Positions 1 through 59,858 of a stretch of 59,858 bases of DNA are shown one piece after another. Source of the DNA: Fibrobacter succinogenes (GTDB lineage: Bacteria > Fibrobacterota > Fibrobacteria > Fibrobacterales > Fibrobacteraceae); assembly GCA_902768715.1 (NCBI GenBank), contig CACXMH010000005.1:1-59858 (forward strand). Reading direction: 5' to 3'. The position numbers were made by a program, and so were the translations under genes. The first letter of the stretch is position 1. Each line of letters starts with the position of its first letter. A model generated the notes under the pieces. The model saw only the letters and a list, made by a program, of their open reading frames with translations, ran no database searches and was not told the origin of the DNA.

Positions 1-8
1 GGAGCGAT

Positions 9-1067
9 ATGGCCCAGACTCGACAGAAGAAGAATGTAATCAGGGTTTTTGAAGGCTTTGCTGGTTATGGCGGAGCATCCTTTGGATTGAAAAGAGCAAA
101 AAGAGCTTTGACGAATTTTGATTATACTGTTGTTGGTTATTCAGAGTTCGATAAATACGCTTCGAAGTTATTTGATGCAAATCATCGTGATGCGAAAGGA
201 AACCCTATAAAGAATTGGGGCGACATTACACAGATTGACCCTAATGAGTTGCCAGATTTTGATTTGTTTACAGGAGGATTTCCCTGCCAGCCATTCTCTT
301 CTGCTGGAATGCAAATGGGGACCGAAGACCCTTATGGCCGAGGGGCAATGCTTGGACATATCATTCGAATATGTCGGGTAAAAAAGCCGAAGTACATCCT
401 TTTGGAAAATGTTAAAGGCTTTACTTCTGGAAAGTTTAAGCCCATACATGATCAACTTGTAAAAGACCTGATTGAAATGGGGTACGGCACCAACGAAGAA
501 AATACATTGGCAAAGGTTGTTCTCAATTCGAAGGATTATGGTGTACCGCAGAATCGAGAACGCCTTTGGATGTTCGCTCGGTTAGGAGGATTACCAGAAA
601 ACTTTGAAATAAAACCTCCAGAAATCCAAAGCGATTTGAAAATGGCAGATTTCTTGGACAATACCCCTGAAAAATTTCTTTATCTGTCGGATGACCAAAT
701 TGCTCATTTGAAGGTGAAACATCATATTGATTCATTTGTTGTGAAAACACCGCTGTGTTTCGATGTGTATAACAAGAAAATCAAAAAAGATGGTTATAGC
801 ATAACAATTACCCAACCGGAACATAATAGCCTTCGTGTTATTGAACCGCCTAAGAAATCTGGAAAAGACAAGGGCAAGGAAATTGTTCGAAAGATGTCTG
901 TTCATGAGCAATTTCGTCTGATGGGTTTTGACATATCTCGCGATAAAAAGAATTGTGAAATCAACTTTGATGGACAATCGTATTCCCAGTTGTCTAAACG
1001 GGCAGGGAATGGTTGGGATGTGAACATTGTCGGAATCCTTCTAACCCATATATGGAGGCAATTGTAA
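9..1067 (+). CDS. DNA (cytosine-5-)-methyltransferase of an LlaJI-like R-M system
   Basis: C5 cytosine methyltransferase that would protect host DNA from the nuclease encoded just downstream. Visible motifs in order: SAM-binding FEGFAGYGG (about residues 14-22), catalytic GGFPCQPFSSAG with the nucleophile Cys93, ENV at 133-135, QNRERLW at 181-187, and a C-terminal GNGW motif. At 352 residues it is a normal length for a single-specificity enzyme. GGAG at bases 1-4 precedes the ATG, so the gene is complete. It overlaps the next gene by one base (TAATG), which indicates translational coupling. Composition is AT-richer than most of the window, suggesting horizontal acquisition. The LlaJI system proper uses two C5 methyltransferases; only one is visible, and a partner could lie left of the window. 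Confidence 0.93.
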   Translation: MAQTRQKKNVIRVFEGFAGYGGASFGLKRAKRALTNFDYTVVGYSEFDKYASKLFDANHRDAKGNPIKNWGDITQIDPNELPDFDLFTGGFPCQPFSSAGMQMGTEDPYGRGAMLGHIIRICRVKKPKYILLENVKGFTSGKFKPIHDQLVKDLIEMGYGTNEENTLAKVVLNSKDYGVPQNRERLWMFARLGGLPENFEIKPPEIQSDLKMADFLDNTPEKFLYLSDDQIAHLKVKHHIDSFVVKTPLCFDVYNKKIKKDGYSITITQPEHNSLRVIEPPKKSGKDKGKEIVRKMSVHEQFRLMGFDISRDKKNCEINFDGQSYSQLSKRAGNGWDVNIVGILLTHIWRQL

Positions 1068-2770
1068 TGAAATTAAAAAACACTGCATTCACAAACAATG
1101 TTTCTGTCTGGACTCCGTCAATTAATGATTTTCGATCAAATCCTGATTGGGGAATGGAAGTCGGTCAGAGTGAAAAGCATACATTTACCGAGGCTGGAAT
1201 AGACGAGATTCTAACCGCAATGGTTTATTACAAGATTCAAGATGAAAATGAAGTCATGGTTGGTCTAGGTAAAGGCGGAAAACTTCAACATTTTGATGAT
1301 TACGATGATAAAGAATTTGTTTTAACATCGCTGTTTCCTAAAGTCTATTTAAACGGGAAAAAATTGACGGGCCAGAAACTATTGATGTACATAACAAAAG
1401 ATTTAAGACGAAAAAATAACAAAGGTGAACCTAATATACATTTTGAAAGAAGGCAATTGAAGTTTAGTAAAAACTTGACATATCAAGGGAGAGAAGTAAA
1501 TAAAAATTGTATTGAAGCCATTTCAAATATTTATGGACAGAAATCAAGTTGGGCCATTCTGAAAATGAGAATTTTAAATGAAGACGAACTTCATTTGTAC
1601 GGAATAAAAGTTAGTGATGGGGAAAGAAAATACAAAAATAAAGATGCAAGAAATGATGAGTTTGAAAAGTTGTGGAAGGAACAGCATCCCAATGAAGAAT
1701 TGAATGATGAATGCGATGCTATTGAACAAAAAGATAAAAAGAAAGTTGTTGTATTCAAACAACCTCCTTTCACCCCCTCCCAAATCATCTACTACGGTGT
1801 TCCGGGGTGCGGAAAGAGCAATAGAATCAGGGAGGATCTGAAGAACGTTCCTGAGAAGAACAAGATTCGTGTCGTGTTCCACCCGGAATATACCAACGCC
1901 GAATTCATTGGGCAGATTTTGCCTGTCACAAATGGCGGCATTCGCTATGAATTTACTCCCGGACCGTTTACGCAAATCATCAAGCGGGCTTATCTCAATC
2001 CCAATGAACAATTTTACCTGGTTATCGAAGAAATCAACCGCGGTAATGCGGCTGCCATTTTCGGTGACACCTTCCAGTTGTTAGATAGGCTTAAGGCGGG
2101 GGAAACGGACTCTCTCGGCAACGATCCGGCAAATGCGGCGGTAAACACGTTTACAGAAGGCTGGAGCCAGTATTTTGTCCAGAACGATGATGTCAACGCC
2201 TATATTCGGGGAACTGAAAATAGCATTCAGATTGGGAGTATTCGCTTTGATTCGAATACGGCTATCCGCTTGCCGCCTAACCTTTCCATCTTGGCGACGA
2301 TGAATACTAGCGACCAGAATGTGTTCACGTTGGATAATGCCTTCCAGCGTCGTTTTGACATGGAATTGGTTCGCAACGAATTCGACCTCACTCAGCCCGC
2401 CGTCAATGCTCAGTACAACGCAGAAATTGACGATACCGGTATTAAATGGGGACAATTCTGGGGATGGATCAATGCCAAAATTACGGCAACCCTGAAAGGA
2501 CTTTCCAGCACCGAAGACAAGCGGCTTGGAGTCTGGTTCGTGAGCAACGTGGGCGGTATTATTGACGACAAGGTCTTTGCAGAAAAGGTCCTGAAGTTCC
2601 TGTGGGATGACGTTTTCAAGTTCAAGCGTCCGCAGATTTTTGCAGATGGTATCGATACCTTGGAAAAGTTGATTAACTCCTTTGAAAAACCGTCTGAAGG
2701 AAAAGAACGCTTTGACGTTTTCAAGGACAAGGCGAATCTTGTCGCATTTGTAGCATCGCCAACGCTGTAA
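1067..2770 (+). CDS. McrB/LlaJI R1-like AAA+ restriction ATPase (GTPase)
   Basis: Motor subunit of a two-subunit restriction enzyme. The AAA core shows Walker A GVPGCGKS (near residue 244), Walker B LVIEEINRGN (near 318), and the McrB-type MNTSDQN signature (near 412) followed by the arginine finger region AFQRRF. McrB proteins with the MNxxD motif hydrolyse GTP. The N-terminal 220 or so residues have no recognised motif and would be the DNA-recognition domain by family analogy. The ATG at 1067 is chosen because GGAGG at 1054-1058 sits 8 bases before it and it overlaps the methyltransferase stop. The N-terminal part is strikingly AT-rich while the AAA part is near 50 percent GC, a mosaic within one gene. 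The product is 567 residues. Confidence 0.88.
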   Translation: MKLKNTAFTNNVSVWTPSINDFRSNPDWGMEVGQSEKHTFTEAGIDEILTAMVYYKIQDENEVMVGLGKGGKLQHFDDYDDKEFVLTSLFPKVYLNGKKLTGQKLLMYITKDLRRKNNKGEPNIHFERRQLKFSKNLTYQGREVNKNCIEAISNIYGQKSSWAILKMRILNEDELHLYGIKVSDGERKYKNKDARNDEFEKLWKEQHPNEELNDECDAIEQKDKKKVVVFKQPPFTPSQIIYYGVPGCGKSNRIREDLKNVPEKNKIRVVFHPEYTNAEFIGQILPVTNGGIRYEFTPGPFTQIIKRAYLNPNEQFYLVIEEINRGNAAAIFGDTFQLLDRLKAGETDSLGNDPANAAVNTFTEGWSQYFVQNDDVNAYIRGTENSIQIGSIRFDSNTAIRLPPNLSILATMNTSDQNVFTLDNAFQRRFDMELVRNEFDLTQPAVNAQYNAEIDDTGIKWGQFWGWINAKITATLKGLSSTEDKRLGVWFVSNVGGIIDDKVFAEKVLKFLWDDVFKFKRPQIFADGIDTLEKLINSFEKPSEGKERFDVFKDKANLVAFVASPTL

Positions 2771-2776
2771 TCCTTG

Positions 2777-4180
2777 ATGCAAAAACTGAACGAAATATGT
2801 TCCTGCGAATCCAAGGCGAATTCGGAGACCGAGTTCGTCGGCATTCGTTGCGAAAAATCAAAGGAAGGTGGGGCGCTGGAAACAAGCATCATCTTTCCTT
2901 TGGGATATTTCAAAGATAACTCGGCTTTGCGCGAACTTCCCGAAGAAGAATTACGGGAATGTGTCGTCAATCTTTTTACGGTGCTTTCTGACCCTTCGCT
3001 GCAGGAACAGATTCATCAGGATTCGTCCATTTCCACATTCGCGGAGGAACATGGCGAATCTGAATTTCCGATGGTTTCGTACTTGAATGTTATCCGGAAT
3101 TTTCTTGATTTCGGCTACCTTGACGAAAAGGAAATTCTGTACAAAAAGGGCGCAAACGGGAAGATCAATTGGGGACGGACAATCAAGACCGTGCGACCCG
3201 TCATTACTGAAAACGAACAGAATCTTGTGTACCTGGATTTTGTCGCCCGTAAAGTCAGTTATAACGAAGATACGCTCATTACGCAGGTCCACAAGTTCTG
3301 CGTTCATGACGCTCTTGTGAAACTCGGATTTTTATTCGGCATAGATCCGTCCGAAGAACCGCTGTTGGATTTTGATTACGATTTGTTCTGTAACGCAATT
3401 CATTCTAAACTTGCGAAAACGTTTAACGACCGCGATTTACGCTTGCTCGCCGACTTGGCCCGAATTGTGGAGTATCTTGCCGGGCATAAAACCGAAGACG
3501 GAAAAACGGCAGACGATTTCTATTTTGGGGTAAACAAGTTCGCCCCCGTTTGGGAAGCGATGGTGGACAAAATTTTCGGGAAGTTGCCGAAGGGAGTTAC
3601 CAAGGATAAATTCAATCCGCATTTACGGTGGAATGACGGATGCCGCGATGAAAAACTTGATGAATCCGAAGAGGAAATAGTTCTGAACGACCCGAAACGT
3701 TCCACGTTACGCCCTGATACGATAATGGTTATGGGGGAGGGAGTGTATATCCTTGATTCCAAATACTACAAATACGGCTTGACTGGTTTCAATTCGCATT
3801 TGCCGGGGGCCGAATCCGTGTGTAAGCAGATGGCTTATGCGGAATATGTGGAAAAGATGCTGGGAGATCCTTCGACTCCGTTACACTTCGCTCAGGATGA
3901 CACCTCGCCAAAGCGTATTTATAATGTCTTCATTATGCCGTACTGTGCGGATGCTGGGAACTGGGATGAAACCAATGCCAAGTTTAGTGAAAAATTTGGT
4001 GAAACGGGATCGTTAAAAATGTGCCGCGTCGGCTATATCTACGGTGATTGGAAAGACTGCAAAAGGCCTTACCACAAAATTCACTGCATCCTCCTCGACA
4101 TGAAATCTGTCATGCGGAATTACGCAAACAAACCCTCTGCGCAAAGCGAACTCGCGGAGTTGATTGCATTGCAATCCTGA
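2777..4180 (+). CDS. LlaJI-family restriction endonuclease (McrC-like subunit)
   Basis: Predicted nuclease partner of the upstream AAA ATPase. The C-terminal half has a PD-(D/E)XK-type core: RPDTIMVM (Asp near residue 312), then YILDSKYYKYG (D-x-K near residues 325-329), as in the LlaJI R2/McrC families. The N-terminal half carries no motif I recognise. It begins 6 bases after the ATPase stop; I chose the ATG at 2777, although an in-frame TTG at 2774 is possible. The order methyltransferase, McrB-like, McrC-like on one strand with overlaps of a few bases supports a single R-M operon. The length of 467 residues fits the family. Function is inferred from family and context. Confidence 0.82.
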   Translation: MQKLNEICSCESKANSETEFVGIRCEKSKEGGALETSIIFPLGYFKDNSALRELPEEELRECVVNLFTVLSDPSLQEQIHQDSSISTFAEEHGESEFPMVSYLNVIRNFLDFGYLDEKEILYKKGANGKINWGRTIKTVRPVITENEQNLVYLDFVARKVSYNEDTLITQVHKFCVHDALVKLGFLFGIDPSEEPLLDFDYDLFCNAIHSKLAKTFNDRDLRLLADLARIVEYLAGHKTEDGKTADDFYFGVNKFAPVWEAMVDKIFGKLPKGVTKDKFNPHLRWNDGCRDEKLDESEEEIVLNDPKRSTLRPDTIMVMGEGVYILDSKYYKYGLTGFNSHLPGAESVCKQMAYAEYVEKMLGDPSTPLHFAQDDTSPKRIYNVFIMPYCADAGNWDETNAKFSEKFGETGSLKMCRVGYIYGDWKDCKRPYHKIHCILLDMKSVMRNYANKPSAQSELAELIALQS

Positions 4181-4440
4181 AATTCAATGTACGCGTCTCG
4201 TTATGTAAGATTTTCTCCGTGTTCTCGAATTTCGTAAACAGTATTTGCGAAATTGGGGCAACACTGTTGCCCCAATCTGAAGTTTTGCCCGATTTTACTC
4301 TTTCGTGGTCCCATTACCTGGTCCTCATGCGCATCAAGAACGCTGATGAACGGTGGGACATCAAGCTGTGTCATCCCGTGTCTTTTGGCAAGGTTACCAA
4401 CCGAATCCTTTTCGTCATGATGCAGTAGAAAACAGGCGAC
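4181..4440. other. Gene-free stretch after the R-M operon
   Basis: I see no convincing gene here. The short open frames on both strands lack ribosome-binding sites and recognisable motifs. The stretch does hold a perfect 11-bp inverted repeat at 4252-4276 (ATTGGGGCAAC, 3-base loop, then its complement). It is not followed by a T-run, so it may be an RNA processing hairpin or an operator rather than a terminator. Degenerate remnants of mobile DNA are possible but cannot be shown from the sequence. Confidence 0.5.
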
Positions 4441-4469
4441 GGGCAAAAAAGTTTTTGCCCCGCTTTTTC
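4441..4469 (+). terminator. Hairpin with T-run, probable end of the R-M operon
   Basis: GGGCAAAAA and TTTTTGCCC form a 9-bp stem with a 2-base loop, followed by CCGC and a run of five T. It lies directly upstream of the M23 peptidase gene, so it separates the two transcription units. Confidence 0.55.
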
Positions 4470-4477
4470 TAACTTTT
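4470..4477 (+). promoter_or_regulatory. Candidate -7 box (TAnnTTTn) for the M23 gene
   Basis: TAACTTTT matches the first seven positions of the FCB-type -7 consensus TAnnTTTG and ends 4 bases before the ATG at 4482. No Shine-Dalgarno sequence is present, so a leaderless mRNA is implied. This is an inference from pattern only. Confidence 0.35.
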
Positions 4478-4481
4478 TTAT

Positions 4482-6305
4482 ATGCGCTTATCCAAGAACA
4501 TTTTCACCGCCCTGTGCCTTGCGGTTGCCACTTCTGCAAGTCTCGCAACCGCCGCAGAACCCGTCTATTCCCCCTTCCAGAAAGACGCCTACCTCACCTC
4601 CTCCTTTGGCGAGAACCGCGGCACCCGCTACCACGCCGGCGTGGACTACTCCACCCTCATGGAAGAGGGTTGGGTCATCTACGCTCCCGAAAACGGCAAG
4701 GTCGAAGAAATCCGGGTCTCCCCCTTCTTTTACGGCAAGGTGATGTTCTTCAAGGGCGAAAGCGGCAAGACCTGGGTCTTTGCCCACCAGAGCAGTTTCG
4801 GCAAGCTGGACAGCCTCTATATCGCAGAACAGTTCAGCAAAAAGAGCAACGACGTCACCCTGAAACCGAACGCTCCCTACAAGAAGGGCGACACCCTGAC
4901 ATTTTCCGGTAGCACCGGCATCGGTAACCCCCACCTGCACCTGGAAATCCGCCAGGGCAAGAACAACGTGATTTCTCCCTGCAGAAACGGGGTCTATTGC
5001 GGTGACACCCTGGACCCCCAGATTTTCGGCATGGCTGTGTGGCAAAAAGACGACATGACCGTCACTGGCCCCGAAGCCCTGGACAAGGGCTGCGTGGAAT
5101 ACCCGGGCTGGAAAAAGGAAAAGGCCTACCTGGCGGTAAAGATTGCCGACTACAGCCGCCACCCCAAGGAGAATCCCATGTCTATCCGCAGGCTCACCCT
5201 GTGGGAGGGCAAAAAGAAGGCCTACGAAAAAATCCAGGACACCCTGACCTACGGCAACATGCTGAAAATCCGTACGGAACTGCTGTGGGCCGAAGAGGCG
5301 GACACCGCCGGAGACTGGCACTTTGTAGATGCCGCCCTGAAGGCTGGTTCCAAGTACCGAGTAGAAGTAGAAGACATGGTGGGCAAAAAGGTTTCCCGGG
5401 AATTCACCTTCCAGGACTCCTGTGCGGCTAACTCCCCCATATTGCAAAAGCAGGTGCAGGAATCTCCCCTGTACAGCTTTATGAGCCGGAGCATGCTGGA
5501 CCTTGCCCTCTGCGACAAGGGCCAAAAGTTCTCGGTGATGGACAGCTCCAAGAACATCCTCGACGAGGACCTGTGCAAAGCGTTCCCCCACCGGGGAATC
5601 ACTCTCGGTAAAATCGCCCAGAAGTTCCCCAAGGCCAGGTTCATCGGGCATAAGGCCGGGACCATCACCATGCACGCCGTTCACCAGGACGAAAAGAACG
5701 TGCAGTGGAACACGACCCTGGACAGCATGGCCATTTTCCAGAAAATCACCAAGCTCCGCAGTGCCTTCGGTAACGAAACGCAGGTGCTGGCCGTCACCAG
5801 GGCCCACACCGACAGCCTGGACTTTTACGAGTTCCACCCCAAGGGCCTCCACTTTACGGGCAGCTGGGAAGTCTGCCTGGACCCCGGCAAGGAATCCGCA
5901 CCGCTCTACTGGCTGGGCGAGACAAGCCGCCGCTGGTTTATCTTTAGCAAGCAGGAGGGCACAGACAAGCGCTGCGCCCAGGTGAACGAACTCCGTGACC
6001 TTGCAAACATCCTGAACAAGACCGCACCCACCCTGGGTACACCCTACTGGGGCAAGTCCTTTATCATGGGCAAGGAACAGGACGTGCTGCGCATTCCCAC
6101 CTTGTTCCGCTACGACGGATTCGAGAACGGCAACTCCATACAGACCACCGTGAACGGCAACTGGATTCCTACCGAATACGATTCCGAACCCCGCGAAATC
6201 GTGCTGGACGGGCGCCGCCTCAAAAAAGGTGACAAGCTCCACATCCAACTGGAAGACGAAGCCCACAACAAGGCGGAATACGACGTGGTAGTGCCGAAAT
6301 TTTAA
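4482..6305 (+). CDS. Secreted M23-family (LytM-like) metallopeptidase
   Basis: Predicted periplasmic or secreted peptidoglycan endopeptidase or regulator. A signal peptide (residues 1-25, ending ATAA|E) is followed at once by the M23 domain: RYHAGVDYS supplies the zinc ligands His51 and Asp55, and GNPHLHLEI near residue 150 supplies the HxH motif, so the catalytic set looks complete. The remaining 400 or so residues are an unassigned C-terminal region rich in predicted beta strands, with several Cys. The family domain is usually near 100 residues, so most of this 607-residue protein is extra sequence of unknown role. The start is fixed by the signal peptide. A 592-residue antisense open frame is a codon-bias shadow. 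Confidence 0.85.
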   Translation: MRLSKNIFTALCLAVATSASLATAAEPVYSPFQKDAYLTSSFGENRGTRYHAGVDYSTLMEEGWVIYAPENGKVEEIRVSPFFYGKVMFFKGESGKTWVFAHQSSFGKLDSLYIAEQFSKKSNDVTLKPNAPYKKGDTLTFSGSTGIGNPHLHLEIRQGKNNVISPCRNGVYCGDTLDPQIFGMAVWQKDDMTVTGPEALDKGCVEYPGWKKEKAYLAVKIADYSRHPKENPMSIRRLTLWEGKKKAYEKIQDTLTYGNMLKIRTELLWAEEADTAGDWHFVDAALKAGSKYRVEVEDMVGKKVSREFTFQDSCAANSPILQKQVQESPLYSFMSRSMLDLALCDKGQKFSVMDSSKNILDEDLCKAFPHRGITLGKIAQKFPKARFIGHKAGTITMHAVHQDEKNVQWNTTLDSMAIFQKITKLRSAFGNETQVLAVTRAHTDSLDFYEFHPKGLHFTGSWEVCLDPGKESAPLYWLGETSRRWFIFSKQEGTDKRCAQVNELRDLANILNKTAPTLGTPYWGKSFIMGKEQDVLRIPTLFRYDGFENGNSIQTTVNGNWIPTEYDSEPREIVLDGRRLKKGDKLHIQLEDEAHNKAEYDVVVPKF

Positions 6306-6373
6306 TTCGGAGTTCGGATTTCAGACTTCAGAATTATTATAATTCCTAACTCCGAAATCCGAATTCATAACTT
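6304..6373. repeat. Heptad-periodic palindromic array (site 1)
   Basis: Ten consecutive 7-base units, beginning inside the stop codon of the M23 gene. Left units such as AATTCGG, AGTTCGG and ATTTCAG are roughly complementary to right units such as CTAACTC, CGAAATC and CGAATTC, so the element can fold on itself. It fills nearly the whole gap to the next gene. It is the same class as the other heptad arrays in this window but has its own unit sequence. Confidence 0.7.
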
Positions 6374-6379
6374 CAAGTC

Positions 6380-7138
6380 ATGCGTCTCTCGTTTACAAAA
6401 ATCATCTTCACGATGGCCCTGGCCTGTTCCGGAGCTATTGCCCAGGAGCTGTGTCCGCATTTTCTTTTGGACAAGGACCTGGTGGTAAACGTAGAAGGCA
6501 GGTTCGTAAACGAGGCCAAGAGCCGTACCAGCATGGACATCCAGTGGAGGCACCATCCGGAAGCCCTGGACACTTTTTACGTGAGTTTCCCCAACGCCAA
6601 GCCCTTCCGTTTTATTACCGCGGGGGCCTACCGCTACATGGAATTCGAGAACCCGAAAGTCAAGCGGCAGCTGGGGCTGCACCACCTGCGGGAGACCATC
6701 GGCAATACTCCCCTCAGGCTAGACGACCTGGAACTCCTCGCCAACGGGGCGTTCCTCTGCAAGGACACTACGGAGCAGCCCGCCACCGTCCTCTCGACCG
6801 CACTTTCCAACATGTGGTGGTCCATGTCCGTCAACCGGCTAGAAGAACCGGACAGCGTCTCCATGAGGGGCGCCTACAAGGAAAGCAGGCTTTTTAGAAT
6901 CGGGCAGTGGAAGGACTTTTCGGGAACAAGACTCCCGACCTTGATCAAGCTTACAAGCGATAAATACCGGGGCGACCTCTGGGTGCGTTCCGCCTACACC
7001 GCCGAGGCCCTGAAAGAAGACCCCATAAAGTCCCGCTACAAGAACGGGTTCAACGGCCTATTCCGAAAGGTCCCGGGAGAGGGGAAACGGAAAATACCCC
7101 TCATACTCAAGCTGAACCAGGAACTCCTGCGCAACTGA
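6380..7138 (+). CDS. Hypothetical secreted protein
   Basis: I do not recognise this 252-residue protein. The N-terminus is a clear signal peptide (charged MRLSFTK, hydrophobic core, cleavage likely after SGAIA|QE). The mature part is mixed alpha/beta with two Cys and many basic residues and shows no transmembrane segment, so a periplasmic or secreted location is likely. It follows the M23 gene in the same direction, separated only by a heptad repeat, and may be in the same unit. Its last 81 bases overlap the 3' end of the convergent gene on the other strand. No function is assigned. Confidence 0.72.
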   Translation: MRLSFTKIIFTMALACSGAIAQELCPHFLLDKDLVVNVEGRFVNEAKSRTSMDIQWRHHPEALDTFYVSFPNAKPFRFITAGAYRYMEFENPKVKRQLGLHHLRETIGNTPLRLDDLELLANGAFLCKDTTEQPATVLSTALSNMWWSMSVNRLEEPDSVSMRGAYKESRLFRIGQWKDFSGTRLPTLIKLTSDKYRGDLWVRSAYTAEALKEDPIKSRYKNGFNGLFRKVPGEGKRKIPLILKLNQELLRN

Positions 7139-8041
7139 GCCGTCGTAGAACCTGGACTTGTGCCGTTTCCAACCGCCGAACTGCAGCGTGACGCTGTTCA
7201 GCCCATTGTTCCAGGATAGCTGCGGACCAGCCTTGATTATCCCGTAACCCAGGGATTCCTTTTCTACGGAGCCGCCCTTGCGCAGATAACCTGTGCGTAG
7301 GTAGTTCGTCTCGAAAACACCCGCAAAGTATTCGTTGAATGCCAGGCGGCCGTAGAACTGCAGTTCCATCAAGAAATCCCTGTTGAATATGGGCATGTTC
7401 CTTTTGTAGTCGTAGCTCTTGGCTTCAAAGTCCGTAGTGATGTCCGACAGCACGTAATGGACGCCAACCCCCAGCAGCGATCCCGCCTTGAAGAAGTATT
7501 CCACCGAAGCGCCAAAGTCGAACAGCTGGGAGTAGTCCCAGGCCGCAGAATCGTTTTGCCGCACATTGTCGGAGATGTAGTCGGCATTCCAGGTTTCCGC
7601 AATTTTGCCGGAACCTTCCACATCGGAGGTCACCATTTCCAGGTTGGAATTGAAATAGAGGTAGCTCTCGTACATGAACGACACCTCCAGCTGGGGGTTC
7701 GTCCTGAGCGGCCTAAGGCCGAGACCTGCAGTATAACCGCCATAAAAAGGAGATACTTCCAAGGAGGCCGCCATTTTCAGGTAGGTGGGCGTAACGCCCA
7801 AGGCATCGCCGTAATTCAGGCTATCCAAGGGTTCAAGCCAGGTGTAACGCAAAGAACCCTCGGCCTGGGGCAGCCACTGCCCCCACACGAAGGGGGTGTT
7901 GCCCATGAGCCGCCAAGACAGGTTAGGGCCAAACCTGAAGCCGTTCTGGGCACTCTGGTTGAAGTCGCCGGCCAGGGCCGGTGCGGCAAACACCGCGAGC
8001 ACCACGAGAAAACGCGCCAATGTCATGCGAATCGCAATCAT
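7058..8041 (-). CDS. Hypothetical outer-membrane beta-barrel-like protein
   Basis: A 327-residue protein with an N-terminal signal peptide (MTLARFLVVLAVFAAPALA|G). The mature part has alternating aromatic/polar strands and ends in a strand-like tail (EFLVQLEYEGYF), which suggests an outer-membrane barrel; no specific family is recognised. The open frame continues upstream to 8575 but the signal peptide places the start at ATG 8041 (or ATG 8026). It is divergent from the BamE-like lipoprotein gene, with 84 AT-rich bases between them that must hold both promoters. Its 3' end overlaps the convergent gene by 81 bases. Confidence 0.72.
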   Translation of the reverse strand: MIAIRMTLARFLVVLAVFAAPALAGDFNQSAQNGFRFGPNLSWRLMGNTPFVWGQWLPQAEGSLRYTWLEPLDSLNYGDALGVTPTYLKMAASLEVSPFYGGYTAGLGLRPLRTNPQLEVSFMYESYLYFNSNLEMVTSDVEGSGKIAETWNADYISDNVRQNDSAAWDYSQLFDFGASVEYFFKAGSLLGVGVHYVLSDITTDFEAKSYDYKRNMPIFNRDFLMELQFYGRLAFNEYFAGVFETNYLRTGYLRKGGSVEKESLGYGIIKAGPQLSWNNGLNSVTLQFGGWKRHKSRFYDGSVAQEFLVQLEYEGYFPFPLSRDLSE

Positions 8042-8125
8042 TTCAGCAAAAAAATAAAAATAATTGCCACTTTTGCTCCACAAATTCTTATTATTAGGGG
8101 CAAATAAATCTTTATAGGAGAATCT

Positions 8126-8566
8126 ATGAAACTCGCACATATTTGCCTCCTGGGGCTCTCCGCCATGCTGTTCTGGAGCTGCGCCAGCCGCTATTCCTCT
8201 CCGGTCCTTATCGAACGTGGCGAAGGCCGCAAGGAATACGAACGTGAATATTTCGCCATCAAGGAAAGCATGGGCATCGACAAGCGCCTGAAAGACGTGT
8301 TCAAGCAGGGCTATATCGAAGAAGGCATGACCAACGACATGGTGAACCTCTTGTGGGGACCTCCTGACCACGAAAAGACCGACGACACCTCCAGCGTGTG
8401 GGAATACTACACCCGCGAGGGCGAACTGATTACCCGCCTCTTCTGGAAGCACCCCGACGAAGCCCGCCTCAAGGGCTACGAAGAGGAATGGATCCTGGTG
8501 AAGATCGAGGGTGACCGCTACGGCGGCTCTCCGGCCCCCACTTCCAGCAAGTCCAGCAACTACTAA
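8126..8566 (+). CDS. Small lipoprotein with SmpA/BamE-like motif
   Basis: A 146-residue lipoprotein: the signal sequence ends in a lipobox (LFWSC, Cys at about residue 19). The middle part carries GMTNDMVNLLWGPPDHEK, which resembles the GMT...V..L.G.PD signature of the SmpA/OmlA/BamE fold, followed by WEYYTREGELITRLFW, as expected for that small alpha/beta fold. BamE itself is an accessory lipoprotein of outer-membrane protein assembly; whether this protein has that job is inference. AGGAG lies 6-7 bases before the ATG. A strong terminator follows, so this is a single-gene unit. Confidence 0.78.
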   Translation: MKLAHICLLGLSAMLFWSCASRYSSPVLIERGEGRKEYEREYFAIKESMGIDKRLKDVFKQGYIEEGMTNDMVNLLWGPPDHEKTDDTSSVWEYYTREGELITRLFWKHPDEARLKGYEEEWILVKIEGDRYGGSPAPTSSKSSNY

Positions 8567-8588
8567 TTTGAGCAATAGACGATATTTC

Positions 8589-8619
8589 AGGCCTGCCCCC
8601 GGGGTTAGGCCTTTTTTTT
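8589..8619 (+). terminator. Rho-independent terminator
   Basis: AGGCC...GGCCT outer stem with an inner GCCCC/GGGG pairing, followed by a run of eight T. It ends the lipoprotein unit just before the tpiA promoter. Confidence 0.85.
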
Positions 8620-8634
8620 CGCCCGTTTTATTTC

Positions 8635-8642
8635 TAAATTTA
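8635..8642 (+). promoter_or_regulatory. Candidate -7 box of tpiA
   Basis: TAAATTTA fits TAnnTTT(G) and lies 34 bases before the tpiA ATG, leaving room for the Shine-Dalgarno site AAGGAG. It sits immediately after the preceding terminator, which is where a promoter is needed. Confidence 0.45.
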
Positions 8643-8676
8643 CGCCCGTTAAATTTAAACCCTCCAAGGAGTATCT

Positions 8677-9438
8677 ATGCGTCAGTATATCATCGCTGGT
8701 AACTGGAAAATGAACAAGACCGTGAGCGAATCTGTTGAACTCGCCAAGGCCATCGTGGAAGCCGTCAAGGACGTGAAGAAGACCGAAGTGGTCATCGGAC
8801 CCACCTACCTCGCCGCCGCCAAGGTCGCCGACGTGATCAAGGGATCCAACGTGAAGCTCGCCATCCAGGACATCCACTGGCAGGACCAGGGCGCATTCAC
8901 CGGTAAGGTTTCCGTGGACATGGTCAAGGAAATCGGCGCCGACTACATCATCATCGGCCACTCCGAACAGCGCCAGTACTTCCACGAAACTGACGAAACC
9001 GTGAACCTGAAGGTCAAGAAGACCCTCGCCGCCGGCATCAAGCCCATCATCTGCATCGGCGAAACTCTCGACGAACGCAACGGCGGCAAGCTGGAATCCG
9101 TTCTCAGCACCCAGGTCAAGGGCGCTTTCAAGGACGTTTCCGCCGAAGACGCAGCCAAGTGCGTGCTGGCCTACGAACCCGTTTGGGCAATCGGTACCGG
9201 CGTGGTCGCTACCGACGAACAGGCCCAGGACACCCAGGCTTTCGTCCGCTCCGTGGTCAAGGAAATCTACGGCGAAGCCGTTGCCGAAGGCATGCGCATC
9301 CAGTACGGTGGCTCCATGAAGCCGGGTAACGCCGCCGGCCTCTTGGCCCAGAAGGACATCGACGGTGGCCTCATCGGCGGTGCAGCCCTCAAGGCCGACA
9401 CCTTCAAGGGTATCATCGACGCTGCCGAAGCCCGCTAA
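8677..9438 (+). CDS. tpiA: Triosephosphate isomerase
   Basis: Cytosolic glycolytic enzyme interconverting dihydroxyacetone phosphate and glyceraldehyde 3-phosphate. All active-site blocks are visible: AGNWKMN (Asn9, Lys11), GHSEQR with the electrophile His95, AYEPVWAIGTG with the catalytic Glu167 and the start of flexible loop 6, and the phosphate-binding QYGGS. The length of 253 residues is typical. AAGGAG lies 7 bases before the ATG. The secG gene follows 45 bases later, a common bacterial pairing, and the two probably share a transcript. Confidence 0.98.
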   Translation: MRQYIIAGNWKMNKTVSESVELAKAIVEAVKDVKKTEVVIGPTYLAAAKVADVIKGSNVKLAIQDIHWQDQGAFTGKVSVDMVKEIGADYIIIGHSEQRQYFHETDETVNLKVKKTLAAGIKPIICIGETLDERNGGKLESVLSTQVKGAFKDVSAEDAAKCVLAYEPVWAIGTGVVATDEQAQDTQAFVRSVVKEIYGEAVAEGMRIQYGGSMKPGNAAGLLAQKDIDGGLIGGAALKADTFKGIIDAAEAR

Positions 9439-9483
9439 GGTGCCGCGGCAAAGCCACAAACATTTAACCTAAGGTAAAAGACT

Positions 9484-9897
9484 ATGACAACACTCTTTTG
9501 GATTGGTATCGTCCTCCACGTGTTCCTCTGCCTGTTCCTCATGCTGCTCGTGCTCGTGCAGAACGACAAGATGGGAGGCCTTGCAGGTCTTGGCGGAATG
9601 ACTTCTCAGTCTGCATTCTCCACTGCAGGTGCTGCCACCTTCATCCAGAAGCTCACCCGCGGCGTGGCCGTGCTGTTCTTTATCGTGGTGTTCGCCCTCG
9701 GCCTGATTACTGCCAAGCAGGACCAGGCGGTGGAAGAATCTTCGATGCAGAAGGCGACCCGCGAAAACGCCGCCCAGCAGGCTCCCACAATTCCGGCCCT
9801 GCCTGGTGACTTTGCAGCCCCTGCTGCCGAAGCTCCTGCTGCTCCTGCAGCCGATGTCGCTCCCGCCGCCCCGGCTGAAGCGCCTGCCGCAGAGTAA
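9484..9897 (+). CDS. secG: Preprotein translocase subunit SecG with Ala/Pro-rich tail
   Basis: Small membrane subunit of the SecYEG channel. Two transmembrane segments (about residues 5-24 and 58-77) flank the conserved cytoplasmic loop with QNDKMGGLAG and SAFST. The last 50 residues form a low-complexity Ala/Pro-rich tail (repeats of APAAEAPAAP type) that is not part of the core family; such tails occur in several phyla and have no known function. AAGGT precedes the start by 8 bases. The tpiA-secG order supports the call. Confidence 0.93.
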   Translation: MTTLFWIGIVLHVFLCLFLMLLVLVQNDKMGGLAGLGGMTSQSAFSTAGAATFIQKLTRGVAVLFFIVVFALGLITAKQDQAVEESSMQKATRENAAQQAPTIPALPGDFAAPAAEAPAAPAADVAPAAPAEAPAAE

Positions 9898-9940
9898 GTG
9901 TTAGCGGGAGCAATCCCGACAGTCCAACCGCTTATGGAAG

Positions 9941-9970
9941 TCCGCCCTGCTCTTGCAGGGTGGATTTTTT
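9941..9970 (+). terminator. Rho-independent terminator after secG
   Basis: TCCGCCCTGC and GCAGGGTGGA form a 10-bp stem (one G-T pair) with a TCTT loop, followed by six T. Confidence 0.85.
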
Positions 9971-9983
9971 GTGCCTTTGGCAC

Positions 9984-10067
9984 AGTGTGGAGTGTGAAGT
10001 GTAGAGTGAGGGATGAGAAATGTAGGACTCATTATTCATTACACACCACACATTTCACATTACACAT
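9984..10067. repeat. Heptad-periodic palindromic array (site 2)
   Basis: Exactly twelve 7-base units. The left six are G-rich (AGTGTGG, AGTGTGA, AGTGTAG and variants). The right six are their approximate complements (TACACAC, CACACAT, TTCACAT, TACACAT). The element is therefore both 7-periodic and palindromic. It lies between the secG terminator and the murD-like start and is the cleanest example of the class in this window. Confidence 0.85.
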
Positions 10068-10101
10068 CGTTTTCTACTTTTCCTTTCCAGAGGTATTTAA
10101 T

Positions 10102-11478
10102 ATGCAGAATACATTGGTCGCTCCCGTTGGCATTTTGGGTTTTGGCGTCGAAGGCCAGAGCACCTTTAACTACCTGGTCCGCACAGGCATCAAGGACATC
10201 GTGGTCATGGACAAGAACCCGGTGAACCTGCCTGCCGTGCCCGAGGACGTAAACGTCAAGACCTTCAGCGGAGAGGGCTACCTGGACGGACTCAAGGACT
10301 GCGTGACCGTGGTGCGCTCCGCAGGGGTTTACCCCATGAGCCAGGAGCTGTTCAAGTTCCAGATGAACGGCGGCCTCATGACCAGCCAGATCCAGCTGTT
10401 TTTAGAACAAACTAAATCCAGGAAGACGGTAGGCGTCACCGGGACCCTCGGCAAGGGCTCTACCGTGAGCATGATCAGCCACATCCTGACCAAGTGCGGT
10501 GTGAATAACGAGATTGGCGGAAACTTCGGCGTGCCCGCCCTGGACCTTCTGGAAAGGTCAACCGCCGACCGGGTGAGCATTCTGGAGCTGTCCAGTTTCC
10601 AGCTCATGACCCTGTCCGTTTCGCCGGACGTAGCCGTAGTGCTCCGGGTCTCTACCGAACACCTGGACTGGCACAAGACCGTAGAGGAATACCGCGACGC
10701 CAAGGCGAACCTGGTCCGCTGGCAAAAGCGGGACGGGGCCTGCGTGTACCTGAAGGACGCAGCCCCCACCGCCAAAATCGCTTCTGAAAGCCCGGCCAGA
10801 ACAAAGTACGCCGTCGCCCTGGCCGACGGCCCGAGCGCGGGCATAGGCGACGCCGTCATCGAAGGCGCCACCCTGACTATCGACGGCGAAAAACTGTTCC
10901 TCTCCGACTGCAAGGTGCGGGGAATCTACCAGCTAGAGAACATGGCGGCGGCGACGCTTGCCTGTAAGGCCCTGGGAATCCGGGTGGCGGACGCCTTCGA
11001 GGCCCTCAAGACCTACGAGACCCTCCCCTTCCGCATGGAATTCAAGGGCGAAAAAGGTGGCATCGAGTTCTTCAACGACAGCTACGCCACCCGCCCTGAC
11101 GCAACCATCGCCGCCACCGCCAGCATGGACCGCCCCTTCGCGCTGATCCTCGGCGGCTCCGAAAAGAACGCGGACTTTACCGAACTATCGAACATTCTTG
11201 TAAAAGAGCGCCCGAACCTAAGGCGCATCGCCCTCATCGGAGCCACCGCCGATCGCATGCTGGAATCCCTGTCGCAGGCCGGCCTCGAAACGGCTGGCGA
11301 AAACGGGAGCGGCATTCAGGCCGCCATTTTCCCCACCCTAGAAGAGGCCTTCCAGGACTGTCTTTCTATCGGCAAGGGCGGCATCGTCATCATGAGCCCC
11401 GCCTGCGCAAGCTTTGGGCTGTTCAAGAACTACAAGGAGCGGGGAAAGGCATTTGACAAGCTGGTAGAGGCCCTCTAA
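10102..11478 (+). CDS. murD: UDP-N-acetylmuramoylalanine--D-glutamate ligase (MurD-like)
   Basis: Cytosolic Mur ligase that would add D-glutamate to UDP-MurNAc-Ala using ATP. Visible: an N-terminal Rossmann segment (GILGFGVEGQST), the central-domain P-loop GVTGTLGKGST, GGNFGVPALDLL, the MurD hallmark LELSSFQLM, the C-terminal NDSYATRPDAT block, and LILGGSEKNADF. The P-loop departs from the usual GT/SNGKS(T) by Leu for Asn and an inserted Gly, and NDSKATN is changed, so it is divergent or specialised. The start at 10102 is set by AGAGGT upstream and by the domain boundary; the frame opens earlier through the repeat. It stands outside any cell-wall gene cluster here. The product is 458 residues. 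Confidence 0.8.
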   Translation: MQNTLVAPVGILGFGVEGQSTFNYLVRTGIKDIVVMDKNPVNLPAVPEDVNVKTFSGEGYLDGLKDCVTVVRSAGVYPMSQELFKFQMNGGLMTSQIQLFLEQTKSRKTVGVTGTLGKGSTVSMISHILTKCGVNNEIGGNFGVPALDLLERSTADRVSILELSSFQLMTLSVSPDVAVVLRVSTEHLDWHKTVEEYRDAKANLVRWQKRDGACVYLKDAAPTAKIASESPARTKYAVALADGPSAGIGDAVIEGATLTIDGEKLFLSDCKVRGIYQLENMAAATLACKALGIRVADAFEALKTYETLPFRMEFKGEKGGIEFFNDSYATRPDATIAATASMDRPFALILGGSEKNADFTELSNILVKERPNLRRIALIGATADRMLESLSQAGLETAGENGSGIQAAIFPTLEEAFQDCLSIGKGGIVIMSPACASFGLFKNYKERGKAFDKLVEAL

Positions 11479-11496
11479 CCCGATTTTTGGGGTTCA

Positions 11497-11530
11497 AAAT
11501 CAGGATTTTTTCGTAAAAAAGCCCTGATTT
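11497..11530 (+). terminator. Hairpin after the murD-like gene
   Basis: AAATCAGG and CCTGATTT enclose a further TTTTTT/AAAAAA pairing, giving a long stem shortly after the stop codon. No T-run follows the second arm, so it may be a processing hairpin rather than a true intrinsic terminator. Confidence 0.5.
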
Positions 11531-11535
11531 CCCCC

Positions 11536-11566
11536 TTTACAAGCGGGTCACTTTAATCTAAATTTG
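11536..11566 (+). promoter_or_regulatory. Candidate promoter of tRNA-Leu (TTTAC ... TAAATTTG)
   Basis: TTTACAAG at 11536-11543 and TAAATTTG at 11559-11566 have their first bases 23 apart. The -7 box fits the Bacteroidetes-type TAnnTTTG and places transcription start about 15 bases before the tRNA. A 7-bp inverted repeat (CGGGTCA at 11544-11550, TGACCCG at 11565-11571) brackets the spacer and could be an operator. Confidence 0.5.
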
Positions 11567-11587
11567 ACCCGTTCCGCTAAGGACCAC

Positions 11588-11671
11588 GCGGTCGTGGTGG
11601 AATTGGTAGACACGCTAGCTTGAGGTGCTAGTGGGAGCAATCTCATGACAGTTCAAGTCTGTCCGACCGCA
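11588..11671 (+). tRNA. tRNA-Leu (GAG)
   Basis: An 84-base class II tRNA. The 7-bp acceptor stem GCGGTCG pairs with CGACCGC, the D arm carries GTGGAATTGGTAGACAC, and the anticodon stem CTAGC/GCTAG holds the loop TTGAGGT with anticodon GAG. It has a long variable arm and a T loop GTTCAAGTC. The discriminator is A. CCA is not encoded, so it must be added post-transcriptionally. Confidence 0.95.
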
Positions 11672-11677
11672 GAAGAG

Positions 11678-12858
<1,181 letters not shown>

Positions 12859-12877
12859 CCACCAGCCAGGCCCAGTC

Positions 12878-13828
12878 TTGCTCAACTCCATCTACATCGA
12901 GATTACCGACGCCTGCAACCTGAACTGCAGCTTTTGCCCCTGCGGAAAAACGGCTCATTCGCCGTGTGACAGATCTGTCGCAAAAAGCGCACCAACAGGC
13001 TCTGACGCCCGCCGTTTCATGGATTCCGCCCTTTTCGAACGGTGTATCCAGCAGGCGGCCCTCCATGCCGAAAACGTCTATTTCCATATTTTGGGAGAGC
13101 CCACGCTCCACCCCGGATTCGTACATTACCTGAAGGCGCTAGAGTCCACGCCGCTGAAACTGAACCTGACCACCAACGGCTCCACAATCGCCCGGGTGGG
13201 CAAGCACCTGCTGCAAAGCGGGGCACTCCGGCAGGTGAACTTTTCCACCCACGCCTACGGCGAACTCGGGCCAGACCAGGCTCAGGCCTACCTTCAAGAC
13301 GTGCTGGACTTTTGCCAGATGGCCCTTGCAGAGCGCCCCGACCTGTACCTCAATCTAAGGCTCTGGAACGCGGGAGACTTTCCCGACGCAGACCGCCAGC
13401 GGGACTGGAACCGCCTGATGCTTGCCCAAGTCGCACAGACCTTCGGCCTCCACGGCAAAGACGTTCTAGACCCGGAACATTTCTGTAGCCGACACAAGAG
13501 CTTTCCCGTCCAAGGCAGGCTCTACCTGCACCAGGATTCCCGCTTTGAATGGCCCAGGTTAGACGAGAGACGAGAGGCGAGAGACGAGAGATGTGTACAG
13601 GGAACCTGCCACGGGTTAGAAACCCATGTAGGGATCCTCCACGACGGGCGGGTTGTGCCCTGCTGTCTGGATTACCAGGGGCAAATCACCCTGGGAAACA
13701 TCCAAGATCAGTCCCTGACCGAGATATTAAAAAGCCCCCTCGCCCAAAATCTGCGAGAAGGCTTTCAAAAGCACGAGTTGCGCCACCCGTTGTGTCAAAA
13801 CTGCTCTTTTTGCAGGCGTTTCAAGTGA
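12878..13828 (+). CDS. Radical SAM/SPASM-domain protein
   Basis: Predicted radical S-adenosylmethionine enzyme. The N-terminus has the CX3CX2C cluster motif (Cys13, Cys17, Cys20 in CNLNCSFC) and a HILGEPTLHP segment. The C-terminus has a SPASM-like auxiliary-cluster region (CVQGTC, VPCCLDYQG, GNI, CQNCSFC). Substrate unknown. It starts with TTG at 12878, directly before the conserved motif. Residues 228-239 (DERREARDER region) are encoded by a heptad-repeat tract of the kind found between genes elsewhere in the window, so this insertion between the core and the SPASM region is probably a recent in-frame repeat invasion. It may be co-transcribed with tgt. The product is 316 residues. Confidence 0.85.
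   Translation: MLNSIYIEITDACNLNCSFCPCGKTAHSPCDRSVAKSAPTGSDARRFMDSALFERCIQQAALHAENVYFHILGEPTLHPGFVHYLKALESTPLKLNLTTNGSTIARVGKHLLQSGALRQVNFSTHAYGELGPDQAQAYLQDVLDFCQMALAERPDLYLNLRLWNAGDFPDADRQRDWNRLMLAQVAQTFGLHGKDVLDPEHFCSRHKSFPVQGRLYLHQDSRFEWPRLDERREARDERCVQGTCHGLETHVGILHDGRVVPCCLDYQGQITLGNIQDQSLTEILKSPLAQNLREGFQKHELRHPLCQNCSFCRRFK
13559..13593 (+). repeat. Heptad array inside a coding sequence (site 3)
   Basis: Five 7-base units (TTAGACG, AGAGACG, AGAGGCG, AGAGACG, AGAGATG). The same unit occurs in the intergenic array at 20213-20247. Here it is read through in frame within the radical SAM gene as a highly charged stretch. Confidence 0.8.
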
Positions 13829-13835
13829 AAAGCGC

Positions 13836-13922
13836 CTAGAAAGTCACCAAAAAAAGCACCAGACCCGAGAAAACGGCAATGAAGTTCGCAAGAAATGTGT
13901 TTGTCGTCAGGTTCTTGAGCAT
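13836..13922 (-). CDS. Possible 28-residue membrane peptide
   Basis: An open frame below usual size limits: M-L-K-N-L-T-T-N-T-F, then a hydrophobic stretch of about 17 residues (FIAVFSGLVLFLVTF) up to the stop. One transmembrane helix with a short polar N-terminus is what a single-span small membrane protein looks like. It lies divergently from the histidine kinase gene and tail-to-tail with the radical SAM gene. No strong Shine-Dalgarno sequence is visible; a loose TATTCTTTC box lies about 15 bases upstream. It could be a chance frame. Confidence 0.4.
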   Translation of the reverse strand: MLKNLTTNTFLANFIAVFSGLVLFLVTF

Positions 13923-14005
13923 GACTCAATTCTAGAAAGAATATTCCTTTTTTCAATGTAACAGAAATCACATTGCGATTTTCATCACATTTGTCAAAAT
14001 GAAAT

Positions 14006-14013
14006 TATATTTA
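14006..14013 (+). promoter_or_regulatory. Candidate -7 box of the histidine kinase gene
   Basis: TATATTTA (TAnnTTTA) ends 8 bases before the ATG at 14022, with no Shine-Dalgarno site between. It suggests a leaderless or very short leader. Confidence 0.35.
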
Positions 14014-14021
14014 CAATAGTT

Positions 14022-16394
14022 ATGAACGAGACCCTGTTTATCCATTCGCCCATTACCTTGGTGCTCTCCCTGGTCGCAATTATCCTTGCCGCCTCGTATT
14101 CCACCATGATGGGGCAAAAAATCAAAGTTTCGTCACTTCCCTTTGCCGTCCGCTACCTGGTAATCACCATCATCGCCTGGAATCTACTTGCCTTTGTAGG
14201 CACGCTGTTCTTTAGCGGTAGCCATCCGGGACTCGGCGGACAAATCGTATTTGGGCTACAGGCCATGATCTGGATACAGGCGGGCAATACCATCTACAAG
14301 GTGGCCCTATTGAACCTCCATTCAAAATCCAATCTTCTCTGGAACATTTTCAATATTTTCGGCGTCGTTTTGGTGGCCATTTCAACAGCAATTCTATGCC
14401 TGCACCCGGCCTTCATTACCGAATTGTCGCTGTTCGGGCACCACATCTTCGCCCACCGTCCGAATTTCGTGCTGTTCAGCATCTTCTTTTTCATCTTCGT
14501 TTTCCCAGAACTGCTCCGCAGCATCTTTGTGTTGCTGCGGAATGCCCTGCGCACCAGCGACCAGGCCCAAAGCCAAATCAGCATCTACATGACAGGCGCC
14601 CTCGCCTTCTTCGTCATCATCCCTTTACTCTTCGACTTTTTTATTCCCATCATCCAGCGCGGACAGACTAGCCACTTTATGCTGTGGTACCAGTTCTCGT
14701 ACCTATTCCTGACCATTATCTGCGGGCAGTACTATACCTCCATATCTTTCAGGAACAAGAGCGCTTCCTGGTTCTTGGACAAGTTGCGGAAAGACGTGGG
14801 CGACTGCTATTTCTCCTTTGACAACGAAGGGTACATCATCACGGCAAACCCTGCGGCTGAAACCCTTTTCCGCATGACCGAAACCGACATGCAAAAGAAG
14901 AAAATCCAAGATCTGCTTCCCGGACTGGATATCAAGCGCGAAGGTTCCAAGAGCAATATCAATGTCAAGATTTTGAACGAGCAGCACTCCTTCAACATGA
15001 GCATCTACCGCATCCAAAAATCCTTGACCACGTTCAGCAACGTGCTTTTGCTTAGTGACCAGAGCAATTCCCTGCTATACAAGCAACGCATCGAATCCCT
15101 GAACGCCCAGTTTGCCGAATACAAGCAGGACCTGTTGCGTTACCAGGACCGTCTGGACAGTTCCCAGAAAAAATCCAATGAAAACGAATCGTTCCTCAAC
15201 ACCCTCATCAACGCACTGCCTTTCCAGTTCTGGGCCAAGAACGAGCACGGCGTCTATATGGCGCAAAACCAGCGGGACTTGCAAAAGCGGGGCAACCTGT
15301 TCCATACCACAGACGACGCCGAAAGCATTTCAAGCTACGAACTGGAAGCCCGAGAAAAGGGCAACCCCAACAGCCACACTAGCTATGAACTTCTGGACGG
15401 CGGAGAAATTTCCGAAGACGAAGCCAATGTGCAAATCAACGCCGGGAAATTCGTGTCCATATTCGAGAACATGTTTATCCCCATCCTCACCAAGCATTCG
15501 CCCTACAAGGTCATCGGCATCAAGATCGACATGACCGACCAGAAGCGCGTAGAAAGGGAAAGGAACATTCTCCAGGAACAAAAGAACATCCATTCCAGGC
15601 TCGAAGAACTGGGCACTCTTTGCGGAGCATTCGCCCACGACTACAACAACATCCTGGGGTCCCAAATCGGATTCTGTCAGCTGGCATCGGAAATGCTTGG
15701 CGCCATCCAGTCCGAAGAAATGGACGAGGGCATCAAGAAAAAGGTACTCACCGCCGAAAACTTCGTGGCAGAAGCCACCAAGGCCGCCCAGCGGGGTAAA
15801 GTCTCGCTAGAAGAACTGCTGAACACCATCCGCGGCCAGGCCAAGAGCTCCGGCGACATCATCGTATTCGCCCCTTACATGATAATCGACGACGTGAAGA
15901 AAAAGCTTTCCCTCACCCTTCCGCCGAACATTTCCATCAGTTCCAGCAAGATGGACAAGTCCATCCGCATTTCGGGAATCCCCGCCGCCCTGGACCGCAT
16001 TATCAGCAACCTTTCCAACAACGCCCTCTTCGCCATGAAGGAGATGGGCGGCACCCTGACCTTCGGGCTAGAAAAAGAAACCTTGGCACAGCAGCTGATT
16101 ACGCCCTACGCCCCGCCTATCCCACCCGGAAATTACGCCAAGTTCACCATAGCGGACACCGGTACCGGCATGGATTCCAACACGCTGGAACGAATTTTCT
16201 CGCCCTTCTTTACCACCAAGGCTCCCGGCGAGGGACTGGGCCTGGGTCTTTCTTCGGCGCTTCGCCTGCTAAAAGAGGGAAATGCCTATCTGACCGTGCA
16301 GACAAGGCTTGGCGAAGGAACTATTTTTAATCTATATTGGTCACTGTATAACGAATCTCAGGGGGAACAAAATGTCCACAATTCTGATTATTGA
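14022..16394 (+). CDS. Membrane histidine kinase (7TM-like sensor, PAS, HisKA/HATPase)
   Basis: Sensor kinase of a phosphorelay. The first 240 residues contain about seven hydrophobic helices (7TM-type input). A PAS-like domain follows (DCYFSFDNEGYIITANPAAETLF), then a coiled coil near 355-395, a second PAS-like region, and a PAC-like linker ending KIDMTDQKR. The phosphoacceptor His539 lies in HDYNNILG. The ATPase has an N box (NNALFAM), a G1 box DTGTGMD and a G2 box GEGLGLGLSSA, so it looks active. It ends 23 bases inside the next gene, a lone receiver, and an NtrC-type activator follows; the three probably form one pathway. The ligand is unknown. The product is 790 residues. Confidence 0.9.
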   Translation: MNETLFIHSPITLVLSLVAIILAASYSTMMGQKIKVSSLPFAVRYLVITIIAWNLLAFVGTLFFSGSHPGLGGQIVFGLQAMIWIQAGNTIYKVALLNLHSKSNLLWNIFNIFGVVLVAISTAILCLHPAFITELSLFGHHIFAHRPNFVLFSIFFFIFVFPELLRSIFVLLRNALRTSDQAQSQISIYMTGALAFFVIIPLLFDFFIPIIQRGQTSHFMLWYQFSYLFLTIICGQYYTSISFRNKSASWFLDKLRKDVGDCYFSFDNEGYIITANPAAETLFRMTETDMQKKKIQDLLPGLDIKREGSKSNINVKILNEQHSFNMSIYRIQKSLTTFSNVLLLSDQSNSLLYKQRIESLNAQFAEYKQDLLRYQDRLDSSQKKSNENESFLNTLINALPFQFWAKNEHGVYMAQNQRDLQKRGNLFHTTDDAESISSYELEAREKGNPNSHTSYELLDGGEISEDEANVQINAGKFVSIFENMFIPILTKHSPYKVIGIKIDMTDQKRVERERNILQEQKNIHSRLEELGTLCGAFAHDYNNILGSQIGFCQLASEMLGAIQSEEMDEGIKKKVLTAENFVAEATKAAQRGKVSLEELLNTIRGQAKSSGDIIVFAPYMIIDDVKKKLSLTLPPNISISSSKMDKSIRISGIPAALDRIISNLSNNALFAMKEMGGTLTFGLEKETLAQQLITPYAPPIPPGNYAKFTIADTGTGMDSNTLERIFSPFFTTKAPGEGLGLGLSSALRLLKEGNAYLTVQTRLGEGTIFNLYWSLYNESQGEQNVHNSDY

Positions 16395-16746
16395 TGACGA
16401 CACCCAGTTCAATCTGATGCTCAAGTCCGCATTGGAAATCAAGGGTTACGAAGTGGAAACCGCCGCCAACGGAAAAGAAGGCAAGGCGCTCTACCAGAAC
16501 AAGAAATACGATGTCATCATTACCGACATCATCATGCCCGACGTAGATGGCTACGAAGTCATTCTAGACCTCCGCCGCATGGGCATGAGCGACCGAACCA
16601 TCGCCGTGAGCGGTGGCGGACGCACTGCCGCCGATGACTACCTGGTGACCGCCCAGCATTTCGACGTTGCCGCCACTTTCAACAAGCCCATAGACCTGCA
16701 GGCACTCCGCGACAAGGTGGACGAAATCATCAAGAGCCACAGCTAA
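16372..16746 (+). CDS. Stand-alone response-regulator receiver domain
   Basis: A 124-residue CheY-like receiver. The acidic pair Asp-Asp (LIIDDD), phosphoacceptor Asp52 (DVIITDIIMPDVDGYE), the Ser position (AVSGGG) and the conserved Lys (FNKP) are all present, so phosphorylation is expected. The start at 16372 follows GGGGG and gives the canonical MSTILIIDDD beginning; the open frame extends further upstream inside the kinase gene. It has no output domain, so it probably passes the phosphoryl group on or modulates the kinase encoded by the overlapping upstream gene. Confidence 0.92.
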   Translation: MSTILIIDDDTQFNLMLKSALEIKGYEVETAANGKEGKALYQNKKYDVIITDIIMPDVDGYEVILDLRRMGMSDRTIAVSGGGRTAADDYLVTAQHFDVAATFNKPIDLQALRDKVDEIIKSHS

Positions 16747-16749
16747 TCC

Positions 16750-18195
16750 ATGAATATACTGATCGCCGATTTAGACGATTCCTTTATCAGCGACATCCGG
16801 CGTTCCTGGTCCTTAAAGGACACGGAACTTATCCTCTGCAGCGACAGGGAATCTCTAATGCCTCTCATCAAGAAGGACTCTATAGACCTTGCGTTTATAG
16901 AGGTTCCCCTTTTGACCCATTCCAACATGGACATGGTCAGCTTCTTGAAGGAGAAGAACCCCGGCATCGAGATCTTTGTGCTCTGCGACAGCAAGAACTG
17001 GCCGGGCGCCACCAGCGCCATAGCGAGAGGTGCCAACAGTTTCTTGATGAAACCCGCTACCGTGGAGCAGCTGGAGGACATCGCCAAGAAAATCCAGGCG
17101 CAACAGCAGAACAACTCCACCCACCAGCTCATGGAATCCCAGGTTTTGGACAGCCTCCTGGGAGACACCCCCGAGATGCGGAAAATCCTCAAGACGGTTT
17201 ACAAGATTGCCCCCACCACGAGTACCGTCTTGATTACCGGCGAATCCGGGTCTGGCAAGGAGTTTTTGGCCAACGTCATCCACCGCTACAGCAAGCGGGC
17301 AAGTTCCCCCTTCGTGGCGGTAAACTGCGGCGCCATTCCCGAAAACCTGATCGAGAGCGAACTCTTCGGAAGCAAGAAGGGATCCTACACGGGTTCTACC
17401 GCCGACAAGAAAGGTCTTTTTGAATCCGCCAACGGCGGCACGCTGTTCCTGGACGAAGTGGGCGAACTCTCCCCCGCCACCCAGGTCAAGCTTTTGCGCT
17501 TTTTACAGAGCCACGAAATTCGCCGCGTCGGCGAAACCGAGGCCCGCTACCTGGACGTGCGCATCGTGGCGGCCACCAACCGCGACCTTCAGCAGGCCAT
17601 GGAACAGGGCAACTTCCGCGAAGACCTGTACTACAGGCTTAACACCTTCCACCTGCACCTGCCGCCCCTCAGGGAACGGCGCGTGGTCATACCGACGCTG
17701 GTACGTTACTTTGTCTTGAAGAACCAGGAAGCTACCGGCAAAGAGATTAAAGAATTGGAGCCGGCGGCGCAGTACGCCCTTTCCAAGTACGCCTACCCCG
17801 GAAACATCCGCGAGCTGGAAAATATCGTGGAACACGCCATTGTGCTTTCCGAAGACGGTGTGATCAGGCTCGAAGACTTGCCCGAAAGCGTGCAAGAAGA
17901 AGCTCGCGAAAAGACGCTGGCCATCGCCCACCAGAAAAGCGAATCGAAGGAAGTGGCAGCCATCCCGTTGCAACCTTCGAACACCGCTCCCAAGCAAGAC
18001 GCAGGTCGCAACAAGGGCGAAAGCGACGAAGACGAAAGCGAAATCATTTCCCTAGAAGAAATGGAGCGCAGGCATATATTGCACGCCCTGAGCGTCTGCA
18101 AGAACAACAAGACCGAAGTCTGCAAGCGGTTGGGCATCAGTCGCGCCACCCTGTGGCGCAAGCTCAAAGAACTGCAAATCGCAGTAGAAGACTAA
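16750..18195 (+). CDS. NtrC-family sigma-54 activator with a degenerate receiver
   Basis: Transcription activator with three parts: receiver (1-120), AAA+ sigma-54 interaction domain (about 138-365), and a Fis-type HTH at the C-terminus (CKRLGISRATLWRKL). The AAA part has Walker A GESGSGKE (from 164), Walker B GGTLFLDEVGEL, and arginine-finger residues near DLYYRLN. Two departures stand out: the phosphoacceptor position is Glu51 (AFIEVPL), not Asp, and the sigma-54 contact loop GAFTGA is GSYTGS (211-216). It therefore cannot be phosphorylated in the usual way and may be constitutively on or controlled by protein contact. It starts 3 bases after the lone receiver gene. The product is 481 residues. 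Confidence 0.9.
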   Translation: MNILIADLDDSFISDIRRSWSLKDTELILCSDRESLMPLIKKDSIDLAFIEVPLLTHSNMDMVSFLKEKNPGIEIFVLCDSKNWPGATSAIARGANSFLMKPATVEQLEDIAKKIQAQQQNNSTHQLMESQVLDSLLGDTPEMRKILKTVYKIAPTTSTVLITGESGSGKEFLANVIHRYSKRASSPFVAVNCGAIPENLIESELFGSKKGSYTGSTADKKGLFESANGGTLFLDEVGELSPATQVKLLRFLQSHEIRRVGETEARYLDVRIVAATNRDLQQAMEQGNFREDLYYRLNTFHLHLPPLRERRVVIPTLVRYFVLKNQEATGKEIKELEPAAQYALSKYAYPGNIRELENIVEHAIVLSEDGVIRLEDLPESVQEEAREKTLAIAHQKSESKEVAAIPLQPSNTAPKQDAGRNKGESDEDESEIISLEEMERRHILHALSVCKNNKTEVCKRLGISRATLWRKLKELQIAVED

Positions 18196-19190
18196 TCTTC
18201 CACCAGTGTTGCCACCAGGGAGCTTTCCTTAGAGAGTCCTGCACCGGGGAAATCTACGCCCTGGGAGCGTTTCCAGGCCGTGCGGGCCTTGGAGCACGCG
18301 CTACGGACCGCCGAAAGGACATCTGCCGAGAACTTTTCCAGAACGAACTCGCTGTAGTTGGAGCTCACCATAAAAAATCCACCGGCATTCAAGAGCCCCG
18401 CGCACTGTGACACCAGAGGCAGCAGGTGTTCCCGCACGTTGAAATTGCCTCCCTTGAACCGGGCAAAGCTGGGCGGGTCCAGCACGATTCCGTCGAACTT
18501 GAGTCCTTTTTTCAGGGCCCAGGGGACATACTCCAGGGCCGAGCCCCTGAAAAATTCTCCGGGGCGCAGGTCCAGGCCGTTCAGGGCGTAATTTTCGCGG
18601 CCCTTGTCCAGAATCTTGCCGCTGATGTCGGCGTTGGTGGCGACTTCGGCGCCACCCAGGCGGGCATGAACCGAAAAGGAACAGGTGTAGCTGAACAGGT
18701 TCAAGAATCGAAGCCCCCGACCAGAACCTTCGGCGACTCCGTCGCTACCAGATGCAGCTTCCGAAGACATCTTGCCGAAACGCTCGCAAACCTCCAGGCG
18801 TACATCCCGCATGTCCAGGAACAGCCCCGGATTCACCGTGTCCAAGAGGTCCACATAGAAGCGGGCCTTGCCTTCGCGGACAGTTCCGCGGGCAAGTTCC
18901 GCCGAACCCGTCACCACGTCCATACGGGGGTGTTCCAGCGAACGGCCCGAAGGGTCGGTACGGAACTTGGCCACCAGAAATTCCGGCTGGAACAAGTCCA
19001 AAACGGCACTTTTAATTTGTTCGTAACCCTTCACCGCATCCGCAGAAAAGAACTGCAACTGATAGCGGTCACCGAAACGATCCAGCGTCACTCCGGGAAT
19101 ACCATCTCCGACACCATTGAATAAACGGCAAGCGTCGGTCACCTCCGAAAGAGATGACCGCTTGTCTGCCGCAATGCGGAATATGTCCAT
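18192..19190 (-). CDS. RlmI-like class I SAM-dependent rRNA methyltransferase
   Basis: Cytosolic methyltransferase of the RlmI/RlmK type, which methylates cytosine in 23S rRNA. The N-terminal half has RLFNGVGDGIPGVTLDRFGDRY, matching the lead-in of this family. The Rossmann part shows LRFLNLFSYTCSFSVHA (motif I), NADISGKILDKGREN, and the catalytic-loop motif VLDPPSFAR. Residues near 190-205 are a Ser/Gly/Ala insertion of low complexity. The ATG at 19190 is preferred to the TTG at 19202. Its stop overlaps the stop of the convergent sigma-54 activator gene. Exact rRNA target not determinable here. The product is 332 residues. Confidence 0.82.
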   Translation of the reverse strand: MDIFRIAADKRSSLSEVTDACRLFNGVGDGIPGVTLDRFGDRYQLQFFSADAVKGYEQIKSAVLDLFQPEFLVAKFRTDPSGRSLEHPRMDVVTGSAELARGTVREGKARFYVDLLDTVNPGLFLDMRDVRLEVCERFGKMSSEAASGSDGVAEGSGRGLRFLNLFSYTCSFSVHARLGGAEVATNADISGKILDKGRENYALNGLDLRPGEFFRGSALEYVPWALKKGLKFDGIVLDPPSFARFKGGNFNVREHLLPLVSQCAGLLNAGGFFMVSSNYSEFVLEKFSADVLSAVRSACSKARTAWKRSQGVDFPGAGLSKESSLVATLVED

Positions 19191-19228
19191 TAAACTAGTC
19201 AATCGACTTTAATATAGCCTTTTTTCTA

Positions 19229-19256
19229 GCGGATTCCCCGTCAAGCGGGGAATGAC
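19229..19256. repeat. REP-like palindrome (copy 1)
   Basis: GGATTCCCCG, a TCAAG loop and CGGGGAATGAC form a short palindrome of the family GTCATCCCCG...CGGGGATC that recurs about a dozen times in this window. It sits upstream of the methyltransferase gene. Confidence 0.75.
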
Positions 19257-19269
19257 GATGATTCACCTC

Positions 19270-20211
19270 TTAGTCATTCATCATGTGGTCGTAGAACTTG
19301 CGGTAGTTGTCCTTGTCCTCGGTCTTGCGGATAGCTATAGCATCTTGCGGATGGCGGTTCAGCATACCCGTAATCATCTGCGGGATAATGTAGCCCCATT
19401 CGTACTTGTCGCGGAGCGGCAAGAACAGTTCCTGGATGGCATCCAGCACCGGACGCAGGTCGTACTTGGGATTCTTGAGGAAACTGAGCAGCAGTTCGGT
19501 AGTGCAGTTGCCTGCGCCACGGCCCATACCGGACACGGAACCGTCCAGGTAGTCCACGTGGTTGATGATGGCCTGGATGGTGTTGCTGAAGGCCAGCTGC
19601 TGGTTGTTGTGCCCGTGGAATCCGAACTTCTTGTTCTTCACGATTCCCTTGTAACGGGCCAGTTCCTTGTCAATGTCTTCCTGATAGAACGCACCGAAGC
19701 TATCTACCAGGTAGAGCACGTCGGCCTTGCATTCCTCTTGCACCTGGTGCAGAGCCTCGTCCAGTTCCGGACCGCGGTCACGGCTCACCGCCATGATGTT
19801 GAGGGTGGTCTCGTAACCCATTTCGTGGAAGGTATTCACCATGTCGATACCCTTGTCGATGTTCTTCACATAGCTTGCCACGCGGAACATCTGGTAAGGG
19901 CTTTCACTGGCGGGCTTCACGGCGTCCATGTTCACGCGGCCCACATCGGCCATCACCGCCATCTTGATCTTGGAGTCGATACCATCCTTCACTTTCCAGA
20001 GCAGGTCATCGTCGCAGAACTTCCACGGACCATATTCCTTGGGGTCGAATAGTTCGGGAGAATTCTTGTAGCCCATTTCCATGTAGTCGATGCCGGCTGC
20101 AGAGAGGAGGGTGTAGAGGCGACGCACAAATTCCAGAGAAAAATCGTGCTTGTTCACCAGGCCGCCGTCGCGGATGGTGCAGTCGAGAACTTTGATGCTT
20201 TCGTAGTACAT
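19270..20211 (-). CDS. DRE-TIM-type aldolase (HMG-CoA lyase/4-hydroxy-2-oxovalerate aldolase-like)
   Basis: TIM-barrel metalloenzyme of the HMGL-like superfamily. The N-terminal VLDCTIRDGG carries the D-x-T-x-R-D(G) signature (Asp10, Arg14), YMEMGYKN and VMADVGRVN follow, and FGFHGHNNQQLAF supplies the metal His pair. SVSGMGRGAGNCTTE resembles the loop that closes the active site in 4-hydroxy-2-oxovalerate aldolases. The 313-residue length is right for a single catalytic domain without the C-terminal domain of isopropylmalate synthase. Substrate unknown; Fibrobacter-type organisms lack an obvious aromatic meta-cleavage pathway here. A heptad array occupies the two bases after the start onwards, so its promoter must lie in or beyond the repeat. 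Confidence 0.8.
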   Translation of the reverse strand: MYYESIKVLDCTIRDGGLVNKHDFSLEFVRRLYTLLSAAGIDYMEMGYKNSPELFDPKEYGPWKFCDDDLLWKVKDGIDSKIKMAVMADVGRVNMDAVKPASESPYQMFRVASYVKNIDKGIDMVNTFHEMGYETTLNIMAVSRDRGPELDEALHQVQEECKADVLYLVDSFGAFYQEDIDKELARYKGIVKNKKFGFHGHNNQQLAFSNTIQAIINHVDYLDGSVSGMGRGAGNCTTELLLSFLKNPKYDLRPVLDAIQELFLPLRDKYEWGYIIPQMITGMLNRHPQDAIAIRKTEDKDNYRKFYDHMMND

Positions 20212-20212
20212 G

Positions 20213-20303
20213 TTTTAGACGAGAGACGAGAGACGAGAGACGAGAGAAGTGTTGGTTCTAATGACTATCGCTGTCGTCGTAGGTTAGGGGTTAGGTTTTA
20301 TAG
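20213..20303. repeat. Heptad-periodic array (site 4)
   Basis: Thirteen 7-base steps starting 2 bases upstream of the aldolase start codon. Four are perfect CGAGAGA units, followed by a non-repetitive core and then GTTAGGG, GTTAGGT. The CGAGAGA unit is the one found inside the radical SAM gene, and the TTAGGG-type units are those of sites 6, 7 and 9. Confidence 0.8.
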
Positions 20304-20568
20304 TCGGAGGGGAATTTAGAATAAGGGAAAGACCAAATCAACAGGTTTGCTAAAATTTGACGAAATTTCTTTATTTTTAACGCCATTTATGCGTAAATTA
20401 TCCATTTTCCGCTTAAAGAAAGAGAAATAGACGCCTTTGCCAGCTCCTAGACCACCTCCCTTACTATCAACTTTTAGCGCCTGTATTTTCGAAAAGCGGT
20501 TTCCTGCAAAACAGCAAAATACGCTTTACGCACATTTTACGCACATTTTGCGTATTTCAAAATCCCGA
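20304..20568. other. AT-rich divergent control region upstream of mqnC
   Basis: No gene larger than a 13-codon frame is visible. At 20517-20557, AAATACGC and GCGTATTT form an inverted repeat whose loop holds two exact copies of TTTACGCACAT (20525-20535 and 20536-20546), which looks like an operator for a dimeric regulator. The region separates the divergent aldolase and mqnC genes. The binding protein is unknown. Confidence 0.35.
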
Positions 20569-20610
20569 TTTCACACCTCACACCCCACATTCCTCATTCT
20601 GCATATCCCC
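20569..20610. repeat. Heptad array, C-rich arm (site 5)
   Basis: Six 7-base units: TTTCACA, CCTCACA, CCCCACA, TTCCTCA, TTCTGCA, TATCCCC. It resembles the C-rich right-hand arms of sites 2, 6 and 9 and ends 35 bases before the mqnC start codon. Confidence 0.65.
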
Positions 20611-20645
20611 CCAGCTCCCTTCCCTCTTTTCTATCTTGCTCTTCA

Positions 20646-21680
20646 ATGAGCCCCCTGTTGCAAAATTCCATCGAAGGAAGCCGCCTCTCCCCCGCCGAGG
20701 CCCTGGATTTGCTGAAAAACGCCCCGTGGACTGAAGTGGCGCAGGCCGCCGACATGGTACGCCACAGAATTAATCCCGGCAACAAGGTGGGCTACACGGC
20801 GTTTCGCATCGTGAACTACACCAATGTGTGCGAAATCACCTGCAGTTTTTGCAGCTTTTGCAGACCGGCCAAGAGCCCCGAGGCCTATGTGCTTAGCTTG
20901 GACGAAATCCGGCAGAAAACGCAGGAAGCAAAGGCCAAGGGCGCAGACCAGATCTTTTTGCAGGGTGGCGTGAACAGGGACATTCCCTTAAGCTATTACA
21001 CCGATGTCTTGCAGATGCTCACCCGGGAAATGGGCGTAAAGGTCCGGGGATTCTCGCCGGTGGAACTGGTCCGCATCGCCGAATTCAACCACATGGAACT
21101 CGACGACCTGCTAGACATTTTCAAAGATGCCGGTCTCAGTTCCGTACCGGGCGCCGGGGCAGAAATTCTTAGTGACCGCATGCGCCAAATTCTGTCTCCG
21201 AAAAAACTCCCCGCCAAACAATGGTGCGACACCCTTGCCGCCTGCCACAAGAAGGGGCTGCCCGGCAGCGCGAACATTGTATTCGGCAGTTGCGAAACCG
21301 CAGAAGAAATCGTCGAACATCTGGATTACGTGCGCAGCACACAAGACATCGCACAGGGTTTCAAGAGTTTTGTGGTATGGACTTTCCAACCGCAAACGGA
21401 CAAGTTCCCGATTAGGCACGTGCGGGGCGACGAATACCTGAAACTGTTGGCACTTTCCCGCCTGTACCTGGACAACATCCCCCACATCGAGGTATCGCTT
21501 TTGGGTATGGGTCTTTCGCTGGGAGAACTTGGGCTCCACTGCGGCGCCGACGACATCAACAGCATTGTGATAGAAGAAAATGTTCTCCAGAACCACGGGC
21601 TTACCTCCATCGAACAGGCCGAAGAATTTATCCGTAATGCGGGATTCACGCCGTATCGCCGGAGTTTAAACTTTGACTAG
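20646..21680 (+). CDS. mqnC: Cyclic dehypoxanthine futalosine synthase (radical SAM), menaquinone pathway
   Basis: Cytosolic radical SAM enzyme of the futalosine route to menaquinone. The CX3CX2C cluster motif is C62-C66-C69 (CEITCSFCSF). Further support comes from IFLQGGVN, the VVWTFQPQTD segment typical of MqnC, and GADDINSIVIEENV near the C-terminus. The length of 344 residues fits. The related aminofutalosine synthase MqnE is the main alternative. No Shine-Dalgarno site is present; TATCTTGC, close to TAnnTTTG, ends 6 bases before the ATG. No other menaquinone gene is in the window, so it stands alone. Confidence 0.82.
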   Translation: MSPLLQNSIEGSRLSPAEALDLLKNAPWTEVAQAADMVRHRINPGNKVGYTAFRIVNYTNVCEITCSFCSFCRPAKSPEAYVLSLDEIRQKTQEAKAKGADQIFLQGGVNRDIPLSYYTDVLQMLTREMGVKVRGFSPVELVRIAEFNHMELDDLLDIFKDAGLSSVPGAGAEILSDRMRQILSPKKLPAKQWCDTLAACHKKGLPGSANIVFGSCETAEEIVEHLDYVRSTQDIAQGFKSFVVWTFQPQTDKFPIRHVRGDEYLKLLALSRLYLDNIPHIEVSLLGMGLSLGELGLHCGADDINSIVIEENVLQNHGLTSIEQAEEFIRNAGFTPYRRSLNFD

Positions 21681-21695
21681 ATGACTTATTTTTTT

Positions 21696-21735
21696 GAGAA
21701 AAAACACACCCGTTTTTCGTAAAAAATTTTTTCTC
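21696..21735 (+). terminator. Inverted repeat after mqnC
   Basis: GAGAAAAAA and TTTTTTCTC are complementary arms around an inner TTTTTCGTAAAAA hairpin, starting 15 bases after the mqnC stop. The T-rich second arm suggests termination. Confidence 0.5.
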
Positions 21736-21745
21736 TCTCCATCCC

Positions 21746-21775
21746 TTTACAAGCCTGCCAAATTAAGTATCTTTC
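21746..21775 (+). promoter_or_regulatory. Candidate promoter (TTTACAAG ... TATCTTTC) of the lipase operon
   Basis: TTTACAAG at 21746 and TATCTTTC at 21768 start 22 bases apart. CCCTTTACAAG is identical to the -33 region of the tRNA-Leu promoter, and the -7 box fits TAnnTTT. Transcription would start near 21782, giving a leader of about 115 bases. Confidence 0.5.
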
Positions 21776-21799
21776 GCCTCGGATTTAAAAACGAGTATT

Positions 21800-21869
21800 G
21801 GCACATGTCCCTTCGTGGAGTGTGCCTTTTTGTTTGATAGTCTTCGTGACGGGCTCCTTTCCGTCTTTT
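21800..21869 (+). promoter_or_regulatory. Structured 5' leader with two terminator-like hairpins
   Basis: GGCACA...TGTGCC (21800-21826) followed by TTTTT, and GACGG...CCGTC (21848-21865) followed by TTTT, lie between the promoter and the Shine-Dalgarno site (TTGGAGG) of the next gene. Two terminator-like stems inside a leader suggest attenuation or a riboswitch-like element. I do not recognise a known class. Confidence 0.4.
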
Positions 21870-21897
21870 CCAGATGATTCTCTTTTGGAGGAATCCT

Positions 21898-23181
21898 ATG
21901 AAGAGTAGGATATGGGGCCTTGTGGCCCTTGGAGGAGCCTTGCTCTCCTCGACTGCATTTGCAGGAACATGCAAGAACCTTGTCTTATACGAAAACGGCC
22001 AATCCAAGGGCTTTATGGAAGAATCCACCCGGTCTTTCCCGGAAGCCCCCGAATGGTCCACCAACTGGGGCGATTTCGACAACATGAAATCCCCCTACAT
22101 CCGCCTTTCGGGCATGCGGAACTACCGTGGAGACTGGACCGGCTCCCTGATTTTTGACGCCCTACCCGTTACAGTACAGGGAGGCTCCCTGAAATTGAAG
22201 GTGCGCTCCACCCAGGCTGGAAATTTCGGAGTCTGGCTTTCAGGCACTAGCGGGAACGGGAAAATCTCGTTCCACACGCTTGAAGCGGGCAAGACTCACG
22301 CCCTGGACATTCCCGTATCATCGTTACTGGAAGGTTCTTCGGTAGAGGTTGACAAGGTTGGAATTGGTCTGTTTAGCGTACCCGCAAACCAATACACTAA
22401 CCTATTTATCGACGACATTGCGCTAACCTGCGCCCAGGAAGCTAATCCAAACGAAAACAGTTCCGCAAGTACAACATCCACGAGTCACGATAGGGAGCAG
22501 GTTCCCTACCCCTTTGCAGAAATAAATCCAGCTTCTGCAGAGCGCTCCGGCCTTTTCGACGATGTTTACGACAGGCCTGTCCAATCTCGTTATTCGGCAA
22601 GCGAGAAAAGCGCCCTAAGCAATCAGACTTCCGAAAAATTCGTTATCCCCGAAGAAAGCCAGGTAAGAATCCTGAATTTCAAGGATTCAAAAAATCTGAC
22701 TCCAAAGGAATCCTGGCGCGGCTGGTACAACAGCCTGTTCCTCGTGGAAAAGGGCAAGCTGGTAGATAACGCCATTCCCAATTCCAAGCGGATATTCGAT
22801 GAAGCGGGAACACTTGCCGCATCAAGCGACTACACGGTTCTGCCCCTGCTCGTGGCAAACATTACCTACGGAGTCGCCTATTGCGGAGACAGCGCCTGTT
22901 CCAAACAGGAAATCGAAAACTATCCCCTAGAACTTGTGGGACTTCCTACATCCTACGTTACGACGTCCAAGGTCCGAATCGCCTACGACCCCTACTTTAC
23001 AATTACCCCCAGCGGGAAACTCCCCTCCCTTGAACTTTGTACGGGCGCAAAGTGCCTGGAACTGAAGCCAAAGTCCGAAGGGATTTTGGAATTCGATTCG
23101 GCCGGTATCCAGAAGGTACTGGTAAAAATCCATTCAGACAACAAGACTGTCGAGCAGACTCTTTTCGTGGAGGTAAAATAA
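21898..23181 (+). CDS. Hypothetical secreted protein with N-terminal beta-sandwich-like domain
   Basis: A 427-residue protein with a clear signal peptide (MKSRIWGLVALGGALLSSTAFA|G). Residues 25-180 look like a carbohydrate-binding-type jelly roll: alternating strands, many aromatics and the terminal LFIDDIALTC, a motif shared with the ends of the binding modules in the two cellulases of this window. A short Ser/Thr/Asn-rich linker follows near 190-205, then an unassigned C-terminal part. The ATG at 21898 is chosen because TTGGAGG lies 7 bases upstream. It overlaps the downstream lipase-like gene by one base (TAATG), so the two are translationally coupled and probably work together at the cell surface. 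Confidence 0.78.
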   Translation: MKSRIWGLVALGGALLSSTAFAGTCKNLVLYENGQSKGFMEESTRSFPEAPEWSTNWGDFDNMKSPYIRLSGMRNYRGDWTGSLIFDALPVTVQGGSLKLKVRSTQAGNFGVWLSGTSGNGKISFHTLEAGKTHALDIPVSSLLEGSSVEVDKVGIGLFSVPANQYTNLFIDDIALTCAQEANPNENSSASTTSTSHDREQVPYPFAEINPASAERSGLFDDVYDRPVQSRYSASEKSALSNQTSEKFVIPEESQVRILNFKDSKNLTPKESWRGWYNSLFLVEKGKLVDNAIPNSKRIFDEAGTLAASSDYTVLPLLVANITYGVAYCGDSACSKQEIENYPLELVGLPTSYVTTSKVRIAYDPYFTITPSGKLPSLELCTGAKCLELKPKSEGILEFDSAGIQKVLVKIHSDNKTVEQTLFVEVK

Positions 23182-25691
23182 TGAGACGCTTCAAATTATT
23201 TCTGATGTCAATGCTCGCCCTTGCGGGAATAAACTTCGGTCAAACCATCGACTTGCAGTTCATCGACGCCCTGGTACCCTGCCTTATCAAGGACGACATG
23301 TTTTCCAGTTCTGATTGTTACGACAAAAACGGCAAAAAAACAATCGTACAGGACCCAAGAGTGAGGCTAAGAGTCATCGATCCGCCTTTTCTGGCGGAAT
23401 CTCGCTTCGGGTTCTATCTGGAGAAACCGTTCTTTATCATAGACGGGATACACCTGAGTACAGACGAAATACGGACCCTGTCGCAGCTGCAAGACGAAAC
23501 AGAGGAATTCGGCATTCCCGAAATGCTTAAATCCCTCGGTTACACTCCCGTACTCGTGCAGTTTACCCACACCGTGACCAGGTCGCTCCAAAAGAACAGC
23601 GATGTCTTGGCAACGCTTTTGGAATACCTGAACGAAAGCAAGGAAATTCCGTTCCCGAACAAGCTGCAAGACGGATTTGTGATTCTGGGAATTAGCCAGG
23701 GCGGCATTATCGGACGTTATGGCGCATACCTGTACGACCACAAAAGAAAAAGCGAAGACGCACCCGTCCGGTTCTTTGCCTCCCTGGATTCTCCCCATCA
23801 GGGGGCAGTCATGCCCCGCGGACTGGTGGCCTCCATCGATTTTTGGGCGAACAAAGCCGAAGTCGCTGCCGCCGAGGCTTTTTACGACTTGATTTCTTCG
23901 CCCGGAGCAAGGGACTTGTTGATTTATGACACCCAGGCAGGAAACACCACCTACACTCCCAAAACCGGTGCCGAAAGGTTCCTTTTCGGAGACTACCGCA
24001 AGGCCGCCGAATACAAGGGTTTTCCCGTTGTGCTGGTAGCACAGGGTCAACTCAAGGGAAAAGACCCGAGCCACAGCAATAAGTATTACGAACTGGAGCG
24101 CCACACGGAGATGCTTTCAAAGGTAATGGGCCGAGCCACCAGTTCCATCAGTTATTCCGCAAACGAAACTGGAACGTATGCCCATAACCGCAAATACGAA
24201 TTCAATACCGATGTCGAAGAAACCACCAACAAGGGAAAAACATCCCTGGATTTTGTCCAGGGCAGCACGTACCCCTTCGCAAAGACATTGTATTCGTCCC
24301 TGCGCGACGGAATGGAAGACGCCCTGCCCAAGAACTGGTCCAAAAAAGTAAAAGTCAAGGGCCTGACGGTCGCAGAAATTCCCCTGAAATCCTACTGGGA
24401 CGACGACACCCTCTACCAGGCCAGCAGTACCTTTATCCCGACAGTAAGCGCCATGGACCTGAAATGCGACGGTGACCTCGCCATCCGCAAGGAATGTGCC
24501 CACAGTCAGTCTTCTGGAGGAATTTCTTTTGAAAGCATTGGAAACAGAAGTACCGCCAAGGCGGCCTACGCCGTAGATCCCAGCCACCCGCGGTATAACG
24601 AAACCATTAGCGGAAGGCATATCGAGTCTCCTTCCAAGGGAGGTAGCATCGACAAGAAGGTTCTATCCGGGATGCAAACCGACATTTGGCGTGTCCTCTG
24701 CGAACTGGCCAAGGCCGATTACAATTTTGCCACGAAACAATTCCGCAACCCGAAACTTGGAGGAATGTTCTCGCCAAGTACGTCCTGCATGGACCAGAGC
24801 AAGATGCCCGACCTCATCAAGAACGGCGGTATCCTCCAGAGCAAAAAGTTCAGCTATGTCCGCTACGATTTCAATACTGCTGAAACAGAACGGAAAAAAG
24901 AGGTTTCCTTTACGCTCCCTGCCGGTTGGCAAAAGACGATGATTGCGGACAACGGCCTGGACGTTCCCCCTTCCAGCGTTTTTGAGGTAGAAGTGAAGGT
25001 GCTTGAACCGAAGAGCAACTGGATGAAGGCTGAGCTCCTGCTGACTCAGAGCAAAAACGGCGGACACCAGGTGCAGTTTGCAGAACAGAACATTCCCCAA
25101 GACGGACTGTTCCACACCATCCGCTGGCAGATGCCCGCCACAGCTGGCGCTCTGAAAAATTTCCGCTGGTTCCGCCTGGTACTGAATTCCAACGGCGGAT
25201 ACGTGACGCTACGTCGTCCGAAGCTCATCACCAACGCCAACAGCTTCGAAGAGGTTCCTCCGGCTATCCCGTCGGCTAAAATCTACCCGAATACAAACTA
25301 CAAGGTTGTCCCCTGGTCCGATACGGTATCCGTCAAGGACTATTCCGACGGTTTGGGCTCTGGAATTTCTATTGACTTCAAATCCAACCTGGACGGAATC
25401 CATTTCGATTTGAAGAAGAACTATTCCATGGATGCCTACAAGAACCTGAATGTGGTTTACTGGCCCGGAACATGCCAGAACACATCCATTTTCTTTGATG
25501 CCAAGTCCAAGAAAAATGTGAATATGGGTAACGGTAGTTTGCAAAATGGGTACGTTAGCAAAAAATTACCTTTGTCTGATCTGGTCAACACCGACATCAC
25601 GCCAAAGCACTCCCTTTCCGCGTCCCGCTTGGGATTGCAGGCGATGAAATCTGGTGAAAAATGTATCATCCATTCTATTACCTTGGAATAG
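23181..25691 (+). CDS. Secreted alpha/beta-hydrolase (lipase/esterase-like) with C-terminal binding-type domains
   Basis: An 836-residue exported enzyme. After a signal peptide (residues 1-20) comes an alpha/beta-hydrolase region with the nucleophile elbow G-I-S-Q-G-G (Ser172), followed by the lipase-like FASLDSPHQGA and later DDDTLYQASSTFIPTVSAMD. The latter matches the acid region of lipase-like proteins I associate with Bacteroidetes, with a His expected further on. From about residue 560 there are two beta-rich regions (FRWFRLVLNSNGG and a final jelly-roll-like segment) that could bind carbohydrate. It is coupled to the upstream gene with GGAGG 8 bases before the ATG. A role in de-esterifying plant cell wall or lipids is inference. 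Confidence 0.75.
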   Translation: MRRFKLFLMSMLALAGINFGQTIDLQFIDALVPCLIKDDMFSSSDCYDKNGKKTIVQDPRVRLRVIDPPFLAESRFGFYLEKPFFIIDGIHLSTDEIRTLSQLQDETEEFGIPEMLKSLGYTPVLVQFTHTVTRSLQKNSDVLATLLEYLNESKEIPFPNKLQDGFVILGISQGGIIGRYGAYLYDHKRKSEDAPVRFFASLDSPHQGAVMPRGLVASIDFWANKAEVAAAEAFYDLISSPGARDLLIYDTQAGNTTYTPKTGAERFLFGDYRKAAEYKGFPVVLVAQGQLKGKDPSHSNKYYELERHTEMLSKVMGRATSSISYSANETGTYAHNRKYEFNTDVEETTNKGKTSLDFVQGSTYPFAKTLYSSLRDGMEDALPKNWSKKVKVKGLTVAEIPLKSYWDDDTLYQASSTFIPTVSAMDLKCDGDLAIRKECAHSQSSGGISFESIGNRSTAKAAYAVDPSHPRYNETISGRHIESPSKGGSIDKKVLSGMQTDIWRVLCELAKADYNFATKQFRNPKLGGMFSPSTSCMDQSKMPDLIKNGGILQSKKFSYVRYDFNTAETERKKEVSFTLPAGWQKTMIADNGLDVPPSSVFEVEVKVLEPKSNWMKAELLLTQSKNGGHQVQFAEQNIPQDGLFHTIRWQMPATAGALKNFRWFRLVLNSNGGYVTLRRPKLITNANSFEEVPPAIPSAKIYPNTNYKVVPWSDTVSVKDYSDGLGSGISIDFKSNLDGIHFDLKKNYSMDAYKNLNVVYWPGTCQNTSIFFDAKSKKNVNMGNGSLQNGYVSKKLPLSDLVNTDITPKHSLSASRLGLQAMKSGEKCIIHSITLE

Positions 25692-25742
25692 TTTGGTTGA
25701 CATTGTTCAAACAAAATAATATCTTCGAAAACTCAAAAAGCG

Positions 25743-25765
25743 GTATCCCCGTGAATCGGGGATAC
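25743..25765. repeat. REP-like palindrome (copy 2)
   Basis: GTATCCCCG, loop TGAAT, CGGGGATAC, with outer AAAGC/GCTTT pairing. It is a diverged member of the REP-like family, placed between the lipase gene and the next lipoprotein gene, and may serve as a terminator or RNA-stabilising stem. Confidence 0.6.
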
Positions 25766-25786
25766 TGCTTTCAAGAAGGAAGAAAA

Positions 25787-26587
25787 ATGAAAAATAAATT
25801 GTTCGCACTTTTACTTTTATCTGTTTTCCCGTGTCTGCTTGCTGGTTGCAACAAGCCCTTTATGCAGACTATGGGGTCTAATCCTATGCCGGTCTATCAT
25901 GAACCGAGATGGTCCGGAGAGCAACAGAAGAATTTTACCGTGGGTGCCGATTTATTCGGGACTCCCTATGGAATAGGCCAAAATGTGGACGAGGTTCATT
26001 CTGTAGGTGGCGACCTCTTTGCGCAGTACCGTTTTTTGGACGTGTTCTTTGTGCAGGCGGCATTTGCGGGGAATGGTGGTTCTCTGAAGTTCGACTGTAA
26101 CGACAAGCCCTGTTGGGACACATACCGCAAATGGATGAATTCCAAAGAGGGTGAAGATTCCTATTCGTTCTGGTCCTTGCAAGAACAGGCGATGCTTGGG
26201 CTAGATTTCAACGTAGGTTTCGTTCAGTTCGGTTTTGGCGGAGGAATCATGCTGTCTCAATCCAACGGCGATTACGAAGACAAACGTAAGGAACTAGCAG
26301 AAGGAGATATCATAGACAGCCCTGCAGAAAGTTCCGAAATATTCCCCATGGTAGGAATCTGGTATGGTTTCAACCTTGGGAAAAATGCTCGCTATGGGGT
26401 TATCAAAAATGAAACGAGGATGGTCTTTTCGGACAATTTGTCCAATGAAGGTTCTTTGGTCGGCGGCGTAGGATCAGCCATGTCCATGGGCCTTGTCTAT
26501 TACCATCCGTCTGGATTCCACGGCGGGGTGTCCACCTCGACGCAGGAGTTGTTCTCCATAAGCCTGGGCAAGACTTTCTCTTTTTAA
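25787..26587 (+). CDS. Hypothetical lipoprotein, barrel-like
   Basis: A 266-residue lipoprotein: the hydrophobic signal ends in LLAGC (Cys near residue 22). The mature part is Gly- and aromatic-rich with alternating strand patterns (LDVFFVQAAFAGNGG, VGFVQFGFGGGIML, GLVYYHPSGFHGG) and ends ISLGKTFSF, a terminal Phe as seen in outer-membrane barrels. The ATG at 25787 follows AAGGAAG; the frame itself opens upstream through the REP-like palindrome. It is followed by a bidirectional terminator. No function can be assigned. Confidence 0.75.
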   Translation: MKNKLFALLLLSVFPCLLAGCNKPFMQTMGSNPMPVYHEPRWSGEQQKNFTVGADLFGTPYGIGQNVDEVHSVGGDLFAQYRFLDVFFVQAAFAGNGGSLKFDCNDKPCWDTYRKWMNSKEGEDSYSFWSLQEQAMLGLDFNVGFVQFGFGGGIMLSQSNGDYEDKRKELAEGDIIDSPAESSEIFPMVGIWYGFNLGKNARYGVIKNETRMVFSDNLSNEGSLVGGVGSAMSMGLVYYHPSGFHGGVSTSTQELFSISLGKTFSF

Positions 26588-26627
26588 CCCAAGTGAATAT
26601 TCGCCGATATTGTTTTTGGTCATATGC

Positions 26628-26661
26628 AAAAAGTTCCAGAAGAATTTCTGGAACTTTTTTT
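26628..26661. terminator. Bidirectional terminator
   Basis: AAAAAGTTCCAG, loop AAGAATTT, CTGGAACTTTTTTT. The A-run and T-run on either side of an 11-bp stem allow termination from both directions: the lipoprotein gene on the plus strand and the peptide/cellulase unit on the minus strand. Confidence 0.85.
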
Positions 26662-26683
26662 GATTAAGGGGTTGTTGTATAAT

Positions 26684-26818
26684 CTAGTTGTATGGGCCGC
26701 ATTCCTCACCACACTCCGGAGGATCGCTTTCGTTTAGCAAATTCGTCGTATGAACAAGTTCCACCTCAATCATCTCGGGTGCGGCATAGTCTTTTTTTTG
26801 TTTCTTTTCAATATTCAT
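26684..26818 (-). CDS. 44-residue peptide coupled to the cellulase gene
   Basis: A small open frame below usual size limits. It begins 12 bases after the cellulase stop codon, and its Shine-Dalgarno site (TAGGAG) overlaps that stop, so translation is coupled. The peptide starts with a lysine-rich head (MNIEKKQKKD), has a central YAAPEMIEVELV segment, LLNES, and a tail with two cysteines (PPECGEECGPYN). The layout (basic head, Y-x-x-P, short hydrophobic part, Cys/Gly tail) recalls small precursor-like peptides of the Bacteroidetes, but I know no family name for it. It is followed at once by the terminator. Function unknown; regulator, chaperone-like partner or secreted peptide are all possible. 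Confidence 0.6.
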   Translation of the reverse strand: MNIEKKQKKDYAAPEMIEVELVHTTNLLNESDPPECGEECGPYN

Positions 26819-26829
26819 GAGTTTTTCTC

Positions 26830-29800
26830 CTACTTAATAATCTTCTTCTTGCCGTAGTAAACACCGCGAGCGGTGGGCTTACCGTTAAGCTTGCGACCCT
26901 TCAGGTCGTAATTCTGCAGCATCTTGAACTCGCCGGTGCGGGTATTGAGGCCGCCGATAACCGTCTTGCTCTCCTCGCCAGTGGCGCTGCGGTTCACGAC
27001 CACCACATCCATGTAATCGGGGAGCGGTTCGGCACCGACATAGGCATAGCCGGTAGATTTGCCAGCAGAGTTACCATCCGGGTCATATATCATATAGGCG
27101 CGGAACGGCGTAATCCAGGCTCCTGCGGCCGCCTTGACAAACTGGCCTACTTTTACCTTGTCCGTTTCCTTTCCGGAGAATCCATAGACTCGGCCCAGGT
27201 CAGGATGATTTCCATCCCAGACAATCTTGCTGAGGGTCCCGCGGAATTCCCAGCCGTCTTTGCTCCGGACAGCGGTATTGGCCCCTTCCGTCGGCTGGAT
27301 TACCATGGTGTTGCCATGGAATACAAGGTTTCCTTCACTCTCCAGCTCCACCATATAGGGCGTGTAGGCGCTGAGTTCACCGTTTACTTCTGTCATCTCG
27401 ACCTGCTTCTTTCCAGATGAATCGAGACCGATGCCGCTGAACGCCAGAACACTGGACACCCCTTCAATGGCATTTCTGTTGATGCTGAAGGGCAGCGTGA
27501 TGGTAGAATACCCGCTAGCCGAGAAGGTTCGGTTGAAGATTACGGTATCGACTTCTATGGCATTCGGGATATTCACTCCATCCGGATCGTCGAAGGCTCC
27601 ATCGATAGTAGCCGTCTTCTTCCCGTTAGCCTCGCTAATGGCAATAGCACCATAGTGGGCAGTGGAGTCGTAGGTTGCCGTATAGACCTGCTCCTGGGTC
27701 ACTTGCGTAACCAGGGGACTCCAGCCACTGAATTCGTAGGTGTATATCCCCGCAGGGTCCCTAGTGGGATCATCCGGAGTCACAATGTCCGCACCGTATT
27801 GATAGAGCGTACCAGCCTTGACCGGATCTCCATTGTAATCCAGGAAGGTGATCATGTAGTTGCGGTCATATTCGTTGAACACGGCCACCAAGGTCGTATC
27901 CTGTGACAACACATCAAACTCCCCGATATCGCTCCCATCGGCATAGGTCCACTTCACGAACTCGAAGGTCTTTGCAGCCGTCGCGGGCATAGTGGCAAAT
28001 CCAGATGCAAGAGAATCGATATTAGACCCGTACAAGACCGTCTTTGCCGCAGGAACGGTCGCCCCTGCAGCAGCCGTGAAGGTGACCGTATAGAACCTTG
28101 GGGAAGCCTCAAAGATGGGCGTATAATAGAGATCGCGTGTCACGACAGTCTGATCCGTAAAGGCAGGATACCAGCCTGTGAAGGTATATGTGAACTCTTC
28201 GGTAGGCGCCTTGGTGGGGGTTGTCGGTGCAATGCCGGACACATTGGTGCCGTAATTGTACATTCCCGATTCAGGCAATTCATTATACTCGTCATCGGAA
28301 AAGCGCACATAATACTGGACCTTTGCAGAATCATAGATAGCCGTATAATCGGCATTCCCAGACACCTGCGTAACAACCGTGGGAGTCCAACCGGTAAAGG
28401 AATAGGACCATTCCGCCGTTGAGGGCCTATCAGGATCTGAATACACATCAAGTATGTCTCCATCGGCAAGGTAATCCTGATGCAACACAGAGCCGTCGTA
28501 ATCCTTCCAGGTGATAATGCTCAAGTCCGTATAGACGGCCTCGTACACAACATCAGCTGTAACCGTGGCAAGCCCCGGGTTCCAGCCGGCGAACTTTTCG
28601 CTCGCAGATTTGTCCGGGACATTCGGGACATCGATATCCGTAACGAGAGTCCCGTAATCATAGCACGTTTCGGCTTTCAACTCAGTATTATCATCATCCA
28701 CAAAGGTAATGCAGTACTGTTTCTTGGTTTCATTGAACACTGCCGTAAAGGTGGCAGGACCCGTCACCGTTACGCCCGTCGTGTCGGGGTTCCAACCAGC
28801 GAAGCTATAGGTGTATTCATCCGTCGGATCCTTGAAGGGAGCTTCCGGAGCAAAATCCGCAATGGACGTGCCATATTCCTCCCAGGAGGCATCGTAATAG
28901 GAGCCATCGTCCAACAGGAAGGTGATTTCATAGTAGCGGAGGCTAGAGTCGAACACGGCCTCATAGGTCATATTGTCCGTCAGCGGCTCGCCCCACCACG
29001 ACAATTCAGGGCTCCAGTCACCCGTAAACCAGTAGTCGTACTGTGTCGTGGAGGCCCTGGTGGGGTTGAGTTCCGGAACATTTATGTTGGAATTCTCGGC
29101 CAAGGTATCTATGAAGAGGGTGTCATCCCCGTTCTTAAACGTCACAGTGTAGTACGGTGTCTCGTCAAGACCCACGCAGCGGATGTTGTCGATGGCGAGG
29201 GAATCGTGCATGCCTGTCGGGCCCTCGACACGCCAGTCGAATCCGCTGGCACGTCTCATGATGGTATCCAGAGAAACGCATTTTCCCCAGCCCTCATCGC
29301 AATACGGCTGACGCAGGCTACCCATAGGAATGGACACGGTCTGCCAGGAATCGCTACGGTTCTCCACCGAGAAGGAGTGGTAGTTCCAACCCAGATCGAG
29401 CATATTGTTGATTTCCCAGCTGAACTTTATGCGGAAGCTATGGGCCGCACCCTTGTAGTCGTAGCGCACCTCGGTGCAATGGGTCAGATTCATGTTGTCA
29501 AAGCTCATGGTAACAGAAGCGTTGGGATCATAGCCTATATCCACGGAGTCTTTCTCGTCTTCGTCCCAATCCATTCCATTCAGGTAGAAATTGTGCTGGA
29601 TAGCATAGGAAGACTGGTTTCCGCGCACAAGCTTAATCGTATCCAAAGTTGAAGCAACCGATTCATACGTCCAATCACCCCAAGTCTCTGTCCAAAGGGG
29701 CGTGTAGTCGCCATCTTCAAAGTCATCCACCAGTTCCGTGTTAGTAGTGGGGTCTTTCGGTTCAGGCAACTCGAAAGGAGGATCCTGCAGCACGCATTCC

Positions 29801-32553
29801 ACATCGTCAATATAGAGGTAGTCATAATTGGACTGGTCATACACTATAAAGCGAATGTCGGTAATCTCGTCAAGCGGATAATTGTCCCCCATGGAGACAT
29901 AGACGGTCTTCCAATCCGACTTTGAAGGATAGTCGTTCACATTCCTCAAATCATCATCATCATTATTCATGCGGACCAAAAGGCTATGGGCAGCACCCTT
30001 GTAGCTGTACCTCAAGGTGTAGCAGCCTTCCAGATTGGGAACCATAACATCTATGGTCGCCTCACCATAGACCTGTGTCGTATCAGTCGTGATACCCACC
30101 AAAGCGGCACCATATGTTCCAGAGTTAGCGGCATCAGTCAAGACATAATCATAGCAGTCCGCTCCACAGGAGGTATTCCCAATCCCCATCTTACCCCATG
30201 CATATATATAGTCTCCTGTTGACTTTTTCTCACCGTCGTTTTCGAAGTCGGCAACCAGATAATCCTCGTAAGAGACAGAGCTGCTGCTTTCTTCCGCACT
30301 GCTGGAACTTTCTGGCGCGCCGTCTATTATGCACCTTACGTCATCTACATAGAAACTTTCGCCATTGGCAGGGGCCTGGACTTCCCACTGCACATTAATG
30401 GGCTTGCTTAAATCAACACCTTTCGCAACAGCCTCGTTCATATCGTAGGTTACCGTTGTCCAACCCGACGCAAACGCCATAGTATTATCAGACACTACAT
30501 AATTAGCCGTAGCATCATTTTCAAAGTTATAGACCGAGAACTTATGGGACAGGCCCTTGTACTTGTACTGCACGGTTGCACAGCCATCCAAGTTAGAAGT
30601 ATGGACACCGACGCCGGCGTCACCATTCTCGCCTGACACAACGTTCAACGCCGTACCGACAACGCCCTGAGTCGGATCATTGACGGTTTTCTGATATTCC
30701 CAGCAAGAGGCCTCTTTGCACCAGGACGGCTGCAGCCATTCATTACTAAAGGACCAATCCTCATTGGCATAGACATAGTCATATCCACCATATTTGTTCC
30801 AATCCGAGCGGCCACCGCCTTGGAAGTCACTAATCAAATACGCCTGTGCCACAATAGAACTTGCCGGGTCTCCGCATTGCACGTCGTCAACAAGGAGGCT
30901 ATCACCACTGGACGGACCTGTCACCTGCCACTGAATAGTAAACGGAGCGTCAAGGTCAGCGGGATCTATGTCGGTCAAATCAAAGGTCATTTTGACCCAG
31001 TCGCCGCTTTCTGTAACAGATTGTGCGACCCTGTCACCGAGCGTAAAGCCATGGGCAAGCCCCCTGAACCTGTAAGAGAACGTTTCGCAGCCCTTCAAGG
31101 ATTCAACATGGACGCCATAGCCGGCCCAACCGTTGTTGCCAGTAACCACGCCCACGACACCACCGACATTGGAGCCATCTACAAGGAACGTACTCTCACC
31201 ATTATTGCCGTTAGTCCAGTCGCCCTCCTTGCCACTTTCATAGTAGTAGTGATATTCATTAGCACTGTTGTTTCCATCAAAGTCGTCAATCACGTAATCA
31301 TGACTGATAACCTCGTCTTCATAGATATTGTCACCAAAGTCATCACCAGAATCGTCAAAATCGGGATCGTCAGCCGGAACAGCGGGCAGGTCTACATAAC
31401 TTGCGCATTGGGAATATGTCATAGCAGAAAGTCCGTTAAAGACATTGGCATTTACCCACTCACCACTGGCAGAATAGGTCCAGTTAGCAGGAGATGTGTT
31501 ATCTACGTCGAAGTCGGCAAAGTACTCGCTATTTTCGGCCCCATCCTTGGTCATATTCCTACCTGCGTTCCAGTTAGCCGATGAAAGTTTCTTCAAGTTC
31601 ATCCAGGTTTGCCACTGGGGATTGTTCGCCATGCTGGGAGCGCCATCGCCGCCATAACCCACAGTTCCCCATTCTGTCACAAACACGGAAAGTCCGGCCC
31701 CAAGCGCGCTGTTCACGTCGGCCGACATCGAATTAAAATCATGAGCTTCAGTGCCATCGTTCTTACCCGCATAGTAATGGAACGTATAGGCAATATTATC
31801 ATAACCGGTAATCGCATTTCCAACGACCGCACCGGGATTTCCAGACCAACTGGGAGTTCCCACCACAATCAGGTTGTTGGAATAGCGGCGGATAATGGGA
31901 ATCACCTCGTTGGCGTACGCCTTGATTTCTGGCCAAGTAATCATCGTGCAATTGGAACTGTTGCCATGGCCCTGACCCGCCTTGCATATGGGTTCATTGT
32001 AAATTTCAAAAATCACATTGGGATAAGAGCCCCATTTTTTCGCCTGAATCTTGAAGAATTCCTTGGCACGACCTACATTGTCCACCGCCGTGTGGGAGTG
32101 ATAGTCGATAATCACGTAAATATCTTGCTCAATAGCCGCCTGGACCGTCTCGTCCAGCAAGTCCTGATAATATTCAGTCTTGCCATTAATAAAGTAATGT
32201 CCATTTCCCCAGCCCTGGTCGTCTACCGCCATGGCGGCACGGATTACCTGGATGCCCTGCTGGCTTACCATTCCCGTAATGACATCATTTCTCCAAAAGC
32301 GGTTCTGGCTTTTTTCATTGCTCCAGAACAGGCTCATGCCCTTTACCTGAACCTCGTTGCCGCTGGCGTTAGAATAAGCATTACAACTGCCATACACACG
32401 ACCTTCGTTTTGCGAGTTTATGCCCGTCATTAACATGCCGTACTGGCTTACCGGCCCTGTGCGCAGGGGCGTGATGTCAGCGTACGCGGTGGAGAATACG
32501 CCCAGGGCAAACGTACCCAGGGCTACCAGTTTGGGAAGGCGGAGTTTTAGCAT
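26830..32553 (-). CDS. Giant secreted multidomain GH5 cellulase
   Basis: A 1907-residue exported endoglucanase. Order: signal peptide (1-25); GH5 catalytic domain (about 30-385) with VIIDYHSH, acid/base Glu in YNEP (near 190) and nucleophile Glu in TEWG; four carbohydrate-binding-like modules, each opening D-F-(D/Q/E) and closing with a DDV-x-C type motif; a SSSSAEESSSS linker; seven InlB/Flg_new-type beta repeats (ITF...Y.F.GW.P...); and a C-terminal region ending YDLKGRKLNGKP...GVYYGKKKIIK, which resembles type IX type A sorting tails. The start at 32553 follows GAGG and gives the signal peptide. It is paralogous to the second cellulase downstream. It hydrolyses beta-1,4-glucan by family. 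Confidence 0.92.
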   Translation of the reverse strand: MLKLRLPKLVALGTFALGVFSTAYADITPLRTGPVSQYGMLMTGINSQNEGRVYGSCNAYSNASGNEVQVKGMSLFWSNEKSQNRFWRNDVITGMVSQQGIQVIRAAMAVDDQGWGNGHYFINGKTEYYQDLLDETVQAAIEQDIYVIIDYHSHTAVDNVGRAKEFFKIQAKKWGSYPNVIFEIYNEPICKAGQGHGNSSNCTMITWPEIKAYANEVIPIIRRYSNNLIVVGTPSWSGNPGAVVGNAITGYDNIAYTFHYYAGKNDGTEAHDFNSMSADVNSALGAGLSVFVTEWGTVGYGGDGAPSMANNPQWQTWMNLKKLSSANWNAGRNMTKDGAENSEYFADFDVDNTSPANWTYSASGEWVNANVFNGLSAMTYSQCASYVDLPAVPADDPDFDDSGDDFGDNIYEDEVISHDYVIDDFDGNNSANEYHYYYESGKEGDWTNGNNGESTFLVDGSNVGGVVGVVTGNNGWAGYGVHVESLKGCETFSYRFRGLAHGFTLGDRVAQSVTESGDWVKMTFDLTDIDPADLDAPFTIQWQVTGPSSGDSLLVDDVQCGDPASSIVAQAYLISDFQGGGRSDWNKYGGYDYVYANEDWSFSNEWLQPSWCKEASCWEYQKTVNDPTQGVVGTALNVVSGENGDAGVGVHTSNLDGCATVQYKYKGLSHKFSVYNFENDATANYVVSDNTMAFASGWTTVTYDMNEAVAKGVDLSKPINVQWEVQAPANGESFYVDDVRCIIDGAPESSSSAEESSSSVSYEDYLVADFENDGEKKSTGDYIYAWGKMGIGNTSCGADCYDYVLTDAANSGTYGAALVGITTDTTQVYGEATIDVMVPNLEGCYTLRYSYKGAAHSLLVRMNNDDDDLRNVNDYPSKSDWKTVYVSMGDNYPLDEITDIRFIVYDQSNYDYLYIDDVECVLQDPPFELPEPKDPTTNTELVDDFEDGDYTPLWTETWGDWTYESVASTLDTIKLVRGNQSSYAIQHNFYLNGMDWDEDEKDSVDIGYDPNASVTMSFDNMNLTHCTEVRYDYKGAAHSFRIKFSWEINNMLDLGWNYHSFSVENRSDSWQTVSIPMGSLRQPYCDEGWGKCVSLDTIMRRASGFDWRVEGPTGMHDSLAIDNIRCVGLDETPYYTVTFKNGDDTLFIDTLAENSNINVPELNPTRASTTQYDYWFTGDWSPELSWWGEPLTDNMTYEAVFDSSLRYYEITFLLDDGSYYDASWEEYGTSIADFAPEAPFKDPTDEYTYSFAGWNPDTTGVTVTGPATFTAVFNETKKQYCITFVDDDNTELKAETCYDYGTLVTDIDVPNVPDKSASEKFAGWNPGLATVTADVVYEAVYTDLSIITWKDYDGSVLHQDYLADGDILDVYSDPDRPSTAEWSYSFTGWTPTVVTQVSGNADYTAIYDSAKVQYYVRFSDDEYNELPESGMYNYGTNVSGIAPTTPTKAPTEEFTYTFTGWYPAFTDQTVVTRDLYYTPIFEASPRFYTVTFTAAAGATVPAAKTVLYGSNIDSLASGFATMPATAAKTFEFVKWTYADGSDIGEFDVLSQDTTLVAVFNEYDRNYMITFLDYNGDPVKAGTLYQYGADIVTPDDPTRDPAGIYTYEFSGWSPLVTQVTQEQVYTATYDSTAHYGAIAISEANGKKTATIDGAFDDPDGVNIPNAIEVDTVIFNRTFSASGYSTITLPFSINRNAIEGVSSVLAFSGIGLDSSGKKQVEMTEVNGELSAYTPYMVELESEGNLVFHGNTMVIQPTEGANTAVRSKDGWEFRGTLSKIVWDGNHPDLGRVYGFSGKETDKVKVGQFVKAAAGAWITPFRAYMIYDPDGNSAGKSTGYAYVGAEPLPDYMDVVVVNRSATGEESKTVIGGLNTRTGEFKMLQNYDLKGRKLNGKPTARGVYYGKKKIIK

Positions 32554-32628
32554 AGAACCTCGCAAGGCAGATTCGTTAATTTGTAACAAGTTAATACAAA
32601 TAAAATATACTCTAAAAAAACGCTTTTA

Positions 32629-32637
32629 CCCCCCCCC
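32629..32637. repeat. Homopolymeric C9/G9 tract upstream of the cellulase
   Basis: Nine consecutive C on the plus strand (G9 on the coding strand of the cellulase), 76 bases upstream of its start. It is flanked by TTTTAC and GTAAAA. A TATATTTT box lies further downstream on the minus strand, so length change by slippage would alter the sequence around the -33 position. Confidence 0.6.
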
Positions 32638-32733
32638 GACGTAAAAAAAAGTTTACATGCAGTTGGTCAAGGTCGCAAATCCCCATTTTCAGCGCGCAAA
32701 TATTCCAAATTGGATTATTTGCACAATCGAATT

Positions 32734-32763
32734 TTTACGGGGCAAACCATTTTTCTAGATTTG
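32734..32763 (+). promoter_or_regulatory. Candidate promoter of serC (TTTAC ... TAGATTTG)
   Basis: TTTAC at 32734 and TAGATTTG at 32756 start 22 bases apart, the same spacing as in the lipase operon promoter. About 45 bases remain to the ATG, including the Shine-Dalgarno AAAGGA. Confidence 0.5.
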
Positions 32764-32808
32764 GCAACGCAAAAACTATAGGGACCACCCTCAAAAAAGG
32801 AACGAATC

Positions 32809-33915
32809 ATGGCAAACAAAGTCTATAACTTTAGCGCAGGCCCCTCTGTCCTGCCCGAACAAGCACTCAAGGAAGCCTCGGCTGCCTGCATCGATTACGC
32901 CAACAGCGGCATCAGTATCCTTTCCATGAGTCACCGTTCAAAGCCCATCGAAAGCATGTTCGAAGAAACCGAACAGTTCCTCCGCGACCTCATGGGCATC
33001 CCCGAGAACTACGACATCGTGTTCCTGGGCGGCGGATGCTCCCTGCTGTTCTGCATGCTCCCCATGAACTTCTTGGACCAGAACGCCACGGCCGACTACG
33101 CCCTGACCGGCGTGTGGGCCAACAAGGCCTGCAAAGAAGCCAAGCTGTTCGGTAACGTGAACGTGGCCTGCGACACCAAGTCCGAAACTTACAGCCGCAT
33201 TGACAAGAACCTGAAGATGAGCGACAACGCCACCTACCTGCACATCACCGCCAACAACACCATCTACGGTACGGAATGGCACAACATCCCGAAGCCGAAG
33301 TCTGGATTCCTCATGGCCGACGTGAGCTCCGACTTCCTCGCCCGTAAGATCAACGTGTCTGACTTCGGCGTTGTCTATGGCGGCGCCCAGAAGAACATCA
33401 GCTGCGCAGGCGTGACCGTGACCATCATCCGCAAGGACCTGCTGGGCAAGGTGAACCGCACAATCCCCACCATGCTAAACTTCCAGACCCACATCGACGC
33501 GAAGAACATGTTCAACACGCCTCCGGTATTTGCAGTCTATGTGATGAACCGCACCCTCAAGTGGCTCAAGGATTTCGGCGGCGTGGACGCTATCGAAAAG
33601 GTGAACCGCAGCAAGGCCGCTCTCCTTTACAGCGCTCTCGACAACTCCAAGGTGTTCGTCGGTACCGCCGCCAAGGAAGACCGCTCCATCATGAACGTGC
33701 CCTTCGTGTTCAACAAGGACGTGGTTGCCGCCGACAAGGCTGACGACCTGGCCAAGGAATTCCTGGAATTCGCCAAGGCCCGCGGCCTGCAGCAGCTCAA
33801 GGGTCACCGCTCTGTGGGTGGCTTCCGCGCTTCCATCTACAACGCCATGCCGGTGGAAGGCGTGCAGGCCCTCGTGGACTGCCTCGGCGACTTCGAGAAG
33901 AAAGTTCTTGGCTAA
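32809..33915 (+). CDS. serC: Phosphoserine aminotransferase
   Basis: PLP enzyme of serine biosynthesis that converts 3-phosphohydroxypyruvate and glutamate to phosphoserine and 2-oxoglutarate, in the cytosol. The N-terminal YNFSAGPSVLPEQALKEA, the SMSHRSKP phosphate-binding region, FLGGGCSL and the PLP lysine Lys195 in YGGAQKNISCAG are all recognisable; GHRSVGGFRASIYNA closes the family signature. The length of 368 residues is typical. AAAGGA precedes the ATG. It is monocistronic: hairpins begin within its last codons. No other serine gene is nearby. Confidence 0.97.
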   Translation: MANKVYNFSAGPSVLPEQALKEASAACIDYANSGISILSMSHRSKPIESMFEETEQFLRDLMGIPENYDIVFLGGGCSLLFCMLPMNFLDQNATADYALTGVWANKACKEAKLFGNVNVACDTKSETYSRIDKNLKMSDNATYLHITANNTIYGTEWHNIPKPKSGFLMADVSSDFLARKINVSDFGVVYGGAQKNISCAGVTVTIIRKDLLGKVNRTIPTMLNFQTHIDAKNMFNTPPVFAVYVMNRTLKWLKDFGGVDAIEKVNRSKAALLYSALDNSKVFVGTAAKEDRSIMNVPFVFNKDVVAADKADDLAKEFLEFAKARGLQQLKGHRSVGGFRASIYNAMPVEGVQALVDCLGDFEKKVLG

Positions 33916-33953
33916 TGCCAAGAACTTGGACTCACGCGAATGCGGGAGTCCAA
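33902..33953 (+). terminator. Two stacked inverted repeats at the end of serC
   Basis: AAGTTCTTGGC/GCCAAGAACTT (11-bp perfect stem, loop TAAT containing the stop codon) is followed directly by TTGGACTC/GAGTCCAA (8 bp). No T-run follows, so these may act as processing or stability stems ahead of the true terminator at 34014. Confidence 0.5.
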
Positions 33954-33971
33954 TGTTCTAGGGATAAAAAA

Positions 33972-33995
33972 GATCCCCGCGCAAACGGGGATGAC
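33972..33995. repeat. REP-like palindrome (copy 3)
   Basis: GATCCCCGCGCAAACGGGGATGAC, the ATCCCCG/CGGGGAT family member in the serC-gerW gap. Confidence 0.7.
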
Positions 33996-34013
33996 ATGCT
34001 GTTTTTAATCGTC

Positions 34014-34040
34014 ACCCTCGCGAAAGCGAGGGTCTTTTTT
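34014..34040 (+). terminator. REP-derived terminator (copy 4) of serC
   Basis: ACCCTCGC, tetraloop GAAA, GCGAGGGT, C and six T. The stem is a member of the REP-like family (preceded by GTC), and the T-run makes it an intrinsic terminator. It runs into the stop codon of the convergent gerW-like gene. Confidence 0.8.
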
Positions 34041-34374
34041 ATTCTGCGTCAGTTTTCTTGCTGAACTTGTTCACCACGTCGGGAACGATGTCCATAACTT
34101 TACTAACAAGTGAACTGTCCTTGGAAATCGGCATAATGCGCACGTCGTCGCCCTTGATGACCAAGAACGCTACCGGTTCAACAGAAGCACCACCGCCAGA
34201 GGCAGAGGTATCACCCTTGCCGGCATGACCGCCAAAGCCGAAGCCCACGGACACACGGCTCACGGGAACCACCGTAGATTCGCCCGCCTGGATAGGCTGA
34301 CCGATGACTGTTTCCGCCTGGGTAATAAAGCGGAGCTTTTCCAAAAGAGTTTCTGCAAGTTTTTCAATAGCCAT
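34039..34374 (-). CDS. GerW/YtfJ-family protein
   Basis: A 111-residue protein matching the YtfJ/GerW family: EKLRFITQAETVIGQPIQ, VVPVSRVSVGFGFGG, a glycine/serine-rich turn (TSASGGGASVEP), then VAFLVIKGDDVRIMPI. In Bacillus this family is a spore protein, but it is widespread in non-sporulating bacteria with unknown function, so the name should not be taken to mean sporulation here. The ATG at 34374 gives the family start; the frame continues upstream through a REP-like repeat. It is the last of four minus-strand genes that may form a unit from psd. Confidence 0.82.
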   Translation of the reverse strand: MAIEKLAETLLEKLRFITQAETVIGQPIQAGESTVVPVSRVSVGFGFGGHAGKGDTSASGGGASVEPVAFLVIKGDDVRIMPISKDSSLVSKVMDIVPDVVNKFSKKTDAE

Positions 34375-34402
34375 GATTTTAATATAATAAAAAATAATCA
34401 AA

Positions 34403-34426
34403 GATGCCCGCCTTCGCGGGCATGAC
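34403..34426. repeat. REP-like palindrome (copy 5)
   Basis: GATGCCCGC, CTTC loop, GCGGGCATGAC, in the 59-base gap between the gerW-like gene and the preceding lipoprotein gene. Confidence 0.75.
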
Positions 34427-34433
34427 AAACCCA

Positions 34434-35246
34434 TCAATACCGTGCTTCGAAAATCCGGTCGCCGGCCACCAGGAACTTTTGGTTCAGGTCGGGCCAGTCC
34501 ATGTAGCCCCAAACCACCACCACGCGTCCACCGGAGAGCTGGGTCGCCATCCCACGGGCGCCATCTCCTGCCGTGAAATAGCAGACATCTTCGTCCGGTT
34601 CGATATTCCGGGGAATCGCCCGCTTCAACTGCTTTACCCACTCCAGGTAACGGGATTCTTCCACCTGGTCCCAACTGCGGGCCACGTTCCAGGCCAGATT
34701 GTCGTCGGAATAGCTCTGCTCCAGCACCGGGAAAAAGGACTTGACACCCAAGAAATTTTTGGTCTGGATGGTAGTCCTGCCCGTCTCCCGATGTTCGAAG
34801 GGCAGGCTCAGGAATTCCTGAGGGAAACCGATGCGCACCCCCGGCACCGAACGAACGAAATTTTCCAGGGTGCGCCGTTCGTAACGCCTGAAACTGTCAT
34901 GCCGGAATACGAAAATCCGGTAGTCGGCACGAATGCTCTGCTCCAGATACTTTCCACGCAAAATGGAATGAGCCCCCTGGAACCGCCCGCTGTTGGTGTA
35001 GTAGTCCAACGCATAAACGTCCCCCTTAAACTCCAGCACAGAAACATTCAGCGTATCGCCCCACTGAGTCGCATAGCGCAAGTCCACCTCACGCACAAAA
35101 CCGTTCCCCTGCACCTTGGCGGAATCCACCGAAACACGCATGGGTTTACGGCCTTCGAACCGGAGCTTGGAATAGTCCACCTTAACATGCTCTTCGGAGC
35201 AACCCCATAATGCAAACAAGGCTATTGCGAGAAAAAGACGGATCAT
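34434..35246 (-). CDS. Hypothetical lipoprotein
   Basis: A 270-residue lipoprotein; the short signal ends in ALWGC (Cys near residue 16). The mature part has alternating strands and ends with a segment on which a DUF might be built (GGRVVVVWGYMDWPDLNQKFLVAGDRIFEARY), but I do not recognise a family. Its ATG overlaps the stop of the upstream gene (ATGA), so it is translationally coupled to the Fe-S protein gene. The location is probably the periplasmic face of a membrane. Function unknown. Confidence 0.75.
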   Translation of the reverse strand: MIRLFLAIALFALWGCSEEHVKVDYSKLRFEGRKPMRVSVDSAKVQGNGFVREVDLRYATQWGDTLNVSVLEFKGDVYALDYYTNSGRFQGAHSILRGKYLEQSIRADYRIFVFRHDSFRRYERRTLENFVRSVPGVRIGFPQEFLSLPFEHRETGRTTIQTKNFLGVKSFFPVLEQSYSDDNLAWNVARSWDQVEESRYLEWVKQLKRAIPRNIEPDEDVCYFTAGDGARGMATQLSGGRVVVVWGYMDWPDLNQKFLVAGDRIFEARY

Positions 35247-36076
35247 GATTCTTTCACCCCGTAATCACAGAACTCGTAAATCGGGCAATTGGCACAACCC
35301 GCCTGACACTCACGACACATAAAGGATTCTTCCCCTTCTTCCAAATAGAACTGCAGCGAATGGGCCACGGCATAGGGATTCTCGGGATACAGAGCCAGGC
35401 AAAAGTCGTTCATCATCTTCTGCTTCTGCTCAGGCGAAAGGTCTGCAAAGCCCCCTTCCCGTGCAGGCCCCATGATAGAGAGGAATCGTCTCGCTCCCAT
35501 AGTCAAGGGCAGGTCCGGCCAACGGAAACGCTTGAGCCCGCGCCCTACCCCATAGCCAAGACCAGCGGGAGACTTTCCGCACAGGCGGTAAATGGCGGCG
35601 CAGGCCTTGGGCCGCGCGCCACGCTTTCCCATAAAGTAAATCTCTCCCAGGTCTCGCCACATCTCTTCGGGAGTGGAACTTGCAATCCAGTTTTTCAAGT
35701 CTCCGTGCCGGCGGACAAAAAAGCCCACGCTCCAAAAAATTCCAGCCACGTTCTTGAACAAAGACCAGTCCCGGTTTCCAAGGGCGGACTCCACAACAGC
35801 CTCGATGTCCCCACCCTTGGGCACAGGCAAAGTCCAGAGCTTGTCTCCGGGGAACTTGCGACAAAGCGCCGCAAGCAGTGCGCCAATTTCGTCCATGCGC
35901 AGGTCTTGATACAGGGCCGTTCCAAGCAGAGTCCAGGCGATTTTTTCGTCGTCCGTCTTGGCATGAGCCGACACCTGCAAAACAGGGTCATCCAGATTGG
36001 CAAAGCGTTCTACAAACAGGCGAAGCGCCCTGCCAAGGACAGGTTCGTCTTGCAGAAATCGTTTTGCAGAGACCAT
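35243..36076 (-). CDS. Uncharacterised protein with an endonuclease III-type [4Fe-4S] motif
   Basis: A 277-residue cytosolic protein. The C-terminus has CRECQAGCANCPIYEFC, that is C-x6-C-x2-C-x5-C, exactly the spacing of the [4Fe-4S] loop of endonuclease III/MutY glycosylases. The preceding helical body includes LPLTMGARRFLSIMGP, which is placed where HhH-GPD glycosylases have their conserved Asp-Thr-His-Val region; the catalytic Asp and Lys are not evident. It may be a diverged, possibly non-catalytic member of that superfamily. That is inference from spacing and fold pattern. It sits 25 bases after psd and overlaps the following lipoprotein gene, an unusual setting for DNA repair. Confidence 0.7.
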   Translation of the reverse strand: MVSAKRFLQDEPVLGRALRLFVERFANLDDPVLQVSAHAKTDDEKIAWTLLGTALYQDLRMDEIGALLAALCRKFPGDKLWTLPVPKGGDIEAVVESALGNRDWSLFKNVAGIFWSVGFFVRRHGDLKNWIASSTPEEMWRDLGEIYFMGKRGARPKACAAIYRLCGKSPAGLGYGVGRGLKRFRWPDLPLTMGARRFLSIMGPAREGGFADLSPEQKQKMMNDFCLALYPENPYAVAHSLQFYLEEGEESFMCRECQAGCANCPIYEFCDYGVKES

Positions 36077-36101
36077 AGGGGCGTCACCAACGATTCGGGC
36101 C

Positions 36102-36953
36102 TTAAAGCGCCTCGCCCATCTTGACGGCAGAACCGAGCCTGGACTTGAACAGGTCCGGATGGCGATCCCGGATTTTCTTGTCCACCACGAGAATCACGGT
36201 GCTGCCCATCTCGAAGCGTCCCAGCTCCCCGCCTTTTTCCACGCGGATTTCGCCGGAGGGTTTCCAGTCGTAACGCTTGCAGTCCCTAGGGAGCTTGCCC
36301 GCATTTACCAGAAGCTCATCGGTGTAAGCCACACCGATACGACCCACATTGGTAGCCCCGACCTTGACCACAAGCATCTCCGAGCCGTCGTCCAGACGGA
36401 TATGGCTGGTAAGGCGTTCGTTAATGCAGAACAGCCCTTCTACTCGCTCAACACTGCCCACATTTACCGGCCAGAGAGTTCCCGGACAGTAACTGGCACC
36501 CACCACCGTTCCTGCAACAGGACTGTGAATGCGGTGGTAGTTGAATGGTGCCAGGTAAATCGTCGCAAAAGCACCGCCTTCAAACCGCCTGGCCATTTCG
36601 TCATCGCGGAGGAGGTCCTTCAACGTGTATGTTTTCCCTTTCGCCTGAATCAGTTCCTGCTTTTCGTCGAATGTGGCCGTCTGGGAAAGCACTCCATCTA
36701 CTGGAGAAACAATTTCAGATTCCGCAATCGGGCGGGCACCGGGTTTCAAGTGCCGAATGAACAGCTCTCCGATGTTGGCGTAATGCTCCAACGGGTATTC
36801 CGACTCTTCCATGTTCAGCTTGTAATAGGCGGCAAAAGCATTGCGAGCCACCTTCGAAATCACAGGCAGACGGAGGCGGGTCAAGACACCGAAGGCACGG
36901 CTAGCGGCATTCTTCGGCAAGAGTTTCATGAAGATGTAGAAAGGAGTGTTCAT
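36102..36953 (-). CDS. psd: Phosphatidylserine decarboxylase
   Basis: Membrane-associated, pyruvoyl-dependent enzyme that makes phosphatidylethanolamine from phosphatidylserine. Visible: SPVDGVLSQ, the YHRIHSPVAG block, and near the C-terminus FEMGSTVILV, where self-cleavage at the G-S bond of the GST motif creates the alpha and beta chains. The family usually has LGST; here the first residue is Met. At 283 residues it matches the bacterial type I enzyme. The start codon abuts a long heptad array, so no normal spacer with a Shine-Dalgarno site is visible apart from repeat units. Confidence 0.94.
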   Translation of the reverse strand: MNTPFYIFMKLLPKNAASRAFGVLTRLRLPVISKVARNAFAAYYKLNMEESEYPLEHYANIGELFIRHLKPGARPIAESEIVSPVDGVLSQTATFDEKQELIQAKGKTYTLKDLLRDDEMARRFEGGAFATIYLAPFNYHRIHSPVAGTVVGASYCPGTLWPVNVGSVERVEGLFCINERLTSHIRLDDGSEMLVVKVGATNVGRIGVAYTDELLVNAGKLPRDCKRYDWKPSGEIRVEKGGELGRFEMGSTVILVVDKKIRDRHPDLFKSRLGSAVKMGEAL

Positions 36954-37076
36954 TGGTTGGCTGTAGGTAGTAGGTTGTAGGTATTAGGGGCTAGGAGTTA
37001 GGATCTAGGGGCTAGGGGTTTGAGGTCGCTTCGCTTTGAGGCATGAGGTTTGAGGTTCGGGATTGCGGATTTCAAG
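36954..37076. repeat. Heptad-periodic array, G-rich arm (site 6)
   Basis: About sixteen 7-base steps beginning right after the psd start codon: CTGTAGG, TAGTAGG, TTGTAGG, TATTAGG, GGCTAGG, AGTTAGG and so on. One 4-base phase shift occurs near 37024-37034, then TTTGAGG, CATGAGG, TTTGAGG. Repeated GGGG blocks could form a G-quadruplex. The complementary C-rich arm is at 37207-37248. Confidence 0.85.
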
Positions 37077-37102
37077 ATTTGTCACCCTCGCGGGCTTTTC
37101 TC

Positions 37103-37129
37103 GTCATCCTCACGAAAGTGAGGATCCGC
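37103..37129. repeat. REP-like palindrome (copy 6)
   Basis: GTCATCCTCAC, GAAA loop, GTGAGGATCCGC, located between the two heptad arms of site 6. A broken copy (GTCACCCTCGCGGGC) lies just before it at 37081, and a third diverged copy (GCGGATGTTCGCC...GCGAACATGAC) follows at 37142-37194. Confidence 0.8.
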
Positions 37130-37206
37130 TGGATTGCAGTAAGCGGATGTTCGCCTTGGTTCGACTTCGCTCACCACAGGACGCGAACATGACGAATTCT
37201 TTTTCC

Positions 37207-37248
37207 ATACCTCACAACACACAACTCGCAACCCACAACTCATTACTT
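37207..37248. repeat. Heptad-periodic array, C-rich arm (site 6)
   Basis: Six units: ATACCTC, ACAACAC, ACAACTC, GCAACCC, ACAACTC, ATTACTT. It runs into the stop codon of the lipoprotein gene, so the repeat supplies the last bases of that gene. Confidence 0.75.
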
Positions 37249-38101
37249 AATGATTCTCTATACTTTTCAAATTCGTAGAAAACATCTTCCAGAGGCGGGG
37301 GGCGAAGGGTACGGCCCACTCCTTTTCGGGAGCTACGCGGCTGGTCGTCTCGGCGGTAAATTCGGAATAAACCAGGAACACCAACTCTCCATAGCGGGCG
37401 TCCCAAAGACTCCAGAGAATCTTCCAGGTGTAACCGCCACTGCTTCCCAGGTCCGGATCCATATACACGTCCAGCCGTACCGGCATAGAAACGTAACGCA
37501 GCTCGTACCGGCTGGCCAGTTCATTCAGCAGGTTTCGCAGGGACTTGGGCGGTTCGCGGACCAGTTTCTGCTCCACGCTATCCCGTTCCTGCCAGGGCGT
37601 AAAATCCTCCAGTTTTTTTCCGTCGGCAAATTCCGACTGGAGCAATACCGCCGAAAGGCTGTCCATATACAGCGAGTCCGCTTCCGGCAGGCGCATACCG
37701 GGCAGCAACAGCTCGCGACGCATCTTCGGGAAAGCCTTTACAAAGAGGGAATCTTCTATACGGGCCAGGTCAAAGTCCAGGGCATCAGCGCTGTAGCTAT
37801 GGCACATGCGGCAAGTTTCAGGGCGGCCAGCCGTCACCTTCAAGGTGGGCAACACGCCGACCACGGCTGTGGAATCCAGACGGCCATAGGCAGCCTCGTT
37901 CCATTCCCGATAGAACTTTTCCTTGGAAATTTTCAGCTTGATTTCGCCCCGTTCCCCGCACTCCGTACAAGGGGCATCTCCCATGCCGGAATCACCCGCA
38001 GAACCGGCCTCGCCACCACCGGAGCCCGCACAGGCAAGCATAAGCAGGGGCAAGCAAGCCATCAGCAAAACGGCAAGCCAATTATTCGATCTAAAAGTCA
38101 T
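37247..38101 (-). CDS. Lipoprotein with a single c-type heme motif
   Basis: A 284-residue exported lipoprotein. The signal ends in LMLAC (Cys near 24) and is followed by a Gly/Ser-rich tether and CTEC. At about residue 96 the segment TCRMCHSYS contains CXXCH, the covalent heme c attachment site. The rest shows no cytochrome fold that I recognise and no second CXXCH, so it may be a monoheme surface protein or a chance match. The C-terminal half has strand-rich LRYVSMPVRLDVYMD. AT-rich sequence and REP-like repeats lie upstream. Function unknown. Confidence 0.7.
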   Translation of the reverse strand: MTFRSNNWLAVLLMACLPLLMLACAGSGGGEAGSAGDSGMGDAPCTECGERGEIKLKISKEKFYREWNEAAYGRLDSTAVVGVLPTLKVTAGRPETCRMCHSYSADALDFDLARIEDSLFVKAFPKMRRELLLPGMRLPEADSLYMDSLSAVLLQSEFADGKKLEDFTPWQERDSVEQKLVREPPKSLRNLLNELASRYELRYVSMPVRLDVYMDPDLGSSGGYTWKILWSLWDARYGELVFLVYSEFTAETTSRVAPEKEWAVPFAPRLWKMFSTNLKSIENH

Positions 38102-38126
38102 GAGTTAAATATACTTTTTTCTAGGA

Positions 38127-38257
38127 GATCCCCGCCTTCGCGGGGATGACAATAAAGGGGCGCGGGGATGACAGTGAAGGGGCGCGGGGATGACAGTGAA
38201 GGGGCGCGGGGATGACAATGAAACACCTTCGTCATGTTCGCGAAGGCGAACATCCGC
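38127..38257. repeat. REP-like palindromes flanking a 22-bp tandem array
   Basis: Copy 7 (GATCCCCGC, CTTC, GCGGGGATGAC, 38127-38150) is followed by three 22-bp units (38151-38172, 38173-38194, 38195-38216; the last two identical, AGTGAAGGGG + CGCGGGGATGAC). Copy 8 (GTCATGTTCGC...GCGAACATCCGC) follows at 38231-38257. The 22-mer ends with the right arm of the palindrome, so it grew by local duplication of a repeat end. Confidence 0.85.
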
Positions 38258-38270
38258 TAAAAGAATGACA

Positions 38271-38299
38271 AAAAGGCCCGAGCTTTGCTCGGACCTTTT
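38271..38299 (-). terminator. Rho-independent terminator of the SbsA-like lipoprotein gene
   Basis: Read on the minus strand: AAAAGG-T-CCGAGC, AAA, GCTCGG-G-CCTTTTT. The stem has one mismatch and a run of five T, 26 bases after the stop codon. Confidence 0.85.
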
Positions 38300-38324
38300 A
38301 AAACCGACTAGGTTTTACCCGCCA

Positions 38325-39650
38325 TTAGTCTTCGAACTTGTATTCCACAGCCTTGGCCTTGGAAACGTCAGCTTCGAGACCAGATGCGTTCTCAGGAAGA
38401 ACGATAAAGGAGACCTTCGTCACACCGGTACCGCTAAAGCTATTTTCGCGCAGCATAATCGAATTCTCATCAATGTCGAAGAGATCGAATTGAGTATAGA
38501 ACTCATAGTCGTTCATCTTGTTTGTCTTGTAGTAGAAATTGTAAGCGACAACATCGCTCCCCTTAGGAGCAGTCCAGCTCACAACAAACCTACCAGCAAA
38601 ATCTTCGCTAGCAACAGCCTTCAGGCCACTCAGGTTTTCGGGAGCCTTGGCCGTAGATCCGGTACCCGGTTCAAATGTCAGACGATTGGTTCCAGTGTTA
38701 CTTGCATAGAACACACCACCGTCCTGAGAATAAGCCGTGCCATAAACCGTGTAGGTAGAGCCCTTGGTCCAGGTCTTGGAAACAGGCGCGATGGTGATGG
38801 TCTTCTTGTCGGAGCTCAGGGTTGCCGTTGTCAGAACATTGGTACCGCCCCTGCTAACGCGCCAGTTGTCCTTCACGGAGTCGGCTACCAACTCAGAAGA
38901 GAAGGTCAGGGTGATATTCGTATTGGTATCAATCTTGCTCAGGTTGCTGTTGACCAACACCACCTCGCCAGCAGCGGGAGTCATGGTGAGAATCGGGGCT
39001 TTAACTACATCACCAGCCCTATACTGTCCGGCAACGCTAATTTGGGTTGGTGCGGCGACAGAATATTTCTTCTTATCGAATTCCTTCTGACCAACCGCGA
39101 TATCGATGGCAACGCCTTCGGGGAGGTTAGCGAACACATATTCACCATTCTTATCAGTGGTGTCCGCGATTTCAGACGGCACAAAAACTGCCGGCAGAGA
39201 AGCGTAGACAACCACACCAGCGGCGGCTTTCTTATTGCCTTCATCATCCACATAAAGGACAGTACCCTTGGCGTTTACACCGGTTTTGTACATATCGACC
39301 TGGGCAACCACGTCAGGTACGCGGGCCACATCGCCCATACCCTTTTCCTCGACAGTCACGCGGGTCTGAATGGTGGCATAACCCTTCTTGGAAACCTGGA
39401 AGACATGGTTACCCAGAACCTGCTTTTTCCATGTGGCAAGGCCGAATTCATCGGTCATTTCCTCATCATCGTCAACCACGGAATACACCTTGGCTTCGGC
39501 GATAGGCGAACCATCGTGATTATCCACCACCTTGATGGTGACGGTGGCCTTTTCCTTGGCTTCGTCGTTAGAGTTGACAACTTCGTCGGCACCGCAAGCC
39601 ACCAGGAACGTTCCGGCGGCAAGCAGGGCAAAAACGGACTTCAAATTCAT
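38325..39650 (-). CDS. Surface lipoprotein with Ig-like/carboxypeptidase-regulatory-like domains
   Basis: A 441-residue lipoprotein with lipobox FLVAC (Cys at 19). Residues 35-110 look like a carboxypeptidase regulatory-like (prealbumin-type) domain (TVTIKVVDNHDGSPIAEAKVYSV). A second such domain lies near 125-205 (NGEYVFANLPEGVAIDI). Then there is an SbsA-type Ig-like domain (LTFSSELVADSVKDNWRVSRGG...TYTVYGTAYS) and a fibronectin III-like end (LSGLKAVASEDFAGRFVVSWTAPKG). It has no catalytic motif; a structural or adhesive surface role is likely. AAAGGAG lies upstream of the ATG and TATCTTTC at 39680-39687 is a candidate -7 box. It probably forms its own unit. Confidence 0.82.
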   Translation of the reverse strand: MNLKSVFALLAAGTFLVACGADEVVNSNDEAKEKATVTIKVVDNHDGSPIAEAKVYSVVDDDEEMTDEFGLATWKKQVLGNHVFQVSKKGYATIQTRVTVEEKGMGDVARVPDVVAQVDMYKTGVNAKGTVLYVDDEGNKKAAAGVVVYASLPAVFVPSEIADTTDKNGEYVFANLPEGVAIDIAVGQKEFDKKKYSVAAPTQISVAGQYRAGDVVKAPILTMTPAAGEVVLVNSNLSKIDTNTNITLTFSSELVADSVKDNWRVSRGGTNVLTTATLSSDKKTITIAPVSKTWTKGSTYTVYGTAYSQDGGVFYASNTGTNRLTFEPGTGSTAKAPENLSGLKAVASEDFAGRFVVSWTAPKGSDVVAYNFYYKTNKMNDYEFYTQFDLFDIDENSIMLRENSFSGTGVTKVSFIVLPENASGLEADVSKAKAVEYKFED

Positions 39651-39793
39651 AGGATTCTCCTTTGATTAACTGTTGTCGAGAAAGATAGTAAAAAAAAGAG
39701 TGTTTTTTTTAAATCCTCTTATTTTTTACAAATAAAGTGGGGAAAAAGCTAAAAGCATAACCAAAGGACAGAATGAAAACGAAAATTTACAGC

Positions 39794-40624
39794 TCAGGTG
39801 TTAAAACGGGCAAAAAATTCCCGATGAAGCTGCATATCCCCATACCTGTCATGGTCGCTTGATTTTAATTCTTCGACTGTATAGCCACTGCTAATTTGTT
39901 GTAAAACAACCTTGTTGGCGGCTTCGTCATAGCAAAAATGAATTCGGAAGGTGCGGTAGGCTAGCACACCGGTTTTTGCTATTTCATCGATGGTCAGGCG
40001 ACGGCGCGAGCTGTCAAAAACATCTTTGGAGAAATTTCCGCGAGAAAGCTGCACCTGGGCAAAACTTTCCAAGTCAAAGTCACTGTGTTCCGCAATCCAG
40101 CGGTTCTGTGCAACAAAGGTTTCAGACGATTCTACTGTCCACGGTTCCCCCTCCTGTTCCTCCACCCAGCCCGCCTTAGCATCGGGAAAAGCGTCGGCCA
40201 TGGGAATGTAGGGCTTGATGTCGAGCACCGGCGTGCCGTTTAGCAGGTCCGCTTCATCTACATACAAAGTAAGTCCATCGATTTTCAGAAGTCGCACGCA
40301 AGAAAGCCCAATGGGGTTCGGGCGGTAAGGGCTGCGGCTGGCGAATGTCCCTACGCGGTCCTTGCCTTTGGGCGGCACCGGCGGGCGCGTCGTCGGACGC
40401 CAGCCCTCGTTCTCGTGAAACTGGAATATGACCCAGATGCGCTCGAAACCTTCCAGGTCACGGAGCGCCATCTCGAAGTTCTGCCCCGGTTTCAGTTCGA
40501 TACGGCCCGGATGCCCCGCAAAAAGCCTCCCCTGCCGAGGAGCGTCGTACTTGTAAACGGCGTCGCCGTAGAATGTGCCGATTGGAGAGAAATCCACAGG
40601 TAAAGAATATAGAATTTTCCACAC
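39794..40624 (-). CDS. trmO: tRNA (N6-threonylcarbamoyladenosine37-N6)-methyltransferase TrmO
   Basis: SAM-dependent enzyme that methylates t6A37 in tRNA-Thr. The TsaA/TrmO fold signatures are clear: PIGTFYGD near the start, LEGFERIWVIFQFHENEGWRPTTRPP, VGTFASRSPYRPNPIGLS, DLLNGTPVLDIKPYIP. A C-terminal domain follows to residue 276. The start is uncertain: GTG at 40624 gives 276 residues, GTG at 40597 (LP|VDFSPIG) would fit the family length better. It is divergent from prfA with only 21 bases between the GTG at 40624 and the prfA start, so the two promoters overlap and expression may be mutually exclusive. Confidence 0.9.
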   Translation of the reverse strand: MWKILYSLPVDFSPIGTFYGDAVYKYDAPRQGRLFAGHPGRIELKPGQNFEMALRDLEGFERIWVIFQFHENEGWRPTTRPPVPPKGKDRVGTFASRSPYRPNPIGLSCVRLLKIDGLTLYVDEADLLNGTPVLDIKPYIPMADAFPDAKAGWVEEQEGEPWTVESSETFVAQNRWIAEHSDFDLESFAQVQLSRGNFSKDVFDSSRRRLTIDEIAKTGVLAYRTFRIHFCYDEAANKVVLQQISSGYTVEELKSSDHDRYGDMQLHREFFARFNT

Positions 40625-40631
40625 TTTTTTC

Positions 40632-40639
40632 TAAATTTG
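40632..40639 (+). promoter_or_regulatory. Candidate -7 box of prfA (leaderless)
   Basis: TAAATTTG, a perfect TAnnTTTG, ends 6 bases before the ATG at 40646. There is no Shine-Dalgarno sequence, so the mRNA would be leaderless. Confidence 0.5.
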
Positions 40640-40645
40640 ACCCCG

Positions 40646-41713
40646 ATGAAAGACAAGGCAAAAAAACTGATTGAAAAGTACGAGGAACTGGAATCGGAAC
40701 TGGGGAACCCGGAGGTTCTCGCCGACCAGGCCCGTTACAACAAGATTCATAAGCAGTACAAGGGTATCGAAAAGGCCGTGGCAAAGGCCAAGGAATACCT
40801 GCAGATGCTGAACGACCAAGAGGAATGGAAGGCGGCTCTTGGCGATTCCGACCCCGAAATGGTGGCCATGGCCAAGTCCGAACTTTCGGACATCGAAAAG
40901 AAACTGCCCGGCGTCACCGACGAACTGCAGATTCTGATGGTCCCGAAGGACCCCTGGGATTACCGCAATGCCACTCTCGAAATCCGTGGCGGTACCGGCG
41001 GTGACGAGTCGGCCCTTTTTGCCGGGGACCTGTTCCGCATGTACCAGGGCTACTGCAGCCGCATGGGCTGGAAGATGACCATCCAGGACGCCAGCGAAGG
41101 CACCGTGGGCGGCTACAAGGAAATCCGCGTGTTCATCGAAGGCGACAGCGTCTATGGAACTTTGAAATTCGAAAGCGGCGTGCACCGCGTACAGCGCGTG
41201 CCCGAAACCGAAGCCCAGGGCCGCGTTCACACCTCCGCTGCGACGGTAGCTATTCTCCCCGAAGCCGAAGAAGTGGACGTGGAAATCCGCGAAGCGGACA
41301 TTCACATGGATACCTACCGCTCTTCGGGTGCTGGCGGTCAGTACATCAACAAGACAGATTCCGCCGTTCGCCTCACCCACATCCCGACAGGCGTGGTGGT
41401 GAGCTGCCAGACGGAACGCAGCCAGTTGCAAAACAGACTCCACGCCATGGAAATGCTCCGCTCCAAGATTCTAGACGCCGTGATTGCGAAGAAAGAACAG
41501 GAAGAGGCGGCAAGCCGCAAGGCCCTGGTGGGTACCGGCGACCGCAGTGCCAAAATCCGCACCTACAATTTTCCGCAGAACCGTGTCACCGACCACCGCA
41601 TAGGCCTTACGCTCTACAATTTGGACAAGGTCATCACCGGCGACCTGGACGAAATCATCAACGGACTCCAGATGGCCAACGCCCAGGAAAAACTGGGGAA
41701 GTTTAACGCATAA
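40646..41713 (+). CDS. prfA: Peptide chain release factor 1
   Basis: Class I release factor reading UAA and UAG. The stop-codon tripeptide (PxT in RF1) is PET in HRVQRVPETEAQGR. The catalytic GGQ lies in SSGAGGQYINKTDSAVRLTH, where Gln is the residue methylated by PrmC, whose gene is next. The length of 355 residues is normal. The ATG at 40646 is chosen over the upstream TTG at 40637, which lies inside the promoter box. Its stop overlaps a possible ATG of the prmC frame. Confidence 0.97.
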   Translation: MKDKAKKLIEKYEELESELGNPEVLADQARYNKIHKQYKGIEKAVAKAKEYLQMLNDQEEWKAALGDSDPEMVAMAKSELSDIEKKLPGVTDELQILMVPKDPWDYRNATLEIRGGTGGDESALFAGDLFRMYQGYCSRMGWKMTIQDASEGTVGGYKEIRVFIEGDSVYGTLKFESGVHRVQRVPETEAQGRVHTSAATVAILPEAEEVDVEIREADIHMDTYRSSGAGGQYINKTDSAVRLTHIPTGVVVSCQTERSQLQNRLHAMEMLRSKILDAVIAKKEQEEAASRKALVGTGDRSAKIRTYNFPQNRVTDHRIGLTLYNLDKVITGDLDEIINGLQMANAQEKLGKFNA

Positions 41714-41717
41714 TGGA

Positions 41718-41742
41718 GATGCCCGGTCAAGCCGGGCATGAC
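41718..41742. repeat. REP-like palindrome (copy 9) at the prfA-prmC junction
   Basis: GATGCCCGG, TCAAG, CCGGGCATGAC. It lies between the two genes and is open in the prmC frame, so it could add about 12 residues to PrmC if the upstream ATG at 41713 is used. Confidence 0.8.
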
Positions 41743-41748
41743 AGTAAA

Positions 41749-42654
41749 ATGCCGCAGATGACAGTGCTCGAAATCTTGAACCGCACCAAGGCCTTCTTCG
41801 AAAAGAAGGGCGTACCTGACCCGTTGCTGGACGCCCAGTACATCATCAGCCACGGTCTCAAGATGAAGAACCGTATGGACCTGTACCTGAATTTCGAGAA
41901 GCCCCTGACCCCTGCGGAACTGGACATCTTGCGCCCGCTGGTGGCCCGCCGTGGAAACCGCGAGCCCTTGCAGCACATCATAGGCGACACCAGTTTTCGC
42001 GGATTTGTCATCAAGTGCGACCCTCGTGCACTGATTCCCCGCCCGGAGACTGAATCCCTGGTAGATATGGCGAAGGACGCCCTAAAAGGTATCGAGAATC
42101 CTTTTGTCGTGGAAATCGGGACGGGAACAGGCGCTATCTCAATTGCCTGCGCTAAAGAAATCGAAGGCGCAAAGGTTCTTGCCACCGACATTTCCGAAGA
42201 TGCCCTGGCCCTTGCCCGTGAAAACGCACAGGCCAACGGTCTGGGCGACACGCTCAACTTTGCCAAAGGCGACCTGCTGGACGCCGTTACACTCGAGGCA
42301 ATCAAGAAGGCCACCGGCGATGTGTTTGGCGAAGCCTCCACAAAGATAGACTGCCTGATAGCGAACCTCCCCTACATCCCCGACGGAGAAAAGGGCAAGC
42401 TTCAGCCAGAGGTTGATAAGTTCGATCCGGCGCTGGCACTGTACGGCGGACCCGACGGACTTGACCTGGTGCGCAAGCTGCTTTCCCAGACCGAAGACAA
42501 GATGAACACTGGCGCAAGTATTCTTCTGGAAATCGGGTCGGAACAGGCCGAAATCCTGAAAAACGAAGCCGCAAACTACCCCTGGCTGGAATTTTTAGGC
42601 GCCCACAAGGATTACTGCGACAACATTCGTTTTGTAAGCTACAAGGCCAAATAG
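41749..42654 (+). CDS. prmC: Release factor glutamine methyltransferase
   Basis: SAM-dependent N5-glutamine methyltransferase that modifies the GGQ of release factors. N-terminal helical domain (DAQYIISHGLKMKNRMDLYL), then the Rossmann domain with VVEIGTGTGAISIA (motif I), LATDISEDALALARENA, and the active-site motif ANLPYIPD, which is usually NPPY; here Pro is replaced by Leu. RETESLVD-like block RPETESLVD is present. The start is uncertain: 41713, 41749 and 41758 are in frame, and the 41713 start would translate the REP-like repeat. I prefer 41749 or 41758 on family grounds. prfA-prmC is a conserved operon. Confidence 0.92.
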   Translation: MPQMTVLEILNRTKAFFEKKGVPDPLLDAQYIISHGLKMKNRMDLYLNFEKPLTPAELDILRPLVARRGNREPLQHIIGDTSFRGFVIKCDPRALIPRPETESLVDMAKDALKGIENPFVVEIGTGTGAISIACAKEIEGAKVLATDISEDALALARENAQANGLGDTLNFAKGDLLDAVTLEAIKKATGDVFGEASTKIDCLIANLPYIPDGEKGKLQPEVDKFDPALALYGGPDGLDLVRKLLSQTEDKMNTGASILLEIGSEQAEILKNEAANYPWLEFLGAHKDYCDNIRFVSYKAK

Positions 42655-42690
42655 ATTTTTGTTCTATCTTTCCAGGAAGTGTAGGGGTAC

Positions 42691-43530
42691 ATGAGAAAGA
42701 CTTGGCATACCATTCTTTTTGCTATGGCGATATTTCTCGCCGGCGGTACTGCTTTTGCCCAGGACACCGTCTATGTAATCCAGGTGGTGACTCCTGCGCA
42801 GGCGGAGGCTTTGCAAGCCCAGGACAATCCCGACCAATCTGCAAAAGAAAAACGCCAAAAAAGGCGGAGCAGTTTCTACCTGAACGGCGGCTTGGGATTT
42901 GATTACTCCTACATCTATTACGACCACCGCTATTACGATGAACACACCCAGTATGACGGTAACGGGGCGGGTATCGCAGGAGAACTTTCGTTAGGCTTTC
43001 TCTTCAAGGAGTTTATCGCCGTCCATGGAATTTTCGACTTTTCCATAACCAACGGAGAGTACGATTTGGAAAACGGGATTCGGGAGCGGCCCGTACCCAA
43101 TGGCGCATACTACCAGAGAAGCGGAAACGACAACGACGCCTTTGGTAACGACCTTGAAACAACAACTATCTTGGGTGGTGCAGGAATCACGTTCTTCCCT
43201 TGGCTGCACAGCAAGCCAAATTCCTTTATGGGCGGGACATTCATCAATGCCGACCTACTGATGGGAATCATTTTACTGGACGACCCTTACTACTTTGACA
43301 TTCGCGACAATAGCCAAAGCAAGGACTGGTTCGCCTTCGCCATGAATCTCGAAATCGGAAAGGACTGGAGGGTTTCGGAAAGGACCTATGTCGGTTTCGC
43401 CCTGAAATGGCAAATCCTCGGCATTGCCTCCGGAGATGACATGGAAGGCGAAGAGGACTACGAAAACTACTACCATCACAATCACGTGATGAATTCGTTC
43501 CAGTTGCTGTTCCGCATAAACAGAAAGTAA
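42691..43530 (+). CDS. Hypothetical outer-membrane protein
   Basis: A 279-residue protein with a signal peptide (MRKTWHTILFAMAIFLAGGTAFA|Q). A charged linker (DNPDQSAKEKRQKRR) precedes a strand-rich mature part with many Tyr/Asp/Gly (GGLGFDYSYIYYDHRYYDE, GYFLF-type strands) ending VMNSFQLLFRINRK, typical of a small outer-membrane barrel. No family is recognised. AGGAAGTG lies upstream, and TATCTTTC at 42664 is a possible -7 box. It is tail-to-tail with the next minus-strand gene, whose stop follows directly. Confidence 0.75.
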   Translation: MRKTWHTILFAMAIFLAGGTAFAQDTVYVIQVVTPAQAEALQAQDNPDQSAKEKRQKRRSSFYLNGGLGFDYSYIYYDHRYYDEHTQYDGNGAGIAGELSLGFLFKEFIAVHGIFDFSITNGEYDLENGIRERPVPNGAYYQRSGNDNDAFGNDLETTTILGGAGITFFPWLHSKPNSFMGGTFINADLLMGIILLDDPYYFDIRDNSQSKDWFAFAMNLEIGKDWRVSERTYVGFALKWQILGIASGDDMEGEEDYENYYHHNHVMNSFQLLFRINRK

Positions 43531-43758
43531 TTACACCCCTACAGGGCAGCCGAGAGCGCCCAGCACATAGATTTCACTTTCGCCAGCGCGATAAAAGGGC
43601 AAAAGCATATCGTCATCTACAAAACTGCTATCTACCCCGCCCAGCTGGAGCTGTTCGTTGATACGACGCCGGAATATGGAAAATCCGGAATCCCAGGGGC
43701 TTTTTTCGGGGAGTTCAACAGAGTGGGTTTTATTTTCACCACGATACTTGCGATTCAT
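43531..43758 (-). CDS. Hypothetical 75-residue protein
   Basis: A small soluble protein of unknown function with no signal peptide or membrane segment. It is charged at the N-terminus (MNRKYRGENKTHSVELPEK) and hydrophobic at the C-terminus (IYVLGALGCPVGV). AAAGAGG lies 5-6 bases upstream of the ATG at 43758, which supports it as a real gene. A hairpin in its leader (43777-43804) and a TATATTTA box about 70 bases upstream suggest its own promoter. The frame opens earlier but without a ribosome-binding site. Confidence 0.6.
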   Translation of the reverse strand: MNRKYRGENKTHSVELPEKSPWDSGFSIFRRRINEQLQLGGVDSSFVDDDMLLPFYRAGESEIYVLGALGCPVGV

Positions 43759-43776
43759 ACAGACCTCTTTTTTAAG

Positions 43777-43804
43777 AAAGACACACAAACAAGAAAGTGT
43801 CTTT
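43777..43804. promoter_or_regulatory. Leader hairpin of the 75-residue gene
   Basis: AAAGACAC and GTGTCTTT are perfect 8-bp arms around a 12-base loop. The hairpin sits between the candidate -7 box and the Shine-Dalgarno site on the minus strand. Confidence 0.4.
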
Positions 43805-43863
43805 CTGTGCAGGTAAATATAGAATCTACGGTATGTCAAAAAGTGACAAAAAGAACGCATATA

Positions 43864-43910
43864 GATCCTCGCCTTCGCGAGGATGACGAAAAAAATCGCG
43901 AGGATGACGA
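43864..43910. repeat. REP-like palindrome (copy 10) plus a half copy
   Basis: GATCCTCGC, CTTC, GCGAGGATGAC (43864-43887), followed by a solitary right arm TCGCGAGGATGACGA at 43896-43910, just downstream of rlpA. Confidence 0.8.
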
Positions 43911-43920
43911 GAATAAGGCT

Positions 43921-44385
43921 TTATTCGATCACCGTGGCGGTGACCTTGGCGTGACCCACCTTGTCAAGGCCGATATCCTTGCCGGCGGCTACACTCAAGT
44001 CCAAAATTCGACCATCCACGTAGGGCCCGCGGTCATTGACCCGCACCACTACCGAAGCCCCCGTATCGTCCCGAACCACCTTCAGTTTTGTGCCAAAGGG
44101 CAGGGACTTGTGGGCACAAGTGTAATCGTTCTGGTTGAAAATCTCGCCACTGGCAGTCTGCTTGCCATGAAATCCAGGGCCGTAATAGCTGGCCTCGCCC
44201 TGGAGCTTGGTGCCTATTTCGGCTTTTTCCTTAGAGGCATAATGCTTTTCGGGAAAACGCACATAACCCTTGCGGGATGCAATTTTTGCATTGGCAGCCG
44301 CACACCCAGATAAAGCAAAAGAAATCAAGGCACACAGTGCCCACAACAAAAGCCGCGACCGAAAAAAGCCTCTACTCGAAATCAT
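43921..44385 (-). CDS. rlpA: RlpA-like septal-ring lipoprotein (double-psi beta-barrel)
   Basis: A 154-residue lipoprotein; the signal ends in LSGC (Cys near 28). The double-psi beta-barrel is recognisable from GEASYYGPGFHGKQTASGEIFNQNDYTCAHKSLPFGT, VVVRVNDRGPYVDGRILDLS and the final AKVTATVIE; the catalytic Asp of RlpA transglycosylases fits NDRGPY. The SPOR domain found in longer homologues is absent, so septal targeting by that route is not expected. It overlaps the end of the TPR lipoprotein gene by 14 bases and is coupled to it. Confidence 0.9.
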   Translation of the reverse strand: MISSRGFFRSRLLLWALCALISFALSGCAAANAKIASRKGYVRFPEKHYASKEKAEIGTKLQGEASYYGPGFHGKQTASGEIFNQNDYTCAHKSLPFGTKLKVVRDDTGASVVVRVNDRGPYVDGRILDLSVAAGKDIGLDKVGHAKVTATVIE

Positions 44386-46282
44386 ACATGCTGTTGTAGG
44401 TGTTCTCAAGGATTTCATCTTCCTTGCTCTTGACTTCGGCCTTTTTCTCTTCGGGCTTTTTATTGACGGATTCGTAGTATTGTGCCGACATCTGATCGAT
44501 ATGTTCCACACTCTGCTTGACACGCCTGCGGAGGCGGTCTATTTCGGCATCGTTTATGGCAAGCCTGTGATCCAGAACCTTGGCGGCATATTTTCCCCAC
44601 GGCGTTTCCCTATGATTGGAGCGCAATTCGTTCAAGACAACAGAAACGCTATCACCCCGTTCCGGATCCATCTGGAAATAGACGTATTTCATATAAAGCG
44701 CCTGAACCCCCGATTCCGTTTCGGGATATTCCCGATAAAGGCTGTCGAAGGCCATATAAGCCGTCGCATAGGCGGAATCCACCAGTTCCATCTGGTCCAG
44801 CGGGATTTCCGATGCCACCGTCCACAGGCTTTCCGCCTGCAAATACCGTTCCCGAGCCTCGTCATCACGGGTCTTGATAGTCACTTTCATCCCAAGATTC
44901 GCCTGAGCCTGCTTGGCATATTCCGTACCCGGATACTTCTCAATGATTTCCTTGTAAAGCTCTTCGGCGGTGTCCTCGTCACCCTTGTACTCGTCGTAAA
45001 TAAATGCCCTAGCGTACGTAGCAAGCATCACCCGCGCAGAATCATTCGAATTCTCAATGATACCCGTCAGCCTGTTTACCGCGCTATCTACCTGGTCAAG
45101 CTTGAACAAGAAAAGCTCCGCTATCTGGAACTCCGTACCAAAGAAGCTGTCCACATTGGGAATAGAATCCTTCTTCAATGAGTCGTTGTTGTTCCTCATG
45201 GCAATCAGTCGTTTAAGGGCTTCACTCAGTTCACGGCTCTTTTTTGACCAATCGTTATAGCTGTGGGAACTGTAGCTGCTATCGTAATAGACAACAGCCT
45301 GTTCATAGTTCAATGTTTTCTGTTGCTCGTAATCTCCCATATTGTAGTAGCTACGGGATGCATACAGGGTCTTGGGGTAGTCCGAATTCACCTTGCGCAA
45401 TATAATGAAGGCATCGGGATAGCGTTCCGCCATCAGGGTTACCTCCCCCAGTCGCACCAGGTACTCCGGCTGTTTCTGTTCATAATCGGGGTTCTTGAAA
45501 AGAGCCTTGTATTCGTCGGCAGCCTTCAGGTATTCTTTCTGGTTTACCAAGCACTCCGCCGCCTGCTCGCCTGCCGTCTGCCGCTCACGCACATTCAGTT
45601 CCTGGATTTCCTTGGCGGTGTAGTGCTCCCTGGACTTTGCCCAGTCCTCTTTCTTGAAATAGAGTCCCGCCAGGCGGAAATGCGCCTTTCCCCGCATGAA
45701 GGGCGTTCCCGCCGTATCTGCCAGTACCGCCTCCAATGCGGCAATGGCCTGGTCCGGAAATTCTGACTGTTCGTCCAGCAGCGAGAGCAGGTTCAGCCCC
45801 TGAAAATAATAGGGATGGTTCTTGCTCGCTATAACTGGTTCTAGGGCAAAACGGCTGATGTTGTACTCATGGTTTCGGTATAGGCAATAAGCCCTCTGGT
45901 ACTCTACCGCCGGCATGGAATCGTAATCCGAAAAATAGCGTTCGTACTCGTCGTACTTGACGATGGCCTTGCCCCATTCTTTCTTGTGGCGGAAAGATTC
46001 GCCAATCAGGAACACCGCCTCGGCAGTACGTTTCTTGTTCTTGGGGAATCGTTCCAATACACGAGAGCCCTTCTCGATAATCTTGTCGTATTTTTGGCGT
46101 TCTTCCATTCCCGGACTAGAAGCGTTCTCGTCGGGAACACTATCAAGCCTTGCTTCTCGAAGTTCGCCAGCCTCATCGTACAGGCGTTCCGCATTGAACA
46201 TATGGTTCAAATAAGCACAGCAGGTACAACCCTCCAGCAAGAGGGCGAGCAATGCTAGTGCCATGTAGCGGAAGCGAAGCAT
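44372..46282 (-). CDS. TPR-repeat lipoprotein
   Basis: A 636-residue lipoprotein with lipobox LLEGC (Cys at about 19). The mature part is almost entirely helical with many TPR-like pairs (AVFLIGESFRHKKEWGKAIVKYDEYERYF, AHFRLAGLYFKKEDWAKSREHY, SYYNMGDYEQQ), like BamD-type and gliding-motility accessory lipoproteins. It ends in a Lys/Glu-rich tail (KKPEEKKAEVKSKEDE). It probably acts as a protein-protein scaffold at the inner face of the outer membrane. TATCTTTA ends 5 bases before the ATG with no Shine-Dalgarno site, implying a leaderless start. It is co-transcribed with rlpA. Confidence 0.85.
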   Translation of the reverse strand: MLRFRYMALALLALLLEGCTCCAYLNHMFNAERLYDEAGELREARLDSVPDENASSPGMEERQKYDKIIEKGSRVLERFPKNKKRTAEAVFLIGESFRHKKEWGKAIVKYDEYERYFSDYDSMPAVEYQRAYCLYRNHEYNISRFALEPVIASKNHPYYFQGLNLLSLLDEQSEFPDQAIAALEAVLADTAGTPFMRGKAHFRLAGLYFKKEDWAKSREHYTAKEIQELNVRERQTAGEQAAECLVNQKEYLKAADEYKALFKNPDYEQKQPEYLVRLGEVTLMAERYPDAFIILRKVNSDYPKTLYASRSYYNMGDYEQQKTLNYEQAVVYYDSSYSSHSYNDWSKKSRELSEALKRLIAMRNNNDSLKKDSIPNVDSFFGTEFQIAELFLFKLDQVDSAVNRLTGIIENSNDSARVMLATYARAFIYDEYKGDEDTAEELYKEIIEKYPGTEYAKQAQANLGMKVTIKTRDDEARERYLQAESLWTVASEIPLDQMELVDSAYATAYMAFDSLYREYPETESGVQALYMKYVYFQMDPERGDSVSVVLNELRSNHRETPWGKYAAKVLDHRLAINDAEIDRLRRRVKQSVEHIDQMSAQYYESVNKKPEEKKAEVKSKEDEILENTYNSMYDFE

Positions 46283-46287
46283 AGGAC

Positions 46288-46295
46288 TAAAGATA
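46288..46295 (-). promoter_or_regulatory. Candidate -7 box of the TPR lipoprotein gene (leaderless)
   Basis: On the minus strand TATCTTTA is followed by GTCCT and the ATG. It lies between the start codon and heptad site 7. Confidence 0.42.
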
Positions 46296-46323
46296 CAAAA
46301 ATAGATGGGGAGAAGTTTGCTGG

Positions 46324-46575
46324 TTTTAGGCAGTAGGTTTTAGGTATTAGGTTTTAGGGGCGATGGAGACTAGAAGAACTAATGTATGAAGAGTCATGAG
46401 TTATGAGTTTTGAGTCGTCATCCTCCGAAGGAGGATCCATACTGTTTTATACAAGCGCAAGTATGAAAAGTATGGATCCCGTCGGGGCGATGCCCCTCCA
46501 GGATGACGAGCTCAACACTGACATGTTCCAGGATGACGTTACTGATTGCCCGCAACCCACAACTCAGAACTCTTT
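46324..46575. repeat. Composite heptad array with REP-like palindromes (site 7)
   Basis: The G-rich arm (46324-46414) has thirteen units in strict register: TTTTAGG, CAGTAGG, TTTTAGG, TATTAGG, TTTTAGG, a non-repetitive core (GGCGATG to TAATGTA), then TCATGAG, TTATGAG, TTTTGAG. A REP-like palindrome follows at 46417-46438 (GTCATCCTCC...GGAGGATCC), with diverged copies to 46540. The C-rich arm (46549-46575: CCGCAAC, CCACAAC, TCAGAAC) contains the stop codon of the TPR gene. Confidence 0.85.
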
Positions 46576-48276
46576 CAAGTACGTGCTGTAGTCACAGAGT
46601 TTGAGACCGACCGGGAGAACGGACTTGTCAAAACGGACCATGCGGATTTCTTTGGGCGTTCCGACAACACGAGCAAGAATTTCAAAATTATCTTGAGTTT
46701 CCCAGACCGCAGCATCAATCACCAGGTCTTCGCCGCAATCCGTTTCACCGGTACTGTTCCCGATACCAGAGATTCTGGAGTTTTGCTTCAGGAACCGGGT
46801 AAAAACTTCCGGCGCAAGCCCAAGATGATTAGACGTGTTAGAAGAATCATAGACCACCACATGGACTTCCCTAAAACGATTCAGGGAATCAAACACCACA
46901 GTGTAGGTGTGCTTGTAGGGGGCGTCGTAGAATGACTCCTGCCAAACGTTCTTCTTGACAGGCCTGAAATTCTTGATGTCGTACTTCTTGAAAAATTCCG
47001 CCGGGGACGCACCGTAACGAACAAGGTAATGGCCGAGCATTGTGGAAAAATCATGGGTTGATGAGGGGGCCATAGATTCCCGCAGACTATCTACCGCACG
47101 GTTCAAGTCAGCGGCAAGTCCAGTCCCCTGCACAGGCATGGACGGCCGTGTCACGTTACATTCCTGTATGCGCTGCTGAATATCCGGATATTCCGGATCC
47201 TTGTTCTGGATTTCGCGGAACTGAATACGTGCGCGGTCATAGTCGCGGCCTTTCAAATAAGCAAGCCCAAGAGCCTCACGCAAGGGCATATTCTCGGGGT
47301 ATTTTTCCACCAGGGGCTCCAAAATTTCCCAAGCCAGCTGGGAGCGATCCATAGGAGAAATTTTACCGCCGCCTGCTCCTGGAGCCGTCTTTTCGCCAAC
47401 GGTAGAAAGAGCAAGCGCCGCCCCTTCAAAATCAGGCCTAAAGGCCAGAATCCGCTGGTAAATCTTTTCCGCTTCGTCATAGCGGCCCTGGTATTCCCAC
47501 AGATACCCCCGCAAGAGCATAAGCTCCGCATCCAAGGGGTATTGAGTCAAGCCATAATCCAGCAACGACGAACAACTGTCCAGATTTCCCTGGTCGTGGA
47601 AAAGCCGGGCGAGCATTTCGTAGCCACGAGGCTCATTCCCCGCCGAAAGGCTTATAGATGTACGAGCCTCCTCGACTGCCTGAGGCAAGCGGTTATTCTC
47701 CTTTAACAGTCGGGCATACCACAATCGGGACTCCACCAAGACGGGAGCCTGATCTACCGCAATCTTTGCCATTTCGAGAGCAACCGTCTTGTTGCCCGAC
47801 TTGTAGGTCTTTCGGCTTTCCAGATACTTGGAAAGCCCGGATTCCGGATACTTGCCCTGCAATTTTCCTATCAACAAATTCAGGCGGTTGTTTTCCAAAT
47901 CTGTCAAGGAATCCATTTCGAACAAAGTATTCGCCTCGTTCCAAAGGGAAACGACCATATCTGGATACAGCAACGACACCGCATTGAAAATCTCGTTGGC
48001 CTGAGCGTACGCACCATTACGGAACAGTTCGGTCGCACGGCGGATTTCGCCCTGAGTCTGGATAGGAAGCGATGCCAGTTCTTCCCGCATATCGGGGGAA
48101 TCGCCCCTCAAAAATTCAGTTCCGGCCTTAATCCCAAAGGGAACCTCTGGAACCAACACCTTTGCCGGCGCCATGTTCAAATACAGGCGATAACCACCAA
48201 AGCCCGCCAAAGCCACGCAGCAGAGGATTAAAAAAAGGTATGCCGCTTTCCTCGATGTCTCGGACGCTAAAGGCAT
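46564..48276 (-). CDS. Membrane-anchored TPR protein
   Basis: A 570-residue protein with one N-terminal transmembrane helix (AAYLFLILCCVALAGFGGYRLYL, about residues 11-33) and a large extracytoplasmic helical-repeat domain (EAEKIYQRILAFRPDFEGAALALSTV; LGLAYLKGRDYDRARIQFREIQNKDPEYPDI are TPR-like). The last 150 residues form a separate strand-rich domain. It probably scaffolds an envelope complex. Its ATG overlaps the stop of the sigma factor gene (TAATG). The 3' end has been invaded by a heptad repeat arm, so the last codons derive from repeat sequence. Confidence 0.82.
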   Translation of the reverse strand: MPLASETSRKAAYLFLILCCVALAGFGGYRLYLNMAPAKVLVPEVPFGIKAGTEFLRGDSPDMREELASLPIQTQGEIRRATELFRNGAYAQANEIFNAVSLLYPDMVVSLWNEANTLFEMDSLTDLENNRLNLLIGKLQGKYPESGLSKYLESRKTYKSGNKTVALEMAKIAVDQAPVLVESRLWYARLLKENNRLPQAVEEARTSISLSAGNEPRGYEMLARLFHDQGNLDSCSSLLDYGLTQYPLDAELMLLRGYLWEYQGRYDEAEKIYQRILAFRPDFEGAALALSTVGEKTAPGAGGGKISPMDRSQLAWEILEPLVEKYPENMPLREALGLAYLKGRDYDRARIQFREIQNKDPEYPDIQQRIQECNVTRPSMPVQGTGLAADLNRAVDSLRESMAPSSTHDFSTMLGHYLVRYGASPAEFFKKYDIKNFRPVKKNVWQESFYDAPYKHTYTVVFDSLNRFREVHVVVYDSSNTSNHLGLAPEVFTRFLKQNSRISGIGNSTGETDCGEDLVIDAAVWETQDNFEILARVVGTPKEIRMVRFDKSVLPVGLKLCDYSTYLKEF

Positions 48277-49127
48277 TACAGCTCCAAAAAGTCGGAGAGT
48301 TTTTCTTTGTGTTCCTTGCTTTTTTGCAGACGCCTAAGGGTCTTGTTCTTAATCTGGCGCACCCTTTCCCGACTTAGCCGCAAGTCTTCGCCGATATCTT
48401 TAAGGGTCGTGTCCTCAGAGGTGTCCAGACCGTAGAACATCTTCAGGATTTCTTCTTCCCTACGGGGGAGCGAGGCCAAAGTTTCGTCAATCATCTTGCG
48501 ACGTTCTTCTCGCTCCATTTCCTCTTCTTGCTTGCCGTCGTTGCCAAGGACATCCATCAAGGTACTGACGGTATCTGCTCCAGAACTGTTGCCCGCATCA
48601 TCACCGATAGGGGCGTCCAGCGAGATATCCACAATCTTTTCCATGACCTCGATAATGTCCTTCTCGAAAGGAGCAAACTCTTCCATGGCCATGGTCTTGG
48701 CGTAATCACCGCCGTTCAGCATCAAGGCTCGTTTAAAACGATTCACCAGGGCTAGCTTGTTGGGCGGAATGCGTACCGAACCCACCTGTTCAAAAAGGGC
48801 TTTCTGGATAGACTGGCGAATCCACCAGACGGCATAGGAAATGAACTTGACATCCTTGTTCATGTCAAAGCGCTTGGCCGCCTTGTAAAGACCAATATTG
48901 CCTTCGTTAATCAAGTCCAGCAGGGCAAGCCCACGCCCCTGATACTTGCGGGCCACAGAAACCACGAAACGCAGGTTTCCCCGGATCAGCCGTTGGAGAG
49001 CCGATTTACGAATTTCTTCCGTTTCTCCGGTCCTGATAATCGTCAGCAAAGCCTCTTCCTCTTGTTGAGAAAGAGTCGGGTAACGATTCAAGTCGCGAAA
49101 ATAAAGTGATTCGTTAAACTCGCTCAT
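48276..49127 (-). CDS. Primary-type sigma-70 factor lacking region 1.1 (Bacteroidetes-like)
   Basis: A 283-residue sigma-70 family protein with regions 1.2, 2, 3 and 4 but no region 1.1 or non-conserved insert, like the short primary sigma of Bacteroidetes. Visible: LSQQEEEALL (1.2); NLRFVVSVARKYQGRGLALLDLINEGNIGL (2.1-2.2); FISYAVWWIRQSIQKAL (2.3-2.4); VRIPPNK (3); TLKDIGEDLRLSRERVRQIKNKTLRRL (4.2). Region 3 to 4 has an acidic insertion. It is either the housekeeping sigma or a close paralogue; the TAnnTTTG-like promoters in this window would suit it. It is coupled to the TPR gene downstream and lies 35 bases after the DUF971 gene. Confidence 0.9.
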   Translation of the reverse strand: MSEFNESLYFRDLNRYPTLSQQEEEALLTIIRTGETEEIRKSALQRLIRGNLRFVVSVARKYQGRGLALLDLINEGNIGLYKAAKRFDMNKDVKFISYAVWWIRQSIQKALFEQVGSVRIPPNKLALVNRFKRALMLNGGDYAKTMAMEEFAPFEKDIIEVMEKIVDISLDAPIGDDAGNSSGADTVSTLMDVLGNDGKQEEEMEREERRKMIDETLASLPRREEEILKMFYGLDTSEDTTLKDIGEDLRLSRERVRQIKNKTLRRLQKSKEHKEKLSDFLEL

Positions 49128-49162
49128 GATTTTTCCAAAACATTCGGAGTAAATATTGTTTT

Positions 49163-49459
49163 TTACGCGTTTTTCGTCAATTCCTTCAGTTTGTCGTAGG
49201 GGTAAATTCCCGAACGGTGACCATCGCTAAAGGATAAACCTGCAGCGTAACGACCAATGGACTGAACCCTCTCCAGTTTAATATCGTCGGGAACAGTAGA
49301 ATTGTCAAGCAATTTTTCGCCGGTATGTTCATCTACGCACAGGGCGCAGGGGCAAGCGAGGCGGAGTTCCCTGGCCGAACAAGCTCCACGCGAGCCATCG
49401 TTCCACTCAAAGCCCAGCTTTCCATCTTTGGTCCTGAAAACTTTCTTGGGCTGGATCAT
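49163..49459 (-). CDS. DUF971 (GBBH-like N-terminal domain) protein
   Basis: A 98-residue protein of the DUF971 family, related to the N-terminal zinc-binding domain of gamma-butyrobetaine hydroxylase. It shows GFEWNDGSRGACSARELRLACPCALCVDEHTG (cluster of four Cys) and SDGHRSGIYPYDKL, the usual family end. Members are commonly next to mrp, as here, where its ATG overlaps the mrp stop (ATGA). It probably assists Fe-S cluster handling, an inference from that association. Confidence 0.88.
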   Translation of the reverse strand: MIQPKKVFRTKDGKLGFEWNDGSRGACSARELRLACPCALCVDEHTGEKLLDNSTVPDDIKLERVQSIGRYAAGLSFSDGHRSGIYPYDKLKELTKNA

Positions 49460-50574
49460 ACATCCTCCTCCGGAAGTTCATCAAAGGCATAGTTGAAGTT
49501 CTTGAGCACACCGTCACCATCGGCCTTGAATACCGAGAGGGTACGCACAACGGCATCTGCCGCCTGCAAAAAGGACTTTGCCGATTCCGAATTCGGGTAA
49601 CGGAGCACCGCAGGAGTTCCTTCGTCTCCGCAATCGGCGACCGCAGGTTCAAGAGGAATCTTCGCGATTAAGGGCACACCCCAATTTTTGGCTATGCGTT
49701 CACCGCCGCCTTGACGGAAAATGTTGTGGTGCTTTCCGCACCCGTCGCAGATGAAATAGCTCATGTTCTCCACGACTCCCACAACGGGCACGCCAACGGA
49801 GTCAAACATGGCAAGTCCCTTGCGGCAGTCGGCAAGAGCCACCTCTTGCGGGGTGGTCACCACCACAGCTCCTGCCATGGGGCAGTTCTGGGTCAGTGTC
49901 AGCTGGATGTCTCCCGTTCCAGGAGGGAAATCCACCAGCAGGTAGTCCAGTTTGCCCCAGCGGACCCGGTTCAAGAAATGCTGGATCATCTGGCTTGCCA
50001 TAGGGCCTCGCCAGATGGTGGCCTTCTCGGAACCGGCAAACATACACATGGACACAATGGAAATACCGCCCTTGGCTTCTACCGGGGCGATGGTGTTGTC
50101 TTCGAAAACCTGAGGATCCTTGTCGATACCGAACATGAGGCCCATGCTAGGGCCATAAATATCTGCGTCCAGAATCCCTACGCGTGCACCGGACAGGCTC
50201 AGCGCCATGGCGAGGTTCGCCGTCACCGTAGATTTTCCTACGCCGCCCTTGCCAGAGGCCACCCCAACAATATGAGAAACCTCGCCAAGGAAAGAAACCT
50301 GGGGCTGTTCGGGAGCATCGCCTACGCGCCCCGCATTGGAGGTAAGGGTCACCTCTACTTCAGACGCGCCCAGCCCCTTCACAATAGAAACGCACTGGTC
50401 CTTGAACCGGTCGCGGATGGGGCATGCAGGAGTCGTGAGCACCAGGTCAAAGGTAACCTTGGTCCCTTCGATTTTCAGATTCTGTACAAAGTTCAGCTCC
50501 ACGATGTTCTTGTGCAGATCGGGATCCTGGACTGCCCTGAGGGCGCTTAAGATATTCTGTTCTGAAAGAATCAT
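49456..50574 (-). CDS. mrp: Mrp/NBP35-type Fe-S cluster carrier ATPase
   Basis: Cytosolic P-loop NTPase (ApbC/Nbp35 family) that carries and transfers Fe-S clusters. It has an N-terminal DUF59/MIP18-like domain (LSALRAVQDPDLHKNIVELNFV, residues 1-85), deviant Walker A GVASGKGGVGKST, switch motif ILDADIYGPSMG, DFPPGTGD, and the cluster-binding CxxC in FICDGCGKHHNIF. The 372-residue length is usual. It is the first gene of an apparent mrp - DUF971 - sigma factor - TPR operon. Upstream is heptad site 8, ending 4 bases before the start. Confidence 0.94.
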   Translation of the reverse strand: MILSEQNILSALRAVQDPDLHKNIVELNFVQNLKIEGTKVTFDLVLTTPACPIRDRFKDQCVSIVKGLGASEVEVTLTSNAGRVGDAPEQPQVSFLGEVSHIVGVASGKGGVGKSTVTANLAMALSLSGARVGILDADIYGPSMGLMFGIDKDPQVFEDNTIAPVEAKGGISIVSMCMFAGSEKATIWRGPMASQMIQHFLNRVRWGKLDYLLVDFPPGTGDIQLTLTQNCPMAGAVVVTTPQEVALADCRKGLAMFDSVGVPVVGVVENMSYFICDGCGKHHNIFRQGGGERIAKNWGVPLIAKIPLEPAVADCGDEGTPAVLRYPNSESAKSFLQAADAVVRTLSVFKADGDGVLKNFNYAFDELPEEDV

Positions 50575-50578
50575 ATAA

Positions 50579-50613
50579 CAGTGATCAGTGGTTAGTAGTC
50601 AGTGATTAGGACC
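50579..50613. repeat. Heptad-periodic array (site 8)
   Basis: Five units: CAGTGAT, CAGTGGT, TAGTAGT, CAGTGAT, TAGGACC. The stretch ATTAGGACCGA also occurs in site 9 at 53164-53174. It lies between mrp and the end of the ABC ATPase gene. Confidence 0.7.
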
Positions 50614-50632
50614 GAATCTCTGCGGCTGGCGA

Positions 50633-52030
50633 TTAGGAAAATCTCGGCATGCGAAGAAGGTGGGTCATACAAGGCGGCCATTCCTCTTCGTAATGGCTCA
50701 CCAGAATAATAGTCGTTTCTTTAGAGAGCAAGTCCAGCAGGTGGAAGAACTTGTCCCGATAGCCCTTCTCCAGCCCCTGGGAGGGTTCGTCCAGCAGAAG
50801 CACCTGGGGCGGGCGGATAGCGGCTCGGGCCATAAGAATCACCCGCTTGTCTATGGGAGAAAGCTTGCGGACATTTTCTTCGGGGTCTTCAAAGCCCAGG
50901 TAGGCAAGCCATTCCTTCGCCTTGGCACGTTCTTCCCAGGTGGTGTTGTCCGCCTTGCAGAGGTTCGGCGTAAAACCCGTGCAGAGCACCTCCAAGAGGC
51001 TCAGGTCTTCGCGGTACTGGAGCGCCAGTTCCGGAGAAAAGAACCCCAGTTTCGCCTTGTGGTCCCAGATGTTCAGGCCATGCCCAGGACGTTCGCCCAG
51101 GAGTGTAATGTCGTTTCCGTAAATCTGGGGGTGGTCCGCCGTCAATAGCCCGAGCAACGTACTCTTGCCTGCGCCGTTCTCCCCCATAACCACCCAGTGT
51201 TCGCCCTTGCGGACCTGCCAGTTCAAATTCCTAATAACCGTCGTTTCACCAAAACGGACATTGACGTTCTTTAGATCGAAAAGGACTTCCCCTTTATTGT
51301 CATCCCCGCGCAGGCGGGGATCTCCAAGCCTACACTTCAAGTCCACAACCTCGTAGTCCGTCAGTTCCGCCTTGCGGAATTTCGGCTGGACCGCCACATC
51401 GGGCAACGAACCGGCGTATTCCTTGAACACCTTGTTCTCGAATACAAAGGCGGGAATCTCCGGAATCAATTCGTCTTCACGGGCAAGACGCACCACCACA
51501 TTCAGGTTTTGCCGCTTGGCAAGACCGGCCACACAGCCAGCCAGGTGCACGCGGTACTCCGGGTCCAGACCGCCGAACAGGTCGTTGAAATAAACCCACT
51601 CCGGTTTTTCCATCCACATACGGGCCAGCAGCACCCGGCGGAGTTCCCCGTTAGACAGGCTCAGGAGCTTTCTCTCCAAAATGTCCATCGGCAAGTCCGC
51701 GATGGACATGGCCTCGTCAAGCTTCGCGGGGTCTGTCTCTGGAAACGGCACGTCGTCGATATAGCGGTCCGTCTGCAAAAAGAACTTCTTGTTCAAGAGC
51801 AGGTTCTTGACCAGTGGAGCCTCCGAATCGTGCAAGCTGATAAAACGCTGCTGCCAGAAGGGCGCCAGGGCCTGCTGGATTTTACGCTGCATGGATTCGG
51901 ACATAGTTGAGACATTCTTGCGCTGGTTCAAGAAATGGATAATGACCCGGTCCAGATCCGCACCGTCGGTGCTAAAGATCTGCACCTGAGGGAACTTTTC
52001 AATCAACGCTTCAAAACGCCCGAATTCCAT
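50633..52030 (-). CDS. ModF-like tandem ABC ATPase with a degenerate first half
   Basis: Soluble two-domain ABC ATPase like ModF (465 residues). The second domain is complete: MGENGAGKST (Walker A), RKLSPIDKRVILMARA (signature region, LSPID instead of LSGGQ), VLLLDEPSQGL (Walker B), VSHYEEE (switch His). The first domain keeps a signature (LSNGELRRVLLARMWM) and YFNDLFGGLDP but has no P-loop, so it cannot bind nucleotide normally. A REP-like palindrome inserted in frame between the domains encodes RLGDPRLRGDDNKG. The ATG at 52030 is chosen; a GTG at 52042 is possible. It follows azlD by 21 bases; substrate unknown. Confidence 0.85.
   Translation of the reverse strand: MEFGRFEALIEKFPQVQIFSTDGADLDRVIIHFLNQRKNVSTMSESMQRKIQQALAPFWQQRFISLHDSEAPLVKNLLLNKKFFLQTDRYIDDVPFPETDPAKLDEAMSIADLPMDILERKLLSLSNGELRRVLLARMWMEKPEWVYFNDLFGGLDPEYRVHLAGCVAGLAKRQNLNVVVRLAREDELIPEIPAFVFENKVFKEYAGSLPDVAVQPKFRKAELTDYEVVDLKCRLGDPRLRGDDNKGEVLFDLKNVNVRFGETTVIRNLNWQVRKGEHWVVMGENGAGKSTLLGLLTADHPQIYGNDITLLGERPGHGLNIWDHKAKLGFFSPELALQYREDLSLLEVLCTGFTPNLCKADNTTWEERAKAKEWLAYLGFEDPEENVRKLSPIDKRVILMARAAIRPPQVLLLDEPSQGLEKGYRDKFFHLLDLLSKETTIILVSHYEEEWPPCMTHLLRMPRFS
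51299..51322 (-). repeat. REP-like palindrome (copy 11) inside a coding sequence
   Basis: GTCATCCCCGC, GCAG, GCGGGGATC. It is read in frame in the ABC ATPase gene, giving the GDPRLRGDDN peptide between the two ATPase domains. Confidence 0.88.
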
Positions 52031-52051
52031 AAGCCACACCAATCTAGATTA

Positions 52052-52372
52052 TTAAAAGAACATGGGCCAAAGGCCGTCTATAAAAAGCACCGTGCAGCAG
52101 GCCACCAGGGCAACGCCCACCAGCCCAAACCGGAACAGGGATGCCACCACAGCCGTTACAAGGGCAAGCACGCCCGACAGCATGGAATCCGTAGAATAGA
52201 AGATGGCAGGCACCGTCATGGCGGCAAGTACCGTGCAAGGGATGTAGGCCAAGAAAGACTTGACAAAGGGATTGCTCAGTTTCCCTTTCAAAAGCACAAA
52301 GGGGACTGCCCGCAAAAGGAAGGTCACCCCCGCCATAACCATCAAGAAGGCAAAGTATTCCCTAAGGTTCAT
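52052..52372 (-). CDS. azlD: Branched-chain amino acid exporter small subunit AzlD
   Basis: A 106-residue membrane protein with about four helices (FAFLMVMAGVTFLLRAVPFVLL; FLAYIPCTVLAAMTVPAIFY; VLALVTAVVASLF; VGVALVACCTVLFIDGL). It is the small partner of the AzlCD/BrnFE exporter for branched-chain amino acids. The RAVPFVLL and FLAYIPCTVLAAM blocks are family marks. Its start lies inside the end of azlC (11-base overlap), as in most azlCD pairs. Confidence 0.9.
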   Translation of the reverse strand: MNLREYFAFLMVMAGVTFLLRAVPFVLLKGKLSNPFVKSFLAYIPCTVLAAMTVPAIFYSTDSMLSGVLALVTAVVASLFRFGLVGVALVACCTVLFIDGLWPMFF

Positions 52373-53060
52373 CGTCTGACTCCTTGACCGGGAAGAACAT
52401 GGCCCCAAAGAGGGATGCCACTACCGCACAGATGATGATGGAAAAACCGTAAGAGACTCCCTGCAACACAGGGACATACTTGAACGCAAGACTCAAGGCG
52501 ATAGCCACAACAACTACAATCAATGTGGACAGATGTTTTTTGCAGGGGGGCACTACAATGGCCACAAACATGCCATACAAGGCGACTCCCAGGGCGTTGG
52601 TAATCCAGGAGGGCAAAATCTCTCCAGACACGGCCCCTGTAAGCGTTCCCAGGGACCAGCCGATATAGGGCAGCACCATCAGGCCAAAGAAATAGCGGGG
52701 TGTCACACGGTTTTGCTGTGCCATGGATACGGCGAAAATTTCGTCGGTGATTCCCGTGGCCAGAAGCAGGCGGTAAGGCGTCGTAAAATCAGACGAGACC
52801 TTCTGGGAAAGGGTGATTGCCATCAGGGAATAGCGCAGGTTGATAAAGAAGGTGGCGATAGCCATCTCCAAAAAAGTGCCGGCGGCATCCACCATGATGT
52901 TAAGGCCCGCAAACTGCCCCGCCGAAGTCAAGTTGGTCATGGAGATGAAGGTCACCAAGAACCAAGACATGAACTTGGAACCGGCGATGCCGAAAGAGAA
53001 GGACACCGCAAAATAGCCGATGCCTATGGGTAACCCATCTTTCACGCCCTTCAGAAACAT
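52362..53060 (-). CDS. azlC: Branched-chain amino acid exporter large subunit AzlC
   Basis: A 232-residue inner-membrane permease of the AzlC/YgaZ family that exports branched-chain amino acids together with AzlD. The family block is seen in FLKGVKDGLPIGIGYFAVSFSFG, then TNLTSAGQFAGL, FFINLRYSLMAITLSQKV and LATGITDEIFAVSM. The ATG at 53060 is used; a TTG at 53069 lies inside a promoter box. TATCTTTG ends 6 bases before the ATG and no Shine-Dalgarno site exists, so the mRNA is probably leaderless. It is the first gene of azlC - azlD - ABC ATPase. Confidence 0.92.
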   Translation of the reverse strand: MFLKGVKDGLPIGIGYFAVSFSFGIAGSKFMSWFLVTFISMTNLTSAGQFAGLNIMVDAAGTFLEMAIATFFINLRYSLMAITLSQKVSSDFTTPYRLLLATGITDEIFAVSMAQQNRVTPRYFFGLMVLPYIGWSLGTLTGAVSGEILPSWITNALGVALYGMFVAIVVPPCKKHLSTLIVVVVAIALSLAFKYVPVLQGVSYGFSIIICAVVASLFGAMFFPVKESDDEP

Positions 53061-53066
53061 ACGGGC

Positions 53067-53074
53067 CAAAGATA
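53067..53074 (-). promoter_or_regulatory. Candidate -7 box of azlC (leaderless)
   Basis: On the minus strand TATCTTTG, a perfect TAnnTTTG, followed by GCCCGT and the ATG. The heptad array begins 7 bases further upstream, so any -33 element would lie in repeat DNA. Confidence 0.5.
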
Positions 53075-53080
53075 GTAAAT

Positions 53081-53266
53081 AGGGGCTAGGGGTTAGGGGT
53101 TAGGTTTTAGGAACGTCATCCTCACGAAAGTGAGGATCCGCTTGAGATTTTAGCGATTAGGTATTAGGACCGATAGAAACAAGAAGATTTAATGTGGGAT
53201 GTGGAATGTAAGATGACAAATTGGGAATTATTCATTTCTCACTACACATTTCACATCACACACTTG
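53081..53266. repeat. Composite heptad array with REP-like palindrome (site 9)
   Basis: Units AGGGGCT, AGGGGTT, AGGGGTT, AGGTTTT from 53081; a REP-like palindrome at 53115-53141 (GTCATCCTCAC, GAAA, GTGAGGATCCGC); then eighteen units in register from 53141: GATTAGG, TATTAGG, a core (ACCGATA to TAATGTG), GGATGTG, GAATGTA and the complementary TCATTTC, TCACTAC, ACATTTC, ACATCAC. It lies between azlC and the second cellulase. The AGGGG runs at 53082-53104 could form a G-quadruplex. Confidence 0.88.
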
Positions 53267-53287
53267 TAAGTACCGTCGGCAAAGGCT

Positions 53288-56200
53288 TTACCGTATGTTG
53301 ATACGGCTGGTCTTTGCAGAGCTTCCGGTCACAACGCGGACCATGTAGCTACCCTGTGGGAGTCCCTGGAGCGACACGTCCCTGGTCCCTGCGAAGCTAT
53401 CCTGGAATGTCTTCACCCGGTTGCCAAGCATATCGAACACCTGTACGCGAACAAGGGACTGCTTGGGTACAGCCACGGTCAAGACATTATGACGGAAAGA
53501 CATCTTAAGCTGAGCAAGTGCACCCGCAGAAATCGCCAGAGAATTGTCTCCATTCGATCCTGAGTAATTACTGTCGGAACTCGGGCCAATGTAATTGCTG
53601 TTGGAACTGGCTTCGGCATAATTGCTGTTAGAGCTTGGACCAATATAATTCGCACTGGAGCTATAAACAATTTCACTACCAGAACTCATGATGTTCGACT
53701 CGCTACTGCTAGAGACTGCCTCAGAGCTGCTGCTTTCTTCAACAACCTCGCTGCTGCTGGAAACTGCAGACGCAGCAACAATATCTACGCTAATTTCGTA
53801 CTGGGTCCCGTTGACCGTAAACTTCTGCGTCTGGGTTCCAACATCCATCCATTCGGTGCTATGATACGTGGGCTGGCTGATAACCAAGTTATCGTCAACT
53901 TGATTAAAGTCCAACCAATAAACATAGGCTTCATAGCTGCGTTCCCACGATTCCACTCCGCTAATCGTAACTGTCTCGAACTCTCCGCCCTTGACAACCG
54001 TCTGTTGCAGGTTTCCACTGATGACGAGGCCGTTGGACGCGCTTGAAACAGGCTCTTCACTACTGCTGGACTGTTCTACATTCTCGCTAGAACTAGATTC
54101 CTCTTCAGAACTGCTAGATTCTTCTTCGGAGCTGCTAGACTCCTCGGTAGAACTGCTAGATTCCTCTTCAGAGTTGCTAGAAGCAATCGCTTCCTGGCTG
54201 AAGACAGCCTTGTATGTCGCGTCACCAGTCACCTGAGCCACGGCCGGAGTCCAGCCTGTAAAGGTATAGGTGTACTGAGCCGTTGCTTCCCTAGACGGAG
54301 TCTCGCCTGTGTATTCCGGCATTTCGCCGTATGCCACGTTAGAACTTTGCAGTTCGGCATTGTCAAAGTTCAGGAAAGTAACCGTGTATTCGTTCACGGT
54401 AGCAAGATATTCCAAAGCATAGGTAGCGTTACCTGTCACCGCAACAATCTCAGGAGTCCAGCCGACCGCGCTGTAGCTATACTGGGCGTTGTTTCCGGGG
54501 AGTTTCGCCGCCGGCGCCGTAGGCATTTTACCGTATTCCAGCGTGCTGGTGCTTCTGGTACCGTCACCGTTCACGAAAGTAATAGCGTACTTCCGCTTGG
54601 TGGAGGTGTACTTCGCCTTGTAGGTGGCATTGGCCGTAACCGCCACAATGGTCGGCGTCCATTCGCTAAACGTATAAGTGTATTCCGCGGTAGCAGCCTT
54701 GGTGGGATTGCTCGGCTTGAGGATGCTGCCCACACCTGTACCTTCCTCATATTCCGTGGATTCAAGCAGGACAGTCTTTCCGTCATCATCCACGAATGTG
54801 ACCGTGAATGTCTGCGCCGCAGAAGACGATTCAACAGAAGCAGAAGAGGACGGTTCCACAATCGTGACTTTAATTTCGTATTCGGTCCCATTGACCTCGA
54901 ACTTTTCAGTCCAATTCAACTGAGTCATCCATAGCGTTGCGTTAAGTTGATCCTGCTTATGGCTAACAACCAGTTCCGTTCCGGTAGTATCATAGGAAAG
55001 CCACCAGATATTCCATGTTTTCGGTTGGTATGACGTTACATTGCTGAACGTGACCGTTTCGAATGTCCCTCCCTTGACAACAGTCTGTACCAGGCTGCCA
55101 TCATACGTCACTTCAAGAGTTCCGCTGCTCGAAGATTCTTCAGAAGAACTGCTTTCTTCGGAACTGGAGCTAACCTCGACAGAACTGCTGGAAACCGCTA
55201 TGGCAATCTCATCGTATTCAGCCGTATAGGTCGCGGCTTCCGTCACTGCAACAATTGCCGGAGTCCACCCACTAAATTCGTAACGGTATTCATCAGTAGC
55301 ATCCTTTTCTGGCGCCGGACCCTTATAATCCGGGACCTTTCCATAGCTTACATTGGTTTGCCATAATTCCGAATGGTCGTCATTGAGGAAGGTTATCTTG
55401 TAAGCATTGAGTGTCTGCACAATATTGGCTACATAAGTTCTTGGCTCATTGGCAACCTCAATCTTCGGGTTCCATCCACCAAAGCTATAGGTGTACTGAG
55501 CCGTATTTTCTGGGAGTTCGACATCTGGAGCTTCGGGGAGTGTTCCCTTCACAACATTGATTGTCTGGATCACTTCGTCGTTTGCCACAAACTTAATGAC
55601 AACGTATTCCACCACCTGGGAAGAACTGGAAGGAACCGCAGAAGAACTGGACTCCGTCTCTTGCCCGTTAGAGGTCTTGAGGGAAAGGTTGGAGATAGTA
55701 ACATTCTCCCAACGTGAACCCGGCATAGTAAGTGTCAACAGCACGTTTCCCGATTCAAGAGCCTTGAAGGTGCAAGTGTAGTGCTGCGCACCTTCGTTGG
55801 CATCCAGTTCCAAGGTTCCGCTGCAATAAGACCCGAAGGTCACACCCATGTTCATGGTGTTCTGTTCCAGGGTTGCATCGAAGCTCAAGGTGTAAGATTC
55901 ATTAGCCTCGACCGGGCCCATGCCCTTGGTCACGACACGGTCGGCCGTCCAACCATTGGTCTGACCAATAACCACATCGCCATTGTCGCCAATGGTAAGT
56001 TGAGTATTGGACTGCCAATCGTTACTTACCGCCGCAGAGCTTGTCGGAACAGAGGCGGAGCTCTGGACAGAACTGCTGGAAGCTTCGGTCACGATAAGTT
56101 CCATAGTGTAAGCGGAACCGTTCACCGTAAAGTTCTCACGAACCCTACCCAGGTTAGCACTAGCAGGCACCGTTGCATCCAAGGTCAGAACATTCCCAGA

Positions 56201-58057
56201 ACGATTCATATTCAGATAATAAATGTTCTGAGTATTACGGGAGAAGTTGGCAACATTAGTGAAAATCACGGGTTCCATAGAACCGCCACGGGTAACCGTC
56301 TGCGTCAGGTTGCCCGTAATCACCAACTTTGCACTGCTGGACGAGGCCACAGAAGAGCTACTGGCGACGCTAGAAGAAGACTTGGCGGAACTGGAACTGA
56401 CCGCCACACTGGAAGAACTGGCCTCCTTAAGGCCCAGGCACTTCACGTTGTCAATCTGCAAGGTGCCGGTGGTAGCCGAGGCACCCTGGATTTGCCAGCT
56501 GAATGCACGGACAGCCTGCTGCACACTGCTAATGGAAGCGGTTGTGCCCCAGCCCGTTTCCTGGGCCAAATCGGTCCAGTAAACCGTCTGGGTTTTCCAG
56601 CTGTTGCTGGCATTGACAGCAACCTTGTGGTAATTAAATTCCACGTTGATGTCATCTTGATTGGGTTCCACCCTAAAGTCGTGGGCACCGCCCTTGTAGT
56701 CATACTGGATTGCGGTACAGGCTGACAAATCCTCGGTGGTAACCGTATCGGCATTGGCAGCAACCACCAAACCCACAAACGGGCTGTATTCGTAATTGGC
56801 TTTGGTCAGGCGGTAGGTAATCTGGATAGCCTTGGAAGAGCTGTTCCCGGTCACCAGGGCAGTATCGATAGTGGACTGCCCACCGTCCTTATTGTCGTTA
56901 TAAATGCCCCACGGGCTGTTCCAGAGGGAAGTATAATTACCGTCTTCGAAGTTGTCCACCAGCAAGGGCTTGTTGGTACCGCCCTGAGAAGCGGAAGAAT
57001 TCGGGTTACTTGCAGAAGAAGTGGGATTGGAGTTGCTAGAAGATGGAGTGTTTCCACACTTCGTGTAAGAACTGGGCAGTTCAGCAAAGATGTTAGAATT
57101 AACCCACCGGCCACTTTCGGTGTAATTCCAAGCACTACCGTTAAAGTAAGAAGCGGATTCCGGCTTGTTGGAAACCGACCAGTTGGCACCCGAAAGCTTG
57201 TGCTGCTTCATCCAGTTGTACCAGGTAAGGCTATTGCCAGAGCTAAAGCCTCCATTACCGGAGGCGTCCACCGTACCCCATTCCGAAACAAACACGGAAA
57301 GACCCGCATTCATGGCGGTCACCGCATTAGAGCCTTCGCCACCCGTAGAATGGGAGCCAGCGTAATAGTGGAATGTATAAGCGGTATTGTTCTTGGAATC
57401 CTTTACAGGATTACCCACGGCATAGTCGGGATGCTGGTCCCAATTGGGGTTGCCCACCAGCACCAGGTTGTCGGAATACTTACGAATTTCAGTGATGACC
57501 GCTTCGGCGTAGGTCTTGATTTCATTCCAGGACTGACCGGTAGGTTCGTTGAACACTTCGAAAATCACGTTGTCGTAGTCACCCCATTTTTGGGCCATGT
57601 AACCGAAGAAACTCTTCGCGTTGTTGACATTGTCGCTGGCCTTATGGCTGTGGTAGTCGATAATCACGTAGATGTCGTTATTGATGGCCGCCTGAACCAC
57701 GGTGTTCATCAAGCTCTGGTAATCACCAGTCCGAGTAAAGTAGTTTCCGCTACCCCAGTCTTCGTCCACCCCCATGGGGGCGCGAATCAGCTGGATATTC
57801 TGGCGGCTCACCAGCCCACTCACAATGTCGGATGTCCAGAAAGGAGAACCCACATCGCTGGAGATGCTCCAGAACAAGCTCATGCCCTGCACGGCAACTT
57901 CTTTACCAGATTTAATGCCTTCGCAACTGCCGTAAATCTGGCCCTTGCTACCGGCCTTACCGGCCAGGAGCTGGCCGTATTGGCTTACCGGACCCACGCG
58001 CCCGAAGGAAAAAGAAACCAGGCAAAATGCCAGGAGAAGGAAAAGAATCCTTTTCAT
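53288..58057 (-). CDS. Giant secreted GH5 cellulase with poly-serine linkers
   Basis: A 1589-residue exported endoglucanase. Order: signal peptide (1-19); GH5 domain (about 20-340) with VIIDYHSH, acid/base Glu in FNEP (near 170) and nucleophile Glu in SEWG; Ser/Asn linker; a binding-like module ending LQIDNVKCLG; poly-Ser linker; a 75-residue domain (QTVTRGGSMEPVIF) that recurs twice more later (QTVVKGG-F-ETVT); a CBM4/9-like module; InlB/Flg_new-type repeats; further SSSSEE linkers; a Ser/Asn/Tyr-repeat tract; and a type IX-like tail (VQVFDMLGNRVKTF...GSYMVRVV). The GPVSQYGQLL start of the mature protein matches the first cellulase, showing paralogy. It hydrolyses beta-1,4-glucan by family. 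Confidence 0.93.
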   Translation of the reverse strand: MKRILFLLLAFCLVSFSFGRVGPVSQYGQLLAGKAGSKGQIYGSCEGIKSGKEVAVQGMSLFWSISSDVGSPFWTSDIVSGLVSRQNIQLIRAPMGVDEDWGSGNYFTRTGDYQSLMNTVVQAAINNDIYVIIDYHSHKASDNVNNAKSFFGYMAQKWGDYDNVIFEVFNEPTGQSWNEIKTYAEAVITEIRKYSDNLVLVGNPNWDQHPDYAVGNPVKDSKNNTAYTFHYYAGSHSTGGEGSNAVTAMNAGLSVFVSEWGTVDASGNGGFSSGNSLTWYNWMKQHKLSGANWSVSNKPESASYFNGSAWNYTESGRWVNSNIFAELPSSYTKCGNTPSSSNSNPTSSASNPNSSASQGGTNKPLLVDNFEDGNYTSLWNSPWGIYNDNKDGGQSTIDTALVTGNSSSKAIQITYRLTKANYEYSPFVGLVVAANADTVTTEDLSACTAIQYDYKGGAHDFRVEPNQDDINVEFNYHKVAVNASNSWKTQTVYWTDLAQETGWGTTASISSVQQAVRAFSWQIQGASATTGTLQIDNVKCLGLKEASSSSVAVSSSSAKSSSSVASSSSVASSSSAKLVITGNLTQTVTRGGSMEPVIFTNVANFSRNTQNIYYLNMNRSGNVLTLDATVPASANLGRVRENFTVNGSAYTMELIVTEASSSSVQSSASVPTSSAAVSNDWQSNTQLTIGDNGDVVIGQTNGWTADRVVTKGMGPVEANESYTLSFDATLEQNTMNMGVTFGSYCSGTLELDANEGAQHYTCTFKALESGNVLLTLTMPGSRWENVTISNLSLKTSNGQETESSSSAVPSSSSQVVEYVVIKFVANDEVIQTINVVKGTLPEAPDVELPENTAQYTYSFGGWNPKIEVANEPRTYVANIVQTLNAYKITFLNDDHSELWQTNVSYGKVPDYKGPAPEKDATDEYRYEFSGWTPAIVAVTEAATYTAEYDEIAIAVSSSSVEVSSSSEESSSSEESSSSGTLEVTYDGSLVQTVVKGGTFETVTFSNVTSYQPKTWNIWWLSYDTTGTELVVSHKQDQLNATLWMTQLNWTEKFEVNGTEYEIKVTIVEPSSSASVESSSAAQTFTVTFVDDDGKTVLLESTEYEEGTGVGSILKPSNPTKAATAEYTYTFSEWTPTIVAVTANATYKAKYTSTKRKYAITFVNGDGTRSTSTLEYGKMPTAPAAKLPGNNAQYSYSAVGWTPEIVAVTGNATYALEYLATVNEYTVTFLNFDNAELQSSNVAYGEMPEYTGETPSREATAQYTYTFTGWTPAVAQVTGDATYKAVFSQEAIASSNSEEESSSSTEESSSSEEESSSSEEESSSSENVEQSSSSEEPVSSASNGLVISGNLQQTVVKGGEFETVTISGVESWERSYEAYVYWLDFNQVDDNLVISQPTYHSTEWMDVGTQTQKFTVNGTQYEISVDIVAASAVSSSSEVVEESSSSEAVSSSSESNIMSSGSEIVYSSSANYIGPSSNSNYAEASSNSNYIGPSSDSNYSGSNGDNSLAISAGALAQLKMSFRHNVLTVAVPKQSLVRVQVFDMLGNRVKTFQDSFAGTRDVSLQGLPQGSYMVRVVTGSSAKTSRINIR

Positions 58058-58239
58058 ACAATACCCATCTCTAGATTTGTGATAATTTGCTTAAAAAATA
58101 ATATCTAGCGAACAACAGTTCAAGTCAAATTATGGTAATAATTTGTTACCAGGGTAAACAATTTGTAAAATTAAATTTTCAAGGCTTTTTTGGACTCGTA
58201 ACTCCGTTTTAATAGTAAACACCAAACACGGAGATAAAT
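58058..58239. promoter_or_regulatory. Divergent AT-rich region between cellulase and Rpn nuclease
   Basis: A 182-base AT-rich gap with both promoters. It holds a short inverted repeat GTTACC-AGG-GTAAAC at 58145-58159 and CTCCGT...ACGGAG (58204-58233), the second arm of which contains the Shine-Dalgarno GGAG of the Rpn gene and could mask it. No gene seen. Exact promoters are not resolvable by eye. Confidence 0.35.
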
Positions 58240-59139
58240 ATGACCACAATCCAAGATACCCCCTACGGGAACCTCATGACGGACCTGCTTTTCAAAAAGG
58301 CCTTCAACCCCGACAACGAATACACCAAGGTAAACCTCATCAACCTGATAAACGACATCCTCGCCCCGCAGCTAGAATGCCCCGTAGTAGATGTCCACTC
58401 CCGCGACAAAGAGCAAAATGCGAGCGGAAGCCATGCCAGCCGTTGCAGTATTCTGGACCTGCACTGCATAGACAGTGTAGGCAGGCTTTTTTCCGTGGAA
58501 ATTCAAATTCGCTGGATGGAACATTTTTTGAAGAGGGTAGTCTATTATGCAAGCCAAAGCATTGTCAGCCAGGGAGTTCCCGGCAGCGATTGGGACTACA
58601 ACTTCAAGCCAACCTATACTATCGCCATCAGCAACGACAATTACATTTCCGACGACAGATTCGTGCACCATGTGTCCTTTTGCGATTTGGAAACCAAGAC
58701 CCGTTTTGGCGGGTACATAAACTTCACATTTATCGAATTAAGGAAATTTCCAGGACTAGACGCACGGTTAAACTCGCTAAAGGCCTGGACATACCTGTTC
58801 AAGAATTTACACAAGATAACAAAGCTTCCTGACAATCTGAAAGATGAAAAATACACTCGCTTGCTGGAAATCGCAAAAGTTGCTAAATTCAACAGGGACG
58901 AACTGGAAAAATATAGGAGTGAAGTCATGAGCTTGGAATGGGACGAATCGGCAGTTCGAATAAGCTACCAAAACCTAGGCCGAAAAGAAGGCCGAAAAGA
59001 AGGCCGCGAAGAAGGCCGCGAAGAAGGCCGAAAAGAAAGAACCCGCGAACTGGCGAAAGGATTCCGAGATTCGGGGGTTCCTATTGATTTGATATCAAAA
59101 CAATCAGGTCTTTCCGAAGACGAGATTCGCAGTTTATAA
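58240..59139 (+). CDS. Rpn-family PD-(D/E)XK nuclease (putative transposase)
   Basis: A 299-residue protein of the Rpn/PDDEXK_2 group, DNA nucleases that promote recombination. The N-terminal TDLLFKKAFN is the family opening. The nuclease core is DLHCIDSVGRLFSVEIQI (Asp then E-x-Q), with SLKAWTYLFKNLHK and the EIAKVAKF segment typical of the family. The C-terminal end has five EGRK/EGRE-type units coded by a 12-bp tandem array, then an ELAKGFRDSGVPIDLISKQSGLS end. ACACGGAG lies before the ATG. It stands alone without inverted repeats of an insertion sequence. Confidence 0.88.
   Translation: MTTIQDTPYGNLMTDLLFKKAFNPDNEYTKVNLINLINDILAPQLECPVVDVHSRDKEQNASGSHASRCSILDLHCIDSVGRLFSVEIQIRWMEHFLKRVVYYASQSIVSQGVPGSDWDYNFKPTYTIAISNDNYISDDRFVHHVSFCDLETKTRFGGYINFTFIELRKFPGLDARLNSLKAWTYLFKNLHKITKLPDNLKDEKYTRLLEIAKVAKFNRDELEKYRSEVMSLEWDESAVRISYQNLGRKEGRKEGREEGREEGRKERTRELAKGFRDSGVPIDLISKQSGLSEDEIRSL
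58978..59037 (+). repeat. 12-bp in-frame tandem array in the Rpn gene
   Basis: Five 12-bp units (GGCCGAAAAGAA or GGCCGCGAAGAA) coding G-R-K/R-E-E type tetrapeptides. Copy-number change keeps the frame, so it would vary protein length only. Confidence 0.9.
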
Positions 59140-59180
59140 CCTCTTTGTTCCCTTTTAATTTACTCTGGTTTACAATATAA

Positions 59181-59204
59181 AAGAGGCGGATTTTTCCGCC
59201 TCTT
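59181..59204. terminator. Bidirectional hairpin between convergent genes
   Basis: AAGAGGCGGA, TTTT, TCCGCCTCTT: a perfect 10-bp stem. It sits between the Rpn gene and the convergent secreted-protein gene and probably ends both transcripts, though the following T-run is short. Confidence 0.7.
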
Positions 59205-59269
59205 ACGTTATTCAAAGTTCAGCCGAATCGAGATGGCGGTTCACCACCGCCACGATGACTGTATTTTAC

Positions 59270-59858
59270 TTACCGAACTTGCATCCGGATGGTCTTGGCC
59301 ATGGAGCCCTGCTGCACGCGCACGATGTAGGCACCCTTGCCCATGCTACCGAAGGTGTGGGCGAAGGAGCCTGCCGCCATGCTCTCGCTGTGGCTTTCGA
59401 TGGCGTGGCCCATCATGTCGAACACCTGGACCTTCACGAGGCCGGCCTTGGCGACAGTGACCTGGAGGGTGTTGCCGTGGATGCTGGCGGAGAGGCCAGC
59501 AGGAGCGGCGACCACGCCGATAGCGGTGTTGTAGCCATACGGATCAGTGCCGTTGCCGTTAGTGCCGTTACCGTTAGTACCGTTACCGTTGGTGCCATTG
59601 CCATTGGTGCCGTTACCGTTGGTACCGTTACCATTGGTGCCATTACCGTTAGTACCGTTGCCGTTGCTGCTGGAGCCGGTGGAAAGCTTGCCGACGCACT
59701 TCACGTTATCGATATCCAATTCCGTACCGATGTTGGCCTGGGTCAACTTCTCGTCAACCACCCAGGCAAGGCCCTTGACGCCTGCCCAGGAGAAGGCCTT
59801 CACGTCGGACGGAGATGCACCTGCCACCCAGTCGGGCTGAGTCATCACGTTCACCGTA
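59270..59858 (-). CDS. Secreted protein, C-terminal part (truncated by the window end)
   Basis: The gene continues beyond the right edge; only about 195 C-terminal residues are present. They comprise the end of a binding-like module (FSWAGVKGLAWVVDEK...LDIDNVKCVG, as in the cellulases), a short Ser stretch, eight GTNGN repeats, then a type IX-like C-terminal domain (LVKVQVFDMMGHAIESHSESMAAG...GAYIVRVQQG). The apparent GTG start at 59854 is internal, since the frame is open to the edge. It probably encodes a third plant-wall-active or adhesive exported protein next to the cellulase. Confidence 0.85.
   Translation of the reverse strand, partial: TVNVMTQPDWVAGASPSDVKAFSWAGVKGLAWVVDEKLTQANIGTELDIDNVKCVGKLSTGSSSNGNGTNGNGTNGNGTNGNGTNGNGTNGNGTNGNGTNGNGTDPYGYNTAIGVVAAPAGLSASIHGNTLQVTVAKAGLVKVQVFDMMGHAIESHSESMAAGSFAHTFGSMGKGAYIVRVQQGSMAKTIRMQVR
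59547..59666 (-). repeat. 15-bp in-frame tandem array (GTNGN linker)
   Basis: Eight 15-bp units (GTGCCGTTACCGTTA and variants on the plus strand) coding the pentapeptide GTNGN. It serves as a flexible linker in place of the poly-serine linkers used by the neighbouring cellulases. Confidence 0.92.

Follow-up and report, generated by a model that had tools for sequence, protein, structure and literature searches.

A short gene behind a large Fibrobacter cellulase gene probably encodes a RiPP-type precursor peptide served by a shared maturation cassette

We analyzed a 59,858-nt stretch of DNA from Fibrobacter succinogenes (the window), in which a very short open reading frame lies directly behind a large one, both on the minus strand. 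The large frame (26830-32589) encodes a secreted GH5 cellulase (PF00150, E = 1.9e-43) of 1919 aa when counted from the first possible start, a TTG; an ATG further in is the likelier start. Orthologous cellulases differ widely in length, with 1919 aa in the window, 2281 aa at L047:2379-9224 and 1596 aa at L048:9177-13967, apparently reflecting a varying number of internal repeat modules. The short frame (26684-26818, stop codon included) has 44 codons and translates as MNIEKKQKKDYAAPEMIEVELVHTTNLLNESDPPECGEECGPYN. A Shine-Dalgarno sequence, AGGAG, can be read at 26827-26831, where it overlaps the cellulase stop codon TAG (26830-26832) and stands 8 nt from the ATG of the peptide frame. Since the gap between the two frames is only 11 nt, translational coupling of the peptide to the cellulase is plausible. 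On the same strand, a terminator composed of a 14-bp hairpin and a U run (26628-26659; -19.1 kcal/mol, z = -6.45 against shuffled sequences) begins 24 nt past the peptide stop codon. It has A/T runs on both flanks and is probably shared with the convergent gene at 25661-26587. An earlier note on this DNA had described a peptide frame whose Shine-Dalgarno site overlaps the stop codon of a large cellulase gene and which is followed directly by a terminator, and each of these elements was found as described.

A frame of only 44 codons, whose product matched no family in Pfam or NCBIfam, could be a chance ORF or a read-through by-product 3′ of the cellulase gene. We give this reading practically no credence, as it is refuted by conservation. 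A paralogue in the same genome, at C56:3683-3817, shares 56% identity with the window peptide (E = 4.5e-8), and a search with a four-sequence profile found five family members in this genome. Orthologues in two other genomes are 91-93% identical and syntenic, lying behind the same cellulase gene. The three pairwise comparisons among the orthologues gave NG86 dN/dS values of approximately 0.16, 0.26 and 0.37, which are indicative values given that only 8-19 nucleotide differences underlie them. The frame at 26684-26818 is therefore a genuine conserved gene, with substitution ratios that speak for purifying selection. The earlier note had held the peptide to be deliberately placed, an idea that it would have given up had the frame lacked conservation in related strains and evolved with a dN/dS near 1; conservation and ratios below 0.4 instead argue for more than chance placement.

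To describe the wider family we relied on profile searches. The four-sequence profile detected members in 37 of 41 genomes of the genus at E ≤ 1, and a 34-sequence profile detected them in 74 of 80 Fibrobacter genomes at E ≤ 0.001. Outside Fibrobacter, the latter profile matched one genome of another genus, with 168 genomes of the phylum searched. Family members follow the pattern KKxYxxPEM...LLxxS, after which comes a short, variable acidic tail. The tyrosine and proline corresponding to Y11 and P14 of the window peptide are invariant in 34 aligned members, and most aligned members have M or L two residues past the proline. The serine of LLxxS is conserved in 53 of 56 aligned members and is mostly preceded by G, C, A or S; in 50 of the 56, it lies 20 residues from the tyrosine. 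The peptide has the basic head, YxxP and CxxxC pointed out in the earlier note, which put weight on the cysteines. CxxxC was seen in the three orthologues only, however, and the elements conserved across the family are KKxYxxPEM and LLxxS. We thus rejected the idea of a disulfide peptide.

On this basis, the window peptide can be divided into a proposed leader, residues 1-31 (MNIEKKQKKDYAAPEMIEVELVHTTNLLNES; 26726-26818), which corresponds to the conserved half of the family, and a proposed core, DPPECGEECGPYN (26687-26725), which corresponds to the variable acidic tail. The boundary would fall at S31, the last residue of LLNES (26726-26740), the local form of LLxxS and a candidate cleavage and/or modification site. 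With pattern-fixed columns disregarded, any two members agree on average at 25% of leader positions, against 10% of the first eight core positions. Cores have a median length of 18 residues and a mean net charge of -2.8. A conserved leader joined to a variable core is what one expects of the precursor of a leader-guided RiPP.

These genes also have recurrent neighbors. The C-terminal part of the cellulase (26833-27141), ending in YDLKGRKLNGKPTARGVYYGKKKIIK, is a domain (CTD; profile A2, E = 9.2e-41) common to the proteins linked to the peptides. Across 12 genomes of good quality, 79 of the 89 peptide copies lay on the same strand within 500 nt 3′ of a gene matching profile A2, while ten had no adjoining CTD gene. 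The distance from a CTD gene to the nearest peptide gene in these genomes ranged from 5 to 88 nt, and 61 of 82 CTD genes carried a peptide (43 a single copy and 18 two copies). This pairing cannot be coincidence, because a genome of about 3.4 Mb has only a handful of CTD genes. The search for small frames behind large proteins with a shared C-terminal tail, suggested in the earlier note, thus identified a recurrent arrangement. For about one CTD gene in four no peptide was detected (e.g., G000:C4:8035-9555), and some of these genes are followed immediately by a second CTD gene of the same orientation.

Peptide-linked proteins include GLUG and List_Bact repeat proteins in addition to the GH5 cellulase. 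The same peptide family thus occurs behind many unrelated large proteins, and also as tandem pairs, so the cellulase context is not conserved in the family. This led us to reject the suggestion that the peptide is a sensor of cellulase translation. The product may be a secretion partner, another suggestion of the earlier note, given how closely the peptides are tied to a single class of CTD.

T9SS C-terminal domains (TIGR04183/BTD-Fpm-1) have been reported in F. succinogenes (PMC6851124). The peptide-linked CTDs resemble the C-terminal domains of type IX secretion in being basic C-terminal tails on large secreted enzymes, with the form DLxGRxL...GxYYxxGKKxIVK. They differ in giving no match to TIGR04183, either for the cellulase or for ten CTDs. 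An AlphaFold model of the CTD was of low confidence (pLDDT 51). In view of the missing TIGR04183 match and the poor model, we do not call the CTD a T9SS signal despite its type IX-like appearance.

One peptide copy per genome usually heads an operon of putative maturation genes. In several genomes the order is CTD protein, peptide (single or as a tandem pair), PF14907 nucleotidyltransferase, HprK-like protein, S24/S26-like peptidase, PqqD protein and ABC exporter, and the operon is sometimes split. In one genome (G004), the sole peptide lies in the full operon behind the sole CTD protein (L089). In the window's own genome the machinery is divided between contig C4, which carries a CTD protein, a peptide, the nucleotidyltransferase, the HprK-like protein and the peptidase, and contig C7, which carries PqqD and the ABC exporter. 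The window copy is unlinked to these genes, and we therefore assume that its product would be processed in trans; a single machine may face up to 13 precursors per genome. A cassette at L091:6971-9248 is headed by two tandem PF14907 genes, with a peptide before them and no CTD protein. Second or third PF14907 copies also occur in several Fibrobacter genomes (L057, L080, L081, L083, L086 and L078), away from recognized peptide and CTD genes.

Assignment of the cassette proteins was based on family matches (PF14907, E = 1e-44; PF05402 PqqD, E = 7e-14; PF00717, E = 2e-5; and ABC_membrane/ABC_tran), on conserved motifs and on structural models. The PqqD protein has 89 aa. In the HprK-like protein the P-loop GKSGTGKST is invariant in 36 homologues. 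Its best NCBIfam match is ScmC (E = 2e-8), which falls below the cut-off, as do HprK-related matches below theirs. Its structural model was of high confidence (pLDDT 95), and PEPCK and HprK folds were the only matches with E < 0.001 among those listed; the predicted fold and intact P-loop are those of the HPr kinase superfamily. Blocks VNGRSMLPFI, HRIV and MGDGN are retained in the peptidase-like protein and, by our own reading, resemble the motifs of Ser-His signal peptidases.

The cassette and the peptides also tend to be present or absent together. A single copy of PqqD is present in 37 of 41 genomes, with a weak match in a 38th (G032). Peptides and PqqD are both missing in G001 and G014, and G032 is similar apart from its one weak PqqD match. 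PF14907 was found in 22 of the 24 genomes examined, the two without it being again G001 and G014. Exceptions were G018, which has peptides and no PqqD, and G040, which has PqqD and no detectable peptides; both are draft assemblies. Co-occurrence of peptides and PqqD gave a Fisher p-value of 0.0015 if the weak G032 match is counted as an absence and 0.021 otherwise, values that serve as a guide only, since the genomes are related. The peptides are thus both co-encoded and co-occurring with an RRE protein and with modifying and export genes, as expected of RiPP precursors.

Because the family combines a conserved YxxP leader and a variable core with a linked set of PqqD, kinase, nucleotidyltransferase, peptidase and ABC exporter genes, we consider it likely that the ORF, co-transcribed with the gene of a large secreted enzyme, encodes a RiPP-type precursor peptide that shared machinery trims, modifies and exports. 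The earlier note had listed a precursor peptide among its suggestions, and it is this one that gained ground. Alternatively, the peptide may serve the adjoining CTD protein in unmodified form, as a small chaperone, anchor or aid to secretion, with the PqqD/ABC cassette a mere neighbor. The position of most copies (79 of 89) directly 3′ of a CTD gene would fit such a role, as would the co-transcription, and probable translational coupling, of CTD gene and peptide. However, the cassette genes themselves lie 3′ of peptides in the operon and co-occur with them, a conserved leader with a variable core is unlike a binder of a conserved domain, and there are both CTD genes without a peptide and peptides in tandem pairs. 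We therefore regard an unmodified helper as improbable.

If the peptide is a RiPP-type precursor, its maturation can be sketched as follows. PqqD would bind the KKxYxxPEM leader and present the peptide in trans; in the window peptide, the proposed recognition element is YAAP (26777-26788), a choice that follows from the invariance of Y11 and P14, from the co-occurrence and co-encoding of PqqD, and from analogy with the B1 proteins of lasso peptide clusters. The HprK-like kinase may then phosphorylate a serine or threonine, either the conserved S31 or a residue of the core, and the PF14907 enzyme may add a nucleotidyl or sugar group to the phosphate, in the manner of its relative that acts on pseudomycoidin, a lasso peptide. 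Cleavage near LLxxS would fall to the S24/S26-like Ser-His peptidase, and export of the acidic core to the ABC protein. As to the exported product, we favor the guess that the neighboring surface protein is its target or its partner.

Lasso clusters encode a PqqD-like B1 protein that binds the leader, a homologue of HPr kinase that phosphorylates a serine, and a PF14907-like protein, PsmN, that adds hexoses to the phosphate (PMC8498205, PMC7533575). The clusters of paeninodin and pseudomycoidin comprise a PadeA-like precursor, PqqD-like B1, a B2 protease, a C cyclase, an HPr-like kinase K, a PF14907 protein N and an ABC exporter. The Fibrobacter system shares with them the YxxP leader (the family has the YxxP(L) element of paeninodin-family lasso peptides), the PqqD protein, the HPr-kinase homologue, the nucleotidyltransferase and the ABC exporter. 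One may thus ask whether it makes a true lasso peptide, in which a macrolactam synthetase closes the core before phosphorylation and glycosylation as in paeninodin and pseudomycoidin. Two of 34 members do match the paeninodin-family (PadeA) precursor model NF033524 (best E = 0.00067); this resemblance is a weak lead only, because ten peptides, including that of the window, gave no match when rescanned against NCBIfam. Moreover, the B2 transglutaminase-like leader peptidase (PF13471) gave no match over the cut-off in 13 genomes, an S24/S26-like peptidase standing in its stead, and no Asn-synthetase-like cyclase was noticed beside the cassettes in the neighborhoods inspected. Lasso leaders have Thr at the penultimate position; if the Fibrobacter peptides are indeed cut at the proposed site, they would differ here too, as the conserved serine mostly follows G, C, A or S. 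The Fibrobacter precursors are also scattered behind CTD proteins. Given the absence of the B2 peptidase family from the 13 genomes searched, we rejected a canonical lasso peptide system, and a true lasso peptide appears very unlikely.

Another point of comparison is the SynChlorMet cassette, which combines a PqqD-like protein with radical SAM enzymes. The closest NCBIfam model of the kinase-like protein, ScmC, belongs to this cassette, and in both systems a PqqD-like protein lies alongside. Unlike SynChlorMet, the Fibrobacter cassette has a nucleotidyltransferase and an S24/S26-like peptidase, and we noticed no radical SAM gene in it. We found no description of the combination of peptide, CTD and cassette in the open-licence literature, and a prior account may exist elsewhere.

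The cassette extends beyond Fibrobacter. In a scan of named genomes, rumen Prevotella, Bacteroidaceae and other Bacteroidales proved to carry its PqqD protein (54-75% identity) with the same neighbors. Of 12 such genomes, 11 also hold family peptides, in which LLAGS is frequent, and several of these lie 10-100 nt behind proteins with similar tails (e.g., L215, L216, L220, L223, L224, L226, L237, L238 and L241). Between Fibrobacter and rumen Bacteroidaceae/Prevotella bins, PqqD proteins are up to 75% identical (L130-L209), which suggests recent transfer or, in some metagenome assemblies, misbinning. Two of the Bacteroidales records are named Prevotella strains, khp7 and Tc2-24. Judging from sequence comparison, the spread of the cassette is most simply explained by horizontal transfer among rumen bacteria, with misbinned contigs possible in single Bacteroidales cases.

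What the mature product does can be proposed with less confidence. That the peptides recur beside CTD proteins suggests that they act as partners of these proteins. Tentatively, Fibrobacter and rumen Bacteroidales may share a hitherto undescribed maturation system for phospho- or phosphoglyco-modified acidic peptides. Each such peptide, encoded by the final cistron behind the gene of one large surface enzyme or adhesin, would be dedicated to that protein as its anchor, cap or ligand. It is also possible, though again doubtful, that the product is an exported antimicrobial or signaling RiPP and that the CTD link merely provides co-expression on plant fiber. Bacteriocin and pheromone families typically show multiple copies, short variable cores, a common leader and a single export machine, and the spread across rumen Fibrobacter and Prevotella would agree with such a role. 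However, no immunity or receptor gene was recognized adjoining the precursors, and the link is to one type of CTD rather than to any fiber-induced gene.

These results place dozens of small Fibrobacter and rumen Prevotella frames in a function class that can be tested. They tie peptide-modification enzymes (HPr-kinase-like, PF14907 nucleotidyltransferase and PqqD) to surface proteins that degrade plant fiber, and they describe a layout, one single-copy machine with many scattered precursors, that would tend to be overlooked when RiPPs are mined by gene cluster. How Fibrobacter cellulases are attached to the cell surface is a question of long standing, and a co-encoded, modified peptide would be a new candidate player in this attachment.
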